DNA of 64,000 bases, taken from positions 824,522-888,521 of the forward strand of contig NZ_JABEKX010000001.1 in NCBI RefSeq assembly GCF_013407595.1, in the 5' to 3' direction. The notes beneath the pieces were generated by a model. The model saw only the letters and a program-made list of their open reading frames with translations, was not told the DNA's origin and did not search any database. Below are positions 1-64,000 of this stretch, in pieces. This DNA comes from Lacticaseibacillus absianus (GTDB lineage: Bacteria; Bacillota; Bacilli; Lactobacillales; Lactobacillaceae). Each line of letters starts with the position of its first letter. Within the stretch, counting starts at the first letter, position 1. The translations under genes were made by a program, and so were the position numbers.

Positions 1-468
1 ATGGGCATCATCGAAGACGCACGCGCGTTTCTCAAGGCGCAGGGGATCGACCAGTGGCAGGGGACGTATCCTGACCGCGCGGCGGTCGAGGCAGACATCG
101 CGAAAGGGACGAATCGTCTGCTGGTCGTCGCTGACACGGTCGCCGGAACCGCGAGCCTGCTTGACGGGCCGGATCCGTTCTACACCCGTATCGATGGGGA
201 CGGCTGGATCGGGACGGACTTCTACATGATGATCCACCGGTTCGCGGTGTCCGCGGCGATCCGCGGTCAGCACCTCAGCCAGTTCTTCATGAGTAATCTG
301 CTGACGGAGGCCTATGCGCGGGGCTACCGGGATGTGCGCATCGACACGCATGCCCAAAACGTGATCATGCAGCATGTCATCACCGGTAACGGCTTCTCGT
401 ACCGCGGGATCGTCTATCTGGACGAACCGGTCCCGGAGCGTAACGCCTACCAGTTGCTACTGAAATAG
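1..468 (+). CDS. GNAT family N-acetyltransferase, 5' end probably outside window
   Basis: Predicted acetyl-CoA-dependent N-acetyltransferase; substrate unknown. The GNAT core is visible: a strand leading into FAVSAAIRGQHLSQFF (about residues 81-96, the acetyl-CoA binding V-x5-RG-x3-S type turn) and then VRIDTHAQN and GFSYRGIVYL near the C-terminus. Family members normally begin with a first strand of about 15 residues (R-x-A-x3-D-x3-I). Here the first Met is already in the following helix (IIEDARAFLKAQGIDQWQ), so the true start very likely lies upstream of base 1 and this Met is internal. The stop (TAG) is at 466-468. The next gene starts 182 bp downstream with its own ribosome binding site. 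Confidence 0.8.
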   Translation: MGIIEDARAFLKAQGIDQWQGTYPDRAAVEADIAKGTNRLLVVADTVAGTASLLDGPDPFYTRIDGDGWIGTDFYMMIHRFAVSAAIRGQHLSQFFMSNLLTEAYARGYRDVRIDTHAQNVIMQHVITGNGFSYRGIVYLDEPVPERNAYQLLLK

Positions 469-650
469 CCGCGCCGGGCGGGCCCAAGTTGGTGAACGAG
501 CCGCCTCGTTCTGGCGCACCGCCCGAAGCGGTGCGCACGCGGGCGCGATCACCGCTTCGGCTGCACATCAAGGCGGGGTGACAGCGGGCCAGCGGTGGCT
601 GGTGCGGCCAACTGGACCGACTGGACGGTTGAAGCCATAGGAGGAGACGG

Positions 651-1814
651 ATGGGGTATCTGGGAACACTGGCACTGATTTTATTGACGACGCTGTTGTT
701 GAGTCAGCTCAGCTTGAAGCTGGGCGTCCCGGCAGTGATCGGGCAGCTACTGGCCGGATTGCTGCTCGGCCCAGCGCTTTTGGGCTGGGTCCAGCCAACG
801 GACATGGTGAGCGAGTTCGCTGAGATCGGGGTGATCGTCTTGATGTTCATCGCCGGGTTGGAATCGGACCTGACGTTGTTGCGGCGTTACTTTCGGCCCG
901 GGGTGATGGTGGCAGTGATCGGGGTGATCGTCCCTGTCGCGGTGATCTTCGCTTTCAGCGAACTATGGGGCTTCTCTTTCGTCGCCGCCGCGTTTTTGGG
1001 GATCACCTTTGCCGCGACGTCGGTGTCGATCTCTGTAGAGGTGCTCAAGGAATTGAACGCCCTTGACTCACGCAGTGGCGCGACGATCCTCGGCGCCGCC
1101 GTCGTGGATGACATCTTGACGGTGATCATCCTCAGCGTGGCCGTCGGTGTATTCGGGACCGGCGCCAGCGTGACTGATGCGCCGCTGTGGCTGACGCTGG
1201 TCGAACAGGTCGCCTACTTCGGGGTGATCTACCTGGTCGTCAAGTGGGCCGCCACGTTCTTGATGCACCTCGCGGAGCGGTTGATCCCGGCTGCCAGTGT
1301 GACGATCATGTCGCTCTTGCTCTGCTTGGGGATGGCCTATCTCGCTGACTTTTTCGGCCTGTCCGCGGTGATCGGCGCCTTCTTCGCCGGCGTTGGGATC
1401 TCACAGACGCCTTACCGGCGGGAGGTCGATCACGCCCTTGAGGCGATCGGCTACGCGGTGTTCATCCCGGTCTTTTTCGTCTCGATCGGGTTGAACATGC
1501 GCTTCACTGGGCTGTTCCAGGACCTCGGTTTCATCGTGATCCTGACGGTGCTCGCCCTGCTGACAAAATGGCTGGGATGTGGCGCGGGGGCCAAACTTGC
1601 CGGGATGGATTGGACGGATGCGCATATCATCGGCTCGGGCATGGTCTCGCGCGGGGAGATGGCCCTGATCGTCGCGCAGATCGGCTTTGATGCGCAGCTG
1701 CTCCACCGTGACTTTTATTCCAGTGTGATCCTCGTGATCATCCTGACGACGCTGATCGCGCCGTTCATGCTCAAACAGGCCTTGCAGCGCCGCCCGCAAC
1801 CAGAGCGTGAATGA
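651..1814 (+). CDS. Cation:proton antiporter of the CPA2 (NapA/KefB-like) family
   Basis: Integral membrane antiporter exchanging Na+ or K+ for H+, for ion and pH homeostasis. The 387-residue protein is almost entirely hydrophobic, with about 12 membrane segments. The Asp-Asp pair typical of electrogenic CPA2 antiporters lies at residues 153-154 in AAVVDDILTVI, and a GSGMVSRGEMALIV segment near residue 330 matches the conserved charged helix of the family. There is no C-terminal TrkA-N domain, so it is the short NapA-like form rather than KefB/C. The start is supported by AGGAGG six bases before ATG. It appears monocistronic. Ion specificity cannot be read from the sequence. Confidence 0.88.
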   Translation: MGYLGTLALILLTTLLLSQLSLKLGVPAVIGQLLAGLLLGPALLGWVQPTDMVSEFAEIGVIVLMFIAGLESDLTLLRRYFRPGVMVAVIGVIVPVAVIFAFSELWGFSFVAAAFLGITFAATSVSISVEVLKELNALDSRSGATILGAAVVDDILTVIILSVAVGVFGTGASVTDAPLWLTLVEQVAYFGVIYLVVKWAATFLMHLAERLIPAASVTIMSLLLCLGMAYLADFFGLSAVIGAFFAGVGISQTPYRREVDHALEAIGYAVFIPVFFVSIGLNMRFTGLFQDLGFIVILTVLALLTKWLGCGAGAKLAGMDWTDAHIIGSGMVSRGEMALIVAQIGFDAQLLHRDFYSSVILVIILTTLIAPFMLKQALQRRPQPERE

Positions 1815-2014
1815 TCCGATCGGGGGCGACGCATCGCCAGCCTCTGAGTGCGTCACGCGGCGGGGTTGGGGCATAAGCAAGCGCGACCGAGTGTCATCAC
1901 CAGCCGGTGATGAAGGCCCGACGCTCCCCGACCAGGTTGCGTCAACAAGCACCACTCGTATCAGCGCATGTCTGGCCGTTACGCACGGCGTTCCAACGCG
2001 CAAGCAAGCCTTGT

Positions 2015-2065
2015 CAGCACGGCCCCGTGTCGCCCTCGATCCTTGAGGGCCGCGGGGCCGTGTTG
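2015..2065. terminator. GC-rich hairpin downstream of the antiporter gene
   Basis: Arms CACGGCCCCG (2018-2027) and CGGGGCCGTG (2053-2062) enclose a second stem GCCCTC/GAGGGC. There is no T-run, so it could be a weak terminator or a 3'-end stabilising hairpin. The remaining 1815-2014 shows no gene: an open frame there lacks a ribosome binding site and any recognisable motif. Confidence 0.5.
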
Positions 2066-2100
2066 AGTTGTGGGCCAAAACTGCTTGACGCCTGCTTGTT

Positions 2101-2129
2101 TTGACAGGACTACAGGGAGCAGTTATCAT
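2101..2129 (+). promoter_or_regulatory. Promoter of the HAD phosphatase gene
   Basis: TTGACA (2101-2106), 17-base spacer, TATCAT (2124-2129). It lies upstream of the TTG start at 2185 and inside any longer reading of that frame, which argues for the short form of the protein. Confidence 0.75.
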
Positions 2130-2184
2130 GGCAGAGGCGCCTTGGTGTGAAGTCGAGGCAGACGCAGATGTGAAGGAGAGACTC

Positions 2185-2841
2185 TTGAAACACTTATTCT
2201 TTGACTTTGACGGGACGATCGCCAATTCTGAACGCGGAATCGTCGGTGGGATCAAGTATATGCTCAAGGCGATGCAGCTGCCGCCGCTGGACGATGCGAC
2301 GTACCGGAAGTTCATCGGGCCGTCGTTGACTGCGAGCCTGAACCGTTACTACCCGACGCTGACGCCGGCCGCGGTCGCGGAGACGATCACGCACTACCAG
2401 ACCTATTATCTCGACCAGGGGATCTACGAGCTGGCGTTGTATCCTGGCATTGAGCAGACGCTGGCGCAGCTCCAAGAAGCGGGCTACCAGTTGAACATCG
2501 CCTCGGCCAAACCTGAGGTGATGATCGATAAGATCGCGGCTCACTTTGATCTGGGCCACTACTTCGCCGGGATGTATGGGGCGACGATGGACGAGCGGAT
2601 CCGTAGCTCGAAGACTGCAGTGTTGGCTTATGCGCTGGATCAGGCACAGGCACCGCTCGCATCGAGCTTGATGATCGGGGATCGCGACACCGATATGCAA
2701 GGGGGCGTGAACAATCAAGTCAAGACCCTCGGTGTCCTCTATGGCTTCGGCGACGCGGCCGAGCTGAATGGTGCCGGTGCGATGGGCCTGGTCGAGACGC
2801 CCAGTCAGTTGCCGAGCGGGATCCAGACAGTGCTCGGTTAA
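2185..2841 (+). CDS. HAD-superfamily phosphatase (phosphoglycolate phosphatase/PpaX-like)
   Basis: Cytosolic haloacid-dehalogenase-type phosphatase acting on a small phosphorylated metabolite. Motif I is DFDGT at residues 7-11 (nucleophile D7, acid/base D9). Motif II Ser and motif III Lys lie around NIASAKPEVMIDK, and motif IV is MIGDRDTDMQGG. The helical cap between motifs I and II places it in subfamily IA (Gph/PpaX). I chose the TTG at 2185 because AAGGAGAG precedes it by five bases and because a consensus promoter sits at 2101-2129. This gives 218 residues, normal for the family. The exact substrate (phosphoglycolate, pyrophosphate or other) cannot be assigned. Confidence 0.85.
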   Translation: MKHLFFDFDGTIANSERGIVGGIKYMLKAMQLPPLDDATYRKFIGPSLTASLNRYYPTLTPAAVAETITHYQTYYLDQGIYELALYPGIEQTLAQLQEAGYQLNIASAKPEVMIDKIAAHFDLGHYFAGMYGATMDERIRSSKTAVLAYALDQAQAPLASSLMIGDRDTDMQGGVNNQVKTLGVLYGFGDAAELNGAGAMGLVETPSQLPSGIQTVLG

Positions 2842-2844
2842 AGG

Positions 2845-2887
2845 CGTCGAAGCGCTCTCGGGTCATGGATCCGAGGGCGCTTCGAGC
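2845..2887. terminator. Hairpin after HAD phosphatase gene
   Basis: Arms CGAAGCGCTCTCGG and CCGAGGGCGCTTCG with one mismatch, directly behind the stop codon at 2841. No T-run follows, so it is a weak or partial terminator; the next gene starts 66 bp further on. Confidence 0.55.
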
Positions 2888-2952
2888 CAACACGTGAATA
2901 AGGCTCGCGGCGGTAGGGCTGATGTCGAAGGGCGACATAAGGAGGCAGGCTG

Positions 2953-3570
2953 ATGACGAAGACCAAATGGGGCATTCTGGGGCTGGGCTTTGGGCTGATC
3001 ACGCTACTTGCGATCGGGGCCCGAATCGTGATCTGGCCGCAGGTGAGTGGCCCGACGAGCGAGACTGTCGCCACTGCGACCATCGGGGAAGGCCGGGCGC
3101 CGCGTGCGGCAGTTCTTGTTCGCGTGAGTGGGGATGAGGCGGTCTCAAGCGACTTTGATCTAGCGGTTACGCAGCAACAGCAGTTGACCGTGACGGGCCG
3201 GGTCCGCCTGAAGCGGAATGGGAAGGCCCATGCGAGCGCGACGTTGGGCTTCACGTTGCACGCGACGCTGCGGGTGACGGCGGGGGAGCTGGCGATCACG
3301 CAGGTGAGCGGGACATGGCACCCCAGCGCGCGCTTGACATTGGCGAAGCGGACGCTCGCTGCCGGCGCTGGTGACAGCACTGGCTGGCCAGTCCAGGCGT
3401 TGCCGGCGGCGCGTACCTTTGCGGTGGCACCGATCGCCGCCAAGGGGCTGACTTACGTGACCCCGGACGGTGCGACGTTCACCGGTGCCCAGGTCACTGC
3501 CAGCGTGCGGATCCCGGACGTGAAGGCCCCGCTCCACGTCACAGTCCGGTTGCTCCCCAAGCGATTTTGA
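2953..3570 (+). CDS. Membrane-anchored hypothetical protein
   Basis: No family recognised. The 205-residue protein has one N-terminal membrane segment (about residues 6-28, GILGLGFGLITLLAIGARIVIW) followed by a region expected outside the cell that is rich in Ala, Thr and Val with alternating hydrophobic residues, suggesting a beta-rich fold. AAGGAGG eight bases before ATG supports the start. It sits alone between the HAD gene and a convergent marR gene, with no partner that suggests a role. A signal-anchor with a small beta-sandwich-like ectodomain is the most that can be said. Confidence 0.6.
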   Translation: MTKTKWGILGLGFGLITLLAIGARIVIWPQVSGPTSETVATATIGEGRAPRAAVLVRVSGDEAVSSDFDLAVTQQQQLTVTGRVRLKRNGKAHASATLGFTLHATLRVTAGELAITQVSGTWHPSARLTLAKRTLAAGAGDSTGWPVQALPAARTFAVAPIAAKGLTYVTPDGATFTGAQVTASVRIPDVKAPLHVTVRLLPKRF

Positions 3571-3611
3571 GCAAAAAAAAAGCGCGGTCCCCACACCACA
3601 CTTGAATCAGG

Positions 3612-4046
3612 TCAGGAGACGAAGAGCTTGGTGCTGGCCTCTTCGAGCATGTTGAGCAATGTCTCCAGTTTTGCTTGACCCAAGACCTCGATCCACCGGT
3701 CGAATTCTGCTTGTGCCGCCTGTTCAGCCGCTTTTTCAGCGCGGCGACCAGCTGGCGTCAGCATCAAGATGTGGCGGCGCTTGTCTTGCGGTGATACGGT
3801 CTGCGTGACATAGCCCAGTGAACGCAGCATCCCCAACTGGCGTGCGATCGCCGGTTTGGTGACGCCGCGTCGCTGCACGATCTCGGTCAAACTTGTGACT
3901 TGATTGTGCGCGATGTCGTGCAGGATCTGGTATTGCTCGAACGACAAGCGGTATTCGGCGACCGGGCGTGAGATCAGGGTCTCGACGTTCTTGATCGAGC
4001 CGAAATACACATCGATGAAGCCTGCAAGCAGGCTGTCTCTATCCAT
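3612..4046 (-). CDS. MarR-family transcriptional regulator
   Basis: Winged-helix DNA-binding dimer of 144 residues. The wHTH is visible as ITSLTEIV..RGVTKPAIARQLGMLRSLGYVTQTVSPQDKRRHILMLT (about residues 48-98), including the D-x-R-R wing typical of MarR, followed by a dimerising C-terminal helix. The start is the ATG at 4046, with AAGGGGG upstream; a longer frame exists but would read through the promoter at 4078-4105. It is divergent from the alpha/beta hydrolase gene at 4202, so it probably controls itself and that hydrolase. The ligand is unknown. Confidence 0.87.
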   Translation of the reverse strand: MDRDSLLAGFIDVYFGSIKNVETLISRPVAEYRLSFEQYQILHDIAHNQVTSLTEIVQRRGVTKPAIARQLGMLRSLGYVTQTVSPQDKRRHILMLTPAGRRAEKAAEQAAQAEFDRWIEVLGQAKLETLLNMLEEASTKLFVS

Positions 4047-4077
4047 AGTTTTGCCCCCCTTCAACGGTTCTGCAAAC

Positions 4078-4105
4078 AGTCTAGCAGAAAACGCATTCCA
4101 GGCAA
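4078..4105 (-). promoter_or_regulatory. Promoter of the marR-type gene
   Basis: Read on the minus strand: TTGCCT (4105-4100), 16-base spacer, TAGACT (4083-4078). Confidence 0.6.
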
Positions 4106-4143
4106 AACAAAACGACTCGAAAATGAGAAAAATGTATAGGCCG

Positions 4144-4172
4144 TTGACGAAATCGTCGTGGTCCGCTAACAT
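4144..4172 (+). promoter_or_regulatory. Promoter of the surface alpha/beta hydrolase gene
   Basis: TTGACG (4144-4149), 17-base spacer, TAACAT (4167-4172). It is back-to-back with the marR promoter, about 40 bp away, so a regulator bound in this short gap could govern both genes. Confidence 0.6.
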
Positions 4173-4201
4173 GGGGGTTCGACAGAAAGGGGCGTGGCGA
4201 G

Positions 4202-5128
4202 ATGAAGCACCGGAAGGGCACACTGATCGCAAGTTTGATGGGGATGCTGGTCGCGGCAGGCACGCTAGGGGCGTGCCTGTACTTCTATGACTACGCCTTC
4301 GTCCCGGCGCACAAGACGTTCTTGGCGAACACGCACAGCAAGCTGGAACGCGACGCGGAACGGTGGTTGAAGTCGGTCCCCCAGGAAACTTGGCATATGC
4401 AAGCGGCGGCCAGTGACCTTAAGTTGGTCGCCACCTATGTGCCAGCCGCCAAGGCGACTGCGCGCACGGTCGTGATCGCGCACGGCTACATGGGGTCTGG
4501 CCAAGAGATGGCCGCGAAGATCCAGCTGTTTCACGCAGCCGGCTATAATGTACTGGCCCCAGATGACCGTGGCCATGGCCGCTCGCAGGGGGATTACGTC
4601 GGCTATGGGTGGGTCGATCGACTCGATTACCTCAAGTGGTTGGATCGATTGATCGACCGCACCGGGCGCGCGAGCCAGATCGCGTTGTACGGGGAATCGA
4701 TGGGCGGGGCGACCGTGATGTATCTGAGTGGGGAACGACTGCCGCAGCAAGTCCAGGCGATCATCGAGGATTGCGGGTACACCAGCATCATGGACGAACT
4801 GAGCTACCAGGCCAAGAGTCAGTTTGGGATCCCGCGTTACCCCTTGGTCCCGCTAGTCGCCCTGACTGCGACGATCCGGGCACGCTACAACGTTTTTACC
4901 GCCTCGACGATCCCGGCGCTGCGGCGCAACACCCGGCCGATCCTCTTCATCCATGGCTTAGCGGATACCTTCGTGCCGCCGAGCATGGCAACGCGTAGCT
5001 ACGACGCAACGACGGCCCCTAAGCGCCTCTGGCTGGTGCCAGGCGCGAAGCATGCGGCCAGTCTCGATAAGCAGCCCACCCAGTACCGCAAAGTGGTGCT
5101 GGGGTGGCTTGACCGCTACATGCCATGA
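4202..5128 (+). CDS. Membrane-anchored or secreted alpha/beta hydrolase (serine hydrolase)
   Basis: Serine hydrolase with an N-terminal hydrophobic segment (about residues 8-30) that should export or anchor it. The alpha/beta fold motifs are clear: oxyanion HGYMGSG at 94-100, nucleophile elbow GESMGG with Ser166, acid Asp255 in HGLADTFVPP and His284 in GAKHA. DDRGHGRS at 121-128 is typical of the monoacylglycerol-lipase/feruloyl-esterase-like branch. The substrate is probably an ester or peptide at the cell surface. AAAGGGG stands nine bases before the ATG. It is followed by a clear terminator and divergent from a MarR gene, so expression is likely MarR-controlled. Confidence 0.85.
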   Translation: MKHRKGTLIASLMGMLVAAGTLGACLYFYDYAFVPAHKTFLANTHSKLERDAERWLKSVPQETWHMQAAASDLKLVATYVPAAKATARTVVIAHGYMGSGQEMAAKIQLFHAAGYNVLAPDDRGHGRSQGDYVGYGWVDRLDYLKWLDRLIDRTGRASQIALYGESMGGATVMYLSGERLPQQVQAIIEDCGYTSIMDELSYQAKSQFGIPRYPLVPLVALTATIRARYNVFTASTIPALRRNTRPILFIHGLADTFVPPSMATRSYDATTAPKRLWLVPGAKHAASLDKQPTQYRKVVLGWLDRYMP

Positions 5129-5142
5129 GCACAGCGAACGGA

Positions 5143-5166
5143 CCAGCGCACTTGCGCTGGTTTTTT
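5143..5166 (+). terminator. Rho-independent terminator of the hydrolase gene
   Basis: Stem CCAGCGC/GCGCTGG with a four-base loop, then six T. Confidence 0.9.
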
Positions 5167-5221
5167 GCTTGCGGTCAGCATACTGCGGGTTTCATGTATA
5201 ATAAAGGCGGAGGATACCGAT

Positions 5222-6133
5222 ATGCAAGAATCGAAATATACCCCGATCAGCCGCGGCTGGCTCGGCTTTTGGAGTTTGGTGTACAGTGTGCTACTAATCG
5301 TCGGGGCAGTTGGACTTGGCTTTGCCCTGACGTTCGGGCGACCGACGCAGGTATACCGCGTCTTAGTGGATCGCCGTGCCTTCGCAGCGATCCAGACGCG
5401 GGTCAATAACGCGACGCTGGCAGTTGCGCAGGGCCAAGGGTTAGAACTCGAGGCGACGACCAACGTCACGCCCGAAGCGGCATTGAAGGCGGCGCTGCGC
5501 ACTGGCTTGGCGATCAGTAGTAACTTCAACGCCGTGCCAGCGCGCACGCCGATGGTGGTGCCGGCATACGTGACCACCGCTTCAACGGCCAAGACACCGT
5601 TAGATCTGACCCCCCTGACCCAAGCAATCACGGCCGAGTTGGTCAAGGCGGCCAAGGACCAGGGGCTGGCCTATAGCGGCACGATGCGCCAGCAGACCGA
5701 GACCAAGGTCGCTACCATGATACAGACTAAGATCACCCGTGACTTGATGTTGCAAGGGTGGGGGCTGGTCTATCCCATGCTGACCTTGATGGTCCAGACT
5801 GCGGCGATCGTCGGGGCGATCCTCGCGCTGATCGTCTTGGCGATCATGCTGTACTGTAGCCATAGCTGGCAACGCTGGTTCAAAGTGGCCGGGCGGGTGA
5901 CCTACGTGATCGCCTTTCTCGGTGGTCTAGGCGCGATGATCGCCGGTTCACGCACGTTCGTTGCGCTGCTGGGCAACCTTGGTGGCCTAGATCAGATCAT
6001 CTGGCAGGAGCTGTTCCACCAGTTCGCCCCGACTTGGCAACGGGTAGCCGGGATCACCGTCGTCGTCGGCTTGAGCCTCGCGTTGGTCGGTCAGGTACTC
6101 CGCGCACTGCAACGCCGCCGAGCGTCAAACTAG
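5222..6133 (+). CDS. Multi-pass membrane protein with large external loop, unknown function
   Basis: No family recognised. The 303-residue protein has one membrane helix near residues 14-38, an approximately 130-residue hydrophilic stretch rich in Ala and Thr, and three further membrane helices (about 175-203, 215-240 and 262-285). The start at 5222 has GGAGG eight bases upstream, and a TATAAT at 5197-5202 precedes it, so an in-frame extension to 5165 would run over the promoter. It is followed by a small membrane-peptide gene. Confidence 0.6.
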   Translation: MQESKYTPISRGWLGFWSLVYSVLLIVGAVGLGFALTFGRPTQVYRVLVDRRAFAAIQTRVNNATLAVAQGQGLELEATTNVTPEAALKAALRTGLAISSNFNAVPARTPMVVPAYVTTASTAKTPLDLTPLTQAITAELVKAAKDQGLAYSGTMRQQTETKVATMIQTKITRDLMLQGWGLVYPMLTLMVQTAAIVGAILALIVLAIMLYCSHSWQRWFKVAGRVTYVIAFLGGLGAMIAGSRTFVALLGNLGGLDQIIWQELFHQFAPTWQRVAGITVVVGLSLALVGQVLRALQRRRASN

Positions 6134-6191
6134 ACAGGCCTGTTCGGCTATGGGATACTGGCGTCACCACATTATCGAAGAAGGTGATCTG

Positions 6192-6326
6192 ATGGCGTTT
6201 ATCGCAATGCTGTTGGTGTATGTTGGTGGACCGGTGTTGGCATTCTTCGTGATCGCACTGGCCGTCAAGACGGGAATCGTCTGGGCGGTCCAGGCGCTGG
6301 AAGCGGCTGGACGGTGGCCTCGTTAG
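6192..6326 (+). CDS. 44-residue membrane peptide
   Basis: Short gene with a ribosome binding site (AAGGTGA, four bases before ATG) that encodes one long hydrophobic helix, MAFIAMLLVYVGGPVLAF and onward to residue 30, ending in the amphipathic EAAGRWPR tail. There is no homology I can name. Candidates are a small membrane-protein regulator or a stand-alone orphan peptide. It lies 58 bp behind the membrane protein ending at 6133 and directly in front of a perfect 19-bp inverted repeat, which supports a real transcript end. Too short for routine gene finding. Confidence 0.5.
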   Translation: MAFIAMLLVYVGGPVLAFFVIALAVKTGIVWAVQALEAAGRWPR

Positions 6327-6332
6327 CCCGGA

Positions 6333-6375
6333 CCACGCCAAACAGCGCGCCGTTCAGGCGCGCTGTTTGGCGTGG
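6333..6375. terminator. Perfect 19-bp inverted repeat between convergent genes
   Basis: Arms CCACGCCAAACAGCGCGCC and GGCGCGCTGTTTGGCGTGG around a five-base loop. It lies between a plus-strand gene ending at 6326 and a minus-strand gene ending at 6381 and probably serves both. There is no long T-run on either strand. Confidence 0.7.
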
Positions 6376-6380
6376 CTGAC

Positions 6381-7001
6381 TCACTCGGGGTGGGCGCGAT
6401 CCGGATGGCGCAAGTTGTAGATGAGGGCGATCAGCACCGTTGCGGTGCCGCTTCCAATGAAGACGAGACTGTCGAGGCGCCACCCGTTGCGCCAGAAGTA
6501 GGCGAGGGCGACGCCCAGCCATAGCAGGCAGACGGCGATCAGCCGCCAGACTAAGGGTGGCACATGTGGGCGGACGAGGTGCCAGTAGCGCGTGCGCACG
6601 AATTGGCTGACGACGGTGATGGCACTGGTCAAGATCACGAGAAGCGAGAAGCTCAGCTGGGGCAGCCGCATGCCGGGCCAGTGAAAAATGTGGCCCATCA
6701 ATAGCAGACATAGGAGTGCTGACGCGAGCATCGTCGCCCAGTAACTCTGGCGCGCGACTTTGAGGCCGCGCGCTTTTTGCGTCAAGTCGGTGACGAAGCC
6801 ATGGTCTGCACGAACTAAGGTGTCCAACGAAAGGGCGAACAAGTCGCAGAGCTTGATCAGGCTCTCCAGATCTGGGTAAGTGCGGCCGGTCTCCCATCCT
6901 GAGATGGTCTGCCGGGTGAGGTTGAGCCGGTCGGCGACTTGCTGTTGCGTGAGGTGGTGCGCCTGCCGTGCGGCTTGTAGGTTGGTGCCAAGTGGTGTCA
7001 T
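6381..7001 (-). CDS. XRE-family regulator fused to a four-helix membrane domain
   Basis: Residues 5-62 are a canonical XRE helix-turn-helix (LTQQQVADRLNLTRQTISGWETGRTYPDLESLIKL), followed by a linker and four predicted membrane helices (about 87-105, 115-135, 150-170 and 178-198). This makes it a membrane-tethered DNA-binding protein, of a type seen in Firmicutes where the membrane part is thought to sense envelope state. GGAGGG precedes the ATG by six bases. The adjacent minus-strand genes 7374-8716 encode another XRE regulator with membrane proteins, so the two regulators may belong to one local circuit. The intergenic stretch 7002-7373 shows no gene that I can support. Confidence 0.82.
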   Translation of the reverse strand: MTPLGTNLQAARQAHHLTQQQVADRLNLTRQTISGWETGRTYPDLESLIKLCDLFALSLDTLVRADHGFVTDLTQKARGLKVARQSYWATMLASALLCLLLMGHIFHWPGMRLPQLSFSLLVILTSAITVVSQFVRTRYWHLVRPHVPPLVWRLIAVCLLWLGVALAYFWRNGWRLDSLVFIGSGTATVLIALIYNLRHPDRAHPE

Positions 7002-7373
7002 GATGATCCCTCCGATTCACGATTCGCCTTCATGATACGCGGTGGCCCGTCGGGTGACTAGCCTAAGCGGCGACGAGTTTTGTTGCGCGTCAAGCATGAG
7101 GGCCCTAGGTGCGACTGGAGGGGCTGAGCGCCTGGCAAACGGGGTCTGCACCCAGACCGGCGGCTTGTCATTCGCCGCGCAGGCTTCTTTGGGCAAGTCG
7201 CGGGGCAGGTTATTTCCCGGGCAATCATTCAGGCATCGACTGGCCGATCTGCCGCTGCGAGACGCATCGTATGGCTGACAGGCGCCAAGTCCTGGGTGAT
7301 TGCGCAAGCAACTTGTTATCGCGGACGATCGTCGGCTGGGTCGATGGGAGAGACTGGTGGCCTCATGCGGGCG

Positions 7374-7817
7374 CTAGTCGGCTTTGGGGTGACGGTTGCG
7401 CCACCACTGGAAGCCGGCGACACCACCGATCACGCCCCACATCAGCGGCAGCGCCGCGCTGACACTGTCAGCCGTCAGCTGCCCGTTGTGGATCAGAGGC
7501 TGGCCGTAATGAAGGGTGACTTGCCACCACAGCTCTTGGCCAGCCATCAGTAACCAGGCGAGCCCGAGTAGCGCAAAGGCGAGCAGACTGCCGTCGCCTT
7601 GGTGAGGGCGCAGGTAGGCGCCAGTGAGGATGAAGTAACAGGTCACCGGCGTCATGACAAGCAAGAGACACCACATGGTCAGGGTGAACTGATCGGCAAA
7701 CAGCGAGTGGTCGGCGAGCATGATCCTGGTTTGGTTGACCCCCAGTAGCCCTAGCAGTCCCCAGAAGCCGCCGGTGTAGCCGCGCCGGCGGGCCGTCAAT
7801 TGACGTTCATCAAACAT
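7374..7817 (-). CDS. Four-helix membrane protein with FDERQ N-terminus
   Basis: A 147-residue membrane protein with about four helices. Its first residues, MFDERQLTARRRGYTGGFWGL, match those of the next gene upstream (TRFDERQIQLQHRGYPWAL), so the two are paralogues; the FDERQ-x5-RG signature recurs in small membrane proteins paired with short XRE regulators. GGAGG stands seven bases before the ATG. It is the last gene of the operon 8716 to 7374. Function unknown; a sensor or immunity-type role alongside the regulator is only inference. Confidence 0.65.
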   Translation of the reverse strand: MFDERQLTARRRGYTGGFWGLLGLLGVNQTRIMLADHSLFADQFTLTMWCLLLVMTPVTCYFILTGAYLRPHQGDGSLLAFALLGLAWLLMAGQELWWQVTLHYGQPLIHNGQLTADSVSAALPLMWGVIGGVAGFQWWRNRHPKAD

Positions 7818-7829
7818 AGCACGTCCTCC

Positions 7830-8519
7830 TCAGTGAAATAGTTGTAGATAGCCCAAGAGCGCAGCCCAAGCAAGCGCGATCGCGAGTGCCAGTCGCCGGT
7901 GGTGACGGACGGTCCCATCGACGATGATCAGCGGTAGTAGCATCATGAGGAAGTTGGTCACCGTCGTCCCGACGGAGGTGTGGACGTCTGCGCGCCCGGC
8001 ACGCACCCACAGCGTCAGCGCCAAAAGCCCTACCCAGCCGATCAGGATAGCCAGCCGTCGCGGGGTCGGGCGCAGTGAGCTCAAGGTGCCATTTGCGATC
8101 GCCTTGCCGGTCGCGGTCAGGGCAGGAAGGCCGACGGCGAGGACCAGGGCCCACGCCGTCGCCCCGGCGCCGATCTGGCCGTGCACCCACAGCGGATCGA
8201 GCGTGCCGCGTGCAGTGCTGGTGACGAGCTGGTGGATCTGAAGACCAGTCAGCGCCCATAAGACGAGCGCCAGCACCGGGAGCAGGCCTTGGTTGGTGGG
8301 GGTAAGGTAGGCATCCGTTAGCAGGAAGTAGGTGATCAGGCCGCCGCCGGTCAAGGCCAGCGTGACACTGATCAGCCCCAGCTGACTGGCGAACAATGGG
8401 TGTCCTAAGACGAGCTCAGCGTGCAAAGCGCCGAGCTGTAGCCCGATCAAGCCGGCTAGTGCCCAAGGGTAGCCGCGATGCTGAAGTTGGATCTGGCGTT
8501 CATCGAAGCGAGTGGTCAT
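7830..8519 (-). CDS. Membrane protein with FDERQ N-terminus, paired with XRE regulator
   Basis: A 229-residue protein with about six membrane helices and the FDERQIQLQHRG start shared with its neighbour at 7374-7817. The first half (about 140 residues) parallels the neighbour and the second half adds two or three helices. ATG at 8519 follows GGAGG by seven bases; a TTG two codons earlier is less well placed. The upstream XRE gene ends at 8522, so translation is probably coupled. Role unknown; co-transcription with a repressor suggests a self-regulated membrane system. Confidence 0.65.
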   Translation of the reverse strand: MTTRFDERQIQLQHRGYPWALAGLIGLQLGALHAELVLGHPLFASQLGLISVTLALTGGGLITYFLLTDAYLTPTNQGLLPVLALVLWALTGLQIHQLVTSTARGTLDPLWVHGQIGAGATAWALVLAVGLPALTATGKAIANGTLSSLRPTPRRLAILIGWVGLLALTLWVRAGRADVHTSVGTTVTNFLMMLLPLIIVDGTVRHHRRLALAIALAWAALLGYLQLFH

Positions 8520-8521
8520 GG

Positions 8522-8716
8522 TCAATCCTCCCAGAATAGGTCATCAAGTGTTTTGTTCAGTGCCTTACAGATCCGCAAACAGAGCTGGATCGTCGGGTTG
8601 TAGTCGCCTTTTTCAATCGCACCGATGGTTTGGCGGGTCACGCCGATCCGGTCGGCCAGTTCTGCTTGGGTGAGATCGTGTTCGGCGCGGGCAGCGCGCA
8701 TCTTTGTGTTCTTCAT
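8522..8716 (-). CDS. Short XRE-family transcriptional repressor (YozG/Cro-like)
   Basis: A 64-residue stand-alone helix-turn-helix protein: KMRAARAEHDLTQAELADRIGVTRQTIGAIEKGDYNPTIQLCLRICKALNKTLDDLFW. This compact type typically represses its own operon, which here includes the two FDERQ membrane proteins. The start at 8716 is chosen because GAGGTGA precedes the ATG; the longer frame runs into the promoter at 8734-8762. No effector domain is present. Confidence 0.87.
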   Translation of the reverse strand: MKNTKMRAARAEHDLTQAELADRIGVTRQTIGAIEKGDYNPTIQLCLRICKALNKTLDDLFWED

Positions 8717-8733
8717 CGGTTCACCTCGATTGT

Positions 8734-8762
8734 AGTGTATGACATAGCCAACGAAATGACAA
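8734..8762 (-). promoter_or_regulatory. Promoter of the XRE/FDERQ membrane-protein operon
   Basis: Minus strand: TTGTCA (8762-8757), 17-base spacer, TACACT (8739-8734). Confidence 0.65.
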
Positions 8763-8906
8763 GTATATTTTACATTATTAGGGTACACCGACCGTGTTTT
8801 TGCGCTGATCTTGGTCGCAATTGACGCAGCGTGGGTGTCTTAACGCTTTTGTAATCCCTGCGGTCGCCGCGACGTGGCATGATTAGGGGGAAACGGAGGG
8901 ATGAAG

Positions 8907-9620
8907 ATGACGATCTTATTAGCCACCTTGCAGGAGCGGCGCGCGGACCGCTACACCCGATCACAGCTGACGGCTGCACTGGCGCACTGGCAGGCGGCCT
9001 ATGCCTCGGTATGGCTGAGCGTGGGCGAGACTACGGCGGACTGGCTGCAGACATGGGTCATGCAGCAACCGCACAGTGTCCGGCTCCCGGTGCGCGGCGC
9101 CGCATACGCACGGCGTGAATTGGTCCGGGCGGCCCTGCCGTCGGTGCCCGCGGACGCAACGGTCCACCTCGTTGATTTTGATCGGCTGGTGACCTGGACC
9201 GCGCTGGCGCCGGACGAGCTACTGGCGTTAGGCCGCTCCACGCTGCCACCGGCCACTTACGAGGTGCTTGGACGCACACCGGCGGCTTGGGCGAGCCATC
9301 CGCAGACCTGGCGTGAGACTGAAGCCTTGACGAACCGTGTCGCAAGTGCGGTGCTGGGACTAGCCGGGATCGATATCACCGCGGGCAGTGAGCGATTCAC
9401 CGCTGACTTGATGCCCCTGTTGCTCACAGGGACCGCGGCGATGAATGATGGCGAGTGGCCGCGCTTGTGTCAGGCGGCCGGTGCAACGCTGCGCTATCGC
9501 GCCTGTGAGGGGTTGGCGTACCGCGCCGACTTGAACGGTTACGGCCGTGATGAGACCCGCGAACTGGTCGGCCGGATACGGCTCGCTGCGGTGATCACAC
9601 AGTCGCTGATCGCGGACTGA
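8907..9620 (+). CDS. Hypothetical protein with nucleotide-sugar transferase-like features
   Basis: About 238 residues with no membrane segment. Residues 85-115 (VHLVDFDRLVTWTALAPDELLALG) and the following LGRTPAAWASHPQTWRETEALTNRVASAVLG segment, then NDGEWPRL near residue 185, resemble an uncharacterised GT-A-like family that has D-x-D-R-L, a THP-x-T-x-R-E-T-E stretch and an EWP motif. Assignment as a glycosyltransferase is therefore an inference from fold-like features only. Two ATGs compete: 8901 abuts GGAGGG, so the one at 8907, six bases behind it, is preferred. Monocistronic. Confidence 0.5.
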   Translation: MTILLATLQERRADRYTRSQLTAALAHWQAAYASVWLSVGETTADWLQTWVMQQPHSVRLPVRGAAYARRELVRAALPSVPADATVHLVDFDRLVTWTALAPDELLALGRSTLPPATYEVLGRTPAAWASHPQTWRETEALTNRVASAVLGLAGIDITAGSERFTADLMPLLLTGTAAMNDGEWPRLCQAAGATLRYRACEGLAYRADLNGYGRDETRELVGRIRLAAVITQSLIAD

Positions 9621-9779
9621 CGCGCTAACGCCGCTGGATTAAGGCCAAGGTTGGGGCGTCGGGGGTGGGCTGACAAGGCTGCGGAAGACCGACGCGATGA
9701 GGGCGTGTCAGCACCGGTGCGTTGAGTCGCGGGGCGGGTCTTTCCGGTCAGCGCTGATGGATCAGATTAAAAAACGGTG

Positions 9780-9808
9780 TTGACATCATGAGAGTTCGCG
9801 GCTATCAT
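9780..9808 (+). promoter_or_regulatory. Promoter of the methionine T-box transcript
   Basis: TTGACA (9780-9785), exact 17-base spacer, TATCAT (9803-9808). The transcript would start near 9815, at the base of the T-box leader. Confidence 0.8.
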
Positions 9809-9814
9809 GAACCA

Positions 9815-10074
9815 CAACAACAGATGACGTGCTACGCGAAGAAGAGTAGCCAGCAAGCCGCGCTAAAGAGACCCCGGATGGTGAGAAAGGGACGCGGCGA
9901 CCTGGTGAAGATGAGCTTCAATCAGCAGCCCAGGGGTTCACGCCGTTGAGCCGGGTGCAACCGTTACAGATGCCGGGGATCATCAGGGTCCCGCTGAGGT
10001 GGGGTGACCCACGAACACAGGGTGGTAACGCGAGCGATCGTCCCTCGACTGGTAGTCAGTCGAGGGATTTTTTT
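9815..10074 (+). ncRNA. T-box riboswitch with methionine specifier
   Basis: Leader RNA that reads tRNA charging and controls termination. The conserved T-box AGGGTGGTAACGCG lies at 10019-10032. It is followed by a terminator (stem TCCCTCGACT/AGTCGAGGGA, 10041-10067, then seven T). Stem I carries the AGTA internal loop after GAAGAAG, and the distal GGTGAGAAAGG turn. On its 3' side the sequence GGTGAAG is followed by ATG at 9911-9913, the specifier codon for methionine. This is the same spacing from GAA as the TAC specifier of the tyrS T-box later in this window. Uncharged tRNA-Met should therefore switch on the MetE-like gene and luxS. Confidence 0.88.
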
Positions 10075-10178
10075 GTTCAGCTGACGGCGTGACAATGTAC
10101 CCGCACCGCTAGGGACACTTGCCGATGCCCCGCTCATCACACTGCCCGTACACACAAGCCAATCACGGAGGACAAAAC

Positions 10179-11300
10179 ATGACAACGACGACACACGCCC
10201 CATTTCACGCAGATCTGGTCGGGAGCTTGCTCCGCCCGGCGACTTTGAAGCAAGCCCACGCTGACCGAGAGGCTGGCAAGATCACAACTGAAGCGGAACA
10301 GGCGATCCAGCAGGCGGAGATCCGCCGCATTGTCGACAAGCAGGTCGAGTTGGGGTTCAAGGCGGTGACGGACGGGGAATTCTCTCGCCAGTACTGGCAC
10401 CTCGATTTCTTCTGGGGCCTAAGCGGTGTTGCTGAACTGCGCCACGCGACGTACGATAAGAACTTCAAAGGCGATATCGCGCCTGCGGACAACGTTAAGC
10501 TGGCTGGCCGCGTCACCTTCAACCCGGCACACCCGTTCTTTGACGCATTCAGTTACCTGAACAGCATCGTGCCGGAAGGGGTGCTGGCCAAGCAGACGAT
10601 CCCGACGCCTTCGTTGCTGTTCCGTGATCATCGCAGTGATAACTGGGCTGAGTTTTACCCCAGCATCGACGCGCTGGAACAAGATGTGATCACGGCGTAT
10701 GTCCAGACGATCCAGCGCTTCTACGCGCTGGGGTGCCGCTACATCCAGATCGACGACACGAACTGGGCGTTTTTGATCCACAATTTGCGTCGCACGGCAG
10801 GCGATAAGACGGCGGCCCAACCGTTCATCGAGCTGGCCGAGCGCTCACACCGGCTGCTTGCCGGGATCCTTGCCCAAGTACCGGATGATCTGACGGTCAC
10901 CTCACATATCTGCCGCGGCAACTTCCAATCGACTTACCTGTTCACTGGCGGTTATGAGTATGTCGCTGAATACCTGAAGGATCTGCCATATGACGGGCTA
11001 TTCCTTGAATATGACAACCCGCGTTCAGGTAGTTTTGCGCCGCTTGAGACGATCTGGAATCACGACGCGAACAAGACACTGGTGCTGGGGGTGATCACGT
11101 CTAAGTTCCCAGACCTCGAGGCACCTGCACAGATCGAGCACCACTTCGACGAGGCGAAGGCGCTGATCCCGCTGGCGAATCTGGCCCTGTCGACGCAGTG
11201 CGGGTTCGCCTCCACTGAGGAAGGGAACAAACTGACCGAGGCGCAGCAATGGGCGAAGTTGCAGTTGGTTCAAGAGATCGCGCAGACACTGTGGGCGTGA
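10179..11300 (+). CDS. MetE-like (YxjG/YxjH family) methyltransferase, homocysteine methylation
   Basis: Cobalamin-independent methionine synthase-like enzyme of 373 residues, matching the C-terminal catalytic barrel only. It probably methylates homocysteine to methionine. Visible motifs are DLVGSLLRP at the N-terminus, [16 protein letters not shown] (typical of YxjG/H proteins), the zinc-ligand region SHICRGNF and STQCGFAS near the C-terminus. The start at 10179 follows GGAGG by eight bases. It lies behind a methionine T-box and 40 bp in front of luxS, so both belong to the activated methyl cycle and are induced on methionine starvation. The methyl donor (a folate or another compound) is not known for the short family. 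Confidence 0.87.
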
Positions 11301-11340
11301 CGTGGTATGCTGGCATCATCATTTAATGGAGGAGATCAGA

Positions 11341-11817
11341 ATGGCAAAAGTCGAAAGTTTTGAATTAGATCACACGCGGGTCTTGGCGCCGTATGTCCGC
11401 TTAATCGCGGTAGAGGAAGGCCCGCACGGCGATAAGATCTCGAATTTTGATCTGCGGTTGGTTCAACCCAACGCGGATGCGATCCCGACCGGTGGTCTGC
11501 ACACGATCGAGCACCTGTTGGCCAGTCTGTTGCGCGACCGGATGGATGGTGTGATCGACTGCTCACCGTTCGGTTGCCGCACCGGGTTTCATCTGATCAC
11601 CTGGGGCGAGCACAGCACGACCGAGGTCGCAACGGCGCTCAAAGGGAGCCTGACGGCGATCACGACGGCGATCACCTGGGCAGACGTGCCCGGGACGACG
11701 ATCGAGTCTTGTGGGAACTACAAGGACCACAGCCTGTTTTCGGCGAAGGAGTGGAGCAAGCTGATCCTGAGCCAGGGGATCTCGGTCGACCCATTCGACC
11801 GGCGCGTGTTGGTCTGA
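11341..11817 (+). CDS. luxS: S-ribosylhomocysteine lyase (autoinducer-2 synthase)
   Basis: Metalloenzyme cleaving S-ribosylhomocysteine to homocysteine and DPD, the precursor of AI-2. The 158-residue length is normal. Metal ligands are His54 and His58 in HTIEHLL and Cys124 in ESCGNYKDH; the catalytic Glu57 is in the same helix, and Cys79 lies in [13 protein letters not shown] precedes the ATG by eight bases. It shares the transcript with the MetE-like gene 40 bp upstream, so LuxS output should follow the methionine T-box, coupling AI-2 production to methionine supply. A terminator follows at 11917. Confidence 0.97.
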
Positions 11818-11916
11818 CCGAACACAAAGGGGCTAAAACACAATTAACGGCCCAAGAATGAATCACGACTGTTCCAGACGAGTACGACCCATGAAGCGAC
11901 GCCCAAGTCGAATAAG

Positions 11917-11966
11917 CGCGGTCCCGCGAAAGCCCTAAGCTCAGGGTTTTCACGGGACCGCGTTTA
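11917..11966 (+). terminator. Terminator of the metE-like/luxS operon
   Basis: Arms CGCGGTCCCG and CGGGACCGCG with an inner CCCT/AGGG stem, followed by a short T-rich tract. Confidence 0.75.
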
Positions 11967-12014
11967 TGCTCTGGTAAAACCGCTTTATGGCTCAGCCGCT
12001 TTGTGTCGCCGCAC

Positions 12015-12389
12015 TCAGCCCAAGGCGGCGCGGGTGTCGATCAGCGATTGTAACTTGGTGGTCACGAACACGATCGTCTTACTGGACGGTGAGAATAGCG
12101 AATGTTCGGGGCGGGAGTGCTGCCAGTCGATCACGCCGTATTGCGGCGCGAGTCGCTGGATGTCGGCCGGACCATAGTCGATCTGGTCGGCCAAGCCCCA
12201 CATGGTCGCCAATGCGCGGCGGCGCAAGCGGATGACCTTGCGGCAGATGACCTGATTGGCGATCAGCCACACGAGGTAAGCGGCCCACGCAAGCCACGGG
12301 TAGCCGGTCCGAAACAGGATAAGGTATAGGGCGATCAGGCCCAGCACCGTTGCGCTGGCCCACAGCCACATGATCTGGTGTGTCTTCAT
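12015..12389 (-). CDS. Small protein with two N-terminal membrane helices, unknown
   Basis: A 124-residue protein with two adjacent membrane helices (about residues 7-26 and 31-50) and a basic cytosolic tail (RKVIRLRRRAL) followed by a roughly 60-residue soluble part. GGAGG stands eight bases before ATG 12389; a GTG three codons upstream overlaps the ribosome binding site. No family recognised. It is separated from the upstream minus-strand genes by a terminator at 12438-12468, so it is transcribed alone. Confidence 0.6.
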   Translation of the reverse strand: MKTHQIMWLWASATVLGLIALYLILFRTGYPWLAWAAYLVWLIANQVICRKVIRLRRRALATMWGLADQIDYGPADIQRLAPQYGVIDWQHSRPEHSLFSPSSKTIVFVTTKLQSLIDTRAALG

Positions 12390-12437
12390 CTCCGGCACCT
12401 CCTTATGGCTAGTGTACGCGCTTTCGAGTGGCCGTGC

Positions 12438-12468
12438 AAAAAAAAGCCCACTGAACTGGCCGGGGGCT
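12438..12468 (-). terminator. Terminator of the lipoprotein operon (minus strand)
   Basis: Read on the minus strand: GCCC...GGGC stem within a GC-rich block followed by eight T. The stem is short; the T-run is the stronger sign. Confidence 0.55.
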
Positions 12469-12518
12469 CAAGCTGCGTTGGGGCGCCTGCCGACAAGTCT
12501 GTGGCGCTTGCTGGGCCC

Positions 12519-12911
12519 TTACTTGTAGGTCACGGTATAGCGGGTGACGCGCCAGGTTTGTTTGTTGGTGGCGGTCACGCCGATCTGCTCGACTTTGGCC
12601 TTGATCTGTGGGGCGGTCAGGCCGTAGCGGGGAAAACACGGCAGCTCGGCATAAGTCAGCCCCAGCCAGCCGGATCCTTCGGTCGTGGTCGCGGTCGCAG
12701 ACCCTGCGGTTTCGGTGTACGTCTGATTGTAGCGAACGGACTTGCCGGTCTGCTCGTTTTGGATCTCTAAGTAACTGGTAATGCGCGGTTTAGTGGCGTG
12801 CTTGGTCTTAGCTGCGGTGACTGTGGGGACAGACATTGGGCGCAGCGCCTGATAACTAGTGATGCCTGCTAGGGCCACGAGCAAGGCGCCGGCTAACCGT
12901 GACCGGATCAT
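12519..12911 (-). CDS. Small secreted protein, unknown
   Basis: A 130-residue protein with an N-terminal signal or anchor (residues 1-22, MIRSRLAGALLVALAGITSYQ) and a Thr/Tyr-rich mature part. AAGGAG lies eight bases before the ATG at 12911. It follows the lipoprotein gene by 27 bp in the same direction and both end at the terminator 12438-12468, so they form a two-gene operon of exported proteins. The mature domain (ITSYLEIQNEQTGKSVRY) looks beta-rich; no family assigned. Confidence 0.6.
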   Translation of the reverse strand: MIRSRLAGALLVALAGITSYQALRPMSVPTVTAAKTKHATKPRITSYLEIQNEQTGKSVRYNQTYTETAGSATATTTEGSGWLGLTYAELPCFPRYGLTAPQIKAKVEQIGVTATNKQTWRVTRYTVTYK

Positions 12912-12938
12912 GTCAATCACTCCTTTGGCGAATTGGGC

Positions 12939-13553
12939 TTAGTTGGTGAGGGTGGTCGTGAAGCACAGTGGTACCAGCATTCCCGCACTTTGGTAACTGA
13001 TGGTGAAGGGACTGCCACTGCCCTTGAAGCTCGGCATCTCGGCCCAAAAGGTCATCGTGCCAGTGGTGCCGCTGGCGGCCCGGCCACCACCAGCCATCTG
13101 GTTTTTGACGATCTGACCGGGCTGGTCATCGAACCCGCGAATGGTGAAGTCGGTGAGTCTGGGCGCAAAACCGTCCGATCGCGCGTAGTTATGGTAGGTC
13201 ACAGTGACTTGAACGCCTTTGCGCGCCGTCAGGACCACGCCGCGCGTATCGGCGGCAATAATGGTTTCACCTTGGGCACTGAAGTCATTGGTGACGGCTT
13301 TGAGCGTTATGCCGAACTGTGGCTCGCTTTGCAAGTCTTGAACGATGCCTTCTTTGCCCGCAGCGAAGCTCGTCGGAGTCACGACCAGGCGCTTGGCGCG
13401 CACCTGGCTGAGCTGGGACTTGAGTTGCTTGTTCTCACGGACCAAGGCTGCTGTCGAATCAGTTTTGGCTGGTTGGCCGCACGCCGTCAAGAGCCCGCTG
13501 ATCAAAGCGATCACGGTCACGTGGGCGAGCCAGTGCGCGGATGTGCGTGTCAT
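12939..13553 (-). CDS. Lipoprotein of unknown function
   Basis: A 204-residue protein with a type II signal peptide: basic start, hydrophobic core and lipobox LLTAC with the lipidated Cys25. A short coiled coil follows (STAALVRENKQLKSQLSQVRAKR, about 33-55), then a beta-rich domain of about 140 residues with the DFTIRGFDDQPGQIVKNQMAGGGRAASGTTGTMTF pattern. That layout resembles DUF4352-type extracellular domains, but I am not certain. GAGGAG precedes the ATG at 13553 by seven bases. A TATAAT at 13583-13578 (minus strand) is a likely -10. It is first gene of the exported-protein operon. Confidence 0.7.
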   Translation of the reverse strand: MTRTSAHWLAHVTVIALISGLLTACGQPAKTDSTAALVRENKQLKSQLSQVRAKRLVVTPTSFAAGKEGIVQDLQSEPQFGITLKAVTNDFSAQGETIIAADTRGVVLTARKGVQVTVTYHNYARSDGFAPRLTDFTIRGFDDQPGQIVKNQMAGGGRAASGTTGTMTFWAEMPSFKGSGSPFTISYQSAGMLVPLCFTTTLTN

Positions 13554-13630
13554 ATGCCCACTCCTCATGCTTTATTAATTATATTCTAATCCGAGGCGGC
13601 GATCGCCACAAGACTTAGGCCACTGAAACC

Positions 13631-13656
13631 AAAAAAAACACGTCGCAGGGACGTGT
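13631..13656 (-). terminator. Terminator of the Cof-type HAD gene (minus strand)
   Basis: Minus strand: ACACGTC/GACGTGT stem with five-base loop and eight T. Confidence 0.9.
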
Positions 13657-13667
13657 TTGTGGTCAGA

Positions 13668-14486
13668 TCAGGCCTGGTCGCCGAAGAATTGGTGCAAGAA
13701 GGCAGCCACGCCGTCGTGGTGGATGTCGCGCGTGTGGTAGTCGACCGCGGCCTTCACGGTTGCGTTGGCGTTCCCCATCGCAACACCGTACCGGACAGTG
13801 GTCAGCATCTGGAGGTCGTTATTGCCATCGCCGAACGCCATCGTGTGGTCCAGTGGGATCTTGAGCTGCGCACAGACGCGGCGGATCGCCGTCGCCTTGT
13901 TCACGCCGTGAGCGGTGATCTCGATGTTGTCCGGTGCAGAGCTTGAGGTGTCGATGTCGGTGATCGTCGTGTAGGCAGCTCGGGCTGCGGCCAGCTTCTC
14001 GGCGTCGAGCGGTTCGATCGCGATCCCGTTGGTGATCTCAGCTTGATGCGCCAGCAGCGCCTCGGCCGAATCGATCCGCAGGTAGTGGGCAGGATCCTGG
14101 CCGGCGATCCGGTTGGACCCATCTTGGGTCATGTGCGTCGGCAATGCGTCGAGGTAGAGCACGCGTTCCTGGGTGAAAAAGTAGGTCGGCAGCTGCAACC
14201 GGTGGCTGGCCGCATACATTTGGCTCAGCGCGTCAGCCGTGAAGTGGCAGGCGTCGATCGTCCCGTCGATCTGAGTGACTGACCCGTTGGCGCCGATGAC
14301 GTTCAACCCGGGGCTGACCCGGTCAGCCATCTCGCGGGCGGAGAACAGTGGCCGACCGCTGGCGATGAAGAACTGATGGCCCGCCTGGCGGTACTTCGCG
14401 ATCGCGGCTTTGGTCGCGACAGTGGGAATCTGGGTATGATCGACCAGGGTCCCGTCGACGTCCATAAAAATTGCGTATGTTGACAT
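13668..14486 (-). CDS. Cof-type HAD-IIB sugar-phosphate phosphatase
   Basis: Cytosolic phosphatase of 272 residues. Motif I is FMDVDGTLVDH (nucleophile at residue 9, acid/base at 11). Motif II is FFIASGRP. A large C2-type cap occupies about residues 85-200. Motif III/IV is HGVNKATAIRRV..HTMAFGDGNNDLQML followed by GVAMGNA, which is diagnostic of the Cof/YkrA subfamily. Typical substrates are sugar phosphates or flavin/PLP phosphates. I use the ATG at 14486, with AAAGGA upstream; frame extensions further 5' have no ribosome binding site and overlap the region divergent to the DUF6440 gene. Confidence 0.88.
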   Translation of the reverse strand: MSTYAIFMDVDGTLVDHTQIPTVATKAAIAKYRQAGHQFFIASGRPLFSAREMADRVSPGLNVIGANGSVTQIDGTIDACHFTADALSQMYAASHRLQLPTYFFTQERVLYLDALPTHMTQDGSNRIAGQDPAHYLRIDSAEALLAHQAEITNGIAIEPLDAEKLAAARAAYTTITDIDTSSSAPDNIEITAHGVNKATAIRRVCAQLKIPLDHTMAFGDGNNDLQMLTTVRYGVAMGNANATVKAAVDYHTRDIHHDGVAAFLHQFFGDQA

Positions 14487-14603
14487 GCCTGACATCCTTT
14501 GTCTATGTGATGCCTTCAGTCTAAGCGTTTTCACCACCGAAAACAACCGCTTGCCAAAGTCACTTGACTGGGGCACACTGAAGCACGATAAGGAGGTGAG
14601 CCA

Positions 14604-14789
14604 ATGAAAGATCAACGGTTCGTCCGGGTGCACCAAGAGACTAGCTATGCGCATGTGATCGAGATCCTCGTCGACCGACAGACGCGCGTGCAATATCTGT
14701 GTAGCACCGTCGGCGTCGGGGGCGGTAGTCTGGTCGTGCTCGTCGATGCGCAGGGTCATCCCTTGCTATACGACGGGTCCCTCGATTAA
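14604..14789 (+). CDS. DUF6440 family small protein
   Basis: A 61-residue soluble protein. The pattern RFVRVHQE..YAHVIEILVDRQTRVQYLC...GVGGGSLVVLVDAQGHPLLYD fits the DUF6440 family, whose members share RF-x-n-EI-x-VD-x-x-TGV-x-YL and a GGG-x3-L-x-D-x-x-G-x-P ending. Function is unknown. AAGGAGG is eight bases before the ATG, one of the strongest ribosome binding sites here, so it is a real gene despite the size. It is followed at once by a perfect 14-bp stem. Confidence 0.75.
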   Translation: MKDQRFVRVHQETSYAHVIEILVDRQTRVQYLCSTVGVGGGSLVVLVDAQGHPLLYDGSLD

Positions 14790-14793
14790 CGCA

Positions 14794-14827
14794 CTGAAGC
14801 GCCGCTGGTGGGGCAGCGGCGCTTCAG
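14794..14827 (+). terminator. Perfect 14-bp hairpin after the DUF6440 gene
   Basis: Arms CTGAAGCGCCGCTG and CAGCGGCGCTTCAG, six-base loop, no T-run. It is followed within two bases by the element starting GGTATACC that has a partner copy at 15826. Confidence 0.65.
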
Positions 14828-14874
14828 GTATACCCGACTCAGGGGGGCTGATGGGGGTAAGGAGTGGGATCGAT

Positions 14875-14946
14875 ATGAAGAAAAAGGGTTTGGCGAGAGA
14901 CTGGTATCCCTCGTTGTCTCCATTGTACCAGTTGTACGCCATTTAA
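14875..14946 (+). CDS. Possible 23-residue peptide (copy A)
   Basis: AAGGAG, nine bases before ATG, opens a 23-codon frame starting MKKKGLARDWYPSLSP and ending YQLYAI. The roughly 60 bases around the start resemble those of the 24-codon frame at 15868-15942. Each copy follows a GC hairpin that ends the preceding gene. The peptide may be a real small protein or a leader for the GNAT gene at 15025; nothing in it is recognisable. Confidence 0.3.
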   Translation: MKKKGLARDWYPSLSPLYQLYAI

Positions 14947-15024
14947 TCATTAACAATTTTGTATTTTTTGCGCAACCAGACAGTTGGTTCGAACGACCCG
15001 ACGCATCCCTTGGAGGAACACGCG

Positions 15025-15804
15025 ATGACACTGGCCACACGCTTCATGCAAGCAAATCAGAATCCGAGCCACTATTGTGAATATGTCGGGGAGACCGAGG
15101 CGGCGATCGCTGAAGGTCTTGCCGACGTGACGGTGATCGACACGCCAACGGTGCTGGCCGGGTTAGAGCAGTATGCCGTCGGGTCAGTCTGGACCGCCGA
15201 AGTCTGGGGGCCGTACTTGCGCAAAGCGGCCACGCTCGACCAGGTGATGCCAATGCTGACTGCACAGCTCACGCAACGACCGGCGCAATTGTGCTTCTTC
15301 TACACGGCAGCAGATCAAGCCCTCTCGGCGTGGCTGGCGGCGCATCACGCGACACGCACGCAAGAGACGATCTGGCGGCTCACTCCGATCGCAGGTGGGG
15401 CGGGGGTGCGGCAGCTTGAGGCGTTGACACCTGCGGTCCAGGCCCTTCACCACCAGTTCTGGCGCGGGCAGCTGCCGCCGGTGGATGCGACGCACTGGTG
15501 CTTCGTCGCGATCAGAGATGGCAGACTGGCCGGCTACGCCTATGCGGAGGTGGATGGTGAGGTCGGGCGACTGGATTTCGTCGCCGTGGCCCCAACTGCA
15601 CGCCACGCCGGCTTGGCGACCAGCTTGATTGCGGCGGTCTGGGCCGCGATGGTCGCGTATGGGCGCTCGACCGTTTTTTTGGTTCAAAGCGAGCGCGCGG
15701 TCGCCGCTGGGCGGCTCTACGCGAAGCTGGGCTTCGAGCCGGTACGGACGCTGATCGCGGATACCTTGTGGGTCCCGTTAGACGATCAAAAAGCCCGCTG
15801 TTAG
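15025..15804 (+). CDS. GNAT family N-acetyltransferase, two-domain
   Basis: A 259-residue protein. The C-terminal half is a GNAT fold: DGRLAGYAYAEVDGEVGRLDFVAVAPTARHAGLATSLIAAV (about 170-212, acetyl-CoA motif A with H-A-G-L-A-T replacing the usual R-G-x-G-x-G/A), then ERAVAAGRLYAKLGFEPV. The N-terminal 140 residues (TRFMQANQNPSHYCEYVGETEAAI) look like a degenerate GNAT or an accessory domain. TTGGAGG precedes ATG 15025 by eight bases. Its stop codon lies inside the hairpin at 15793-15816. Substrate unknown. Confidence 0.75.
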   Translation: MTLATRFMQANQNPSHYCEYVGETEAAIAEGLADVTVIDTPTVLAGLEQYAVGSVWTAEVWGPYLRKAATLDQVMPMLTAQLTQRPAQLCFFYTAADQALSAWLAAHHATRTQETIWRLTPIAGGAGVRQLEALTPAVQALHHQFWRGQLPPVDATHWCFVAIRDGRLAGYAYAEVDGEVGRLDFVAVAPTARHAGLATSLIAAVWAAMVAYGRSTVFLVQSERAVAAGRLYAKLGFEPVRTLIADTLWVPLDDQKARC

Positions 15805-15816
15805 GGGGCAGCGGGC
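15793..15816 (+). terminator. Hairpin overlapping the GNAT stop codon
   Basis: GCCCGCTG/CAGCGGGC, eight-base loop. The TAG stop is in the loop. No T-run. Confidence 0.6.
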
Positions 15817-15867
15817 TCGTGGATTGGTATCCGACCAGGGGGAACTGATCCGGATTCGGAGTAGGAT

Positions 15868-15942
15868 ATGAAAAAGTGGGTTGGGGTTAGAAGTGAGAGG
15901 CAAGCTCATTTCTATGGTTCCTATCCTACCGGGGAACTGTGA
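15868..15942 (+). CDS. Possible 24-residue peptide (copy B)
   Basis: GGAG, six bases before ATG, opens a 24-codon frame beginning MKKWVGVRSERQAHFYGSYP and ending TGEL. The frame lies in a predicted stem: GTAGGATA (15862-15869) pairs with TATCCTAC (15923-15930), and AGAAGTGAG pairs with CTCATTTCT inside it. The upstream sequence matches copy A near 14827-14880. No plus-strand gene follows, so it would not be a leader; it may be an independent small protein or part of a structured RNA. Confidence 0.35.
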   Translation: MKKWVGVRSERQAHFYGSYPTGEL

Positions 15943-15996
15943 AGGTTCTATGACGAAAGGTTAGTGAATTCGTTATTTCGGGTCATTCGCCAGCGG

Positions 15997-17409
15997 TCAT
16001 TGACCTGCTGGCTGACTCGGTGCCTGGATCCGCCATGCGAGGCCAAAGGCGAGTCCGGTCAGGGCCAGGGCGAACCAGAAGCCGAAGTGGATCCCGACGG
16101 TTTGCCCCAGCTGCCCCATGTGCTGGTGGGTGCCCAGCGCCAGTAGACTGGTCGCGATCGCCGTGGCGCAGGCGCCGACGATCTGCTGGGCCGTGTTGAG
16201 TACGGCGCTCCCGTCAGCGCTGAGTGGCCCGTCGAGTGCGTTGAGCGCATAGGTTTGGGCAGGCGACATGGCGAGCGGTGCGCCGATCATCAGGATGACA
16301 TGGCCGAGGATCACGACGGCCAGCGGGCTGGTCGCATCGGAATACAGGAGCACACCGAGCCCTAGGGCGGCGAGGGCGAAGCCGCCGCGCGTCAGCCAGT
16401 GGGCCCCGTAACGGTCAAAGAGGCGCCCGGCCAGTGCCGAGACGAGCGCGTTGACTAACCCGCCGGGTAGCATTGCCAGGCCGCACAGCGCAACGGGCAG
16501 GCCCATCGTAGTCTGAAGGTATGTCGGCAGCAGGTACATCGTGGCCAGGATCACGCCGAAGTCCAGCATCACCAGCAACATCCCGGTGGTGAAAGCAGGA
16601 CGCGTGAACACGCGCAGGTTCAGCATCGGCGGCGACTGCCTGAGCTGGCGGCGGCTGAAGGTGATCAGCGCGAGCCCCCCGATAATCAAGGCGCCAAGGA
16701 CTGGCCAGGATCGCCAGCCACGGTCGGCCGCCAGCGAGACGCCGACGACCAGTCCACCGAAGCCGAGCGTCGACAGGGTGACGCTCCACCAGTCGATCGG
16801 GGCGTCGGTGCGGGGGTAGACGTCATCCAGGGCGAGTAGCGTCAGCCCCAGGGCGAGCGCTAGCAGCGGGACGAAGACCCAGAAAACCGCGTGCCAGCTG
16901 GCGGTGGCGAGGAGCAGACCGGTCAGGGTCGGCCCGATCGCCGGCGCGAACATGATCACCAAGGCGGCAAGACCCATCACGGTGCCGAGCTTGTGCGGTG
17001 GGAAGATCTGCATTGCCACGGCGAACATCAGCGGCAGGACTAACCCGGTCCCAACGCCCTGGACCATGCGACCCGCCAGGACGAGTGGAAAAGTGGTCGC
17101 GGTGGCGTCGATTAGGGCGCCGACCATGAAGGCGCCAAGGGCGACGCTGACGATGCGCTTGGTCGCAAAGCGCCGCGCAAGCAGGCTCGACAGCGGCATG
17201 CAGATCCCGATCACCAGCATGTAGCCAGTGACGAGCCACTGCACGGTACCAGGCGTGACGTGCAACGTGGCCATTAGGCTCGGTAAGGCGATATTCAGGG
17301 CGGTCTCGGAGAACATCCCGACGAACGCGCCGATCATCAAGCCGAGCATTGCGAGGGCCGGATGTGCGAGGTGGACCCGCGCTTCCGGTTGTGATTGTGT
17401 CATTTCCAT
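15997..17409 (-). CDS. MFS drug efflux transporter, DHA2 (EmrB/QacA-like) family
   Basis: A 470-residue proton-driven exporter with about 14 membrane helices. DHA2 features include FSETALNIALPSLMATLHVTPGTVQWLVTGYMLVIGICMPLSSLLARRF (helices 1-2), GRMVQGVGTGLVLPLMFA (motif around helix 4) and GPTLTGLLLATASWHAVFWV (motif C, antiporter signature). The usual role is export of cationic drugs or antibiotics. Two in-frame ATGs lie at 17409 and 17403; the AAAGGAAGG ribosome binding site is unusually far (12 bases) from the first. Upstream are a hairpin with T-run and a 37-codon leader frame whose stop overlaps this ribosome binding site, so attenuation control is likely. Confidence 0.9.
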   Translation of the reverse strand: MEMTQSQPEARVHLAHPALAMLGLMIGAFVGMFSETALNIALPSLMATLHVTPGTVQWLVTGYMLVIGICMPLSSLLARRFATKRIVSVALGAFMVGALIDATATTFPLVLAGRMVQGVGTGLVLPLMFAVAMQIFPPHKLGTVMGLAALVIMFAPAIGPTLTGLLLATASWHAVFWVFVPLLALALGLTLLALDDVYPRTDAPIDWWSVTLSTLGFGGLVVGVSLAADRGWRSWPVLGALIIGGLALITFSRRQLRQSPPMLNLRVFTRPAFTTGMLLVMLDFGVILATMYLLPTYLQTTMGLPVALCGLAMLPGGLVNALVSALAGRLFDRYGAHWLTRGGFALAALGLGVLLYSDATSPLAVVILGHVILMIGAPLAMSPAQTYALNALDGPLSADGSAVLNTAQQIVGACATAIATSLLALGTHQHMGQLGQTVGIHFGFWFALALTGLAFGLAWRIQAPSQPAGQ

Positions 17410-17428
17410 TGTGTTTTTTTGCCTTCCT

Positions 17429-17542
17429 TTACTGTGGGGCGCGCCCGTCGACGACGCAAAAACACCCCACCGGATAGCCGGTGGGGTGGAGCGGCAGCGC
17501 GGGTTGGCGCCCGCGCTGTGCGATGTCTATGGGGTGCGTCAT
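17429..17542 (-). CDS. Candidate 37-codon leader peptide of the DHA2 pump
   Basis: Frame beginning MTHPIDIAQRGRQPALPLHP and ending in DGRAPQ, read on the minus strand from ATG 17542 to TAA 17429-17431. The stop codon forms the first bases of the TAAAGGAAGG ribosome binding site of the pump gene, so a terminating ribosome would sit next to the pump start. The predicted transcription start (about 17548) leaves only about six bases before this ATG, so translation would be leaderless. The frame spans a perfect terminator hairpin at 17463-17487. Codon-level evidence is weak; the layout is what suggests a role. Confidence 0.35.
   Translation of the reverse strand: MTHPIDIAQRGRQPALPLHPTGYPVGCFCVVDGRAPQ
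17456..17487 (-). promoter_or_regulatory. Attenuator hairpin in the leader of the DHA2 pump
   Basis: Minus strand: CCCCACCGG/CCGGTGGGG with four-base loop, followed by GTGTTTTT, all inside the 5' leader rather than after a gene. A second hairpin GCGCGGG/CCCGCGC (17517-17498) stands before it. GCACCCCA near 17537-17530 can pair with the 3' arm (TGGGGTGT), offering an antiterminator. Layout fits ribosome-mediated attenuation of an antibiotic pump. Confidence 0.5.
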
Positions 17543-17554
17543 GCAACGACGGTC

Positions 17555-17584
17555 AGTATAGCACGGATTTTTCAGCCAAAGCAA
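17555..17584 (-). promoter_or_regulatory. Promoter of the DHA2 pump leader
   Basis: Minus strand: TTGCTT (17584-17579), 18-base spacer, TATACT (17560-17555). It overlaps the start of the divergent MarR promoter. Confidence 0.65.
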
Positions 17585-17587
17585 GGC

Positions 17588-17615
17588 TTGTTTTGCCCGC
17601 GATAAGTGCTATGAT
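17588..17615 (+). promoter_or_regulatory. Promoter of the marR-DHA2 operon
   Basis: TTGTTT (17588-17593), 16-base spacer, TATGAT (17610-17615). The MarR palindrome begins three bases after the -10. Confidence 0.6.
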
Positions 17616-17617
17616 CG

Positions 17618-17639
17618 ATTCGTTAGTCAGCTAACGAAT
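17618..17639 (+). promoter_or_regulatory. MarR operator palindrome
   Basis: Perfect inverted repeat with arms ATTCGTTAG and CTAACGAAT separated by TCAG, at the expected transcription start of the marR-pump operon and ending at the ribosome binding site. Its place predicts autorepression by the MarR protein encoded right after it. Confidence 0.75.
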
Positions 17640-17652
17640 GGAGGGCGCGCTG

Positions 17653-18072
17653 ATGGTGAATTACGGACGGCTGGTCAAACAAGCGGCCAATCAGATGACC
17701 AAGGCGATGGACGCCTACGCGAAAGGACTCGGGGTGACGGGCACCCAATTGTCGCTGATCGATTACCTGCAAGCCGCACCCGCAGGTCGACTGCAGCGGG
17801 AGATCGAAGCGGAGTTTGGGATCCAGCGCTCCACGGCGACTGTCTTGCTGCAGCGGATGGCTGACCGCGGGCTGGTGGTGCGGACGGTCGCAGCGGATGA
17901 TGCCAGGCAAAAACTGGTGCGTCTGACGCCTAAGGCTGCGGACTTGGCGGCGCATGCCCGCGTGTATCTCCAAGCGGAAGAGCGGCGCTTGGCGGCGGCG
18001 TTCACCCCGGCTGACCGCGCGACGTTCGTGCGGGTGCTACAGTTCTGGCAAGGGGGGCGAGCGGATGACTGA
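17653..18072 (+). CDS. MarR-family repressor of the adjacent DHA2 pump
   Basis: A 139-residue winged-helix dimer. DNA-binding core: GRLQREIEAEFGIQRSTATVLLQRMADRGLVVRTVAADDARQKLVRLT (about residues 45-92), with helix-rich dimer ends. ATG 17653 follows GGAGGG by seven bases; an earlier ATG at 17638 would overlap that ribosome binding site and the operator. It overlaps the pump gene by 8 bp (ATGACTGA), so the two are translated together. It most likely represses both through the palindrome at 17618-17639 and is released by a pump substrate. Confidence 0.88.
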   Translation: MVNYGRLVKQAANQMTKAMDAYAKGLGVTGTQLSLIDYLQAAPAGRLQREIEAEFGIQRSTATVLLQRMADRGLVVRTVAADDARQKLVRLTPKAADLAAHARVYLQAEERRLAAAFTPADRATFVRVLQFWQGGRADD

Positions 18073-19438
18073 TGAACGTGTCCCGCGCCGGGTGATCGGT
18101 GCCGTAGTGGCGACTGGGTTACTGTCGTTTTGCGGCGTGATTATTGAGACCGCGATGAATATCACGTTTCCCACCTTGATGCGCCAGTTTGATGTGGGCA
18201 CGAGTACGGTGCAGTGGCTGACCACCCTGTACCTATTGGTGGTCGCGGCAATCGTGCCGTTATCCGCGACGCTCAAGCGTACGCTTCGCATGAAGACGCT
18301 ATTCTTGATCGCCAACGGCTTGTTTCTGCTTGGGGTGGCGCTAGATGGCCTGGCGCCGACATTTGCGATCCTGCTGCTCGGGCGCGGCGTGCAGGGGCTC
18401 GGGACGGGGATCGCCTTGCCGCTGATGTTCAACATCATTTTGGCGCAGGTCCCGCGGTCGAAGATCGGCCTGATGATGGGATTGGGCACCATGATCACCG
18501 GGGTCGCCCCGGCGATCGGACCGACGTTCGGTGGGGTGGTCGTCGCGACGTTGAGCTGGCGATACATTTTCTTGTTCCTTACGCCTGTCTTGCTGGGGTC
18601 ACTGGTGTTGGGAAGCCTGACGATCGTGCAAAGCGAACCACTGACCCGACCACGTGTTGATGGTCTGAGTGTTGTCACGATCATCCTTGCGTTCGTCGGG
18701 CTGGTGTACGCGGTGGCGAACGCGACCGGTGCGTGGCTGAGCTGGTCGGTTGCCGGTGCTGGGTCGTTCGGGGTGGTGTGCTTGGCGCTGTTCGTCTGGC
18801 GGTCAAGCCTGCTCGCGCACCCGGTGGTCGCCTTGACCAGCTTCCGGCAGCCGGCGTTTGCGGCACAAGTAGGCGCGTTCGTCGCCATCCAGATGCTTGC
18901 GCTGGCCCTATCGTTCATCCTGCCTAATTATGTGCAACTAGTCGATGGCGGGAGCGCGTTGGCGGCTGGGCTCACCGTACTTCCCGGTGCGGCCGTCGGT
19001 GCGATCCTCGCGCCACTGGCCGGGCGGGTGTATGACCGGCTGGGGCCGCGGTGGCCGATTCTCGGGGGCACCTGCATCATGCTGCTGGGCTTGGGGCAGT
19101 TTGCGTGGGTCGGCCGTGCGATGGGTCCTGCGACGATCATCGGGGTCTACCTCGTGTTCATGCTCGGGATCGGGTTAGCCTTTGGCAACATCATGACCAA
19201 CGCCCTTGCGGCGCTTCCCGAGGCGGCGCAGAGTGACGGTAATGCGATCATGACGACGCTTCAGCAGTTTGCGGCGGCCATGGGGACCAGCCTGGCCGCA
19301 ACGCTGGTCGCTGGTGGGCAGGCGACCAAGGGCCCGCTAGCGGTCGGGACAGCGCTGGGGGCGACCCATGCGTTCATCGTGCTGGTCGGCTTGTGCGGCG
19401 TCGCCTTCTTGTCGCTTGCCTGGGCCTTGCGGCGATAA
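18065..19438 (+). CDS. MFS drug efflux transporter, DHA2 family
   Basis: A 457-residue exporter with about 14 membrane segments: IIETAMNITFPTLMRQFDVGTSTVQWLTTLYLLVVAAIVPLSATLKR (helices 1-2), GRGVQGLGTGIALPLMFNIIL (helix 4) and GPTFGGVVVATLSWRYIFLF (motif C). It is a paralogue of the divergent pump at 15997-17409 and of 30192-31646. The start ATG 18065 lies inside the end of the marR gene, behind AGGGGGG. The terminator is at 19447. Likely substrates are toxic organic cations or antibiotics; specificity cannot be read. Confidence 0.9.
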   Translation: MTDERVPRRVIGAVVATGLLSFCGVIIETAMNITFPTLMRQFDVGTSTVQWLTTLYLLVVAAIVPLSATLKRTLRMKTLFLIANGLFLLGVALDGLAPTFAILLLGRGVQGLGTGIALPLMFNIILAQVPRSKIGLMMGLGTMITGVAPAIGPTFGGVVVATLSWRYIFLFLTPVLLGSLVLGSLTIVQSEPLTRPRVDGLSVVTIILAFVGLVYAVANATGAWLSWSVAGAGSFGVVCLALFVWRSSLLAHPVVALTSFRQPAFAAQVGAFVAIQMLALALSFILPNYVQLVDGGSALAAGLTVLPGAAVGAILAPLAGRVYDRLGPRWPILGGTCIMLLGLGQFAWVGRAMGPATIIGVYLVFMLGIGLAFGNIMTNALAALPEAAQSDGNAIMTTLQQFAAAMGTSLAATLVAGGQATKGPLAVGTALGATHAFIVLVGLCGVAFLSLAWALRR

Positions 19439-19446
19439 GTTGGCCA

Positions 19447-19473
19447 CCGGATCGACAACGATCCGGTTTTTTT
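19447..19473 (+). terminator. Terminator of the marR-DHA2 operon
   Basis: CCGGATCG/CGATCCGG, four-base loop, seven T. Confidence 0.92.
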
Positions 19474-19540
19474 GTGCAAAAATGAGAATTAGATAATAAA
19501 TAATGGTAAACTGATAACAAAATTTGGAGGGGGTGGGGAG

Positions 19541-20719
19541 ATGCGTTGGCATTACTACTTGGTGCAGTTGCGATTGCTCCTGCAGCGCAAGAAGAACCTG
19601 GCGGCGATCGGGCTCGCGTTGATCGCAGTGGCCGCCTATTGCTTCTACTACAATGAACGGACATTGCCACCGGAGCGGATCGATCTGACGACGTTGCGCA
19701 ATGAGACCAAGGACACGGCCGATTACCTCAAGGCTAATGGAGACGCGACCCTCTATCCTGCGACAGCCGGGCGCGCGCGAATCGATGCCCGCTTGCTTCA
19801 GGGGATCACACACCATGATCGTGAGGTGTTGCTCAACGGGTACACGGCGCGCCTCGCGAATTACCTGATGGGGAATTCGGAGAACTACCTGTTGCCACTC
19901 GAGTACTACCTGAACCCCAAGAAGTACGAGTACGTGGATAAGGACGGCCGCTATTACATCAACCAGACCCAAGCGCGGGTGACTTATTATAGTCAGCATG
20001 CGCGCGTGCCGGTCGATGTCGCGGTCTTGAACCAGCAGACGTTCCTGCAGACACTGGTCCGGCTGACCGCGGCGTGGCTGCCGCTGGGCGTGTTGATCCT
20101 CTGCCTCGCGCTGGGCAATGACATGGTCACGGATGACTGGCAACACCAGACGGTCAGCTGGGGTCAGCCGTTGCGCTGGCGCACGCGACTGCGGCTCAAA
20201 ACGCTGGCGGTTCTGACCGTGGTTGCGCTGATCGTGATCGTCGCGGTTGGTGCTGTGGCGGCGGTGACACTGCCGCGCTACGGCCTGGGCCGCGGCGCGA
20301 TGGTCGTCCAACACTATGGGCGGTTCATGTCGACGCGCTTGATCAGCCAAACCCAATACCTGGCCGAGTTCACCCTGCTGTTGCTGGTCGCGAGCTGGCT
20401 AATGACCCGGCTGACGCTGGCCATTCAGCTGCTACTGGGCAATGAGTACATCGCCTTGATCTTAGGCGGGGTGTTCCTGCTCCTGCCACAGGCCTACTAC
20501 ATGCGCGGGATCGGGTTCGTTAAGCCGTGGGTGACCTGGCTGATGCCGTCGTATACACAGTTGGGCAGTGTGGTCAGCGGCGAGATGAGTTATCGCTACG
20601 ATGCTCAGGTGATGACGACAAGCCACGCGTTATTGGTCATGGGCCTGTGGCTGATCGGGATCGAGCTGGTCGTCTCGGTGTGCATCGCGCGCCGGCGGCA
20701 ACGGGGGTGGTTAGCATGA
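19541..20719 (+). CDS. ABC transporter permease subunit (ABC-2 type), first of two
   Basis: A 392-residue membrane protein: one N-terminal helix (about 20-38), an external domain of about 130 residues, then five helices grouped in the C-terminal half, the usual ABC-2 exporter half-transporter design. GGAGGGGGTGGGG precedes ATG. The stop overlaps the start of the next permease gene (ATGA). With 20716-21831 and the ATPase at 21872-22747 it forms a three-gene exporter operon. Cargo is unknown; peptide or lipid antibiotic export or resistance is typical for such operons in lactobacilli. Confidence 0.78.
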   Translation: MRWHYYLVQLRLLLQRKKNLAAIGLALIAVAAYCFYYNERTLPPERIDLTTLRNETKDTADYLKANGDATLYPATAGRARIDARLLQGITHHDREVLLNGYTARLANYLMGNSENYLLPLEYYLNPKKYEYVDKDGRYYINQTQARVTYYSQHARVPVDVAVLNQQTFLQTLVRLTAAWLPLGVLILCLALGNDMVTDDWQHQTVSWGQPLRWRTRLRLKTLAVLTVVALIVIVAVGAVAAVTLPRYGLGRGAMVVQHYGRFMSTRLISQTQYLAEFTLLLLVASWLMTRLTLAIQLLLGNEYIALILGGVFLLLPQAYYMRGIGFVKPWVTWLMPSYTQLGSVVSGEMSYRYDAQVMTTSHALLVMGLWLIGIELVVSVCIARRRQRGWLA

Positions 20720-21831
20720 AGGCGATCTTACGACTCGATCACGGCGCGGTCTGGCGTAGCCGCAAGAATCGGTTTTTGCTTGTCCTGTGGACTGTGATCG
20801 GGATCGGCTTTGTCTTCGCGGCGCAGACGCTGCAACTGGGCGATCTCAAGGCCACCCTCTCGCGCAGTCATGCGTTGATCCAGATCAATGCGGGTCAGAT
20901 CGAGAGTATGGTGGTCCCGACCAAGGGCCCCAAGCGCGCGACTGCAATCGCGATCAACCGCCAGGCCGCATTGTTCGGCCAGACATACGCGCGCTTCATG
21001 TTCGACGATGAAGCAGGTACGCAAGACGGGTTGATCGCACTGGCGAAGGCGCAGGTCAAAGGGGCACAAGGCGGGTATCCTGGGCTGAAGGCATCGAGCC
21101 TCCCAAGCGAGGCCGCGGCGACGCGCACGCTGCTCGTGACGCAGTGGTTGCGGCAGCACGGTCAACCCCTGATTCGTCAGGTCAGTGATGCAGGGAGCAG
21201 TTTGACGCAGGCTTGGCCGCTGTGGCTCGCCTTACTCCCGATAATGGCCCTGGCGATCGCCTGCGACGGCTGGTTGATGATGAGTGAGCACCGCACGGTC
21301 ACGGCCACATTGCCAGTCGGACTAGGGGCCCAGGCGGTGTCCAAGGTGCTGACGCGGCTGGGCCTGACCTTATTAGCGATGGGGCTCAGCGGCGCGGCGA
21401 CGCTGATCGTTGGGGCGCTTTCCGGCGGGTGGGGGCACCTCAGTTACCCGACCGCTGTCGCACTGGGGGATCAGCTACAGATCCTGCCGCTGGGGGCCGT
21501 GCTCGGCCTGGGGTTGCTCGATGCAGTTTTAGTGACCCTATTCATCGCCAGTGCGATGCTCGTCGTCAACGTGCTGACGCGTAATGTCTACTTGAGCGCC
21601 ATGACCGGTGCCGCCGCTTTGGCGCTGCCATGGCTCACCCCGGGGCTCACGCGTGCGCTATGGTGGCTTCCCCTGGCTGGGTTGGCGCCAAGCCGCGTGT
21701 TCGACGGCACGCTGCAGGCCCAAGCCGGCAACTGGGCGCTTGGGATCGAGGGGAGTGCGCTGCTCTTGGTGCTGTGGACCTTGATCATGTTGGGGTGGTT
21801 CCGCTGGCTGGCAGCACGTCAAGTGGGGTAG
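20716..21831 (+). CDS. ABC transporter permease subunit (ABC-2 type), second of two
   Basis: A 371-residue membrane protein with the same layout as its upstream partner: helix at about 22-40, soluble domain to about residue 170, then six helices. Sequence similarity to the partner is slight, so they probably form a heterodimer. Starts inside the stop of the upstream gene (ATGA overlap) behind GGGGGTGG. The last helices end in WTLIMLGWFRWLAARQVG. The ATPase gene follows after 40 bp. Confidence 0.75.
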   Translation: MKAILRLDHGAVWRSRKNRFLLVLWTVIGIGFVFAAQTLQLGDLKATLSRSHALIQINAGQIESMVVPTKGPKRATAIAINRQAALFGQTYARFMFDDEAGTQDGLIALAKAQVKGAQGGYPGLKASSLPSEAAATRTLLVTQWLRQHGQPLIRQVSDAGSSLTQAWPLWLALLPIMALAIACDGWLMMSEHRTVTATLPVGLGAQAVSKVLTRLGLTLLAMGLSGAATLIVGALSGGWGHLSYPTAVALGDQLQILPLGAVLGLGLLDAVLVTLFIASAMLVVNVLTRNVYLSAMTGAAALALPWLTPGLTRALWWLPLAGLAPSRVFDGTLQAQAGNWALGIEGSALLLVLWTLIMLGWFRWLAARQVG

Positions 21832-21871
21832 TGGCTCATGTGATGCGCCGCCCAAAAAGGAGGAAATGAGT

Positions 21872-22747
21872 ATGCTAGAACTTGAACACATTCACCTAGA
21901 TTTTCCGGATAAGCCCAACGTTTTGGCTGACATCAACCTGCAGGCAGACGGCGGTGAGATCGTCGGGTTGGTCGCCCCGAACGGGATGGGCAAAACCACG
22001 CTGCTGAAGGTGATCCTGAACCGGCTCCACCCGTCAAACGGCGCGGTGCGGATCCAGGAGCAGGGCTACACCAGCCAGGCCCAGACGCGCAAGAACCATG
22101 CGTTGATCTGCGCATTTCCCGAGCAAAGCGACTTGTACGGTGACCTCAGCGGCCGGGCGCATATGCAGTTCTACGCGGATTGCTGGCAGAACAAGACCAA
22201 GTCGATCGCTGAGATCATCACCACGTTGAACATGGACAGTTATGTCGATCGACCGACGCGCACGTATTCGCTGGGGATGAAGCAACGCCTGTGCTTTGCG
22301 ATGGTGATGGCGGCCAACACCCCGGTGATGCTGCTCGATGAGGTGATGAATGGGCTGGACCCGCTCAACGTGGCGATGATCTCCGAGCAGCTCCGCCGGC
22401 TGCGCGCGGAGGGCAAACTGGTGCTGATCGTCTCGCACCTGCTGAACAACCTGCAGACGTATGTCGACCGGACGATCTTCCTCAAAGACGGGCACTTCGT
22501 CTTAGATATCGACGCGCACACCGTTCCGGCGCAATACTTGAAATTCAGCGGTGACCCTGCGCAGGTCTCAGGAGCCACTGCGTACACGGAGACGATGAAC
22601 ACACTGCCGTTGGCTGGGCTGGATGGTGCGCGGGTCGGAGCGTTGGCAAGTCAACTGTTCACTGCGGGCGTCGCGTTCACGGTCGGGCCGCTGACGCTTG
22701 AGGAACAGTTCAGTCATTTTTACGCCCAGGCGGACGAGCACGTCTGA
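21872..22747 (+). CDS. ABC transporter ATP-binding protein
   Basis: Energises the two permeases encoded upstream. Walker A APNGMGKTT (about residues 36-44), Q-loop region CAFPEQSDLYGDLSG, signature YSLGMKQR, Walker B VMLLDEVMNGLD and H-loop IVSHL are all present. The signature YSLGMKQR (instead of LSGGQ) is common in BcrA/NatA-type exporters for bacitracin-like or lantibiotic resistance. ATG 21872 is preferred over 21866 because AAGGAGG is eight bases from it. The 70-residue C-terminal extension is typical of the family. Terminator-like stem at 22761. Confidence 0.9.
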   Translation: MLELEHIHLDFPDKPNVLADINLQADGGEIVGLVAPNGMGKTTLLKVILNRLHPSNGAVRIQEQGYTSQAQTRKNHALICAFPEQSDLYGDLSGRAHMQFYADCWQNKTKSIAEIITTLNMDSYVDRPTRTYSLGMKQRLCFAMVMAANTPVMLLDEVMNGLDPLNVAMISEQLRRLRAEGKLVLIVSHLLNNLQTYVDRTIFLKDGHFVLDIDAHTVPAQYLKFSGDPAQVSGATAYTETMNTLPLAGLDGARVGALASQLFTAGVAFTVGPLTLEEQFSHFYAQADEHV

Positions 22748-22760
22748 GATAAGCAGACAA

Positions 22761-22791
22761 AACAGCGCACGCCCAGATGGCGTGCGCTGTT
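22761..22791. terminator. Perfect 13-bp hairpin after the ABC exporter operon
   Basis: Arms AACAGCGCACGCC and GGCGTGCGCTGTT, five-base loop, weak T-rich tail. It lies between convergent operons and may serve both. The remaining 22792-22985 shows no gene. Confidence 0.7.
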
Positions 22792-22985
22792 GGTTTGTCT
22801 GCGATCGATCGAGTAAAAACGGGTGACGGGGCGGGCTGATTCGCGTGCGAAGGCGGTGAAAAGCGCTGCGATGCCACGCGTGAGGGCGCTGATCATCGAC
22901 AGATCATGGTAGACCTCTTGCGTGCGGGGTGAGCCAAAACTGGGTCTGCGCATTTGCACATTGCCTTATCGGCGTGCACCTCAAG

Positions 22986-23843
22986 TCATGCGCCCTTGTG
23001 CATCATCCATAGTCGGTGAAGCGTCGGGATCATGAGGTGCCACAGCATAGCGACATATAGCAACCCCATCGGGATGATCATCGCCCAGGCGAGTCGGTCA
23101 TCGTGATCGAGCCAGCGGGCGATGACCGGGATCCGCTCGACGAGCCCCAGACAGCCATAGGTGAGGTAGAGCCCAAGGAAGATCTGCGCAAGCCCGCGAG
23201 GCATGTGAGCCTGCGCGTGACGGTAGACGGTGAGGCTACCTGCCATTAGGGCGAGGATCGCCGGTAGGCCAAGCCAACCGCCTGTTGAGACGCGCCAACC
23301 AGTCGCCAAGTACGGATAAAGCAAGGCCAGACCGCTGATACCCAGTCCGATCCCGGCACCGGTGAGAAGGCCGAGCCCGACCATCACCGGACGGTTGCCG
23401 GCAAATGCCAGGGTGCTGAGAAGCAGGCTGCAGACGATCGCGGTCACCGCAAAGGCAAGCCCCATCAACAGGAGTTGGCCGAGGTCGAGCTGTGCGTCGG
23501 GTTCGATCAGCAGGGGGAGGCCCATCGCCGTGAGGTAACCCAGTGAGGCGAGCCCGACTAGTCGACGGATCGTGTGTGGACTCGCTGGCATCGCCCGTAG
23601 CAGGTCGCGTGACGTGCGGGCGGGTTCGGAGCCGAAGTATGTCGCCGCGCTGATCCCATCCGCTTGGGCGTCGAGCATGTCCGCCTGGATCTCCAGTAGG
23701 CTGTGCTCGACTTCGCGGGGGTCCTTGAAGAAGGCCCGCATGCGGGTGTAGACGACGATGGCACCGAAGAAGCGCTGATTCTCGCGTATCAAGTGCTGAG
23801 TACGCGCGGTCAATTGCGCCTTGAGTAAGTCAATTTCTGTCAT
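22986..23843 (-). CDS. HAAS-like N-terminal domain plus membrane domain, paralogue 1
   Basis: A 285-residue protein. The first 100 residues are a helical cytosolic domain with YTRMRAFFKDPREVEHSLLEIQADMLDAQADGISAATYFG, shared almost word for word with the neighbour at 23840-24694 and in weaker form with 35383-36231. This looks like the HAAS/DUF1129-type helical sensor linked to PadR systems. About five to six membrane helices follow. ATG 23843 has AAGGAGG upstream and overlaps the stop of the upstream gene by ATGA. Last gene of the padR operon starting at 25031. Confidence 0.72.
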   Translation of the reverse strand: MTEIDLLKAQLTARTQHLIRENQRFFGAIVVYTRMRAFFKDPREVEHSLLEIQADMLDAQADGISAATYFGSEPARTSRDLLRAMPASPHTIRRLVGLASLGYLTAMGLPLLIEPDAQLDLGQLLLMGLAFAVTAIVCSLLLSTLAFAGNRPVMVGLGLLTGAGIGLGISGLALLYPYLATGWRVSTGGWLGLPAILALMAGSLTVYRHAQAHMPRGLAQIFLGLYLTYGCLGLVERIPVIARWLDHDDRLAWAMIIPMGLLYVAMLWHLMIPTLHRLWMMHKGA

Positions 23844-24694
23844 CGTTGAGGCCTCCTTGTGCGGTGCGTGCGACTGGATGCGATCAGCACGCCAAGCGCG
23901 GTGACCAAGGTCAAGCCGATCAGTGCGGCGACCATCACCCAGACGAGGTGCCAATCTTGTTTGAGCCAGGCGGCCGCAAGGGGTTGACGGAGCGCCAACC
24001 CGACGCCGGCGTAGACCACGTACTCGCCGACCAGCAAGAGACCAGGCCAGCCAGTCAGGCGCAGGAATGCAGGTGACAGGATCACCAGGAGTGCCAGCAG
24101 ACCCAGGATCACCCAGCTGGCGGTGGTGTCGCTGATGACCAGCCGCCAGGGGGTCCGCGTCCACAGGAGTAGCGGTAGCGCGCCACCAAGCCCGAGGCCC
24201 GCGAGTAGCGTCGCGCCGAACACCCCGGCGGCAAAGGTCCGTGGGTGTGGTGTGAACGCCAGCCGGCTGAAGAAGAGGCCAAGCCCTAGCACGAACGCGA
24301 CGGTCGCGCCGGTGGCGAGCGGCAGGCGTCCGACGTCCAGCGGCAAGCCGGGGAGCATCATGGTTGGCAGGAGCATGACGAGGAGGCAGGCGAGGGCACT
24401 GAAGGCGCACAGGCGCATCGTTGCCCGACGGCTGCTCGGGATCGCGTGGAGCAAGGCCGTCGAAGTCGACGCCGGCGCTGCCCCGAAGTAGACCTCAGCG
24501 CTGACGCCATCGGCCTGGGCGTCTGCTAGGTCCGCCTGGATCTCCAGCAGACTGCGTGAGACCTCTGCCGGGTCTTTGAAGAAGCTACGCAAGCGCGTGT
24601 AGATCAAGAGCTGCTTGAAAAACGCTCGGTTGGATTCGGTCAGATGTGTGCTGCCGGCGCGGAGCTGTTGGCGCGCGGTCACTTTAGTTGCCAT
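23840..24694 (-). CDS. HAAS-like N-terminal domain plus membrane domain, paralogue 2
   Basis: A 284-residue protein, tandem paralogue of the next gene. N-terminal helical domain (IYTRLRSFFKDPAEVSRSLLEIQADLADAQADGVSAEVYFG at about 29-69) followed by about seven membrane helices. Start ATG 24694 lies 11 bp inside the padR gene and is preceded by AAGGTGG, so translation is coupled. It should be controlled by that PadR protein. Tandem duplication inside one operon suggests a heteromeric membrane complex; the activity is unknown. Confidence 0.72.
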   Translation of the reverse strand: MATKVTARQQLRAGSTHLTESNRAFFKQLLIYTRLRSFFKDPAEVSRSLLEIQADLADAQADGVSAEVYFGAAPASTSTALLHAIPSSRRATMRLCAFSALACLLVMLLPTMMLPGLPLDVGRLPLATGATVAFVLGLGLFFSRLAFTPHPRTFAAGVFGATLLAGLGLGGALPLLLWTRTPWRLVISDTTASWVILGLLALLVILSPAFLRLTGWPGLLLVGEYVVYAGVGLALRQPLAAAWLKQDWHLVWVMVAALIGLTLVTALGVLIASSRTHRTRRPQR

Positions 24695-25031
24695 CTTGGG
24701 TCGCCACCTTCTCGATGATCTCATCGACATTTTGTTGCAAGGCACGCCAGCTTAGGCCAAACGCTGTGCGTTCAGCTTCGCCAGCGGCGGTCAGGCGGTA
24801 ATACTTGCGCTCCGGACCGTCCGGGGAAGCCTGCATGAAGGATTCCAGCAGCCCTTTTTTGGCCATGGTCATCAACAGCGGGTAGACCGTGCCCTTGGGG
24901 ACTGCCGCGAAACCGTGTGCAGCTAGCTGCTGGGTGATCGCGTAGCCGTATGACGGTTCGGTGTGCAGGAGCATCAGCAGGCACCCCTGCAAGACGCCCT
25001 TGAGCATCTGACTATCGTTCGCTTGGGCCAA
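24684..25031 (-). CDS. PadR-family transcriptional regulator
   Basis: A 115-residue winged-helix regulator beginning MAQANDSQMLKGVLQGCLLMLL, the standard PadR start, followed by EPSYGYAITQQLAAHGFAAVPKGTVYPLLMTMAKKGLLESF (recognition helix P-x-G-T-V-Y-P-L-L) and the wing PDGPERKYYRLT. A TTG at 25031 is the likely start because GGAGGTGAG is immediately upstream; the longer frame runs over the operators. First gene of the operon with two HAAS-type membrane proteins, and divergent from an FtsX/MacB transporter operon, so it may control both sides. Confidence 0.9.
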   Translation of the reverse strand: MAQANDSQMLKGVLQGCLLMLLHTEPSYGYAITQQLAAHGFAAVPKGTVYPLLMTMAKKGLLESFMQASPDGPERKYYRLTAAGEAERTAFGLSWRALQQNVDEIIEKVATQDGN

Positions 25032-25046
25032 GTTCTCACCTCCGAC

Positions 25047-25065
25047 TAGTATGTCTTGCCTACTA
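25047..25065 (-). promoter_or_regulatory. PadR operator 2
   Basis: TAGTATGTCTTGCCTACTA, an imperfect palindrome just downstream of the padR -10 and near the start of transcription. It matches operator 1 (25086-25104, reverse strand TAGTATGCCTTGCATACCA) at 16 of 19 positions. Confidence 0.7.
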
Positions 25066-25066
25066 G

Positions 25067-25095
25067 AGTGTACGTCGTCGTTAGCTGGTATGCAA
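25067..25095 (-). promoter_or_regulatory. Promoter of the padR operon
   Basis: Minus strand: TTGCAT (25095-25090), 17-base spacer, TACACT (25072-25067). The -35 is inside operator 1 and operator 2 follows the -10, so a bound PadR would block it. Confidence 0.7.
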
Positions 25096-25104
25096 GGCAT
25101 ACTA
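25086..25104 (-). promoter_or_regulatory. PadR operator 1
   Basis: TGGTATGCAAGGCATACTA (plus strand), arms TGGTATGC/GCATACTA with one mismatch, overlapping the -35 element. Same motif as operator 2 in opposite orientation. Confidence 0.7.
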
Positions 25105-25231
25105 GTGGACTGCGTCAGATTTTTTCCGAATTCCGGCGGAGTTTGCCCACAGACAATTCACAGAATCGCCATGTTTGCCCCGTAACTTGAAAGTAGTCAT
25201 TCGACGATCAATCAAGATGGGAGCGACACAT

Positions 25232-26701
25232 ATGAATTTTGCCAAACGCGCCTGGTTGAACCTGCTGGCGAAAAAGGGCCGGACCGCACTACTGATCCTG
25301 GTGACAAGTGCCATTATGTTATTCGTGATGGCCGGCCTTTTGATCAAAAGCGCTGCCAACCAAGCGACTCAAAACGCGAAGGACAGCGTTGGTGCAACGC
25401 TGACGCTGAGCGCGAACCGCGAGAATGCGTTCAAGAAGATGCGCGCGCAACAAAGCGAGAGCGCTGGAAGCACGAGTAAGCCCAGCGGCCGCCCGAGCTT
25501 GTCGATGGATCCGGTCAAGCTGAGCACAGCGGCCAAGATCGCTAAGCTCAACGGAGTCGAGAGCTATGCAGCAACGGTGTCCGCGTCAGCCAACGCGCAG
25601 AGCTTCGACGCGATCTCGACGAGCACCGGCCAGATGACCGGGCCGATGCAGCAGGAGAACAATAGCGGCGATATCACCATCAGCGGCGTGACCAGTACCG
25701 CCAGCAGTGCCAACTTCAGCGACAAGACCTACACGATCAAGTCTGGCCGTGGGCTGACGATCAAGGATGCGGCGACCAACAACGTGGTGATCAACTCCGA
25801 GCTGGCGACGCAGAACAGCCTGAAGGTCGGCGACACGATCAAGGTCAAGAACACCGCGAAGACGAAAACATACACGCTGACCGTCGTCGGCATCTACAAG
25901 GCCAAGTCCACCACGAGCAGTAGCGGTGCGATGGGCGGCGGTATGGGGATGATGGCGAGCGACCCGGCGAACACGATCTTTGCCGCCTACACCTTCGCCA
26001 ACACGCTGAAAGGGAGCAAGTACAAGGATACTGCGGATTCCGTGACGTTCACCGTGTCTACCCCAAGTCAGGTCAACAGCGTGAAGAAGGCCGCGACGAA
26101 GCTGATCTCCAGCAAGTATGCGTTGTCCGCTGACGATCAATCCTACCAGATGGTCAAGTCCTCGATGGCGACCGTGACCAGTTTTGCGGACAAGATCGTC
26201 TGGCTCGTTGCTATCGCCGGGACCATCATCCTTGCGCTGATCGTGATCCTGATGATCCGCGAACGTCGCTATGAGATCGGGATCCTCCTCTCATTGGGCG
26301 AAAAGCGCGGCAAGGTGATCGCTCAGTTCTTCGTTGAATTGTTCGTGATCCTCCTGATCGGGGTCGGTGTCGCGAGTGCCGGTGGACAGTTCGTCGGCGA
26401 TAAGCTTGCGTCACAAGTAGTCTCCAGTGCGCAGACCACGACGACTAGCAGTACCCAAGGCTTCGGTGGCCAAGGCGGGCCAGGTCAGCAAGGTGGTGCC
26501 CCAGGTGGGCAGATGCCAGGCGGGACCACGCGCGCCGCGACCCAAAAGGCGCAAGTCAAGCAGGCGAAACTCGCCACGCGCGTCAACCTCAAAGACGTTG
26601 CCCTGCTCTTTGGCCTCGGCCTAGCGATCATCTTGATCGCGATCCTCGCCGGCGCTGGTGGGATCTTGCGGCTGAACCCTAAGAAGATCTTGATCAACTG
26701 A
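25232..26701 (+). CDS. ABC transporter permease, MacB/FtsX type
   Basis: A 489-residue permease: an N-terminal cytosolic stretch and helix 1 (about 18-38), a large external domain (about 40-310) and three C-terminal helices with the FtsX-type LVAIAGTIILALIVILMIRERRYEIGILLSLGEKRGKV segment. Two low-complexity stretches stand out: GAMGGGMGMM near 230 and a Gly/Gln/Pro-rich loop at about 412-434 in the second external loop. GGAG is eight bases before the ATG at 25232. It forms an operon with the ATPase and a small membrane protein. Such systems export peptides or detect antimicrobial peptides. Confidence 0.85.
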   Translation: MNFAKRAWLNLLAKKGRTALLILVTSAIMLFVMAGLLIKSAANQATQNAKDSVGATLTLSANRENAFKKMRAQQSESAGSTSKPSGRPSLSMDPVKLSTAAKIAKLNGVESYAATVSASANAQSFDAISTSTGQMTGPMQQENNSGDITISGVTSTASSANFSDKTYTIKSGRGLTIKDAATNNVVINSELATQNSLKVGDTIKVKNTAKTKTYTLTVVGIYKAKSTTSSSGAMGGGMGMMASDPANTIFAAYTFANTLKGSKYKDTADSVTFTVSTPSQVNSVKKAATKLISSKYALSADDQSYQMVKSSMATVTSFADKIVWLVAIAGTIILALIVILMIRERRYEIGILLSLGEKRGKVIAQFFVELFVILLIGVGVASAGGQFVGDKLASQVVSSAQTTTTSSTQGFGGQGGPGQQGGAPGGQMPGGTTRAATQKAQVKQAKLATRVNLKDVALLFGLGLAIILIAILAGAGGILRLNPKKILIN

Positions 26702-26775
26702 CCCCAAGGGCGGCGCAGGGCCGAACTTAGTCACATGTTAGCCCCAACCGCCGCACAGCATGAAGGAGGATCACC

Positions 26776-27459
26776 ATGTTATCCACAGAGAAACTCACTT
26801 ACTGGTACACAGACAAGGACCAGTACTTGTTCAAAGACGTTGACCTGACTTTCGAGGCCGGGCATAGTTACGCGATCGTCGGGCAATCCGGCTCGGGCAA
26901 AACCACGATGGTCTCGCTGCTGGCTGGGCTCGACACGCCCAAAGCCGGTGCGATCTTGGTCGAAGGTGAGGACATCAAAAAGCGTGGCTTGACGACTTAC
27001 CGCCGCGATAAGGTCGCCATCGTGTTTCAGGCCTACAATCTGTTCACCTATATGTCGGCCTTAGAAAACCTGATGACCGCGATGAGCATCACGCACGCCA
27101 GCCACAAGGGCGACAAGGCGTATGCCGAGGCGATGCTGACGAAACTTGGGTTGACCCCGGAGCAGATGACGAAGAACGTGCAGAAGCTCTCAGGCGGCCA
27201 GCAACAGCGCGTTGCGATCGCACGCACTATGGTCTGCGACGCGCCGCTGGTGGTGGCGGACGAACCGACCGGTAACCTCGACGAGGACAACACCGACGAT
27301 GTGATCGGGTTGTTCAACCAGATCGCCCATGAGCAAGGCAAGTGCGTGATCATCGTCACCCATGAACCGAGCGTCGCTGCCAAGTGCGATGGGGTCTTGC
27401 GCCTCGAGCACCGCGAGTTCACCTGGGAAAAGGCGCTCACGCCGACCCCGGCGGCCTAG
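26776..27459 (+). CDS. ABC transporter ATP-binding protein, MacB/LolD type
   Basis: A 227-residue ATPase, partner of the MacB-like permease. Walker A IVGQSGSGKTT (about residues 35-45), Q-loop IVFQAYNLF, signature LSGGQQQRVAIART, Walker B LVVADEPTGNLDEDN and H-loop IVTHE are intact. The AAGGAGG-x7-ATG start is clear. The gene lies 74 bp after the permease gene and 19 bp before a small membrane-protein gene, all in one operon. Confidence 0.95.
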   Translation: MLSTEKLTYWYTDKDQYLFKDVDLTFEAGHSYAIVGQSGSGKTTMVSLLAGLDTPKAGAILVEGEDIKKRGLTTYRRDKVAIVFQAYNLFTYMSALENLMTAMSITHASHKGDKAYAEAMLTKLGLTPEQMTKNVQKLSGGQQQRVAIARTMVCDAPLVVADEPTGNLDEDNTDDVIGLFNQIAHEQGKCVIIVTHEPSVAAKCDGVLRLEHREFTWEKALTPTPAA

Positions 27460-27478
27460 ACGCGCGAAGGAGACTGAG

Positions 27479-27739
27479 ATGCTGAAACTCATTGCGATGC
27501 AGACGCTGCTCGGCGGGGTGATGATCGGCAGTAGCTTATGGGCGATGCGCCACAACAATGCGCGCCTAGAGTTGCTCGGTCGCGATGCCGCGTTGGTGTT
27601 GGCCGGGGGCTTGATGTTACTGGCCGGGCATACACTCAACTGGAAGTTCTGGACTGTCGCGGTGCTCACCGGCTCGGCCTTGGCCCTATTGGTCAAGGAT
27701 CTGATCCTGCGCCGCCAGCCGGTGCGCGCGACGCGCTGA
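27479..27739 (+). CDS. Small three-helix membrane protein in the MacB-like operon
   Basis: An 86-residue protein with two to three membrane helices (about 4-22, 37-52 and 57-74) and a basic end RRQPVRATR. GAAGGAG is seven bases before ATG. Its position behind the ATPase with a shared terminator suggests an accessory or regulatory subunit of that exporter; no family recognised. Confidence 0.65.
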   Translation: MLKLIAMQTLLGGVMIGSSLWAMRHNNARLELLGRDAALVLAGGLMLLAGHTLNWKFWTVAVLTGSALALLVKDLILRRQPVRATR

Positions 27740-27747
27740 TCCTGCGA

Positions 27748-27798
27748 AAGCCCCTGTGGCCCGCCTTTTCTTATGAAGGGCGGGCCACAGGGGCTTTG
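27748..27798. terminator. Bidirectional terminator, 19-bp stem
   Basis: Arms AAAGCCCCTGTGGCCCGCC (27748-27766) and GGCGGGCCACAGGGGCTTT (27780-27798) between convergent operons. Confidence 0.85.
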
Positions 27799-27806
27799 AT
27801 GTGTGA

Positions 27807-29144
27807 TCAATTCAGTGTGATCGATCCGTCCCCGGTGCGCACGGTGATCGCAGCTTGGGGGGCGTCGCCGTAGTGGCCGGTGCGACGCTTCGTTTTGTGC
27901 TGAGTGAACGTGGCGCCAGCTTCGGGCTGGGTGATGTGGCCATCGAAGGTACGCAGCGTGAAGGTGTACTCGGCGGTCGGTGGTAGCGTCAGCGCGACGT
28001 TCCCGTCGCCAGTCTGGGCCGTGAGCGGCTGTGAGAGTTCACTGAGTTGCAGGTCGATGCGCCCATCACCGGTGGTGAAGCGGCCGCCGGTCAACTCAGT
28101 GCCAGTGATGCGCCCATCACCGGTTTTGACGGTCAGCTGATCACTATGGAGCCGGGTGAGTTGAACGTGACCATCTGCGGTATGCAGCGTCAGGGACGTG
28201 GCGGTCACGTCCGCTAAGGCGGCGCGCCCATCGCCAGTGCTGAGCTCGGCATCACCGGTCAGCGTGAGTGTGTCGACGGTCAGGCGGCCATCACCAGTGG
28301 TCGCCGCAAGGGTGGTGCCGGCGACTTGCGTCAGCTGCAAATTGCCATCGGCCGTCCGCAGACTGATCGTTGCGGCGCGGCTATCACGCAGGGTGATATG
28401 GCCGTCGTCGGTGTACACGGCGAGGCGCGGTAGGTCAAGCGCGTCCAGTGTGACCGCCCCGTCGGTGGTGGTCAGGGCCAAGCTGACCCCGCTGAGTTGC
28501 CGCGCGGAGATCCGGTCGTCACTGCGTAACTGTAAGTCCCCGGTGAAGGTGACCGGGACATTGACCGTGATCACCGACCAGAAGCCGAAGCGTCGCCCGT
28601 TGAAGTTGAGCCGAAACAGGGTGTGGGGCCGCTTCCCGTGGCTGATTCGTAGCGCGTCGCCGACCTGCGTCAAGGTGCCAGCGTATGCGGGATCATCGGT
28701 CGACAATTGCTCGATGACGCTCAGCTCTGGGTCAAGCGTTGGCTGTAGCGTGACTTCATCACAGGCGTAATCCAACATGATACGTGTGATCCCGGCGATA
28801 CCGGCGTGCAGCTGTACGGTCTGGCGGACGCCCGGGGTGCCCTCGGCTGTCTCAGCCGAGTCGATCGGCAGATCGGCGACCGGTGCGTTGTCTGAAGTGG
28901 ACACCGCCGTGACTCGGGCAGGTAAGTCGAGTTGGGTCAGCAGCTCGTCGATGGCGCCGAACTCGGCCCAGGCGGTCGCGACCGCGGTGAGTGCGTCGGC
29001 ACCGCCGGCCAGCTGGTCGGTGGCCGCCGCGGCCAAATTGCTTCGGATCTCCTCGCGCAGTTCCGTTGCCGCCACGGTCATCTGGTAGGGGGCAAAAACG
29101 CGGTCTAGCCGCTCATCGATCAGTTCTAGTGTTGTGGCCATCAT
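27807..29144 (-). CDS. DUF4097 beta-repeat protein with HAAS-like N-terminus
   Basis: A 445-residue soluble protein. Residues 1-75 are a helical HAAS-type domain (ELIDERLDRVFAPYQMTVAATELREEIRSNLA...). From about residue 185 onward it carries a DUF4097/adhesin-like beta-helix with repeated TGDGR, TADGN and TDDGH turns (about 12 repeats), each making one rung. It overlaps the padR gene by 32 bp, with GGGAGG before ATG 29144. PadR plus HAAS/DUF4097 is a known Firmicutes envelope-stress module (YvlB-like); the molecular role is unknown. No membrane helix is evident, so it would act in the cytosol or with a partner. Confidence 0.85.
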   Translation of the reverse strand: MMATTLELIDERLDRVFAPYQMTVAATELREEIRSNLAAAATDQLAGGADALTAVATAWAEFGAIDELLTQLDLPARVTAVSTSDNAPVADLPIDSAETAEGTPGVRQTVQLHAGIAGITRIMLDYACDEVTLQPTLDPELSVIEQLSTDDPAYAGTLTQVGDALRISHGKRPHTLFRLNFNGRRFGFWSVITVNVPVTFTGDLQLRSDDRISARQLSGVSLALTTTDGAVTLDALDLPRLAVYTDDGHITLRDSRAATISLRTADGNLQLTQVAGTTLAATTGDGRLTVDTLTLTGDAELSTGDGRAALADVTATSLTLHTADGHVQLTRLHSDQLTVKTGDGRITGTELTGGRFTTGDGRIDLQLSELSQPLTAQTGDGNVALTLPPTAEYTFTLRTFDGHITQPEAGATFTQHKTKRRTGHYGDAPQAAITVRTGDGSITLN

Positions 29145-29478
29145 CAGTCAACCTCCCGTTGATCAGAGCTTCAAGCGTTGTTTGGGCCAACCGCCACTCG
29201 ACGCGTGCCTGCGTCAAGGCGGCGGTACCGGTCGGGGTGATCGCGTAATATTTGCGGCGCCCCCCTTGGGACTCATCACCCCAGTGGCTTTCGATCCAGC
29301 CAAGTTTTTCCTGCCGCTTGAAGACCGTGTAGAGTGTCGCTTCGTTGAGGGTGTATGCGGCCTGGCTCAGTGCGCGCACGTCCTTGGTGACTTGGTAGCC
29401 ATAGCTTTCACCTTGGCTCAAGACATTCAAGACGATGGCGTCGAGGTAACCACGCACCATATCCTTGGAGAGTTCCAT
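29113..29478 (-). CDS. PadR-family transcriptional regulator, second
   Basis: A 121-residue PadR protein: MELSKDMVRGYLDAIVLNVLSQGESYGYQVTKDVRALSQAAYTLNEATLYTVFKRQEKLGWIESHWGDESQGGRRKYYAIT, with the typical E-A-T-L-Y recognition helix and G-x-R-R-K-Y-Y wing. GGAGG precedes ATG 29478 by seven bases. It overlaps the DUF4097 gene downstream. Just upstream lies an inverted motif CAAGTA...TACTTG (minus strand) next to TATATT, a plausible self-operator and promoter. Confidence 0.9.
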   Translation of the reverse strand: MELSKDMVRGYLDAIVLNVLSQGESYGYQVTKDVRALSQAAYTLNEATLYTVFKRQEKLGWIESHWGDESQGGRRKYYAITPTGTAALTQARVEWRLAQTTLEALINGRLTDDGHNTRTDR

Positions 29479-29657
29479 CTGCTCGCCTCCCGTGTCATCA
29501 ATATAGCACAAGTAGTTGTTTGAAAGTAGTACTTGGCAAAAAACAAAGGTGACTTGCGTGCAAGTTGCTTGCGAACGTGCTATTCTGCTCATACGCTGGG
29601 AGTCGCGAGCAGTTGACTTGGCCGCACAATCGGCCATCGCGCGCTGTGGCAACAGCC

Positions 29658-29695
29658 AAAAACGCCTCACCGCAGCGTTAGCTGGGGTGAGGCGT
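29658..29695 (-). terminator. Terminator of the DHA2-DUF4811 operon (minus strand)
   Basis: Minus strand: ACGCCTCACC/GGTGAGGCGT, then five T, directly behind the DUF4811 stop at 29701. Confidence 0.9.
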
Positions 29696-29700
29696 GCGCA

Positions 29701-30192
29701 TCATTGGATCGTCCAGTCGTTCGGGACCGAGAAGGTGACCGTGCGGTGGAGACGGTAGTGATTCTGGCCGCTCCAGGCGAAGAGCAACGCATAGAAGCTG
29801 TTGCGGTACTTCAGTACGTGGTCAGTGGTGGTCACCTTAGCGGTCGTGCCGCGCACGAGCTTGGTCGTCACAGTCGGGCTCGGCACTGCCTGCGTGACCT
29901 TGTGGCTGAGCGGGTTCGTGCGATAGACGACGGCCACTCGCTGACCGGTGGTGCCGATCGCGCGCGTGGTCAGTGTCGTCGCGGTGGTGGTCCCTACCAG
30001 CGGCTGTTCGCGCACGGTCGTGACCTCGACGAGGCCGAAGCGGCTCGCGTCGTTGGCGGCGATCCCCGCCGCAGAGGCGATGAGGACGACGCCCAGTACG
30101 AGCATGCCGGTGCGTCGGCGAGGACCGGGTTGACCGAGTACGGCGACGAAGAAGAAGGCAATGGCGGCAAGGGTCATGATAACGAGGATCAT
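29701..30192 (-). CDS. DUF4811 membrane protein, partner of a DHA2 pump
   Basis: A 163-residue protein with two N-terminal membrane helices (residues 1-18 and about 28-48) and an external beta-rich domain (VRTTEVTTVREQ-like EVTTVREQPLVGTTTATTLTTR...TVTTKLVRG). This layout and its place directly behind a DHA2 gene match DUF4811, found almost only in lactobacilli beside such pumps. The start overlaps the pump stop (TGATG). It is probably an accessory subunit of the transporter. Confidence 0.8.
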   Translation of the reverse strand: MILVIMTLAAIAFFFVAVLGQPGPRRRTGMLVLGVVLIASAAGIAANDASRFGLVEVTTVREQPLVGTTTATTLTTRAIGTTGQRVAVVYRTNPLSHKVTQAVPSPTVTTKLVRGTTAKVTTTDHVLKYRNSFYALLFAWSGQNHYRLHRTVTFSVPNDWTIQ

Positions 30193-31646
30193 CAGCGGTC
30201 ACCTCCATCAATTCGGTCGTTGGTGAGTCGGAAGCTCAGGATGAAGCCGACTGCCGCGAAGATCAGCGACACGACGAACGCGGCGCGGTAGCCAGCGACG
30301 GTCGCTGAAGCGGCCTGGGTCGCGAACGCGACCGGATCTGCGGCGCGCAGCGACGCGCTCGGCGCGTTGGCGCTCGTGACTGTCGAGAGCACAGACACCA
30401 GGATGGCCGTACCGATCGACGCTGCGACCTGGCGGATCGTGTTGTTGACTGCGGTGCCGTGATTGATCAAGTCAGGTGGAAGTGAGTTCATCCCGGCGGT
30501 TGTGACCGGCATCGTGACCATGGTGATGCCGAACATCCGCACGGTATACAGGACGGTGACGAAGAGTGTCGGTGTGTCGGCGGTCAGGGTGACCAGCGGG
30601 AAGGTCCCAACTAGCAGGAGGAACAAGCCAGTCTGGGCCAGGCGCTTGGCCCCAATCCGGTCAAAAATGTTCCCGGTGACCGGGCTCATGATCCCCATCA
30701 TGATCGCCCCAGGCAGGAGGATCAGACCGGAGTGAAAAGCTGACTCGCCGTGGATGGTCTGGATGTACATCGGCAGCACCATCTCGACGCCGACCATGGA
30801 CATGAAGGCGACCGCGGTCAGGATCACGCTGAGCGTGAAGGCCGGACTTTGGAACACGCGCAACTCCAGCAGTGGCACCGGCAAGTGGAGCTGCCGACGG
30901 ACGAACAAGGCGACGAAAAGCACGCCGAGCGCCAGGGTCACCAGGACCAGCGGGTCGAACCAGCCGCGATCGCCGACGGTGGAGAAGCCGTAAAGCAGGG
31001 AGCCGAAGCCCAGTGTGGACTCGACGACGGAGAGACTATCGATCTTGGGGTCGGTGGTGGTCAGGACCTTGCGCATCGAATAGGTGGCCAGAAGGAACAC
31101 CAGCCCCGCGATCGGGAGGATCACCGAGAACAGTGCGCGCCAGCCGTGGTGCAACAGCACCCAGCCGGATAGCGTCGGGCCGACTGCCGGCGCCAGACCG
31201 ATCACGATGCCCGCCAAGCCCATCGCACTGCCGCGTTTTTCGGGCGGGAAGATCGAGTACATCACGTTCTGAAAAGTGGGCGCGGACATCCCGACGCCGG
31301 CTGCTTGGATCAGCCGCCCGGCGAGCAGGACTTGGAAGCTCGGCGCGAAGCGAGAGATCAAGGTGCCTAAGAAGAAGATCCCGATCGCGGTGAGGTAGAG
31401 GTGCTTGACGTTGAACTTGCTGAGCAGCCAGGCGGATACCGGGATCATGATCCCCATCACCAACATGAAGCCGGTGGTCAACCACTGCACGGCGCTGGCG
31501 TTGATGTGAAAATCGCTCATCAAGGTCGGGAAGGCAGTGGTCAGGATCGTCTGGGTCAGGAAGGTCGTGAACGTCCCGATCAGCAGGGTCGCGACCATCA
31601 ACGCGCGGTTGTAGGGCTTCCCGTTAACATCAGTAGGCTGATTCAC
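30192..31646 (-). CDS. MFS drug efflux transporter, DHA2 family (LmrB-like)
   Basis: A 484-residue pump with 14 predicted helices: TQTILTTAFPTLMSDFHINASAVQWLTTGFMLVMGIMIPVSAWLLSKF, GRLIQAAGVGMSAPTFQNVMYSIFPPEKRGSAMG and GPTLSGWVLLHHGWRALF (motif C). This branch resembles lincosamide and drug exporters of lactobacilli and comes with the DUF4811 partner at 29701. GTG start at 31646 with AAAGGA upstream. A TGCTATCAT extended -10 lies about 30 bp further up. Third DHA2 pump in 16 kb. Confidence 0.9.
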   Translation of the reverse strand: MNQPTDVNGKPYNRALMVATLLIGTFTTFLTQTILTTAFPTLMSDFHINASAVQWLTTGFMLVMGIMIPVSAWLLSKFNVKHLYLTAIGIFFLGTLISRFAPSFQVLLAGRLIQAAGVGMSAPTFQNVMYSIFPPEKRGSAMGLAGIVIGLAPAVGPTLSGWVLLHHGWRALFSVILPIAGLVFLLATYSMRKVLTTTDPKIDSLSVVESTLGFGSLLYGFSTVGDRGWFDPLVLVTLALGVLFVALFVRRQLHLPVPLLELRVFQSPAFTLSVILTAVAFMSMVGVEMVLPMYIQTIHGESAFHSGLILLPGAIMMGIMSPVTGNIFDRIGAKRLAQTGLFLLLVGTFPLVTLTADTPTLFVTVLYTVRMFGITMVTMPVTTAGMNSLPPDLINHGTAVNNTIRQVAASIGTAILVSVLSTVTSANAPSASLRAADPVAFATQAASATVAGYRAAFVVSLIFAAVGFILSFRLTNDRIDGGDR

Positions 31647-31875
31647 AATTAGTCATTCCTTTCATAAAAAACTGCAACTTCTATGATAGCACGTGGTGTC
31701 AAGGGGGGTGCGCCGAAGTGACTGACTGTCACATTGTGTCGGTCGTGATAGACCAGGCGTATGCCGGCGGGATGAAACGCCCGGTGTCACGCAGGCACAG
31801 CTGTCAGAGCGTGATGGGTAACACAAATATTTTCATATTCGGATGAGCGAAAATGAAACTTTCAGGAGGACGATC

Positions 31876-32688
31876 ATGAGATGGATCAAGGGGCTGTTGC
31901 TCGGGCTGGGGCTTGTCGGCTGCCTGCTCCTAGGCGGTGTGGCGCGCGCCGCGGACTGGCACCAGACGGCGACGCCGACGCCGACGCTGTTCGTCCACGG
32001 ATATGGGGGGAGTGCCGCGTCCAGCGATGCCATGATCGCAAGCCTTGAGCGCGCAGGGGTCGCAGAACGCACGTTACGGTTGACCGTCGATCGCGCGGGT
32101 CACCTACATGCCCGTGGTGATCTGCACAGCCCGAACCCGCTGGTGCAGGTCGTCTTTGAGGAGAGTCGCGCTGGTGAAGAAGTCGACACGCAGTGGCTTC
32201 TGCAGATCTATCGCTATCTGCGCGATCGATACGGGGTCAAGGCGGTCAACGCGGTTGGGCATAGCCTTGGGGCCGTCGCAGTGATCGCGGCAGCAATGGC
32301 CCATCCCGCGGTGCGCATGGCGAAACTGGCTGTGATCGCGGGCCCGTACAACGGGATCATGCCCGTTGAGGACCCGCCACACGCCGTTACCTTGGATAAG
32401 CAGGGCCGACCCAGCCAGGAGCCGGTCATTTATCAGTGGCTGGATGCCCGGCGCCATGGCTTTGCCGCGGCGGCGGTCTTGAATCTGTACGGTGATGTGG
32501 GGGATGGGTCGGACTCAGACACACGGGTGACTACGCAGTCAGCCCGCAGCCTGCGCGGACTCCTGCGTGACTGGTCGGGGGATTATCGCGCGCAACGGGT
32601 GCGGGGCCGCGCTGCCCAGCACAGCTTGTTGCACCAGCGTAACGCCACAGTCGATCGCGCCTTGCGCACATTTCTCTTCGGGCCGTGA
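31876..32688 (+). CDS. Secreted alpha/beta hydrolase, DUF915 family
   Basis: A 270-residue protein with a signal peptide (MRWIKGLLLGLGLVGCLLLGG then VARAADW, cleavage after ARA). Alpha/beta motifs: TLFVHGYGGSAASSDAM (oxyanion region at about 37-53) and AVGHSLGAVAVI with the nucleophilic Ser at about 130. It has the overall length of the DUF915 family, Gram-positive exported hydrolases of unknown substrate. The ATG at 31876 follows CAGGAGG by eight bases; an upstream in-frame ATG lacks a ribosome binding site. Monocistronic, divergent from the DHA2-DUF4811 operon. Confidence 0.85.
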   Translation: MRWIKGLLLGLGLVGCLLLGGVARAADWHQTATPTPTLFVHGYGGSAASSDAMIASLERAGVAERTLRLTVDRAGHLHARGDLHSPNPLVQVVFEESRAGEEVDTQWLLQIYRYLRDRYGVKAVNAVGHSLGAVAVIAAAMAHPAVRMAKLAVIAGPYNGIMPVEDPPHAVTLDKQGRPSQEPVIYQWLDARRHGFAAAAVLNLYGDVGDGSDSDTRVTTQSARSLRGLLRDWSGDYRAQRVRGRAAQHSLLHQRNATVDRALRTFLFGP

Positions 32689-32952
32689 GCTGAGTGTGCG
32701 GGCACTAGGACAAGCGCAACCCCTCATGCTGGCTGCCCGACTGGTCCGGACTCAGCCAAGCCATCACGCAACGCCTAGGTCAACGCAGGTCTGCCCGTCA
32801 TTCACGGTGTTCGACGGGGTAATGTAAGCCGGCTAAGGCAGCGTCTGCGACTCAGCAAGACTGCCGGTGACGTCGGGACGACTTGTATTGGGTCGACGTA
32901 ACGCTTAAACTTGGGTGGGTAATGAAACCGGTTACGGTGGAGGCGGATCAAG

Positions 32953-33273
32953 ATGCGGGTTCCTTGGCGGCGGCTGAGGTTGGTCGCGCTTGTATTGACA
33001 CTCGGTTCGGTGCTGATGCCCCCGATGCAGGGAATCGCGGATGGCACGACGGGCGGTGTGTATCTGTATCAATTTGGCTGGCCGATCAGCTGGCTCGAGG
33101 CGCGCCTGTCGTATGGCCTACCCGGTGCGGCCGGCTTGGGTGGCCTGGTGACTGTCGTCCGATACGCGCCGAGCTGGCAGGTCAACTTAGTCGGCTTAGT
33201 CGGTACCTGGCTGGTCGCTTTGGCGCTGGCCGTGCTGGGATGGCGGCTGTGGCATGTGTGGCACCGCAAGTGA
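32953..33273 (+). CDS. Small membrane protein, unknown
   Basis: A 106-residue protein with two membrane helices (about 7-26 and 75-98) and a short external part with GTTGGVYLYQFGWPISWLEARL. GGAGG is nine bases before the ATG. No family recognised. The 264 bp between this gene and the DUF915 gene show no feature I can support. Ends at the bidirectional terminator 33297-33327. Confidence 0.6.
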   Translation: MRVPWRRLRLVALVLTLGSVLMPPMQGIADGTTGGVYLYQFGWPISWLEARLSYGLPGAAGLGGLVTVVRYAPSWQVNLVGLVGTWLVALALAVLGWRLWHVWHRK

Positions 33274-33296
33274 GCGGGGGCTGGGATGCGCAGCAC

Positions 33297-33327
33297 AAAA
33301 AAAACCGCCAGATGGCGGTTTTTTTGA
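33297..33327. terminator. Bidirectional terminator
   Basis: AAAAACCGCC, AGAT, GGCGGTTTTTTT: A-run on one side and T-run on the other serve the genes at 32953-33273 (+) and 33332-34699 (-). Confidence 0.93.
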
Positions 33328-33331
33328 GCGG

Positions 33332-34699
33332 TCAGCGGGCGTCATCCTCGTTGTCCAGCGCTGGCACGATCGCGGGGCCGACCGTGACTTCGAACCAGTT
33401 GGCGAAGCCCCGGGAGAACTCAGTGACGGTGAAGGTGTAGCGATCGATCTGGACCGAATCGTGCAGCTTCAGGTCGGGGTAATCCTCCATCAGGAAGCCG
33501 GCGACGGTGACAATGTCGGATTCCTGGAATTCCTTGAGCTCCGTGCGGAAGTAGCGCTCGAAGTCGTACAGCGTGGTCTTGCCCGACACGCGGAAGACGT
33601 CCGGCTGGTCCGTCTTGATGATGTACTCGTCGGACACGTCGTCGATCTCGTCTTTGACCGTGCCGAAGAGTTCTTCATAGATGTCCTTATCGGTGACGAT
33701 CCCGCTGGTGCCGCCGTACTCATCGACGACGACCACGATCGGGGTCTGCTTCTGGATCATCTGCTGTAGGATACTGTGGATCGGGGTGACTTCCGGCACA
33801 GTGACGATCGCGCGCAGGAGCTTGGACACGCGAATGCTTGAATCGACCTGAGACTGCTTGACGAGGTCGTAGATGTAGACATAGCCGAGCACCTTATCTT
33901 TATCGCCGTCTGCGACGACTGGGAAGCGTGAATAGCCTTCGGTCAGGTAGTCGCGAAGGACCTCCTTGACGGTCGCCTCGATGTCGACGACCACGAGGCT
34001 GGTGCGATCGACCATGATGTCGTGGGCGGTCTTGTCGTTCAGGTCGAAGGCTCGCTGCATATAGGTCACATCGTTTTGGTCCATCTCACCGGTGGTGACG
34101 GCGGCCTTGCTCAGGTTGAGGATCTCGGCTTGGGTGAAGGCTTCGTTGCCTTCATCCGCCGGTTTCATCCCGAGCATCCGCACCAAGCCGGTGGCGCTGT
34201 GGTTCAGCAACCAGACGAACGGGTAGAACATGATGTGAAAATAGTGCAGTGGGGTGACGACGAACATCAGGGACTTGGTCGGGTAGTCGATCGCGATGTT
34301 CTTCGGCACGATCTCCGTCAGCACGACTTCAAGGTAGGTCAGCAGCAAGACACCAGCGACCGCACCAAAAATATGCAGGCCCCCGCCGGGCAACTGAACG
34401 TGGGTGATCTTGAGCAGGTCCACCAGCAAAAACTCGACGGTCGCCTCACCGATCCAGCCCAAGATGATCCCGGCGACAGACACCCCCACTTGGGTGGTCG
34501 ACAGGTATTCGTTGAGGTTGTGGACCATGCGCAAGGCGCGTTTAACTTTAGCCCGGTTGCCCGTGCCGTTTTCCAACATCTCTTCCAAGGCGCTCGGACG
34601 GCTCTGCACCAGCGCGAACTCGCTTGCGACGAAGAACGCCGCGAACAGGAAGGTGATCACCATCACCAGTAGATTAGAGGCGACTTGGCCACTATCCAT
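33332..34699 (-). CDS. CNNM/CorC-type membrane protein (hemolysin family, CBS domains)
   Basis: A 455-residue protein. Domain order: DUF21/CNNM membrane region (about 1-200, with helices at 8-30, 68-90, 103-128 and 140-165), two CBS domains (about 215-275 and 280-340; DRTSLVVVDIEATVKEV, IVVVVDEYGGTSGIVTDKDI) and a C-terminal CorC/HlyC domain (365-450). The family takes part in Mg2+/Co2+ transport or efflux; the old hemolysin name is not supported by function. The CBS pair probably binds Mg-ATP. GGGGAA is upstream of the ATG; no operon partner. Confidence 0.9.
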   Translation of the reverse strand: MDSGQVASNLLVMVITFLFAAFFVASEFALVQSRPSALEEMLENGTGNRAKVKRALRMVHNLNEYLSTTQVGVSVAGIILGWIGEATVEFLLVDLLKITHVQLPGGGLHIFGAVAGVLLLTYLEVVLTEIVPKNIAIDYPTKSLMFVVTPLHYFHIMFYPFVWLLNHSATGLVRMLGMKPADEGNEAFTQAEILNLSKAAVTTGEMDQNDVTYMQRAFDLNDKTAHDIMVDRTSLVVVDIEATVKEVLRDYLTEGYSRFPVVADGDKDKVLGYVYIYDLVKQSQVDSSIRVSKLLRAIVTVPEVTPIHSILQQMIQKQTPIVVVVDEYGGTSGIVTDKDIYEELFGTVKDEIDDVSDEYIIKTDQPDVFRVSGKTTLYDFERYFRTELKEFQESDIVTVAGFLMEDYPDLKLHDSVQIDRYTFTVTEFSRGFANWFEVTVGPAIVPALDNEDDAR

Positions 34700-34876
34700 A
34701 ATTGTGTATTCCCCATTTCAACAGTGTATTTGTGACCATTGTACCACTCGTGCCCGGATCGTTGACTGATCCGGACTAAAATCCGTCTGACGACCGAGTG
34801 GCGCGGCCAGGTTGCACTTATTGTACAGGAGCATCGACGTGTTTTCACTACTCAGCGCGAAAAAAGGCGTGCGCAA

Positions 34877-34904
34877 CTTGCGGCTGACCAAAATAAGTGT
34901 ACAA
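34877..34904 (+). promoter_or_regulatory. Promoter of the small membrane-protein gene at 34935
   Basis: TTGCGG (34877-34882), 16-base spacer, TACAAT (34899-34904). Confidence 0.55.
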
Positions 34905-34934
34905 TGAGGCACAAATGAGAGGAGCGTGAGCGTC

Positions 34935-35171
34935 ATGGAACCGCTGACGGCAGAAGAGGAACGGCGCTGGGTGCGGCAGCGCAAGACGGAGCGGGCAACG
35001 CTGTGGGTCGGCGCCGTGATTGCCGGCATATTGCTGGTGAGGGGGTTTTATATTGGGAACCTGATGAGCTATTGGTTGCGCTTCGGGCCGTTCCTGTTCG
35101 TCGCGGTCTGCATTGAAGACGCGATCGAGACGCGCTGGGTGCGGCGGCGCAACCGCCATTACCAAGCCTAA
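34935..35171 (+). CDS. Small two-helix membrane protein, unknown
   Basis: A 78-residue protein: charged N-terminus (MEPLTAEEERRWVRQRKTERATL), two membrane helices (about 24-43 and 50-66) and a basic tail WVRRRNRHYQA. AGAGGAG precedes; ATG 34935 is taken over a GTG three codons earlier that sits on the ribosome binding site. Own promoter at 34877-34904. No family recognised. Confidence 0.6.
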   Translation: MEPLTAEEERRWVRQRKTERATLWVGAVIAGILLVRGFYIGNLMSYWLRFGPFLFVAVCIEDAIETRWVRRRNRHYQA

Positions 35172-35314
35172 CACTGACGGCGCTTCGGCCGTGTGTGGTT
35201 GAGGCATCGCGCACACATCGGGTGGAAGTCCCCTGATGCGTTGATCCTGATCGAGGATCTGCTTGCCAGAGGGCTTCTTTACCGTTGCGTTGGGTCGGCT
35301 GCTGTTTTTTTGAG

Positions 35315-35343
35315 TTGACAAGGCGTATGCCAGCGACTAAGCT
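35315..35343 (+). promoter_or_regulatory. Promoter of the third HAAS-like gene
   Basis: TTGACA (35315-35320), 17-base spacer, TAAGCT (35338-35343). Confidence 0.65.
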
Positions 35344-35348
35344 TCTGG

Positions 35349-35367
35349 TAGTTAGCAAAACTAACTA
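35349..35367 (+). promoter_or_regulatory. Candidate operator palindrome
   Basis: Arms TAGTTAG and CTAACTA separated by CAAAA, at the expected transcription start and touching the ribosome binding site. The GTTAG/CTAAC core is shared with the MarR operator at 17618-17639. Confidence 0.45.
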
Positions 35368-35382
35368 GGAGGCGAGGCGCAA

Positions 35383-36231
35383 ATGAAAATGAGTGGGCAC
35401 CGATTCGAGGTCGCCTTGGATCGGCGCGTCTTGGCCCTGACAGGGCCGGACCGCGATTGGTTCAACGCGTTGCGGTTGTTGATGTGGACGACTGGTTGCT
35501 TACGCAAGCGTGCGGCGATCAACGCGCAGCTGGTGCCGATGCTGGACGACTTACAAGAGGCCGAGCGCAACGGCGGGGATGCGCAGACCTTCTTCGGGCA
35601 GGCGCCGCAGACGATGGCGCAAGCGATCTTGCGCGAACTACCGCCGGTGACGTGGGGGCAGCGGACCAGAGTCGGCGGGGTGGTCGCCGCCACCGGCGTG
35701 CTGGTGGCCCTGATTTTGCGCGCCCCGCTAGGACAGGCGCTTGCACTGAACCCCTGGGTCGTGCTGGCAACCATCGGCTTGACTGGACTGGCTTGCTGGG
35801 GGTTATTGGCGTGTGTGCGCCGGCTCCCGTTTGCCAGCCACTGGCAGACTGCCGGCTGGTGCGCAGCGATGCTTGGTGTGTATGGGGCGTGGCTGGTGGG
35901 CCTGTGGGGGCTCAGCGCGTGGGATCAGACGACGTGGCACTGGGCGTTGGGGTTGAACTGGCGTGGGGCAATGCTGGTGTTCGTTGGGGTCGCGCTGCTG
36001 GTCGCCGCGGCGTGGTACTGGCTGGCCTACCATAGCGGGGTGACCTCGCTTCGCTGGGTCGCCAACGTCTTGGGCGTGGCTGGATGCGGGGCGGCGACAT
36101 GGTATCGGACGAGCCTGGCCTACGGCAGCGACGCCGTGATGCAGCTGACGGTGTACGGGCTGTACGCCGGCGCACTGCTGCTGTACTTGGTGATTGGAAC
36201 GATGACTATCGTGGTCGATCGGCACTTGTAG
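35383..36231 (+). CDS. HAAS-like N-terminal domain plus membrane domain, paralogue 3
   Basis: A 282-residue protein with the same architecture as 22986-24694: helical cytosolic domain (RLLMWTTGCLRKRAAINAQLVPMLDDLQEAERNGGDAQTFFGQAPQTMAQAILRELP, about 31-88) followed by about six membrane helices. Here there is no padR neighbour, yet a palindrome at the transcription start suggests control by a regulator encoded elsewhere. CTAGGAGG is ten bases before ATG. Function unknown. Confidence 0.7.
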   Translation: MKMSGHRFEVALDRRVLALTGPDRDWFNALRLLMWTTGCLRKRAAINAQLVPMLDDLQEAERNGGDAQTFFGQAPQTMAQAILRELPPVTWGQRTRVGGVVAATGVLVALILRAPLGQALALNPWVVLATIGLTGLACWGLLACVRRLPFASHWQTAGWCAAMLGVYGAWLVGLWGLSAWDQTTWHWALGLNWRGAMLVFVGVALLVAAAWYWLAYHSGVTSLRWVANVLGVAGCGAATWYRTSLAYGSDAVMQLTVYGLYAGALLLYLVIGTMTIVVDRHL

Positions 36232-36250
36232 TGGCGGCACGTCTGTTGTC

Positions 36251-36311
36251 AAAAAAGCTTCGGCCGATGCCACTGCGGAGCCGCAGTTCAGGCATCGGTC
36301 GAAGCTTTTTT
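36251..36311. terminator. Bidirectional terminator with branched stem
   Basis: AAAAAAGCTTCG...CGAAGCTTTTTT outer stem with CCGATGCC/GGCATCGG and an inner ACTGCGG/CCGCAGT hairpin. Serves convergent genes. Confidence 0.9.
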
Positions 36312-36318
36312 GTTGTGG

Positions 36319-36885
36319 TCACCCACGAATGCGGCTGCTCAAGATGAAGTGAAGCTTAGCGCTTGGGACCAACCGCTGATCGGAGACTTGATAGAGCTGC
36401 TCGATCGCGAGCTTAGTGGTGAAGATATCCTTGATCTCTAGCCCAGTGCGGTCGCTCGGAGCTGGCAACGGCGTCGCGACGGCGGCCAGTAAGTGGCCGC
36501 CCGGCCGAAGCAACTTGCTCAGCAGGTGAGTCAGCCGCCGCAGATCGTCTTGGCGCAGGTCGAAGGTGCCGAGGATCAGGTCGTAGGGGCCGGATAGCAG
36601 GTCTAGTCGTGCGTCTGGCATGATCCGGTAGCGCAAGCGGTCCGAGCTGGCGACTGCGCGCGCCGCGCTGATCGCCTGGGCGTCGTGGTCAACGCCGAGC
36701 ACAGCGATCGCGCCCTGGTTGATCGCGTGGCGGCAGAACCAGCCATCGCCGGCGTGTAGTGCCAGCACCCGCAGTCCGGCCAGCCGGGGCGCCTTAGCGG
36801 CCAGCGCTTGCCACAGTGGTTGCTGGTTGCCGGTACTGGTCGGCAGCGGCGCCTTGCCTTCACGCATTTTTGGGTAAGTATCCAT
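36319..36885 (-). CDS. Class I SAM-dependent methyltransferase
   Basis: A 188-residue cytosolic protein with a Rossmann-like methyltransferase core: VLALHAGDGWFCRHAINQGAIAVLGVDHDAQAISAAR (motif I with A-G-D-G and acidic Asp at the end of strand 2, about 40-76), PYDLILGTFDL (motif II/IV, about 99-109) and LLRPGGHLLAAVA (motif VI, about 124-136). Substrate unknown. AAAGGG before ATG 36885. Monocistronic, ends at the branched terminator. Confidence 0.82.
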   Translation of the reverse strand: MDTYPKMREGKAPLPTSTGNQQPLWQALAAKAPRLAGLRVLALHAGDGWFCRHAINQGAIAVLGVDHDAQAISAARAVASSDRLRYRIMPDARLDLLSGPYDLILGTFDLRQDDLRRLTHLLSKLLRPGGHLLAAVATPLPAPSDRTGLEIKDIFTTKLAIEQLYQVSDQRLVPSAKLHFILSSRIRG

Positions 36886-36973
36886 CGAGTCACGCCCTTT
36901 CGTTGCCTATTATAGCCTTAACCGGGTAGGCGGGGCAAAAAAGCTTCGGCGCAAGCGCGTCAGCGGACCTATC

Positions 36974-38263
36974 CTATAGGTAGGATAAGTCGTTGACGGT
37001 CAGATCAGCGTACGACTCGCGGCGAACAACGAGCTTGGCGGCGCCACCTTCGACGAACACAACGGCTGGGCGCGGATTGCGGTTGTAATTGGACGCCATG
37101 GTGTAGCCGTATGCACCGGTCGCCAGCACCGCGACGACGTCGCCGGGCTGGGTCGCTGGGAGCGGCGCGTCGTCGATGAGGATATCGCCCGATTCGCAGT
37201 ACTTGCCGACCAGGTGGACATGCTCAGTCGCGGGTGCCAGTGGGGCATCGGCCTTGACCGCGTCATAATCCGCTTGATACAGGGCCGGGCGAATGTTATC
37301 GCCCATCCCGCCGTCTACCGCGACGTACGGACGCAGACCTGGAACGTCCTTGCGGCTACCGACGGTGTAGAGCTGGTAGCCGGCGGGGCCGACGATCGAG
37401 CGGCCGGGCTCGATCCAGATCGCCGGAACGGCGAAGGGGAGCTCGGCGGCTTTGGCGGTCTCGATGATCGCGTGCACGAAGTCTTCGGCTGGCAACGGAT
37501 CATCGGCTTCGGTGTACCGGATACCGAAGCCCCCACCGACATTCAGGACGGCTGGGGTGAAGCCGAGGCGTGTGTGCCAGTCGCAGAGGATCTCCAGCAG
37601 CTTGGTGGTCGCCCCGACGAAGCCCGCGACCTCGAAGATCTGGCTCCCGATGTGTGCGTGGATGCCGCGCAGGTTCAACTGCGGGGTGGCCAAGGACGTC
37701 TTGGCGGCTTGTTCAGCCTGGCCGGAGTCGAGGTCGAAGCCGAACTTGCTGTCGACTTGCCCGGTCTGGTCGTAGGCGTGGGTGTGCGCAGAGATCCCCG
37801 GTGTCACGCGTAATAGGATGTCTTGCGTGCGCTCAGGGGTGGCGGTCAGCAGGCGTGTCAGCAAGTCGAGCTCGTAGAAGTTGTCGACGATGATCGTGCC
37901 GACGTGGTGGTCCAGCGCGAGTTGCAGTTCCGCCTCGGACTTGTTGTTGCCATGGAAGGCGACGTCTTGCATGGGAAAATCAGCCTGAAGGGCCGTGTAC
38001 AACTCGCCGCCGGAGACGACGTCGATGTGTGCGCCTTCTTGGGCGGCGACTTGGTACATCGCGACCGTGGCGAAGGCCTTGCTGGCATAGCTGACCGCGT
38101 AATCGACGGGTTCTGCCTCGAAAACGCGCTTGAACGCGCGGATCTGTTCGCGGATCGCACCGACGTCGTAGACATATAGTGGGGTCTGGAATTCCTGGGC
38201 GAGCGCCAAGGCATCGACGCCGCCGATGGTCAGATGACCCTGCGCATTAGTAGTGATGGACAT
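36974..38263 (-). CDS. lysA: Diaminopimelate decarboxylase
   Basis: PLP enzyme that decarboxylates meso-diaminopimelate to L-lysine, the last step of lysine synthesis. 429 residues, normal length. Lys62 in DYAVSYASKAF binds PLP; HAHIGSQ, NVGGGFGIRY, EPGRSIVG and KYCESGD are the family phosphate and substrate motifs. AAGGAGG is seven bases before the ATG at 38263. The leader carries a lysine riboswitch (38300-38533), so lysine should switch the gene off. dapF lies divergently, with separate promoters. Confidence 0.96.
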   Translation of the reverse strand: MSITTNAQGHLTIGGVDALALAQEFQTPLYVYDVGAIREQIRAFKRVFEAEPVDYAVSYASKAFATVAMYQVAAQEGAHIDVVSGGELYTALQADFPMQDVAFHGNNKSEAELQLALDHHVGTIIVDNFYELDLLTRLLTATPERTQDILLRVTPGISAHTHAYDQTGQVDSKFGFDLDSGQAEQAAKTSLATPQLNLRGIHAHIGSQIFEVAGFVGATTKLLEILCDWHTRLGFTPAVLNVGGGFGIRYTEADDPLPAEDFVHAIIETAKAAELPFAVPAIWIEPGRSIVGPAGYQLYTVGSRKDVPGLRPYVAVDGGMGDNIRPALYQADYDAVKADAPLAPATEHVHLVGKYCESGDILIDDAPLPATQPGDVVAVLATGAYGYTMASNYNRNPRPAVVFVEGGAAKLVVRRESYADLTVNDLSYL

Positions 38264-38299
38264 GGTTGTTCCTCCTTGTGTTTCGGGTGATGAGCAGAC

Positions 38300-38533
38300 T
38301 AAAATGGGGCCCTTTTGATTGACGTCGGCCAAACAAAAAGGTCCCATTACGGATCGATGCTTGGATAGCGCCCCGTCTTTCGACGACAGTCCATCCGTTC
38401 TTAGCGGATGGCCCAACGGCACGCGCGCCACTGCGTGTGTCGTTTCGGCGATGATCCCTTTGACCGTACCGCGGTGCAGGGTGGCCTGCTTGGCACGGGG
38501 ACTGATGAGCATCGCAACCTCTATCAATAAGGA
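38300..38533 (-). ncRNA. Lysine riboswitch (L-box) with terminator
   Basis: On the minus strand the leader shows the L-box signature: GATAGAGGTTGCGATGCTCATCAGT near the 5' end, AAAGGGATCATCGCCGAAAC in the middle, and GGACTGTCGTCGAAAGACGGGGCGCTATC closing the aptamer (about 38533 to 38354). Right behind it a terminator stem forms between AATGGGACCTTTT and AAAAGGGCCCCATT (38349 to 38302), followed by TTTAG. Lysine binding should favour termination in front of lysA. Confidence 0.9.
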
Positions 38534-38562
38534 ACTTTAGCCCACGGGTGCAGGGATGTCAA
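38534..38562 (-). promoter_or_regulatory. Promoter of the lysA riboswitch transcript
   Basis: Minus strand: TTGACA (38562-38557), 17-base spacer, TAAAGT (38539-38534). Confidence 0.75.
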
Positions 38563-38596
38563 CTCAATTTTGACCCACTATTAGTAAGCACCAGGC

Positions 38597-38625
38597 TTTT
38601 CAGCGCGGCGCTTCTGTGTTAGACT
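38597..38625 (+). promoter_or_regulatory. Promoter of dapF-bioY
   Basis: TTTTCA (38597-38602), 17-base spacer, TAGACT (38620-38625). Confidence 0.6.
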
Positions 38626-38655
38626 GCGGGCAACAGCTTTTTGAGGAGGTCCATC

Positions 38656-39651
38656 ATGGCAGAGTTACGTCAGGTCCACGGTTCCGATAATACGTTCTTT
38701 CTGCTCGATCAGACGACGTTGGGAGCACCGTTGCCGCAGACGACACTGATCCAGCTCGCACAGCGGTTGTGTGACCGCACGACTGGCCTGAACGGCGGCG
38801 CCGATGGCCTGTTGGTGGTCGACGCCGCGGCGCAGGCGGTCGGTAAGATGACCGTGATCAATGCAGACGGGACGCTGGCGAAGATGTGCGGCAACGGCAT
38901 TCGGACGGTGACGCGCTACCTGAGCGAAAAAACGGGGCAGTCGCGCTTCATCATCCAGACCGACCAGGCGCCACTTGAGGTGCACGTTGACCGGGTGCTT
39001 GCCCCTGGGGTCAAGACCTACGGCGCCGAGATCTCACCGGTGAGCTTCGCCGCAGCGGCATTGCCGTTCGCCGCGCTTGACCACGAGCAGATCATCGACA
39101 CAGTGCTGCCACAGATCCACCCGACTTTCAAGTTCACGGCGGTGGCGGTGCCGAATCCGCACCTGATCGCCTTCGTTCCCGAAGCCGCGCTGACGGGGCC
39201 TGAGCTTGAGGCGATCGGCAAGCGACTGAACGCACCGAACCCGTATTTTCCGGAAGGGGTCAATGTGACCTTCGCCACGATCGAGGGCCCGGACACGCTG
39301 TTCGCACGGACCTACGAACGGGGGGTGGGGTTCACCAACGCCTGCGGAACGGGCATGTCCGCGACCAGTATCGCATTCGTCTTGGCGCATCCAGAGATGG
39401 CGGCGTTGGATCGGCTGATCACGGTCTACAACCCCGGCGGCATGGTGCAGACCATCGTGCACCGGGTCGACGCACGCTACTGGGTCGAGTTGATCGGCAA
39501 CGCGACCACCATTGCCCTGATTGCGATCCCAGATCAAGCGTTGGCGGCTGGCGACTTCGCCGGGGCACAAGTTGCGCTGACCGGCGAGGCTGAGCAGTAC
39601 GAGGCCTTTGGCCGCACACTACCGTACCGGGACCTTGTCCCGACGATTTAG
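38656..39651 (+). CDS. dapF: Diaminopimelate epimerase
   Basis: Cofactor-free racemase converting LL- to meso-diaminopimelate, needed for lysine and for peptidoglycan. The two catalytic cysteines are Cys78 (KMCGNGIR) and Cys230 (NACGTGMSA); DNTFFLLD and NADGTLAKMCGNG are further family motifs. 331 residues, slightly longer than the usual 270-280 but typical for lactobacilli. ATG 38656 with TGAGGAGG upstream. Divergent from lysA, which acts on its product, and 8 bp in front of bioY. Confidence 0.95.
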   Translation: MAELRQVHGSDNTFFLLDQTTLGAPLPQTTLIQLAQRLCDRTTGLNGGADGLLVVDAAAQAVGKMTVINADGTLAKMCGNGIRTVTRYLSEKTGQSRFIIQTDQAPLEVHVDRVLAPGVKTYGAEISPVSFAAAALPFAALDHEQIIDTVLPQIHPTFKFTAVAVPNPHLIAFVPEAALTGPELEAIGKRLNAPNPYFPEGVNVTFATIEGPDTLFARTYERGVGFTNACGTGMSATSIAFVLAHPEMAALDRLITVYNPGGMVQTIVHRVDARYWVELIGNATTIALIAIPDQALAAGDFAGAQVALTGEAEQYEAFGRTLPYRDLVPTI

Positions 39652-39659
39652 GAGGACCG

Positions 39660-40202
39660 ATGACGAAGACACACACGTTGACGCGAATGGCGCTGATGCT
39701 CGCGCTGCTGATCCTGCTGGCGGCGATGCCACCGTTGACGGTCGGTTTCCTACCGGTACCGGTCGTGCTACAGAACTTCGCTGTGATGCTCACAGCGCTA
39801 GTGCTACCGGCCCGGCCGGCAACGGTAGTGGTCGGGCTTTTGCTCGGGTTGGCCGCGATCGGGTTACCGGTCTTATCCGGTGGCCGCGGTGGGGCGGCGC
39901 TTTTTGTCGGTCCGACCGCCGGCTTCATGCTCGGCTGGTTGCTGACGCCGGTGGCAATGGCGGGCGTCCGAATCGCCTTGAAGCGGTGGGCCCGCGGCTG
40001 GCAGCAGGCCCTCGGTCTGGTACTGGGCGCTGTACTCTTGCCAAACCTGATCGGGGCGCTTTGGCTGAGCGCCAGCACGGGGCTGACGCTGCCGGCGAGC
40101 CTGCTCGGGGTGGTCGTGTACCTGCCCGGTGACGCGCTCAAGGCGATCTTGGCCGCGACAGTCGCGCTGCCGGTGCGCGAGACGGCGCGGATGCGGGCCT
40201 AA
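39660..40202 (+). CDS. bioY: BioY family biotin transporter (S component)
   Basis: Integral membrane substrate-binding protein of an ECF biotin transporter, 180 residues with about six helices. Typical BioY features: AAMPPLTVGFLPVPVVLQNFAVMLTALVLPARPATVVVGLLLGLAAIGLPVLSGG...GPTAGFMLGW (helices 1-4). GGAGG precedes ATG by four to five bases. It is read from the dapF transcript with only eight bases between the genes. No biotin operon (BirA) motif was seen; the ECF energising module is not in this window. Confidence 0.92.
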   Translation: MTKTHTLTRMALMLALLILLAAMPPLTVGFLPVPVVLQNFAVMLTALVLPARPATVVVGLLLGLAAIGLPVLSGGRGGAALFVGPTAGFMLGWLLTPVAMAGVRIALKRWARGWQQALGLVLGAVLLPNLIGALWLSASTGLTLPASLLGVVVYLPGDALKAILAATVALPVRETARMRA

Positions 40203-40290
40203 ACACCTGACCGACCGCGCCTGAACTGGCGCTCGGCACCGATCGAGCGGGTCAGCAACGACCCAGACGAGGCCGACAGGGCACTGAACC

Positions 40291-40331
40291 CAAAAACGAG
40301 CACTTGCCATCAGGCGAGTGCTCGTTTTTGG
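40291..40331. terminator. Bidirectional terminator behind bioY
   Basis: Arms starting CAAAAACGAGCACTTGCC and GGCGAGTGCTCGTTTTTG, four-base loop. Confidence 0.93.
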
Positions 40332-40340
40332 TGTGGCTGC

Positions 40341-40706
40341 TCAGTCGACGAACAGCAGCTGAAACTCGTGTTTGGCCAAGTCGATGTTGACGGCGACATG
40401 GCGGTTCAGGTCGGCGACGAGGCGCCGGGCGAAGCTCATTTTTTCTTCGAAGTCCTTGAGGATCGACGTCTCAGGGATGCTGGTGAAGTCGTAGTTCTCG
40501 CCGATGAAGGCGGGGTCGGTCACGTACATCAGGTTGTTTTGATCGTGGCGGCTGCCGGGCTTCAAAACGGCGTCGATGTAGTGGTACAGCAGAGACGGCG
40601 GGAAGTTCAATGGCTTATCCAGTTCGGTAGTGATCGTGAAGTCCGGCGCGTCATCGGCGAGGTTGTCGTTGACGTGGACTTGTGTCAGCCCTTGGTAAAG
40701 TTTCAT
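40341..40706 (-). CDS. Hypothetical soluble protein
   Basis: A 121-residue acidic protein without membrane segments or a motif I recognise (start MKLYQGLTQVHVNDNLADDA, end DLAKHEFQLLFVD). ATG 40706 follows AAAGGGAG; an upstream frame extension lacks a ribosome binding site. Located 58 bp behind the phosphatase gene on the same strand, possibly co-transcribed. Confidence 0.6.
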   Translation of the reverse strand: MKLYQGLTQVHVNDNLADDAPDFTITTELDKPLNFPPSLLYHYIDAVLKPGSRHDQNNLMYVTDPAFIGENYDFTSIPETSILKDFEEKMSFARRLVADLNRHVAVNIDLAKHEFQLLFVD

Positions 40707-40763
40707 ATACTCACTCCCTTTGGTTTTCTCACTCAAGTATACCGCGAATGGCCCCTGAATGTC

Positions 40764-41552
40764 CTACTCGAGGTACAGCCGCCGCAGATCGCGCTGTTGA
40801 TCGCGGGTCAGCTGCAGCACGTCGCGTAGGTATTGCGCCATGCCGCCGAACTCGCGGTTGATCGCTAGGAGTGCGACGTCGAGGTATTCATCGGCGACAC
40901 GGCCCAGCGAGCGGGTCGACGCGAGCAACTCGTCTGAGCCGCCATTGGCGCGCACCGCGTCGAGGTTCTTCAGGCGTTGCGCGGCCAGGGATTGGTTGGA
41001 GGCAAGGTAGTCACGCCGGATCGTCAGCGGGTCGACGCCCAGTGCGGAGAGCACGTATACCGCACCCATGCCCGTTCGGTCCTTGCCAGCGGTGCAATGA
41101 AACAGCAGCGCGGCGTCTGGGGCGTCATTGGCCAGGAGCTGGTCGAAAAAGCGGCGGTAGGCGGCCTGGGCGTGGGTCTGGTTGACCAAGTTGGCATAGA
41201 CGTTCAGCATGTTCTTGAAGCCCGCGAGCGGGTCGGTCGCAAACGTCGCACGCAACTCGGTGGCTTCTTGGGAGACCTTGGTCTCGTCGGTTTCAAGGAC
41301 CGGGTCAAAATCGTAGGTGACGCCGGCCGGTAAGCGGTCCGGCGCGTTCTCGCGCTCTTTGGGGGAGCGGAAGTCGACGTCGACGCGCAGGCCGTAGTCC
41401 GCGAGGTACTGCAAGTCGCGCTCGGACAACTCGTTCAACCGCCCGGAACGGATCAGCTTGTGTGCGCGCAGGGTGTAGCCGTCTTGGGTCCGGTACCCGC
41501 CCAGATCGCGGAAGTTGTGGCCGTGGTGAATGTCCAGTAAACGTATACTCAA
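40764..41552 (-). CDS. Tyrosine-protein phosphatase (PTP, LipA/YwqE-like CX5R type)
   Basis: A 262-residue dual-specificity-type phosphatase. Catalytic loop HCTAGKDRTG with Cys153 and Arg159; N-terminal NFRDLGGYRTQDG (about 13-25) and RSGRLNELSERDLQYLADYGLRVDVDFRSPKER match Y-phosphatase family 3 (Y_phosphatase3). A TTG start at 41552 is chosen because GGAGGA lies nine bases upstream and no ATG fits. Members may act on phosphotyrosine or phosphoinositides, and are often exported; no signal peptide is visible here. Confidence 0.88.
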   Translation of the reverse strand: MSIRLLDIHHGHNFRDLGGYRTQDGYTLRAHKLIRSGRLNELSERDLQYLADYGLRVDVDFRSPKERENAPDRLPAGVTYDFDPVLETDETKVSQEATELRATFATDPLAGFKNMLNVYANLVNQTHAQAAYRRFFDQLLANDAPDAALLFHCTAGKDRTGMGAVYVLSALGVDPLTIRRDYLASNQSLAAQRLKNLDAVRANGGSDELLASTRSLGRVADEYLDVALLAINREFGGMAQYLRDVLQLTRDQQRDLRRLYLE

Positions 41553-41642
41553 GATCGTTCGTCCTCCTCTAGTCGTCAATGCCCCTCCAGTATACCCGAG
41601 GGTGCGCGGAGAAAAAAGGGCCGGTGCAGCCAGGCGACAGAC

Positions 41643-41673
41643 AAAAAAACTCGCCCCCGCAAGTGGGACGAGC
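41643..41673 (-). terminator. Terminator of the XRE gene (minus strand)
   Basis: Minus strand: GCTCGTCCC/GGGGGCGAG followed by seven T. Confidence 0.85.
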
Positions 41674-41681
41674 AATGGCCG

Positions 41682-42080
41682 TTAGTCTTCTGCGACAGTT
41701 GTGCTGCCGATGATCAGACCAGCTGTGAATGAAGCGACGAGGTCCTTTTTGGTCGAAGGAAGGACATCGTTGTTATAAGTCAGGACGCTCTTGTCGCTCA
41801 AGAGGTCTTCGACGCGAATCACTTCGCGGTCGGTCAGGTCAATGACGGCTTCTTTTTGGCTGGCGTACTTGTCTGGGTAAGCCAGTGCTAGGATGTTGAC
41901 GGGGTCAGTGTTGTAGTACTCAGCCAACTTGCGGATGCTGCGCTCGCTAGGGATCGTCTGGTCGTTCTCCCACTTGGTAAAACTTGCCGGGGAAGTGTGG
42001 GTGGCCTTGGCGACTTCAACGATGGATTCGCCTCGTCCTTTACGGATCTGACGTAATGCGCTGCCAACGGTTTCTGTCAT
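41682..42080 (-). CDS. XRE-family transcriptional regulator
   Basis: A 132-residue protein. Residues 5-62 are an XRE helix-turn-helix (LRQIRKGRGESIVEVAKATHTSPASFTKWENDQTIPSERSIRKLAEYYN). The C-terminal half is acidic and rich in Asp, Val and Leu (KEAVIDLTDREVIRVEDLLSDKSVLTYNN) and may be a dimer or sensor part. The ribosome binding site is weak (GGTGA). A perfect 7-bp inverted repeat at 42117-42131 lies between its promoter and start, suggesting autorepression. Confidence 0.82.
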   Translation of the reverse strand: MTETVGSALRQIRKGRGESIVEVAKATHTSPASFTKWENDQTIPSERSIRKLAEYYNTDPVNILALAYPDKYASQKEAVIDLTDREVIRVEDLLSDKSVLTYNNDVLPSTKKDLVASFTAGLIIGSTTVAED

Positions 42081-42116
42081 GAATTTTTCACCACGATTCT
42101 TTAGGATACGATACCA

Positions 42117-42131
42117 AACCGAAATTCGGTT
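42117..42131 (-). promoter_or_regulatory. Candidate XRE operator
   Basis: AACCGAA-A-TTCGGTT, perfect 7-bp arms around one base, about 10 bases after the predicted transcription start. Confidence 0.55.
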
Positions 42132-42139
42132 CACCTATT

Positions 42140-42168
42140 AATTTAGCGTTCTCACGCCTGAAATGCAA
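42140..42168 (-). promoter_or_regulatory. Promoter of the XRE gene
   Basis: Minus strand: TTGCAT (42168-42163), 17-base spacer, TAAATT (42145-42140). Confidence 0.65.
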
Positions 42169-42295
42169 TGAAGTAATCGGTTTTTATTAGCATCTTTATT
42201 TGAAATTCACAGAAAGGTCATAATCTGGCCCGCGCGCACTGGCCGATCAATACAAAAAAGATAATCTGAAGGCGCCTGCGCCGCGGCCAATTTGC

Positions 42296-42324
42296 TTGTA
42301 TTTCCCGCGGCGCGGCGGTACGCT
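42296..42324 (+). promoter_or_regulatory. Promoter of the universal stress protein gene
   Basis: TTGTAT (42296-42301), 17-base spacer, TACGCT (42319-42324). Confidence 0.5.
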
Positions 42325-42352
42325 TAAGTTAATCCAATAAGGAAGTGATCAT

Positions 42353-42802
42353 ATGGACCAGGAATACAACACGCTGCTGGTGCCAGTCGATGGTTCCGAT
42401 GAGGCCGAGCTCGCCTTTCGCAAGGCGGTCAAGGTCGCAGTGGCCAACCACGCGCACCTCGACATTTTGAACGTCCTTGACACGAAGCAGTTCATCGGTG
42501 GCTACGGCGGCATGATCTCCGGCGATGCGATCTACCAGCTGACCCAAGACGCCGAGAAGTACCTCGATGGCCTGGCGGAGCGGGCGAAAAACGCTGGCCT
42601 CGATGACGTCACGATCCACGTCCGCTTCGGCAATCCGAAGACCGTGGTCGCCACCGATTTTCCGCATGACCACCACACCGACCTGATCATCATCGGGGCC
42701 ACCGGTTTGAACGCCGTCGAGCGCGTGCTGGTCGGCTCGGTCACCGAGTATGTCAACCGCACGGCGCCTTGCGACGTGCTGATCGTCAAGACCGAAGCAT
42801 AA
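42353..42802 (+). CDS. Universal stress protein (UspA family)
   Basis: A 149-residue cytosolic dimer of the USP fold. The ATP-binding loop G-x2-G-x9-G-S is present as GATGLNAVERVLVGSVTEYV (about 116-135), and the N-terminal strand LLVPVDGSDEAELAFRKAV carries the conserved Asp. It therefore belongs to the ATP-binding (UspFG-like) class. AAGGAAG stands seven bases before ATG. Monocistronic with a stem at 42827. Likely role: general stress and acid survival. Confidence 0.92.
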   Translation: MDQEYNTLLVPVDGSDEAELAFRKAVKVAVANHAHLDILNVLDTKQFIGGYGGMISGDAIYQLTQDAEKYLDGLAERAKNAGLDDVTIHVRFGNPKTVVATDFPHDHHTDLIIIGATGLNAVERVLVGSVTEYVNRTAPCDVLIVKTEA

Positions 42803-42826
42803 TGTGCGCCAAATGAGCATAACGCA

Positions 42827-42865
42827 AAGGCCTGGAACAGCGCTTGGCGTTGTTTCAGGCCTGTT
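42827..42865 (+). terminator. Terminator of the universal stress protein gene
   Basis: AGGCCTGGAACA paired with TGTTTCAGGCCT (one bulge), then GTTTGT. Confidence 0.7.
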
Positions 42866-42941
42866 TGTGCGTAATCTATGGCATGGTCCCGCGACGACGC
42901 GGCGACCCAGACGGCTCGGGGCGATAGAGGAGGAGACTGAG

Positions 42942-43481
42942 ATGGCAGAGACGACTTGGTGGGGCGACCGAAGCCCCTTACTGAAGGCATATCACGACAA
43001 GGAGTGGGGGGTGGCGACGCATTCGGACCGTGACTTGTTCGAGTTGTTGAGCCTGGAGGGCCTGCAGATCGGGTTGAACTGGGAACTGGTGTTGAAGAAG
43101 CGACCAGCGTTCAACGCGGCGTTTCATCACTTCGACATCGACGCGGTGGCGGCGATGACCGCAACGGACTTGGTGCCGCTGATGGCGGATACGGGCTTGA
43201 TCCGCAACCGGCGGAAGCTGGCGGCGATCGTCCGTAATGCACGGGCAGTCCAGGTGATCCAGCGTGAGTATGGCAGTTTCGACGCTTACGTCTGGGGGTT
43301 CACCGCGGGCCAGCAGCTGGTCAACCGCCCGCAAACGGCGGCGGACATTCCGACGCGTACCGCGCTGTCAGCACAGGTCGCACAAGACATGAAACAACAC
43401 GGCTTCACGATGATCGGACCGGTCAGCGCCTACAGCTTCCTGCAAGGGGCGGGTGTGATCGACGACCATCTGGCCCAGTGA
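42942..43481 (+). CDS. tag: DNA-3-methyladenine glycosylase I (Tag) lacking two zinc ligands
   Basis: Base-excision repair enzyme removing 3-methyladenine from DNA. 179 residues with Tag motifs: PLLKAYHDKEWGVATHSDRDLFELLSLEGLQIGLNWELVLKKRPAF (about 12-57, including the conserved Glu in LEG) and GLIRNRRKLAAIVRNARA. Of the four zinc ligands in E. coli Tag (Cys4, His17, His175 and Cys179), only the two His seem present (His18 and the His in IDDHLAQ); position 4 is Thr, and the protein ends before the last Cys. So it may fold without zinc. AGGAGG precedes ATG 42942. It lies 13 bp ahead of an EamA transporter gene. Confidence 0.88.
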   Translation: MAETTWWGDRSPLLKAYHDKEWGVATHSDRDLFELLSLEGLQIGLNWELVLKKRPAFNAAFHHFDIDAVAAMTATDLVPLMADTGLIRNRRKLAAIVRNARAVQVIQREYGSFDAYVWGFTAGQQLVNRPQTAADIPTRTALSAQVAQDMKQHGFTMIGPVSAYSFLQGAGVIDDHLAQ

Positions 43482-43494
43482 CGATGGAGGCGCT

Positions 43495-44394
43495 ATGCGA
43501 CACACACGATTGATGGGCCTGGCGCTGGCGATCCTCGGCTCCAGCCTGTGGGGGATCGCCGGGCCGGCTAGCGAAGTCTTATTCGCACAAGGTGTCTCGG
43601 TGTCCTGGCTGATCAGCTCGAAGATGCTGATCGCCGGGCTTGTCACGCTGGGCTACGCCCTGATCCGTGAGGGGCGCGCCGTCCTGGCGCCGTGGCGGAC
43701 GCGCGCCGATGCTGGGCGGTTGCTGATCTTCATCCTGTTCGGCATGATCGCGATGCAGTATGTCTACTTCAAGGCCGTCGAGGTCGCCAATGCACCAACG
43801 GCCACGATCCTTCAGTACCTCTCGCCGGTCGTCGTGCTGGTGATCTTGGCCGTCACCACGCGGACCCTGCCGCGCCGGACCGACGTCGCGATCATCGCAC
43901 TGGCGATGTTTGGCACCTTGATGGTGGTGACGAGGGGCCACCTGACGCAGCTGGCGATCACGCCGACTGCCTTGTTTTGGGGGCTGTTGGCCGCGCTGGC
44001 CGCCGCGCTGTATACTTTGTTGCCGGCTGGCTTGCTCGAGCGCTACTCACCGCTGACGATCAGCGCCTGGGCACAACTGGTGGGTGGGCTCATCGTGTCG
44101 GTGCGCGCGCCGGTCTGGCGTGGGGTGCCGCAGCTGAATGCACTGGGCTGGGCGAACTACACCTTCGTCGTGCTGGGCGGCACCATCGTCGCCTACATGG
44201 TCTACCTGGCCAGCTTGCAGTACATCACCGCCACGGCTGCAAGTTTGCTGGATGCTTTCGAGCCGTTAGCGGCCACGCTGACCGCGGTCTTGTTCATGAG
44301 CTTTCACCTGAGCCTCGCCGAGGTGATCGGCGGGGCGATCATCATCGCGACAGTGTTTCTGATGGCGATGACCAGCCCGAAGGCACCGAGATGA
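43495..44394 (+). CDS. EamA-family (DMT) transporter
   Basis: A 299-residue membrane protein with ten predicted helices in two EamA repeats (about 8-140 and 155-295). Motifs are ILGSSLWGIAGPASEVLF near helix 1 and ANAPTATILQYLSPVVVLVI in helix 4. Members export amino acids or other metabolites. GGAGG is five bases before ATG; the gap to tag is 13 bp, so the two are co-transcribed though functionally unrelated. Confidence 0.88.
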   Translation: MRHTRLMGLALAILGSSLWGIAGPASEVLFAQGVSVSWLISSKMLIAGLVTLGYALIREGRAVLAPWRTRADAGRLLIFILFGMIAMQYVYFKAVEVANAPTATILQYLSPVVVLVILAVTTRTLPRRTDVAIIALAMFGTLMVVTRGHLTQLAITPTALFWGLLAALAAALYTLLPAGLLERYSPLTISAWAQLVGGLIVSVRAPVWRGVPQLNALGWANYTFVVLGGTIVAYMVYLASLQYITATAASLLDAFEPLAATLTAVLFMSFHLSLAEVIGGAIIIATVFLMAMTSPKAPR

Positions 44395-44406
44395 GCCGCA
44401 TAGGTC

Positions 44407-44457
44407 GACCCCCTCAAGCTGAACCTGCCTTAGCGCGTGGCTCAGTTTGAGGGGGTC
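44407..44457. terminator. Hairpin after the tag-EamA operon
   Basis: GACCCCCTCAAGCTGA pairs with TCAGTTTGAGGGGGTC with one mismatch; 19-base loop; no T-run. It lies between convergent genes. Confidence 0.65.
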
Positions 44458-44472
44458 AACCTGTCGATATCG

Positions 44473-44643
44473 TTAGCGTGACGTTGGCTGGTCAAGCAGG
44501 TTCGGCAAGCGGACCTGGTGCTGGTCAGGACGAAGGCCGAGGATGTAGCCGTTTTTGACCCGCAGCTTGTAGGTGACGCGCAGCTGCATCTTCAGTGGTC
44601 GGCCTTGGGCATCGACCAGTGGTAATGGATGTTGATGTGGCAT
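44473..44643 (-). CDS. 56-residue hypothetical protein
   Basis: Small basic soluble protein (MPHQHPLPLVDAQGRPLKMQ..., end RLPNLLDQPTSR). AAGGAGG lies eight bases before ATG 44643, making it a credible gene. The DAQGRPLKMQLRVTYKLRVKNGYI stretch looks beta-stranded; no family recognised. Confidence 0.55.
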   Translation of the reverse strand: MPHQHPLPLVDAQGRPLKMQLRVTYKLRVKNGYILGLRPDQHQVRLPNLLDQPTSR

Positions 44644-44777
44644 ATTCTCGCCTCCTTCAGGATCATTATAAGGCAGGCCACGACCGGTAACTGTCACAGT
44701 TGCGTGTCAATGGCGTGGCTCGTTGTGGGACAAAATGATACAATGGGCGTGAACGTCATAGAGATGGAGGGCAACAC

Positions 44778-45266
44778 ATGGATCAATTTGGTGTGAGCGA
44801 GCTTGCGGATTGGCTGGAGGCCAATACGCCGGCGCTGCTCGATAAAACCACGAAGATGCCGACGGACCGCATCCTGGCGGCAGTGGACTACCTGAACGTG
44901 CTGGCGCAGCCGGCGGCGACCTACTTGGAGATGCATCAAGGTCAGTATTTCAAGGAGGCCTCTGACCATAAGTTGAACTTACTGGCCGATGACCAGCCGT
45001 TGCGCGCACTGGAAGACCGGATCATGGTCAACCACGTCGATGGCTCGATCGTGAGCGACCAGCTCAACTTCACCTATAACCACGAGCCAGTGTTCGAAGG
45101 CGGCTATCAGGCCAAGAAGGACCTGAACATCGTCAAATACGGGCTTGAGGTGATCGGCGCGGTCGCGACGAGTGGGCATCTGGACACGGTGACGGCGGCG
45201 CTATCACCAGATGCGACCGTGACCCTGATCGTTGCGGCGACGCAGTTCGCGGCCTGGCAAGCCTGA
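44778..45266 (+). CDS. Hypothetical soluble protein
   Basis: A 162-residue protein without membrane helices. It begins MDQFGVSELADWLEANTPALLDK and ends LIVAATQFAAWQA. GGAGG is seven bases before ATG; an extended -10 (TGATACAAT) lies at 44736-44744. No known domain is visible. Convergent to the small gene at 45275-45511. Confidence 0.6.
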   Translation: MDQFGVSELADWLEANTPALLDKTTKMPTDRILAAVDYLNVLAQPAATYLEMHQGQYFKEASDHKLNLLADDQPLRALEDRIMVNHVDGSIVSDQLNFTYNHEPVFEGGYQAKKDLNIVKYGLEVIGAVATSGHLDTVTAALSPDATVTLIVAATQFAAWQA

Positions 45267-45274
45267 GGCGCAGC

Positions 45275-45511
45275 TCAGACGGTGGCCGGCACGAGCCAGT
45301 CGGACTCGTACAGCTGGTGAAGCTGATGGGAGACTGGGACCCATAACCGAGCTTGGAGAATGGCGCTGACGGCTGCCCAGAATTGGGGGTCGCGGCGCTG
45401 TTTTTCGTTGGTCTCGATCACCAGGGCCTGCCCGTTTTCTAGGGTTGCGGCGATGGTCGGGTAGGTGATGGCGTCGAGTCGGGCGGTGTAGACATCATTG
45501 ACTAATTCCAT
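45275..45511 (-). CDS. 78-residue hypothetical protein
   Basis: Soluble protein (MELVNDVYTARLDAITYPTI..., end DWLVPATV). The start at 45511 has GAAAGG nine bases upstream; an ATG three codons earlier overlaps that site. Ends only eight bases from the convergent gene, so transcripts must overlap. No family recognised. Confidence 0.5.
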   Translation of the reverse strand: MELVNDVYTARLDAITYPTIAATLENGQALVIETNEKQRRDPQFWAAVSAILQARLWVPVSHQLHQLYESDWLVPATV

Positions 45512-45684
45512 TGCGATCATCCTTTCGATAACTTCAGCATACGGGGCAGGTATGGTGAAAGGCTGGGGAATTCGTCAAAAAAGTGTGAAGAGAACGATAA
45601 GAAAACATTAAGCGCTGCCATGGCTTTTTGGCTGTCGGCTGGGCTATACTAGAACCAACTATTCACTAAGGGAGCTGACTGATC

Positions 45685-46857
45685 TTGACTGAAGTACGGC
45701 GACTGGCCGCCGAAGACTCGGCCGCATTCTACGCATTGGCGCGTTACGCCTTCCACAAACCCCAGAGCGAAACGCGCGACCGTGCGTTCGCCGGTCTCTA
45801 CGAGCACTCAGCCGCGTGGGCGATCGGCAGCCCACTCCAAAGCGGCTTGTTGGGCACGCACTTTACGGTCGACCTGTCTGGGGTGACCTACGGGATGAGC
45901 GGGGTCGGCTACGTCTCAAGTTATCCAGAAGCCAGTGGCCACGGGGGGATCAGCGCGATCATGGCGGAAGCCTTCGCAGACATGCGGGCAGCCGGCGAGA
46001 CCCTGTCGTACCTCGCCCCGTTCTCCAGCACGTTCTACCGGCGCTTCGGCTACGAAGGCGCCTTCGATCAGGTGACCCACACGATCGCCGCCCGCGACCT
46101 TCCGCGCGTGCCGCGGGCGTCTGCGGCGGTGAGCGTCGCGCGGGTCCCGTTTCGCGCGGCGATCGCCGCCATGGCGGAGGTCTACGGGCGCAGCAAGGCG
46201 GCCACGCGCGGTGGTCTGCGCCGAGCGGACTGGTGGTGGCTGAACATGGCCGACCACTACCCGGACCGTGAGGTGGCCGTGGCAATGCTCGGCGATCGGC
46301 CGACGGGTTACGTGATCTACGAGCGCGACGGCGAGACTTTCCGCGTGCACGAAGAGTTCCATGATGACTTGGATGCACTGTTGGCGCTAGGCAAGTTCAT
46401 CACGGCGCACCGCACCGCGTTTGCCACCTTCGTCTACACGACAGGCGACCCAGAGTCCCTGCACGACCTGCTGCCAGACCCGGCCGCATTGACGACTAGC
46501 GTGCGCGCCTACATGATGGCGCGGATCGTCGACTTAGAAGACTTCATGACGCGCTATCCGTACCAGGTCTCCGACCTGGCACCGGTCGTCTTCGCGGTGG
46601 AGGATGAATTCATCCCGGCCAATGCCGGGCTGTGGCAGCTTGCGATCAACGACGGCCAGGCCAGCTTCACCCGGGCAGATGCGCATGCGGTACCGGGTTT
46701 GCGGCTGACGATCCAGCAATTGGTCAAGGTGACCTTCGGTGTGCGCGCACTGCGCGACGCCTATAACCTCGGTCTGGTCGATGGGGACCCCTTCACGATC
46801 GCAAGTGTTGGGGATGCCTTCTTGGCGCACCAGACGCAACTTTACGATTACTTCTAG
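45685..46857 (+). CDS. Eis-like N-acetyltransferase (GNAT with SCP2-like C-terminus)
   Basis: A 390-residue protein of three parts, as in Eis/YpeA-type acetyltransferases: GNAT domain 1 (about 1-140, with GVGYVSSYPEASGHGGISAIMAEAFADMRAAGETLSYLAPFSSTFYRRFGYE), a second GNAT-like domain (about 150-285) and a C-terminal sterol-carrier-like domain (290-390). The motif YVSSYPEASGHGGISAIM binds acetyl-CoA; the C-terminal carboxylate typical of Eis catalysis is present as YDYF. The TTG start follows AAGGGAG by ten bases. Substrates of lactobacillus members are not known; aminoglycosides and polyamines are known for Eis. Confidence 0.85.
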   Translation: MTEVRRLAAEDSAAFYALARYAFHKPQSETRDRAFAGLYEHSAAWAIGSPLQSGLLGTHFTVDLSGVTYGMSGVGYVSSYPEASGHGGISAIMAEAFADMRAAGETLSYLAPFSSTFYRRFGYEGAFDQVTHTIAARDLPRVPRASAAVSVARVPFRAAIAAMAEVYGRSKAATRGGLRRADWWWLNMADHYPDREVAVAMLGDRPTGYVIYERDGETFRVHEEFHDDLDALLALGKFITAHRTAFATFVYTTGDPESLHDLLPDPAALTTSVRAYMMARIVDLEDFMTRYPYQVSDLAPVVFAVEDEFIPANAGLWQLAINDGQASFTRADAHAVPGLRLTIQQLVKVTFGVRALRDAYNLGLVDGDPFTIASVGDAFLAHQTQLYDYF

Positions 46858-46868
46858 GCCGTCCATGA

Positions 46869-46914
46869 ACGGGTCTGGGTGCTGCGACGCTGGCGCACAC
46901 GCCGGCCCGTTTTT
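46869..46914 (+). terminator. Possible terminator of the Eis-like gene
   Basis: ACGGG/CCCGT with a long GC-rich loop and five T. Weak. The rest of 46915-47063 shows nothing I can support. Confidence 0.45.
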
Positions 46915-47063
46915 GGCGTGGCCGATTGGACAGCGGGTGTCCGTTGCTGAGCGATCTGTGAGCGGCGAATGAAGTTACGTGAGAGTCCTGTGGCGGAGAT
47001 GGGGGCGTGCTGGCAATGGAATGGGAGGGGGCTCAGCGCATTCTTACGCGACTACCGGCTGGT

Positions 47064-47123
47064 TTTCACTGAAGGCTAGGGATTGGCTTGTTAGACTGGG
47101 ATCGGCTTTATATTTCAGTGAAA
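47064..47123 (+). promoter_or_regulatory. Inverted repeat flanking the promoter of the APC permease
   Basis: Perfect 10-bp arms TTTCACTGAA (47064-47073) and TTCAGTGAAA (47114-47123) enclose a putative promoter (TTGGCT 47083-47088, 18 bases, TTTATA 47107-47112). The second arm touches the ribosome binding site. Confidence 0.45.
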
Positions 47124-47136
47124 GACAGGTGGAATC

Positions 47137-48567
47137 ATGGCAGACGCCAATAAGCAATTACGCTGGTATAACGTGGCTCTGATCGCATTCGTCGCGGTCT
47201 GGGGCCTGGGCAATGTGGTCAACAACTATGCGCAACAGGGCCTTTCGGTCGTGACGAGCTGGGTGCTCATCATGCTGCTGTACTTCGTGCCGTATGCCTT
47301 GATCGTTGGGCAGCTCGGCTCGACTTTCAAGGACGAGAACGGTGGGGTCGCGTCTTGGATCCGCCGTACCGGCACCAAGCGGCTCGCGTACTTTGCCGCC
47401 TGGACGTACTGGGTGGTGCACGTCCCATATCTGGCGCAAAAGCCTTCAGGGATCCTGATCTCGCTGAGCTGGTTGATCAAGGGCAATGGGAACTTCGTCA
47501 ACGAGGTGAACGCCAAAGTCGTGTCGGCGCTGTGTCTCGTGTTGTTCCTGCTGTTTCTTTGGCTGGCCTCGCGTGGGCTGACCACGCTGAACCGCATCGG
47601 GTCGGTCGCGGGAACGGCGATGTTCATCATGTCGATCCTCTTCATCATCCTGGCGGTCTCCGCGCCGTTCATGACCCACGCGACGATCGCGACGCCGCAC
47701 ATGGACCAACTGAGCACGTACCTGCCGAAGTTCAACGTCAACTACTTCACGACGATCTCGATGCTGGTGTTCGCCGTCGGTGGGGCGGAAAAAATCTCCC
47801 CGTATGTCAACAACACCAAACACGCCGCTAAGGAATTCCCGCTGGGTATGCTGGTGCTGGCTGGGATGGTTGCCTTATGCGCGATCCTTGGGTCGTTCGG
47901 GATGGGGATGCTGTTCGACGCCAATCACATCCCAACTGATCTGATGGCCAACGGCGCGTACCTCGCATTTGCAAAACTGGGGGCTTACTACCACGTCGGC
48001 AATGTCTTCGTGATCCTCTATGCCCTCGCGCAGGCGATGGCGCAGATCTCCGCTTTGGCGTTTTCGATCGACGCGCCACTGAAGATCTTGCTGGGCGATG
48101 CTGACCCGCACTTCATTCCAGCCAAACTGAGCAAGCTCAACAAGAAAGGGACCCCGACGAACGGCTACCTGATGACTGGCGTGCTCGTCAGCCTGCTGAT
48201 CGTGATCCCGTCGCTTGGGATCGGGAACATGAACGAGCTGTATAACTGGCTGTTGAACCTGAACGCGGTGGTGATGCCAATGCGTTACCTCTGGGTGTTC
48301 CTTGCGTACATCCTGCTGAACAAGCAGCTCAGCCAGTTCCAGTCCGAGTATGAGTTCGTCAAGAACCCGAAGCTCGGTATGGTGATCGGTGGCTGGTGCT
48401 TCTTCTTCACCGCCTTCGCGTGCGTGATGGGGATGCTGCCGAAGATCAGTTACGCCGCGACACCGGGCACCTGGATGTTCCAGCTAGCGCTGAACATCAT
48501 CACGCCGGCGATCTTGCTGGCGCTGGGGCTGATCCTGCCAGCCATCGCACGGCGACAGGAAGCTTGA
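47137..48567 (+). CDS. Amino acid permease, APC superfamily
   Basis: A 476-residue transporter with 12 predicted helices. Start QLRWYNVALIAFVAVWGLGNVVNNYAQQG and the interrupted first helix with GLGNV, then ENGGVASWIRRTGTKRLAYFAAWTYWVVHVPYL, fit the glutamate:GABA antiporter/YjeM-like branch. The substrate is probably an amino acid. The ribosome binding site is weak (AGGTGG). The gene ends 25 bp before the promoter of the PTS operon, with no terminator in between. Confidence 0.88.
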   Translation: MADANKQLRWYNVALIAFVAVWGLGNVVNNYAQQGLSVVTSWVLIMLLYFVPYALIVGQLGSTFKDENGGVASWIRRTGTKRLAYFAAWTYWVVHVPYLAQKPSGILISLSWLIKGNGNFVNEVNAKVVSALCLVLFLLFLWLASRGLTTLNRIGSVAGTAMFIMSILFIILAVSAPFMTHATIATPHMDQLSTYLPKFNVNYFTTISMLVFAVGGAEKISPYVNNTKHAAKEFPLGMLVLAGMVALCAILGSFGMGMLFDANHIPTDLMANGAYLAFAKLGAYYHVGNVFVILYALAQAMAQISALAFSIDAPLKILLGDADPHFIPAKLSKLNKKGTPTNGYLMTGVLVSLLIVIPSLGIGNMNELYNWLLNLNAVVMPMRYLWVFLAYILLNKQLSQFQSEYEFVKNPKLGMVIGGWCFFFTAFACVMGMLPKISYAATPGTWMFQLALNIITPAILLALGLILPAIARRQEA

Positions 48568-48591
48568 AAATCAATCGATCGAAAAAACGTG

Positions 48592-48620
48592 TTGACGCTT
48601 ACATGCGGATGAGTTAATAT
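48592..48620 (+). promoter_or_regulatory. Promoter of the bglG-PTS-flavoprotein operon
   Basis: TTGACG (48592-48597), 17-base spacer, TAATAT (48615-48620). Confidence 0.75.
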
Positions 48621-48648
48621 CATAGACAGTTGAACACGTGACGTTAAA

Positions 48649-48702
48649 GGGTTGTTACTTTAAGTAGGCTACACCTTCCTTCGGGAATGTGTGGCCTTTT
48701 TT
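48649..48702 (+). promoter_or_regulatory. RAT antiterminator target with overlapping terminator
   Basis: The 27-base sequence 48649-48675 (GGGTTGTTACT...AGTAGGCTACACC) matches the ribonucleic antiterminator bound by BglG/LicT proteins. Its 3' half overlaps the terminator stem GGCTACAC...GTGTGGCC (48667-48696) that ends in six T. Protein binding would stabilise RAT and prevent the terminator, the classical substrate-induced switch. Confidence 0.88.
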
Positions 48703-48718
48703 CGTTGAGGAGAAATCA

Positions 48719-49579
48719 ATGCAAGTCCAAAAAATCATCAACAACAATATGGTTAGATCTGTTGATCAAAACGGCCAAGAAGTCATCTTGATTGGCAAGG
48801 CGCTCGGGTGGAACCGGCGCCTAGGAGACTCGATCTTGCCGTCGCAGGTTGAAAAAATTTATCGACTGCAAAACGGTGAACAGGCGGATCAAATTGAGTC
48901 GCTACTGGCGGGAATTGATTTCAAGCACATTCAGTTGGTCAACCAGATTGTGGCGTACGCAGAGAAGACGCTTGGGTACCGCCTACAAAATAGCTTGTAC
49001 ATCTCGCTAACTGACCACATAAACTTTGCAATTATTCGGAATCGTCAACATCAAGAATTTGCGAACCCCTTACATAGCGAGATCAAGCAGTTCTATCGGC
49101 GTGAATATGATATTGGTCAGTACGCCATCCAGCTACTGAATCGACGGTTAGCACTAACGTTACCTGACGATGAGGCCTCGATGATCGCCATGCATATCCT
49201 GAATGCACAGGAGGACGGCGACTACTTTAAGCAAACGCGCAGATTAACGAATTTCATTCACGGCGTGCTTGATCAAGTCAAAGACGAACTCGGCGTGGCG
49301 TTTGACGTTGATTCAATCAACTACGACAGGTTATTAACACACCTGAAATTTTTTGCAAAGCGTTTCTTTAACGGTGAACAGCCTAGGCCCGTTGATGAGA
49401 ATATTTTTCAAGTCATCACAGCACAGTATGAGAAAGAGTACGCGGTGGCTAGACACATTAGCGAACAGATCCAGCGGCGCTACGGTGAAGAATTGCCAAG
49501 ATCTGAGTTGTTTTATCTAACGATCCACTTGAATGCTTTTCACGAACGCGAAAAACGGGGGTGTCACGATGAGATGTGA
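48719..49579 (+). CDS. BglG/LicT-family transcription antiterminator
   Basis: RNA-binding antiterminator controlled by PTS phosphorylation. 286 residues: CAT RNA-binding domain (1-60, MQVQKIINNNMVRSVDQNGQEVILIGKALG), PRD1 with His100 (LTDHI) and His159 (MHILN), PRD2 with His208 (LTHLKF) and His270 (TIHLNAF). All four regulatory histidines are present. Its target is the RAT at 48649, so it controls its own operon. GAGGAGA is six bases before ATG 48719. It overlaps the next gene by 11 bp. Base composition from here to 54.1 kb is visibly AT-richer than the surroundings. Confidence 0.94.
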   Translation: MQVQKIINNNMVRSVDQNGQEVILIGKALGWNRRLGDSILPSQVEKIYRLQNGEQADQIESLLAGIDFKHIQLVNQIVAYAEKTLGYRLQNSLYISLTDHINFAIIRNRQHQEFANPLHSEIKQFYRREYDIGQYAIQLLNRRLALTLPDDEASMIAMHILNAQEDGDYFKQTRRLTNFIHGVLDQVKDELGVAFDVDSINYDRLLTHLKFFAKRFFNGEQPRPVDENIFQVITAQYEKEYAVARHISEQIQRRYGEELPRSELFYLTIHLNAFHEREKRGCHDEM

Positions 49580-50333
49580 ACAGGTTGTGATCCGAGGCGC
49601 AACGATGCGTGCACTGGGCTTAGCAATGAGAGATCCAACGCACACATTGATTCTAGAAGAGGGGCTTCACATCGGATGGGAATTCATTGATAGTCTGATG
49701 TTTGAGAAGACTCGGCCGGCGATGAGTGACGCGTCCAAACAACTCGAACAAGATCTAAAAATGAGCGGTGTGCAAAGCGGTGATTCACTGTATTTGCCGG
49801 ATGTTTATCCGTTTTTAGCACGATGGGCCGCACGTTTAGGAATCAGAATTCTTTTTTCGACAACCGTTTCGACTGTTGCCTCGTGTGAAAAGGGAAATGT
49901 TGAGATTTTAGCACACTACGGTGTGGATACGCTGCGGATAAGGTGTGCGCACTATATTGACACGATGGTTTCTGCAACGGATCTCGGGCATGTTAGACGT
50001 GTCTGGATCGGTGGGCTAGCGATAGGTAACGACATTCCGGATACGATGCCTTCAGTCGAGATCAAACCGACGAATCATGATCAGATTTATGCGATTACGC
50101 TGGATGTCCCGCCAACAACGCCATATTTAACAGCGGTCAGAAAACTTACTGAACATTTTACTTTGTCAGCGGGCAAAAAACCGACTTTTCAATTGTTGAC
50201 TGTTACGCCAATTCTTGGGGTGGCAGGTGATTGGGTTGACCGAACAGTGGGTAATGTGAGTTGGTATCCCTACACACGCACAACGGATTTTTATTCGGCA
50301 ATCGAACAGGTGGGTGAGTGTTATGAAATATAG
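49569..50333 (+). CDS. Diverged flavoprotein-like protein without the FAD Gly motif
   Basis: A 254-residue soluble protein of no firm family. Its course parallels the N-terminal part of FAD-dependent oxidoreductases like the next gene: CEQVVIRGATMRALGLAM in place of the G-x-G-x2-G strand-loop-helix, LILEEGLHIGWEFIDSL (about 30-46) in place of the acidic end of strand 2, and DVYPFLARWAARLGIRILFSTTVSTV (about 78-103) plus HYIDTMVSATDLGHV (about 127-141), which corresponds to the usual IDATG segment. The glycines needed for FAD are missing, so it may be a partner subunit of the real flavoenzyme. Overlaps both neighbours by 11 bp, indicating strict co-expression. Confidence 0.5.
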   Translation: MRCEQVVIRGATMRALGLAMRDPTHTLILEEGLHIGWEFIDSLMFEKTRPAMSDASKQLEQDLKMSGVQSGDSLYLPDVYPFLARWAARLGIRILFSTTVSTVASCEKGNVEILAHYGVDTLRIRCAHYIDTMVSATDLGHVRRVWIGGLAIGNDIPDTMPSVEIKPTNHDQIYAITLDVPPTTPYLTAVRKLTEHFTLSAGKKPTFQLLTVTPILGVAGDWVDRTVGNVSWYPYTRTTDFYSAIEQVGECYEI

Positions 50334-52209
50334 AGCACAGTGGTTGGATGGCCAACGACAAGTTGAGGCAGTCGCAGATGACATCAATGCCGATCGAGCT
50401 GACGTAGTTGTTCTCGGTGGCGGGACAGCGGGTGTGATGGCAGCGCTCGCAGTACTTGAGGCTGGCTGTACGGTCATCGTAATCGAAAAGTTGAAAACGC
50501 TGGGCGGAATTTTGAGCCATACGATGTTCAAATACTACATGGGTAATCCGGGGGGACGGTATGAGGCGCACGATCACTTGATTCGCGATCAGACGGGCCG
50601 TGTTGCGATCGTTCCTACCTACGGAGATCAAAATATAATTCGTAGTCTTGCAAATGATCATGTTATTCGGACGATGGGTGGAACAATCATCTACGGCGCA
50701 TGTTTGACGGCTGCATACGCAAACGAAGAGGGGCAACTGACTGGAGTTGAGTATTTGGCCAACGGGCAACGCAAAGTGGTCGAGGGTGCTCAGTTCATTG
50801 ATTGTACTGGTGATGCAAGCCTGGCCCGACTGGCTGGGGTGCCGGTGCGTCGAGGACGCGAATCTGACGGGCGCACACAACCTTTTTCACACCCGCGATT
50901 TCAACTAGACCGCATGCAGCATCGCGTAATCGTCAATAATATCGACGCGGGTTACGTGGATGAACGAGACGTTGACGATTACTCAAGCGCGGTGCTTGAG
51001 TCTGCACAAAATGCTGCATACTTAACTCGGAGCGCCTATGCAGACACCGTTGCATGGTCACCGATTCTTGGTGTCCGCGAAGGCGTTACGATTATTGGAC
51101 AGGCAACACTTTCCCTTAAGAAGCTGATCATCAATGAGCGCGAGAAGAACCCATTGTTTTACACCTTTGCAAATGTTGACAATCATACGAAAGACATTGC
51201 CTTAGAAAGCCAAGCCGTCTGTGATTGGATGGTTGCGCTAGGACTGTGGGCAGTGAAGGTCTATGTCCCAGTCCCACTGGCGGCGCTAAGGCCGAAAAAT
51301 TGGCGCAACATACTTGTGGCGGGGCGGCACATTTCCGTTGACCACGACTTGGCCGCACAGGCACGAATGATGCGTGATTGTCAAAAAAGTGGAGAGGCGG
51401 CAGGACTTGTCGCAGCGCTGGCAGTCAATCAAGGGGTTGATGTTGATCAGGTTGACTACGCGGAGATACAGACGTGGCTGACGGCGAGCGGCTGTCTACC
51501 CGATAAGCCACCTGTCGAGTTTGTGGATAATCCTCCGGATGATACCCGAACTTCTATGCATTATCCAAGTACATTAGCGGGGATACGTGAGGCACTATGC
51601 TCGAATCGACCTGGACTAGGTATTTTGGCCGCATACCGTGCGCATGATCGACCCCAGATCTTGGCGTGGTTGAATGCACCTGAGGAAGATTTGAGATTCA
51701 ACGCCGCCATTGTATTAGCATTGTGGGACGATCCGGCAGGGACGGCCGAACTGATGGTGCATTTTCAACATCGAGATCCGTTCGTGCCAAGGAGTAGTAG
51801 ATCGTACAACTCGCCTCGGGGGGTCACGGCGCTGTATCTGCTTGGTCGACTAGGCAGCGTGCAAGCAATTCAGGCAATTGAAGGGCTACTGACAGATTAT
51901 CAAATGCTTCTGCAGGATGAGTTCGAAGCTGATCCTAAGTTCTTAACAAGGTCTGTTGATTATCAATTCCAGTATGTCACACATGCGTTGCGCGCATTGC
52001 TAACAATTGCGGCCCACCACAGGACTCAAAGAGATGAGGTCGTGGCATTTATTCGGCAGTTTATAACCCAACCTAAACTTAGATTGGCCGTCACGCTCAA
52101 GTACGATACGGGTGCGCCGAAGGATATGACTGTAGCGGTCCGCCACTACGTTGAAACAAAACTAAATCAGTTACAGGAAGATAGGGTGAATCAGGATGGA
52201 CAAAAATGA
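50323..52209 (+). CDS. FAD-dependent oxidoreductase with C-terminal helical repeats
   Basis: A 628-residue flavoenzyme. FAD site: ADVVVLGGGTAGVMAALAVLEAGCTVIVIEK (GGGTAG at 32-37, Glu55), then GGILSHTMFKYYMG (about 61-74) and FIDCTGDASLARLAGVPVRRG (about 162-182), typical of the FAD_oxidored (PF12831) group. NILVAGRHISVDHDLAAQARMMRDCQKSGEAAGLVAALA (about 330-368) is the C-terminal FAD segment. From about 420 to 610 come HEAT-like repeats (RPQILAWLNAPEEDLRFNAAIVLALWDDP, RGVTALYLLGRLGSVQAIQAIEGLL). AGGTGG precedes ATG 50323. It lies between a degenerate relative and the PTS genes. The substrate is plausibly the imported sugar, or a derivative. Confidence 0.8.
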   Translation: MKYRAQWLDGQRQVEAVADDINADRADVVVLGGGTAGVMAALAVLEAGCTVIVIEKLKTLGGILSHTMFKYYMGNPGGRYEAHDHLIRDQTGRVAIVPTYGDQNIIRSLANDHVIRTMGGTIIYGACLTAAYANEEGQLTGVEYLANGQRKVVEGAQFIDCTGDASLARLAGVPVRRGRESDGRTQPFSHPRFQLDRMQHRVIVNNIDAGYVDERDVDDYSSAVLESAQNAAYLTRSAYADTVAWSPILGVREGVTIIGQATLSLKKLIINEREKNPLFYTFANVDNHTKDIALESQAVCDWMVALGLWAVKVYVPVPLAALRPKNWRNILVAGRHISVDHDLAAQARMMRDCQKSGEAAGLVAALAVNQGVDVDQVDYAEIQTWLTASGCLPDKPPVEFVDNPPDDTRTSMHYPSTLAGIREALCSNRPGLGILAAYRAHDRPQILAWLNAPEEDLRFNAAIVLALWDDPAGTAELMVHFQHRDPFVPRSSRSYNSPRGVTALYLLGRLGSVQAIQAIEGLLTDYQMLLQDEFEADPKFLTRSVDYQFQYVTHALRALLTIAAHHRTQRDEVVAFIRQFITQPKLRLAVTLKYDTGAPKDMTVAVRHYVETKLNQLQEDRVNQDGQK

Positions 52210-53659
52210 AATTGAAGGAATTGTACGGGGATTAGGTGGTCTTGAGAATATTGACCAGTTCGGGAATTGCATGACGCGGTTGCGCTTAACAGTCAAGGAC
52301 GAGCGCAAAGTCAACGTTGAAGCGTTGAAGAAGGCACCAGGGGTGGTGGGATTTGTCGGCGGTGCGGCACAACCGCAAATCGTTCTAGGGCCAGGTAAGG
52401 CTGAGGAGGCTAAAGCGCAGATTCAGCAGATGTTGGCAATGGCAGTCCCCGTTGAGCCGAAGTTATCTTCGGATGTAGCAGGGTATGCTTCTAAAGGCAA
52501 TCCGGACGGGGAAAAATCTGCTCGGGTCGAAAATTTTAACAAGAAAAAGAAAAACCGTAGTCAGATTTTCACGACCATCTCTCAAGTCTTTACGCCCTTG
52601 ATCCCTGCACTGGCAGGTACTGGATTGCTCTATGGGGTGATGAAGATTCTGTCACTGTTTTACATATACGGTGGCGTTCAATTATTCAATGGTGCGGCGA
52701 TTGCTGATGGCGGATCGTATCTGATGGCGGCGTTGTCTGTGATCGCGGGCTCATTTTTCTCTGTCATGAACATCGCAGTGGCTGGGTCGGCTTCAACTGT
52801 TGTTGGCGGTAACCTCTTTGTCGGTCTTGCCGTCGGTGGGATCGTGACCAATGTCGGTGGGCTTGAAGGACTTTCAATGGGCTTTTTGAATCTCAAGTTC
52901 ACAAGTGGTATGGGGGGGACTTTGGCAGCTCTGTTTGGGGGACTGCTAGCAGGCTACATTGACAAGAAAATGCGCGAGCGGACACCAAGCTCGCTTCAGA
53001 TTCATTTGCCAGCGTTAGTTTCAGTGGCACTCACTGGCCTAGTTCTTCTGTTTGTGATTCAGCCAATTACAGGTGTTCTGGCAAATGGGATCACTGAGAT
53101 CGTGATGTGGTTGACGAATGATGCCGGCGCGTTTGGCGGCGCAATTTTGTCCGGGACCTTCCTGCCGCTGGTTGCGCTTGGGATTCACCATATCTTCACC
53201 CCGATTCACACCACGCTTCTTCAAACCTTGGGATATACTTCTATTGCGGCCTTTTCCTCACTGGCGGGGGCTGGATTGGCAGGTGCCGCGGTTGGACTGA
53301 TTGCGAAATACCGAAACACCAAGTATCACAACCTCACCCACGTCGTTTGGATGAATATTCCAACCCAACTATTGGGTATCTCGGAACCAATGATTTACGG
53401 GGTCACTTTACCGCTCTGGCGGCCATTCATTGCGGCAAACTTAGGCGGTGCAGTAGGTGGATTCGTATTAGGGTTGTTCCCGGGACAGGGGGCAGAAGCG
53501 CTAAACGTTTCCGGGCTCCTGGGTATTCTCGTTAACACGAAACCGTTTGCCTATATCTTGGGTTATGGGGCATCCGTGCTTGCGGCGGCGCTGTTCACCT
53601 ATTATATGGGTGTTAAGGAAGAGTATCTTGAACCGTTCCTAGACAAAGAGTTCAAGTAG
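52196..53659 (+). CDS. PTS transporter EIIBC, glucose/beta-glucoside/sucrose superfamily
   Basis: Phosphotransferase permease that imports and phosphorylates a sugar. 487 residues: EIIB (about 1-80; phosphocysteine Cys25 in GNCMTRLRLTV), a Lys-rich linker (about 100-125) and EIIC with ten helices, including HHIFTPIHTTLLQTLGYT and WMNIPTQLLGISEPMIYGVTLPL (substrate-binding region, about 385-405). The B-C order without fused A fits MurNAc/sucrose/trehalose types. Overlaps the oxidoreductase gene by 14 bp. The EIIA is the next gene. The sugar cannot be named from the sequence. Confidence 0.92.
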   Translation: MDKNEIEGIVRGLGGLENIDQFGNCMTRLRLTVKDERKVNVEALKKAPGVVGFVGGAAQPQIVLGPGKAEEAKAQIQQMLAMAVPVEPKLSSDVAGYASKGNPDGEKSARVENFNKKKKNRSQIFTTISQVFTPLIPALAGTGLLYGVMKILSLFYIYGGVQLFNGAAIADGGSYLMAALSVIAGSFFSVMNIAVAGSASTVVGGNLFVGLAVGGIVTNVGGLEGLSMGFLNLKFTSGMGGTLAALFGGLLAGYIDKKMRERTPSSLQIHLPALVSVALTGLVLLFVIQPITGVLANGITEIVMWLTNDAGAFGGAILSGTFLPLVALGIHHIFTPIHTTLLQTLGYTSIAAFSSLAGAGLAGAAVGLIAKYRNTKYHNLTHVVWMNIPTQLLGISEPMIYGVTLPLWRPFIAANLGGAVGGFVLGLFPGQGAEALNVSGLLGILVNTKPFAYILGYGASVLAAALFTYYMGVKEEYLEPFLDKEFK

Positions 53660-53693
53660 CAGGTCATTAGATGAAGCAAGCGAGGCTTTGAAT

Positions 53694-54101
53694 ATGCAAA
53701 AAATATCATTGGTTGCGCCGGTTAAGGGGACACAGATCGCTTTGGAAAAAGTACCAGACCCAGTTTTTTCCGAACGAATGATGGGGGATGGCGTTGCCTT
53801 TGATCCAGAGGAAGATACGCTTTTTGCCCCGATAAGTGGCACCGTAACCGCAATTTTTCCGACACAGCATGCGTTTCAACTCAAAAGCTCCGGTGGACTT
53901 GAAGCACTTGTCCATATCGGGATCGATACCGTTGATTTGAATGGCAAGGGTTTTGCGTTGACGCTTTCGGAAGGCCAAACTGTCACGGCGGGCGAAGTGA
54001 TTGGGCGGGTAGACTTTGCCTATGTTCGAAGCCAAGGACTGTTGCCAATAACAATGGTCGTTTTTCCTGATGCGGGAGAGCTTTCGATCATCATTGAATG
54101 A
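53694..54101 (+). CDS. PTS EIIA component, glucose type
   Basis: Phosphocarrier protein of 135 residues (beta-sandwich EIIA-Glc fold). Conserved His59 (FPTQHAFQLKSS) and phospho-accepting His74 (ALVHIGIDTVDLNGKGF) are present, and GTVTAIFPTQHAF lies at 49-61. It passes phosphate from HPr to the EIIB at 52196. GAGG stands eight bases before ATG 53694. Last gene of the operon, followed by a terminator. Confidence 0.93.
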   Translation: MQKISLVAPVKGTQIALEKVPDPVFSERMMGDGVAFDPEEDTLFAPISGTVTAIFPTQHAFQLKSSGGLEALVHIGIDTVDLNGKGFALTLSEGQTVTAGEVIGRVDFAYVRSQGLLPITMVVFPDAGELSIIIE

Positions 54102-54120
54102 CGGTCTGAATTGTAATCGA

Positions 54121-54145
54121 AGAATCACCGGCAACGGCGGTTCTT
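54121..54145 (+). terminator. Terminator of the PTS-flavoprotein operon
   Basis: AGAATCACCG/CGGCGGTTCT with one mismatch and one wobble, then four to five T. Confidence 0.75.
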
Positions 54146-54178
54146 TTTACTATCACCGAGGGGAGGTCATTCATCTAT

Positions 54179-54206
54179 TTGTTGCGCGGTGGTCTCGTGT
54201 TACAAT
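54179..54206 (+). promoter_or_regulatory. Promoter of the YiiX-like gene
   Basis: TTGTTG (54179-54184), 16-base spacer, TACAAT (54201-54206). Confidence 0.6.
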
Positions 54207-54243
54207 CAGGCGAACTTATCTTTTTTAGAAAACGAGTTGTGCA

Positions 54244-55311
54244 ATGAATGACATTTACAATTTCCAACAAGTGATCCAACGCGTCGAAGTCGGGATGCTG
54301 GTGCTGATGGCGCTATTCGGCAACCTCGGGCTGTTCGTCACGGCCAGCGTGTTCATCGCGGTGTTCCTGAGCGTTAAAGTCGCGCTGACCGCACAATACA
54401 CGAAGCGGCTGCGGCTGGTGCTGATCCTCGCGTACCTGGCCCTGATGACGCTGCAGATCGTCTTCGATGTGAACACTGTCTTTCTTGCGGCCGGCATGAC
54501 TCGCCGGTTGCTGCGGGTGATCGCAACGCTGTTCTTGCCAGTCCCGTTTCTCGTCGAGTTCCTCGTCATGCGCAGCAAGACGGATGTTTTTTACCTGCCG
54601 CGGCTCGGGGAGCTTGCGACGATCAGCTTCGCTGAGTTTCAGGAGAACCGTGAGCGGATCCGCCAGGCGCTGCACAGCGCCGATCGGGTCAAAAACGTCT
54701 TCTCTGTCGATCACGTCCGCACGCTGTTCGGTGACCTACACCGCCACTCGGCGATGCGTTACATCAACGGCGGGAGCCTGGACGCGGACTATTTTCGCCG
54801 GGCGACGACGGCGCTGGCTGATCCCGCGTTGTACCTGGTGATCTCGAACACCGGCAGCCCCGCCAGCGAGCTGATCGCACTGTTCACGGAGAAGCAGTTC
54901 AACCACGCCTCGCTGAGCTTTGACGCGGCGCTGTCCACCATCATCAGCTATAACGGCGGTGAGCGCGTCTATCCACCGGGGTTGAACCCGGAGATGGTCG
55001 AAGCCTTTCATAAGAAGCCCGACGCCTCGGTCCTCGTCTACCGCCTGCCGGTGACGCGAGATCAGAAGCAACGGGTGCTGGAGACGATCCGCGAGATCAA
55101 TCTGACCGGTAGCGCCTATAATATTCTCGGACTGGTCACCAAGCACTCGCTGCGCCGCAATATCATGTTCTGCTCGCAGTTCGTCTACACGATGCTCCAA
55201 GTGGCCGACGCCACGTACTTCACTAAGCACCCGGGGGATGTGCGACCGACCGACTTCATCGAGCTCGACTACCGCCGCAAGCTGGAGTATGTGACCGAGA
55301 TCCGGTTCTGA
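54244..55311 (+). CDS. Membrane protein with permuted papain-like (YiiX/YebB, C92) domain
   Basis: A 355-residue protein. Three N-terminal membrane helices (about 17-48, 56-78 and 86-107), then a soluble permuted NlpC/P60-like domain (about 185-355). The catalytic His is in FNHASLSFD (about 217-225) and the Cys in IMFCSQFVYTMLQ (about 308-320), with SAYNILGLVTKHSL between, the C92/YiiX pattern. Members are amidases, esterases or peptidases acting on lipids or cell-wall pieces. GC content is back to normal. There is no clear ribosome binding site; the start is the first ATG after the promoter. Confidence 0.75.
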   Translation: MNDIYNFQQVIQRVEVGMLVLMALFGNLGLFVTASVFIAVFLSVKVALTAQYTKRLRLVLILAYLALMTLQIVFDVNTVFLAAGMTRRLLRVIATLFLPVPFLVEFLVMRSKTDVFYLPRLGELATISFAEFQENRERIRQALHSADRVKNVFSVDHVRTLFGDLHRHSAMRYINGGSLDADYFRRATTALADPALYLVISNTGSPASELIALFTEKQFNHASLSFDAALSTIISYNGGERVYPPGLNPEMVEAFHKKPDASVLVYRLPVTRDQKQRVLETIREINLTGSAYNILGLVTKHSLRRNIMFCSQFVYTMLQVADATYFTKHPGDVRPTDFIELDYRRKLEYVTEIRF

Positions 55312-55440
55312 GCGGCGGCCCGCATCATGGCCAGGGCGGCACGCGACGGCGTCGGCGCACTGCGGAATCCGGCGCTCAGCGCACTGCGGCCGCAGGCACT
55401 GGATTCAGGTAATGGTCTGGAGGGACTTGAGGGAACACGA

Positions 55441-55489
55441 CAACAGGGGCTCAGCGCCGGCATAAGCCGGGTGCGCTGAGCCCCTGTTG
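55441..55489. terminator. Perfect 16-bp hairpin between convergent genes
   Basis: Arms CAACAGGGGCTCAGCG and CGCTGAGCCCCTGTTG with an inner CCGGC/GCCGG stem. Serves the YiiX-like gene and the adenosine deaminase gene. Confidence 0.8.
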
Positions 55490-55545
55490 GCATTAAGGTC
55501 TGGCGGATCCGCTGGGGAACTGGTGATTGGGCCGCGCTTCGGCGG

Positions 55546-56565
55546 TCACAGGTATGGTGCGTACTCGCACGCGAGGCGGGCGCTTAAGGCACGGCGGTCG
55601 GCCTCGGGCAGGAAGGCGGCGGCCGCCGCATTTTGGTTGAAGGCCAGCAGGTCGGCCATGGTCACGCCGAAACACTGCTGAAACAGCTCGTACTCGCGTG
55701 TCAGTGTGGTGTGGGAGACGGTGCGGTTATCCGTGTTGATCGTGAGCTTGGCGCCAGCGGCCCGCAGCTGCTCGTAAGGGAACTCGCTGAGGTCGTTAGC
55801 CGCCTTGGTCTGCAGGTTAGACGTCAAGCAGAGCTCAGCGGTCGCCCCGGCGGCGACGAACTGGGTGATCAGCTCGGGGTGGTCGACGATCGCCGTCGCG
55901 TGGCCGATGCGGTGGATGCCCATCGCGAGCGCCTGTGCGATGTTGTGCGCGCAGTGACACTCGCCGGCGTGGAACGTCATCGGGAGGGCCAGCGAGCGGG
56001 CGTAAGCGACCGAGTCGGCGACCACTTCTGGGGGAAAGTCGGCCTCGTTGCCGGCAAAATCGGCGCCGCCGACCCCGTGGCCAACGAACGGCGCCGCGGC
56101 GGCGAAGATCGGGTCGGTCACTTGGGCGGGGGATTGGCGCATCCCGCAGATCAGGGCAGTGGCGGTCAGGTCGAAGTCATGGTGCGCCCGCGCTAGTCCG
56201 CGCACGACCGCTTCAATGGCGGCCGTGGCGGTGAGGCCGGCGTCCATCGAGAACTCTGGGGCAAAGCGGATCTCCGTGTAGCGGACGTTTTCTTCTGCCG
56301 CTTGGGCCGCGACATCGTATGCGGCGAGCTCCAGCGCCGCTTCGGTCTGGAGGAGCGGGCGGATGAAGTCGAACGGGCGCAGGTAGTCGAGCAGTGTCTC
56401 CGCGTCGGCGGGGGCGGAGACAAGCGCCCGCAACGCCGCGTCATCGGCCGGTAGCGCGATGTTGGCCATGGCGGCGAGCTTGCGGATCGCATGAAGCGAC
56501 AGCGAGCCGTCGAGGTGGCAGTGCAGTTCGACCTTGCCGAGTTGATGTAAAATGGTTTTATCCAT
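55546..56565 (-). CDS. add: Adenosine deaminase
   Basis: Zinc enzyme converting adenosine to inosine. 339 residues. Metal ligands His15 and His17 in ELHCHLDGSLS, then HAGECH (catalytic Glu, about 200), HRIGHAT and NTDNRTVS (Asp, about 281). AAGGAGG is seven bases before ATG 56565. Divergent from the pyrimidine nucleoside phosphorylase gene, with a shared control region of about 130 bp; both serve nucleoside salvage. Confidence 0.93.
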   Translation of the reverse strand: MDKTILHQLGKVELHCHLDGSLSLHAIRKLAAMANIALPADDAALRALVSAPADAETLLDYLRPFDFIRPLLQTEAALELAAYDVAAQAAEENVRYTEIRFAPEFSMDAGLTATAAIEAVVRGLARAHHDFDLTATALICGMRQSPAQVTDPIFAAAAPFVGHGVGGADFAGNEADFPPEVVADSVAYARSLALPMTFHAGECHCAHNIAQALAMGIHRIGHATAIVDHPELITQFVAAGATAELCLTSNLQTKAANDLSEFPYEQLRAAGAKLTINTDNRTVSHTTLTREYELFQQCFGVTMADLLAFNQNAAAAAFLPEADRRALSARLACEYAPYL

Positions 56566-56694
56566 CAAAAGCCCTCCTTGACGTCATTAAGTAATGTTAA
56601 GTTATTTTAAGTATAACACAGCAAAAGCCCTGCAAACGCTCCCTCGTCGTGTTACACTTAGTTTATCACATCACATATAGAAAGCTGGGATAGT

Positions 56695-57996
56695 ATGCGA
56701 ATGGTCGACTTGATCGCCAAGAAGCGCGACGGGGGGACACTCACGAAGGCGGAGATCGATTGGATGATCACCGAGTACGTGAAGGATAACATTCCCGACT
56801 ACCAGGTGAGTGCCTTTTTGATGGCGACTTACTTCAACGGGATGGAAGATGCGGAACAGGCCGATCTGGCCTTCGCGATGCTCAATTCGGGGGACCGGCT
56901 GAACTTGGACGAGATCCCCGGCATCAAGGTGGACAAGCACTCGACGGGCGGGGTCGGGGATAAGATCTCGATCCCGTTGACGCCGCTGGTCGCTTGCCTA
57001 GGCGTGCCGATCCCCATGATCTCCGGCCGGGGGCTGGGACACACCGGGGGAACACTGGACAAGCTGGAGAGCATTCCTGGCTTCAACGTGCATGAAACAG
57101 AGGCGGAATTCAAGGCGCAAGTGAAAGACATTGGCCAGGCGATCATCTCGAGCTCTGGTGACATGGCCCCGGCTGACCGGCGCATCTATGCGTTGCGCGA
57201 CGTGACGGCCACCGTAGAGTCGATCCCGCTGATCGCGAGCTCTATCATGTCAAAGAAGATCGCCAGTGGCACCAACGCGCTGGTCTTCGATGTCAAGGTC
57301 GGAAACGGGGCCTTCATGAAGACACAGGCGGACGCGGAGAAGCTGGCGCGCGCGCTGGTCGCCATTGGGCACGCGGCCGGGGTGGACGGCGTTGCCTTAC
57401 TGACCGACATGAACCAACCGCTGGGCGTGACCATCGGGAACTCGCTGGAGATCGCCGAATCGATCGCGATCCTGAAGAACCGCGGCCCGAAGGATGTGCG
57501 CGAGCTGACCCTAACGCTGGCCGCGCACATGCTGGTGCTGGGGAAGCGTGCAGAATCGCTGGAAGTCGCGCTCGGCATGTGCGAAGATGCACTGAAGGAC
57601 GGACGTGCGTTGCGGGCGTTCAAGCAGCTGATCGAACGCCAAGGCGGCGACAGCCGTGTCGTCGACGATCCGACCCGGTTGCCGCAAGCCCAGTACAAGG
57701 TGCCAGTAGTCGCCCAAGCGGATGGCTACGTGACGGCGATCGACAGCAACGCCTTGGGCATCGCCGTGATGCAACTCGGTGGTGGCCGCGCGACCAAGGA
57801 TTCCGTGCTGGATCTGGCGGTGGGCCTGGTCCTGCATAAGAAGGTCGGTACGCCGGTGACCGCCGGCGACACGCTGGCGATGATCCACGCCGACAGTGAG
57901 GACATCGACGCGATCGAACAAGCGGTTCAGCAGGCCTTCACCATCGGCCCGGACGCGCCGGAGAAGGCGCCGCTGATCAAGCAGATCATTAAGTGA
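56695..57996 (+). CDS. pdp: Pyrimidine-nucleoside phosphorylase
   Basis: Phosphorolysis of uridine, thymidine or deoxyuridine to base and (deoxy)ribose-1-phosphate. 433 residues, normal. Motifs: VDKHSTGGVGDKISIPLTPLVA (about 79-100, phosphate binding) and MISGRGLGHTGGTLDKLESIPG (about 108-129), plus the C-terminal swivel domain with GGGRATKDSVLDLAVGLVLHKKVG. The start follows GGGA weakly. An extended -10 (TGTTACACT, 56650-56658) lies upstream, in the gap divergent to add. Followed by a complex 3' structure at 58006-58082. Confidence 0.95.
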   Translation: MRMVDLIAKKRDGGTLTKAEIDWMITEYVKDNIPDYQVSAFLMATYFNGMEDAEQADLAFAMLNSGDRLNLDEIPGIKVDKHSTGGVGDKISIPLTPLVACLGVPIPMISGRGLGHTGGTLDKLESIPGFNVHETEAEFKAQVKDIGQAIISSSGDMAPADRRIYALRDVTATVESIPLIASSIMSKKIASGTNALVFDVKVGNGAFMKTQADAEKLARALVAIGHAAGVDGVALLTDMNQPLGVTIGNSLEIAESIAILKNRGPKDVRELTLTLAAHMLVLGKRAESLEVALGMCEDALKDGRALRAFKQLIERQGGDSRVVDDPTRLPQAQYKVPVVAQADGYVTAIDSNALGIAVMQLGGGRATKDSVLDLAVGLVLHKKVGTPVTAGDTLAMIHADSEDIDAIEQAVQQAFTIGPDAPEKAPLIKQIIK

Positions 57997-58005
57997 TCGC
58001 GCGAC

Positions 58006-58082
58006 AGGCAGTCTGCCGCTTCAGCCGCCTTTGTGCGAGCGAAGTGGCAGGACTGCCTGATCGTATTTTGAGGCGGCTTTTC
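58006..58082 (+). terminator. Terminator with possible pseudoknot, downstream of pdp
   Basis: Stem of 17 bp (58006-58022 with 58041-58058, one bulge). Its loop base stretch AGCCGCCT (58023-58030) is exactly complementary to AGGCGGCT (58071-58078), which runs into TTTT. The two can form an H-type pseudoknot, or the second pairing may form as an alternative terminator. Confidence 0.7.
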
Positions 58083-58154
58083 GTCGTCTCGGTGCGCATC
58101 CGGCAACACAATCGTGTATGATAGGGGCAGATCATAGAATCGGAGGGAGACACC

Positions 58155-59246
58155 ATGCGTTTACATCCCAACATCACGATCCGGCGCTTCGCCCGCGCGG
58201 ATCTCACCCAGTTCGCCGAGTGGGTGCGGCCCCAGATCACTGGCGCCAGCCTGAACCTAGCGCTGATCACGGACACGCACGACCGGACCCAGTTGTCGCG
58301 GACCTTTTATGGCCCCAACGGCTTCTGGCACGTGCAGGAGCAGCACTGGCTGGCTGGCGAGCTGCCGATCGACTGGCGCGTGCACCTCGGGGACCTGGTC
58401 GATGGATCGGAGCCGAGCTTCCTGACGCTGTGGCGGTTGCGCAACATCGTCAGCGACTATGAGGCCGACCCGCTGCCCTACGTGATCGCCAAGGGCAACC
58501 ACGACGACAACGACAAGTATGCGGAGCGCAACCGGCGTTTTGCCGGCAGCTTCCATCCGTGGGTGTTCAACGAGCACGTCTTTCGTAAGATGAAGGCGCA
58601 AGTCGGCGGCCCGGTGGTCTCACGCCACGGACTGTCCGTGTTCGACTGGGCCAACATCCGCGTGATCACGCTCAACACCTCGGACGTCCCGGTGCGCTGG
58701 GTCGGCGGGCGCAAGAACTATGATATGAAAAAGACGCTGGCGGTCACGGCGGCGCAGGTGCAGGAGCTGATCGATGCCTTGCAGAGCGCTGGCTCGCGCG
58801 ACGTACTGATCATGAGCCACGCGCCGGTGATGACGCGCAGCGGTAAGCCTGGCTTGCGCTTCAATGGGCGTCAAGTCCATGAAGTGCTCCGGGCGTTCAA
58901 CGAGAAGCTGAGCGGGCGCGTCGAGTTCGGGGCGCATCCGGACTTTGGCGGGCAGGCACGGTTTGACTTTAGCCAGACCCACGGGCGGATCATCGCCAGC
59001 CTCTCCGGCCACTGGCATACGGAAGAGGACTTCGCGGTCAATGGGATCCACTACAGTCTGATGAACGTCAGTGCTTTGATGGGCCGCAATCACGGGTTGA
59101 CCACGCGCTACAACCGCAAGTGGAACCGGTTGATCAACACGCCGACCGAGTATGCCGGCTATGTTGTCTCGGTCGACACTAAGGCGCGTACGTTGGGGGT
59201 CTACGGGTACGGTGCAGCCAGCGCGAAGCGATCGTTCAGGTACTAG
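58155..59246 (+). CDS. Metallophosphoesterase (calcineurin-like)
   Basis: A 363-residue predicted phosphoesterase. Metal-binding motifs are complete: D-x-H as ITDTHD (Asp40, His42), GDLVDG (about 89-94), GNHDDND (about 114-120), SHAPV (about 220) and GHWH (about 284-287). The rest (FDWANIRVITLNTSDVP) is typical of the fold. No signal peptide, so cytosolic. CGGAGGG is eight bases before ATG. Substrate unknown. It ends in a terminator right before the ncRNA promoter. Confidence 0.88.
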   Translation: MRLHPNITIRRFARADLTQFAEWVRPQITGASLNLALITDTHDRTQLSRTFYGPNGFWHVQEQHWLAGELPIDWRVHLGDLVDGSEPSFLTLWRLRNIVSDYEADPLPYVIAKGNHDDNDKYAERNRRFAGSFHPWVFNEHVFRKMKAQVGGPVVSRHGLSVFDWANIRVITLNTSDVPVRWVGGRKNYDMKKTLAVTAAQVQELIDALQSAGSRDVLIMSHAPVMTRSGKPGLRFNGRQVHEVLRAFNEKLSGRVEFGAHPDFGGQARFDFSQTHGRIIASLSGHWHTEEDFAVNGIHYSLMNVSALMGRNHGLTTRYNRKWNRLINTPTEYAGYVVSVDTKARTLGVYGYGAASAKRSFRY

Positions 59247-59251
59247 ACCAA

Positions 59252-59277
59252 TGCGGCAGCGATGCCGCCTTTTTTTA
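59252..59277 (+). terminator. Terminator of the metallophosphoesterase gene
   Basis: GCGGCA/TGCCGC, four-base loop, then seven T. Confidence 0.93.
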
Positions 59278-59297
59278 GCAAAAATAACGGTAAGCGC

Positions 59298-59326
59298 TTG
59301 CATTTTGCCGGAGCGGATGCTATACT
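59298..59326 (+). promoter_or_regulatory. Promoter of the large non-coding RNA
   Basis: TTGCAT (59298-59303), 17-base spacer, TATACT (59321-59326). The first transcribed base would be near 59333, exactly where the closing helix of the RNA begins. Confidence 0.8.
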
Positions 59327-59333
59327 TTAGTCA

Positions 59334-59850
59334 GAGTTAAGGAAGCGTTCCTCGGTGAACCACAGCACACGAACCAGCTCGAACTAGGTCGTCTCGCTCA
59401 ACACAATGTTCCACCCGAGAGCCTGGGTACAGCAGAAAACTGTGCCACCAAGTGAACCACAGTGAAATGTCGCAACAAGCAACTAATTGGAGGTGCGAGT
59501 CTGACAAAGAGACTCTCCGAACCAAGCGTGACCACTGCGCGTTAACGGTGCACATCGGGCGTTAAGATAACGCCAAACAATGCTAAGTTATTAGGCCGCA
59601 CCAAGCAATACCGCAGTCTAAGCGTACAAGTAAATATTGTCAGTTAGAGGTGTCGCAGTATCGATTTTTCCACACAAGCAACAGATTCTCTCGACTCTAA
59701 GTACACGAGTAGCACGAACGAACGAAGCGAGTTTTGCGAAACAAGTGTAATCGGTCGGAGTTCCAACCAGAACCAGCTGAACGAAGAGAATCCGGGGAAC
59801 ACCTTAACTTAGGACGTCGGCGCGCGAAGTAAGCATGCCGACGTCTGTTT
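59334..59850 (+). ncRNA. Large structured non-coding RNA, ROOL-like candidate
   Basis: About 510 nt without a credible coding frame, between its own strong promoter and a terminator (GACGTCGGC 59813-59821 / GCCGACGTC 59837-59845). The ends pair: GAGTTAAGG (59334-59342) with CCTTAACTT (59802-59810), then GTTCCTCGG (59347-59355) with CCGGGGAAC (59792-59800), 18 bp with a small internal loop. Inside are hairpins GGCGTTA/TAACGCC (59558-59574), GAGTCT/AGACTC (59497-59515), GGTACAG/CTGTGCC (59425-59445), CTAA/TTAG (59583-59594) and a long-range pairing CTCCGAACC (59515-59523) with GGTCGGAG (59753-59760). It also repeats GTGAACCACAG at 59355 and 59452. Size, autonomy and complexity recall the ROOL/GOLLD ornate RNAs known in Lactobacillales; class membership is inference. 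Confidence 0.8.
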
Positions 59851-59880
59851 TGTTGTGCGTGGGGCGCGTCACGCGGGGCC

Positions 59881-59934
59881 GGTGGCGAGCGGTGTGTACG
59901 GGGCCGTGTCATGTGGCCCAAACCGTTCGCCACC
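59881..59934. repeat. Long inverted repeat between the ncRNA and tyrS
   Basis: GGTGGCGAGCGGT (59881-59893) pairs with ACCGTTCGCCACC (59922-59934), one G-T wobble, with an inner GGGGCC/GGCCC stem. No T-run. It may be an extra 3' barrier or a separate element. Confidence 0.5.
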
Positions 59935-59972
59935 GCCGCAGGGCACCAGCCCACGCACCGCAGAGACGCCCC

Positions 59973-60002
59973 TTGACCCTGCAGCGAGGCAGGTGCTACA
60001 CT
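59973..60002 (+). promoter_or_regulatory. Promoter of the tyrS T-box transcript
   Basis: TTGACC (59973-59978), 18-base spacer, TACACT (59997-60002). Confidence 0.7.
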
Positions 60003-60009
60003 GGACCCA

Positions 60010-60224
60010 ACTATAAGCCAAGAGAAGTGTCAGTAGGCAGGCGTCTGTGTGTCAGAGAACCGGTGGAAGGTGCGAACCGGCCAGGGCGTCGACTGAATTA
60101 CCACTCCAGTGCATTGGCCCGGGTGATGCCGTTAGCCATCGTGAAGAGATGACTGTGTCATAATCTGGGTGGTACCGCGGAGAGATTCGCCCCTGATCAA
60201 CAATGTTGATCGGGGGCGTTTTTT
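60010..60224 (+). ncRNA. T-box riboswitch with tyrosine specifier
   Basis: Conserved T-box TGGGTGGTACCGCG at 60166-60179, then the terminator CGCCCCTGATCAAC/GTTGATCGGGGGCG (60188-60218) and six T. Stem I shows AGAGAACCGGTGGAAGGTGCG at its tip; on the 3' side CTGAAT is followed by TAC at 60099-60101, the tyrosine specifier. Uncharged tRNA-Tyr should allow read-through into tyrS. Confidence 0.92.
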
Positions 60225-60258
60225 GGTGGGCCCTTGGCGCAAAACTAGGAGGAACAAC

Positions 60259-61518
60259 ATGGCAGACAATATTTTGGACGAGCTCGCATGGCGCGGCGCG
60301 TTGAACCAGATGACAGATGAGGACGGCTTGCGCAAGCTGACGACTGACAAGCAGGTCGGGATCTACGCCGGCACGGATCCGACGGGGGACTCCCTGCACG
60401 TCGGACACCTGATCCCGTTCATGATCCTCAAGCGGTTCCAGCTGATGGGGCATAAGCCAGTGATCTTGATCGGCGGTGGGACTGGGTCGATCGGCGATCC
60501 GTCTGGTCGCAATTCCGAGCGCGTTTTGCAGACGATGGAGACGATCGCGCATAACAAGCAGGCGTTGACCGCCCAGATGGTGCGGATGTTCGGGACGGAC
60601 AACTTCCGGATCGTCGATAACTACAGCTGGCTCTCGCAGATGAGCATGCTGGACTTCCTGCGCGATTACGGCAAGCTGTTCCCAGTCAACCAGATGCTGG
60701 CCAAGGAAGTGGTCGCGAGCCGACTCGAAAACGGGATCTCCTACACCGAATTCACCTACCAGATCTTGCAGGCGATCGACTTCCTGCACCTGCTTCAACA
60801 TGAAGACGTGCAGGTGCAGCTCGGTGGGGCCGACCAGTGGGGCAACATCACCGCCGGTATCGACTTGATCCACAAGGTCACCGGCAGTGACACGAAGGCT
60901 TACGGTCTGACCAACCCGCTGATGCTCAAGGCCGACGGCACCAAGTTCGGCAAGTCCGCCGGCGGGGCGATCTGGCTCGACCCGGAGAAGACCAGCCCGT
61001 ACGAGTTCTACCAGTTCTGGTTCAACCAAGACGACGCCGACGTCGAGCGCTTCTTGAAGTTCTTCACCTTCTTAGATCGCGACGAGATCGCGGCCCTTGT
61101 CGCGCTGACCCAGTCGCACCCGGAGCGCCGCGAAGCGCAACGGCGCCTGGCGCAGGAAGTCACTGCCTTCGTGCATGGGCCGGAAGCAGTCAAGGAGGCC
61201 GAGGCGATCTCTGCGGCACTGTTTTCCGGTGACGTGCAGGATCTGACCGCTGCCGAGATCGAGCAGGGCTTCAAGCAGTTCCCTGACACCACCGCCCCGA
61301 AGACGCCGGAGAACATCATCACCTGGCTGGTCGACACGACTAAGATCGAGGCGAGTCGCCGGCAGGCCCGCGAGGACGTCCAAAACGGGGCGATCACGAT
61401 CAACGGGGCCAAGGTCCGTGACGTCGAGGCCACGGTCGACCCGAGTGACCACTTCGATGGGCAGTTCGTCATCGTGCGGCGCGGCAAGAAGAAGTACTTC
61501 CTGGTGCGGATCCGCTGA
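60259..61518 (+). CDS. tyrS: Tyrosyl-tRNA synthetase
   Basis: Class I aminoacyl-tRNA synthetase charging tRNA-Tyr. 419 residues: catalytic Rossmann domain with the HIGH-type HVGH at 47-50 and the KMSKS-type KFGKS at about 232, ADQWGNI (about 189) in the tyrosine pocket, and a C-terminal S4-like RNA-binding domain (about 350-419, DVQNGAITINGAKVRDVEATVDPSDHFDGQFVIVRRGKKKYFLVRI). AGGAGG is eight bases before ATG 60259. Controlled by the preceding T-box. Confidence 0.97.
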   Translation: MADNILDELAWRGALNQMTDEDGLRKLTTDKQVGIYAGTDPTGDSLHVGHLIPFMILKRFQLMGHKPVILIGGGTGSIGDPSGRNSERVLQTMETIAHNKQALTAQMVRMFGTDNFRIVDNYSWLSQMSMLDFLRDYGKLFPVNQMLAKEVVASRLENGISYTEFTYQILQAIDFLHLLQHEDVQVQLGGADQWGNITAGIDLIHKVTGSDTKAYGLTNPLMLKADGTKFGKSAGGAIWLDPEKTSPYEFYQFWFNQDDADVERFLKFFTFLDRDEIAALVALTQSHPERREAQRRLAQEVTAFVHGPEAVKEAEAISAALFSGDVQDLTAAEIEQGFKQFPDTTAPKTPENIITWLVDTTKIEASRRQAREDVQNGAITINGAKVRDVEATVDPSDHFDGQFVIVRRGKKKYFLVRIR

Positions 61519-61681
61519 CCGCGCCCTGAGGTGCGATGTTACACGGGGTTAACGGCGGCGTCTGGGGCAGATCACAGGCCCAAGCGTCGGGCGTGCAGAC
61601 GCCGGTGAACTGGTGAGTTGTCATATCCGCGGTGCGGGCACCATGTTATACTGGGATTATCAAACGCGTGAGGTGACCGGA

Positions 61682-62044
61682 ATGCAATACAGCGTGATCG
61701 GGGCAAGTTATCAAGACCAATCCTTAGCCGTGTTTTTTGCGGGGATGGACCATCAGGCTCTGCTGAGCTATGAGGCCGCGCAGACCAAGGTGCTCCACTT
61801 GCTGGTCGCCGAGCTGTCGGCGTCGCCCCTGCCGGACATTCACCAGTTGACCGATGAGGTGATCGCCTTTCTGGCGCGACCGGCGCATGACCTGCACCAA
61901 CTGGAGGATGCGACTAACGATAGCCTCTCGCTCAGCTGGCTGTCGGATGATCACTTCTTGATCGCGGTGATGGATCAGACGGAGTCCTACCAGCTGCACC
62001 TGGAGGTCGTGCCCGTGGAAGCGGGCCCAGGCCCCAACGATTAG
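61682..62044 (+). CDS. Hypothetical soluble protein
   Basis: A 120-residue acidic protein (MQYSVIGASYQDQSLAVFFA..., end VVPVEAGPGPND), no membrane helix or known domain. GAGGTGA is six bases before ATG 61682, and an extended -10 (TGTTATACT, 61644-61652) stands just upstream, so it has its own transcript with a very short leader. No family recognised. Confidence 0.6.
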   Translation: MQYSVIGASYQDQSLAVFFAGMDHQALLSYEAAQTKVLHLLVAELSASPLPDIHQLTDEVIAFLARPAHDLHQLEDATNDSLSLSWLSDDHFLIAVMDQTESYQLHLEVVPVEAGPGPND

Positions 62045-62059
62045 AGATGACATGAGCAA

Positions 62060-62084
62060 GGCGTCGCTGCCGCGGCGTCTATTT
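62060..62084 (+). terminator. Weak terminator after the 120-residue gene
   Basis: GGCGTCGC/GCGGCGTC with two wobble pairs, four-base loop, then TATTTT. Confidence 0.5.
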
Positions 62085-62198
62085 TCATGCGTTTTTTATC
62101 CACTTGGCCCGATTGATCACGATCGGGGGATTGCAACAGTTCTGCGTCGGAGCGACTCCGTTTGTTAACTCGCCTGTAACACCGCTGTAACGTTCACT

Positions 62199-62207
62199 TG
62201 CTATACT
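62199..62207 (+). promoter_or_regulatory. Extended -10 promoter of the NlpC/P60 gene
   Basis: TGCTATACT at 62199-62207; no good -35. Confidence 0.5.
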
Positions 62208-62244
62208 GCGTAACAGTGATAAACAAATAGGAGTGTGTGAGTTC

Positions 62245-63435
62245 ATGAAGTTAGCAAAGACATTAACACTGATCGCCGCGGCGACACTGATCGGCGCCGG
62301 CACCTTCAGTACCAGCGCCATCGTATCCGCGGACAAGGCGACGGAAGCCGCCATCAGCGCCAAGAAGAGCGAAGGCGACACGTTGGCCAAGCAACTGGCC
62401 GCCGCCCAGATGAAGCTCAGCGACATCGACAACCAGCTGTCCGACAAGACCGTCGCCATCCAAGACGCGCAGAAGAAGATCAGCGCAACGCAAGCGACCA
62501 TCACCGAATACAGCGCCAAGATCGCCAAGCAGGCTGAAGAGATCGCTGCCCGGAAGGACACCCTGAAGAAGCAGCTCGAATCCCTCCAAAAAGAACTCGG
62601 CGATTCCGTGACCGGGAACGTGTACTTCGAATTCCTGCTCAAGTCTAAGGACCTGTCCGACCTGATCTCTCGCGGCGTCACGGTTTCCAAGCTGAACGAC
62701 GCGAACAAGGAAGCCCTCGATGACGTCAACGCGGCTAAGGCCAAGATGGACGACCTGAAGGCAGCCCAAGAAGCCAAGAAGACCGAACTGACCGACACGA
62801 AGACCAAGCTTGAAGCAGACAAGGCCAAGCTGGTCACCCTCAAGGCTGATTCCGCCAAGGCGGCGCAAGCACTGGCTAAGAAGATCGCCGACAACAAGGA
62901 TGCCGTTGCGGCGCTCGAGAAGAAGCAAAGCGAAGCTGCCGCCGCTGCCCTCAAGGCAGTCCAGGCCGCTGCCGCCGCTAAGGCTGCGGCAACCAAGACG
63001 GTCACCACGACGACGACCACGGTCAGCACGGGCCAAGCGAACGTCAACACGCCTTCCACGCCAAGCACCCCAACCGTTGTCGGTGGTGGGAGCAGCGCAC
63101 TGGCCGGGATCGCGGTCAAGTACCTCGGCATTCCTTACGTGTACGGCGGGACGACGCCATCCGGCTTCGACTGCTCCGGTTTCGTGCAGTACGTTGCGCG
63201 TCAGGCCGGCATCAGCCTGCCTCGTGTTTCCCAGTCTCAGAGCCTAGTTGGGACCGTCATCCCTGTCTCTCAGATGCAAGCCGGCGACCTCGTCTTCTGG
63301 GGCGGCCGTGGGAGCGCACACCACGTTGGGATCGCGATCAGCAACTCGTCCTACGTTCACGCACCACACACCGGTGACGTCGTGAAGATCGCCAGCACCC
63401 AGTGGTACATGCCAAGTTTCGCCGTTCGTCTGTAA
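62245..63435 (+). CDS. Secreted NlpC/P60 peptidoglycan endopeptidase with coiled-coil N-terminus
   Basis: A 396-residue exported cell-wall hydrolase cutting peptide stems of peptidoglycan (gamma-D-Glu-diamino acid type). Signal peptide 1-30 (MKLAKTLTLIAAATLIGAGT, cleavage near IVSA-DKA). Residues 35-230 form a long Lys/Ala-rich coiled coil as in p75/PcsB-like proteins. A Thr-rich linker (about 240-275) leads to NlpC/P60 (about 278-396) with Cys in SGFDCSGFVQYVARQAG, His in AHHVGIAIS and a third polar residue in HAPHTGDVV. Such proteins are involved in daughter-cell separation. The ribosome binding site AGGAG is 11 bases from ATG. Confidence 0.93.
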   Translation: MKLAKTLTLIAAATLIGAGTFSTSAIVSADKATEAAISAKKSEGDTLAKQLAAAQMKLSDIDNQLSDKTVAIQDAQKKISATQATITEYSAKIAKQAEEIAARKDTLKKQLESLQKELGDSVTGNVYFEFLLKSKDLSDLISRGVTVSKLNDANKEALDDVNAAKAKMDDLKAAQEAKKTELTDTKTKLEADKAKLVTLKADSAKAAQALAKKIADNKDAVAALEKKQSEAAAAALKAVQAAAAAKAAATKTVTTTTTTVSTGQANVNTPSTPSTPTVVGGGSSALAGIAVKYLGIPYVYGGTTPSGFDCSGFVQYVARQAGISLPRVSQSQSLVGTVIPVSQMQAGDLVFWGGRGSAHHVGIAISNSSYVHAPHTGDVVKIASTQWYMPSFAVRL

Positions 63436-63464
63436 GACGTCCATCTACTCACATCACTCACCAA

Positions 63465-63491
63465 AACGTCTGCCAGCGCAGGCGTTTTTTT
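63465..63491 (+). terminator. Terminator of the NlpC/P60 gene
   Basis: AACGTCTGC/GCAGGCGTT, four-base loop, seven T. Confidence 0.93.
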
Positions 63492-63535
63492 GATACAATA
63501 AGCGGTAATATAGAAGAGACGGTGGAGGACATATC

Positions 63536-64000
63536 GTGACGCAGCAGAAGTTGATCGTGATCACAGGCGCGACGGGAACAGGCAAGACGACGGTGAGCCG
63601 CTACCTGCGGGAACATTACCACATCGAACGGGTGATGACGCACACGACGCGCCCGAAGCGCCCGGGGGAGGTCGACGGGGTCGACTACTTCTTCGAGACA
63701 CCGGCGAGCTTTGCGGCCAAGCATTACATCGAGCACGTCACCTACGCGGGCTACCAGTACGGCAGCTCGTACGAGTCGCTGAACGCCGCGTGGCGGCACG
63801 CGAACTTCGTCAGCATCGTCCTTGATACAGCCGGTGCGATCACCTATGCCGACCAGCTCGGCGCGAAGATCGCGGTGCTCTACCTGACCATCGAGGATCC
63901 GAGCATCCTGCGGGCGCGCCTGCTGCACCGCGGCGATGATCCGGCGATGGTCGAGGCGCGCCTGGCCAGCCCGGAATACAAGCGTGACCTGCAGCTCCCA
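63536..64000 (+). CDS. Guanylate-kinase-like protein, 3' end outside window
   Basis: Frame open to the window end (155 codons), starting with GTG at 63536, seven bases behind GGTGGAGGA. Residues 8-18 VITGATGTGKTT are a P-loop. THTTRPKRPGEVDGVDYFFETPASF (about 35-59) is the GMP-binding segment typical of guanylate kinase (TTR-x-x-R-x-GE-x-x-G-x-DY-x-F). YQYGSSYESL and VLDTAGAITYADQLGAKIAVLYLTIEDPSILRARLLHRGDD (about 95-138, lid Arg residues) follow. It differs from housekeeping gmk in several places, so it may be the second, guanylate-kinase-like paralogue of lactobacilli. An extended -10 (TGATACAAT) is at 63491-63499. Confidence 0.85.
   Translation, partial: MTQQKLIVITGATGTGKTTVSRYLREHYHIERVMTHTTRPKRPGEVDGVDYFFETPASFAAKHYIEHVTYAGYQYGSSYESLNAAWRHANFVSIVLDTAGAITYADQLGAKIAVLYLTIEDPSILRARLLHRGDDPAMVEARLASPEYKRDLQLP

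Follow-up and report, generated by a model that had tools for sequence, protein, structure and literature searches.

What kind of gene occupies the AT-rich interval ahead of tyrS in the window, a stretch of 64,000 nucleotides from Lacticaseibacillus absianus, and does it belong to the large ornate RNAs already known from lactobacilli? The original prediction placed an autonomous, highly structured RNA here, either a member of the ROOL/GOLLD group or a new class of similar design. Positions 59333-59850 of the window hold up as an autonomous, non-coding, structured RNA gene. The RNA is absent from Rfam 15, real and conserved, and its build is like that of large ornate RNAs, whereas its context and control are unlike those of ROOL and GOLLD. 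What is new is that the promoters of this long structured RNA carry an operator resembling the CcpA box (cre). The locus is laid out as follows.

58155-59246: metallophosphatase gene upstream (Metallophos PF00149, Pfam)
59253-59276, + strand: intrinsic terminator of the upstream gene (GCGGCA-GCGA-TGCCGC, then a T run), separating the metallophosphatase gene from the RNA
59288-59303, + strand: cre-like (CcpA) operator CGGTAAGCGCTTGCAT, overlapping the -35 box, with 14/16 consensus positions
59298-59326, + strand: promoter TTGCAT-N17-TATACT with extended -10 TGCTATACT, read from the sequence and its homologues
59333-59850, + strand: long structured RNA gene, both ends predicted
59813-59850, + strand: intrinsic terminator of the RNA, a hairpin at 59813-59845 followed by a T-rich tail

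The promoter comprises a -35 box TTGCAT (59298-59303), a 17-nt spacer and a -10 box TATACT (59321-59326), with the extended -10 starting at 59318. Reading of the sequence confirmed both it and the terminator at the positions originally claimed, and homologues also retain the terminator, albeit none was called by script in L115. The RNA is indeed AT-richer than its surroundings (GC 0.49 vs 0.58-0.64 in windows free of the RNA) and its region has an AT skew of +0.24, with A well above T. The 11-base direct repeat that had been reported, GTGAACCACAG, is exact at 59355 and 59452 but is not conserved as such among homologues. Elsewhere in the window, a T-box leader of tyrS at 60011-60197 (+) scores 68.5 bits against an Rfam cut-off of 93 and could therefore escape standard annotation, and a lysine riboswitch lies at 38358-38531 (-, 90.4 bits). 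A G+C-rich inverted repeat, GGTGGCGAGCGGT...ACCGTTCGCCACC, is located at 59881-59934 between the RNA terminator and the T-box; palindromic intergenic elements that adjoin the RNA in L003 and L024 are, by eye, possibly related to it. The terminator hairpin GGCTTCGAATCGTGATTAGTGCAAGATCCGATTTGAAGCC is identical in five genomes (L005-L009), in which the preceding RNA diverges.

Homologues were sought at several depths. Of 60 genomes searched as DNA, among them the window's own, 44 gave a match at E<=1, many by chance, and 13 genomes besides the window's own matched at E <0.001, all of the same genus. Eighteen full-length members yielded a 176-position core model (R1), which matched 24 of 30 genus genomes (own included) in a single copy each; among the 24, G016 is weak (E 0.003) yet has motif B and the terminator, and G026, added by pattern and reading by eye, raises the genus genomes with the RNA to 25 of 30. 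No copy was detected in G003, G011, G018, G019 and G029, and four of these five are also without a detectable metallophosphatase neighbour, so the locus may have been lost. R1 found 23 matching genomes in a set of 301 from the family. Eight of these lie beyond the genus, and one of the eight (L068 in G265, R1 E 0.0076) was read as a false positive. The motif B pattern occurred in 33/397 family genomes and its reverse in 3/397; five of the 33 matches were judged false, L072 and L074 being Shine-Dalgarno sequences before a gene (by eye), L086 and L087 also failing by eye, and L073 being rejected from its identical match.

A strict pattern demanding both motifs, applied to 84,980 species genomes, returned 30 loci, all in Lactobacillaceae: 16 in Lacticaseibacillus, 6 in Lapidilactobacillus, 4 in Agrilactobacillus, 3 in Latilactobacillus and 1 in Lactobacillus selangorensis, where one of the 16 and one of the 4 are MAGs labelled Lactobacillus sp. 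that were assigned to their genus by isolate name. R1 contributed a sixth group from another genus (L067), and homologues are present in five other Lactobacillaceae genera besides Lacticaseibacillus. The order-level R1 search matched 5/295, all of the window's own genus, but it passed over G065 and G102, both known from the pattern, and absence elsewhere is therefore not proven. The strict pattern gave 0 matches in viral contigs, and blastn with the window RNA found nothing in plasmids or phages.

The elements of the fold are these.

59334-59355, + strand: 5' arms of the closing helices, P0a at 59334-59342 and P0b at 59347-59355 (arm-swap test, window row included)
59426-59446, + strand: hairpin GGTACAG/CTGTGCC with a covarying pair
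59488-59661, + strand: conserved core with helices P1-P7 (alignment, covariation)
59489-59495, + strand: motif A, GGAGGTG, a complement of the 3' end of 16S rRNA that shares its first bases with P1
59534-59538/59613-59617 and 59547-59551/59598-59602, + strand: core helices P4 and P5
59558-59563/59569-59574, + strand: P6, outside the counted structure
59626-59652, + strand: motif B, ACAAGTAAATA-N10-GAGGTG (family consensus ACAAKTGAATA...GAGGTG)
59792-59810, + strand: 3' arms of the closing helices, P0b at 59792-59800 and P0a at 59802-59810 (sequence; arm-swap test)

The two helices said to close the molecule are present. P0a joins GAGTTAAGG (59334-59342) to CCTTAACTT (59802-59810) and P0b joins GTTCCTCGG (59347-59355) to CCGGGGAAC (59792-59800), and the arms vary between genera with complementarity kept, examples being GUAAAGAGG/CCUCUUUAC in Lapidilactobacillus and GAUAGCUUGG/CCAAGCUAUC in Latilactobacillus. 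In an arm-swap test on 37 members from six groups, which set the first 30 nt against the region before the terminator, own arms gave group averages of -24.9 to -28.4 kcal/mol, compared with averages of -12.1 to -14.1 kcal/mol when 5' arms were combined with 3' arms from other genera and -11.2 to -15.2 kcal/mol for shuffled arms, although individual best cross or shuffled values can equal own-arm values. When the 5' end was sought blind, from duplex formation alone over 620 nt upstream, a rival stretch did at least as well as the true arm in 10 of 38 members. The predicted fold of the window RNA exceeded 100/100 shuffles in stability (z -2.57), which is modest by itself.

Within the 175-nt core, 97.2% of cells (18 sequences) form standard pairs, against 34-36% with partners slid; this control favours any structure drawn from the same sequences, so it is the compensatory changes that bear weight. 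Cells changed on both sides numbered 49 vs 16.3 in shuffles (18 sequences) and pairs changed on both sides 10 vs 6.2, while further pair types (25 vs 22.2) were reached by 45/500 shuffles. Both-side changes affect 5/5 pairs of P4; one P5 pair is G-C in nine sequences and A-U in nine, and another is C-G in nine, U-A in six and unpaired in three. In the hairpin GGUACAG/CUGUGCC, pair 162/181 of alignment A5 is A-U in 7/11 and G-C in 4/11. A common fold, as predicted from these alignments, is backed by covariation. Meanwhile, the long-range helix proposed between 59515-59523 and 59753-59760 did not survive comparison: among 18 aligned sequences its 3' side falls in an insertion of the window species and L002 only, and in L002, the nearest relative, the complementarity is already lost. 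Two other candidate pairings were rejected, namely P2 loop (AUAAC) with P7 loop (GUUAU), whose complement is absent by eye in the window species, L003 and L005, and GGUGU of motif B with ACACC near the 3' end, an RNAalifold pairing seen in 30/37 vs 24.4 expected in shuffles and unconvincing. Members have predicted RNA lengths between 400 and about 906 nt, with variable outer domains. In L016 the 5' half of the RNA carries a tandem array of 15 GAACCAA units, and words related to GAACCA(A) also appear in the window and among Agrilactobacillus members.

The promoter region carries a further conserved element. The cre consensus is WTGNAANCGNWNNCAW, and each of 37 promoters has a box with 13-16 matches to it. 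A score of at least 14/16 was found in 30/37 promoters vs 2.8% of random windows taken at these loci and 5.0% after promoter shuffling, and a score of 16 in 10/37 vs 0.03% of random windows; a score of 13, which 20% of random windows reach, is weak alone. This count is biased, as the promoters had been picked partly by their operator, and the test was therefore repeated with the 5' end placed by 3'-arm pairing only. With the start chosen blind in this way, 25/38 scored at least 14 vs 5.0% of random 70-nt windows and 10/38 scored 16 vs 0.2%; the 13/38 below 14 were mostly members where the placement missed the promoter, and the blind 5'-end search regained the previously seen operator box in only 27/38. 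The operator sits 14 nt ahead of the extended -10 in most Lacticaseibacillus, 4 nt ahead in other genera, and abuts it (about -1 nt) in the L. casei group. Its position is shifted and its overlap with the polymerase site is kept in all three registers; the box of L102 is degenerate. A putative cre operator overlaps the promoter, as in CcpA-regulated RNA genes, and repression of the RNA gene by CcpA on preferred sugars is strongly suggested, with CcpA binding read from the motif. Other LacI-family regulators also use boxes similar to cre.

Judged from sequence, the family keeps its paired 5' and 3' ends and a covarying core, lets its outer domains vary in length and has no family-wide peptide. 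Our preferred reading, held with moderate confidence, is that of a structured RNA that responds to carbon supply and acts in trans, and that belongs to the Lacticaseibacillus-Latilactobacillus-Lapidilactobacillus-Agrilactobacillus branch of the Lactobacillaceae. CcpA bound to the operator at the promoter would repress the RNA gene on preferred sugars; upon exhaustion of these sugars the RNA would accumulate and could act in trans as a folded molecule, by itself or together with protein. The conserved core, with motifs A and B, might serve as the contact site. Action in trans is weakly suggested by the autonomy of the RNA and by its varying neighbours.

A related possibility, one we regard as rather unlikely, is a base-pairing regulator in the manner of RNAIII, with a long scaffold whose loops would anneal to mRNAs and so switch metabolic genes post-exponentially. 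RNAIII-type RNAs are about 500 nt long, have paired ends and are under growth-phase or metabolic control. The new RNA resembles them in size, autonomy, paired ends and, presumably, control, and a sugar-dependent promoter with a putative cre would fit a metabolic regulator. However, no quorum operon or encoded peptide was seen and there is no Rfam match; furthermore, seeds of regulatory RNAs that target Shine-Dalgarno sites are C/U-rich, unlike the purine-rich, Shine-Dalgarno-like conserved motifs found here. Bacillus subtilis SR1, a CcpA-controlled sRNA, also has a cre operator on its gene, which here is cre-like, but SR1-type RNAs are short whereas the new RNA is highly structured and 400-900 nt long.

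The purine-rich motifs themselves raise a different idea, that the RNA contacts ribosomes: GGAGGYG and GAGGUG would pair with the anti-Shine-Dalgarno of 16S rRNA and hold or restrain 30S subunits when cells are sugar-starved. Their complementarity to the 16S 3' end hints at such contact, which we nevertheless consider doubtful. GGAGG is retained at the aligned position in 28/30 and AGGTG in 27/30 model-aligned members, as assessed with a model that did not demand the motifs, and L066 and L053, counted as being without one motif, have it at a shifted place. Counts from the pattern searches and promoter-set selection, which did demand the motifs, are uninformative on their constancy. In 28/38 RNAs motifs A and B, taken with their surroundings, give the top two anti-Shine-Dalgarno duplexes among all 12-nt windows, and by eye no start codon follows either at a conserved position. 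Against this, another site outdoes one of them in 10/38 RNAs, GAGGUG is lost in L051 and L052, the first bases of motif A are paired in P1, and the predicted unpaired probability is 0.36 for motif A and 0.32 for motif B vs a molecule mean of 0.42; the motifs may serve the fold instead. The full version, a catabolite-controlled ribosome-binding RNA in which relief of CcpA repression would let two Shine-Dalgarno mimics reach the 16S 3' end so that ribosomes are stored or restrained, is somewhat more doubtful still; if true, it would be an RNA counterpart of hibernation factors in sugar-starved lactobacilli.

Similarly improbable is a self-assembling particle with a structural role, as for GOLLD, OLE and ROOL, the last of which forms an RNA-only nanocage, a reading that the design would suit (400-900 nt, a terminal closing helix, branched and A-rich), although neither homology nor a mobile-element context was found. 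Across all Rfam families there was no match above chance to the RNA, either in the window or at 37 homologue loci (17 + 12 + 8), and the ROOL and GOLLD covariance models had no match in the window at E<=10 or in the 37 loci at E<=1. What Rfam returned near the RNA was the sub-threshold T-box of the tyrS leader and low scores far under cut-off, such as SymR and mir-250 (minus strand, window) and mir-8186 on the L100 terminator region. Lacto-usp (RF01710) had no match in L007, where a usp gene comes next; the same gene in L099 is Usp by Pfam. ROOL and GOLLD are described as having a phage/prophage and tRNA-island context, with GOLLD >800 nt in many members and beside phage/prophage tRNA islands, in the portion of PMC12286853 covered here. 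The new RNA shares with ROOL, and with the long abundant RNA of L. salivarius (as given in the part of PMC5643018 covered), a size of about 500-650 nt, a structured and non-coding nature and an occurrence in lactobacilli, but differs in its cre-like operator, its own core sequence and the lack of any match in the phage, plasmid and viral-contig collections. With GOLLD, named for Lactobacillales among others, it shares the large ornate build, but there is no Rfam match, and the same portion of PMC12286853 gives GOLLD an often greater length and a phage/prophage tRNA-island setting. A ROOL-type phage, prophage or mobile context was not found in the searches of viral contigs, plasmids and phages, and those neighbours that Pfam names are cellular genes. 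Membership of ROOL or GOLLD is thus not borne out, while a new class of similar design (autonomous, 400-900 nt, with a terminal closing helix, branched, non-coding, in lactobacilli) is, so that the original reading as a whole is partly supported.

That the RNA is a leader or 3'-UTR product of a neighbouring gene is mostly refuted and very improbable. In many Lacticaseibacillus it follows the metallophosphatase gene, and asnB follows it in L. chiayiensis, L. saniviri and L. selangorensis, as a leader reading would have it, but it has its own promoter, terminators lie on both sides and neighbours differ among genera. Downstream genes by Pfam are tyrS in the window, asparagine synthase in L106, L107 and L124, Usp in L099, a methyltransferase in L105 and QueH in L103; upstream are the metallophosphatase in the window, a 2-hydroxyacid dehydrogenase in L100 and HMG-CoA synthase in L117 and L121. 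The upstream gene is 506 nt off in L121 and the closest upstream ORF 822 nt off in L103, while G016 and G026 keep the RNA with the metallophosphatase undetected (E 1e-20). The description 'upstream of tyrS' is correct for the window, but since the downstream gene varies between species the adjacency is incidental. The RNA is not a leader of the adjacent genes, and its predicted promoter and terminator make it an autonomous transcription unit. As a side observation, asnB lies downstream in the three species named (Pfam) and in L053 (by eye), and is perhaps the ancestral neighbour. A small encoded peptide is hardly credible, given that the 25-68-codon ORFs of single members, some common to close relatives only (L101/L124/L014; L109/L122/L126) and few with an RBS-like word, differ in position and frame across the family, that start codons after motif A are in different frames or absent, and that by eye no ORF is common to the whole family, in keeping with the predicted lack of a credible coding frame.

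The RNA may have been sighted before. In L. casei BL23, 307 putative small RNAs were reported, and Table 1 lists sLCB2321- as minus-strand, 3' UTR-derived and Northern-positive (PMC8220740, in the portion covered). Interpolation between the RNase P (1642-) and SRP RNA (2400-) numbers of that portion, using gene positions in three genus genomes and assuming the same gene order in BL23, puts the RNA at about 2311, 2307 and 2326 on the minus strand; the tmRNA anchor (1161-), extrapolated likewise, missed by 58-74, so the interpolation is good to tens of units. sLCB2321- may therefore be the same RNA, a suggestive match in strand and in a number within 2307-2326, by position and not by sequence, and not proof. 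With this possible exception, no description of the RNA was recognised in the portions of the literature covered; a word search of PMC11109978 and PMC8632094 found no lactobacillus terms.

A chromosomal, metabolically controlled class would join the few large structured bacterial RNAs, in contrast to ROOL and GOLLD, phage-linked RNAs with no known role. Members of the L. casei group and of Latilactobacillus carry the RNA and should be genetically tractable, and the cre-like operator supplies a defined condition, with which the question of what large ornate RNAs do becomes testable.
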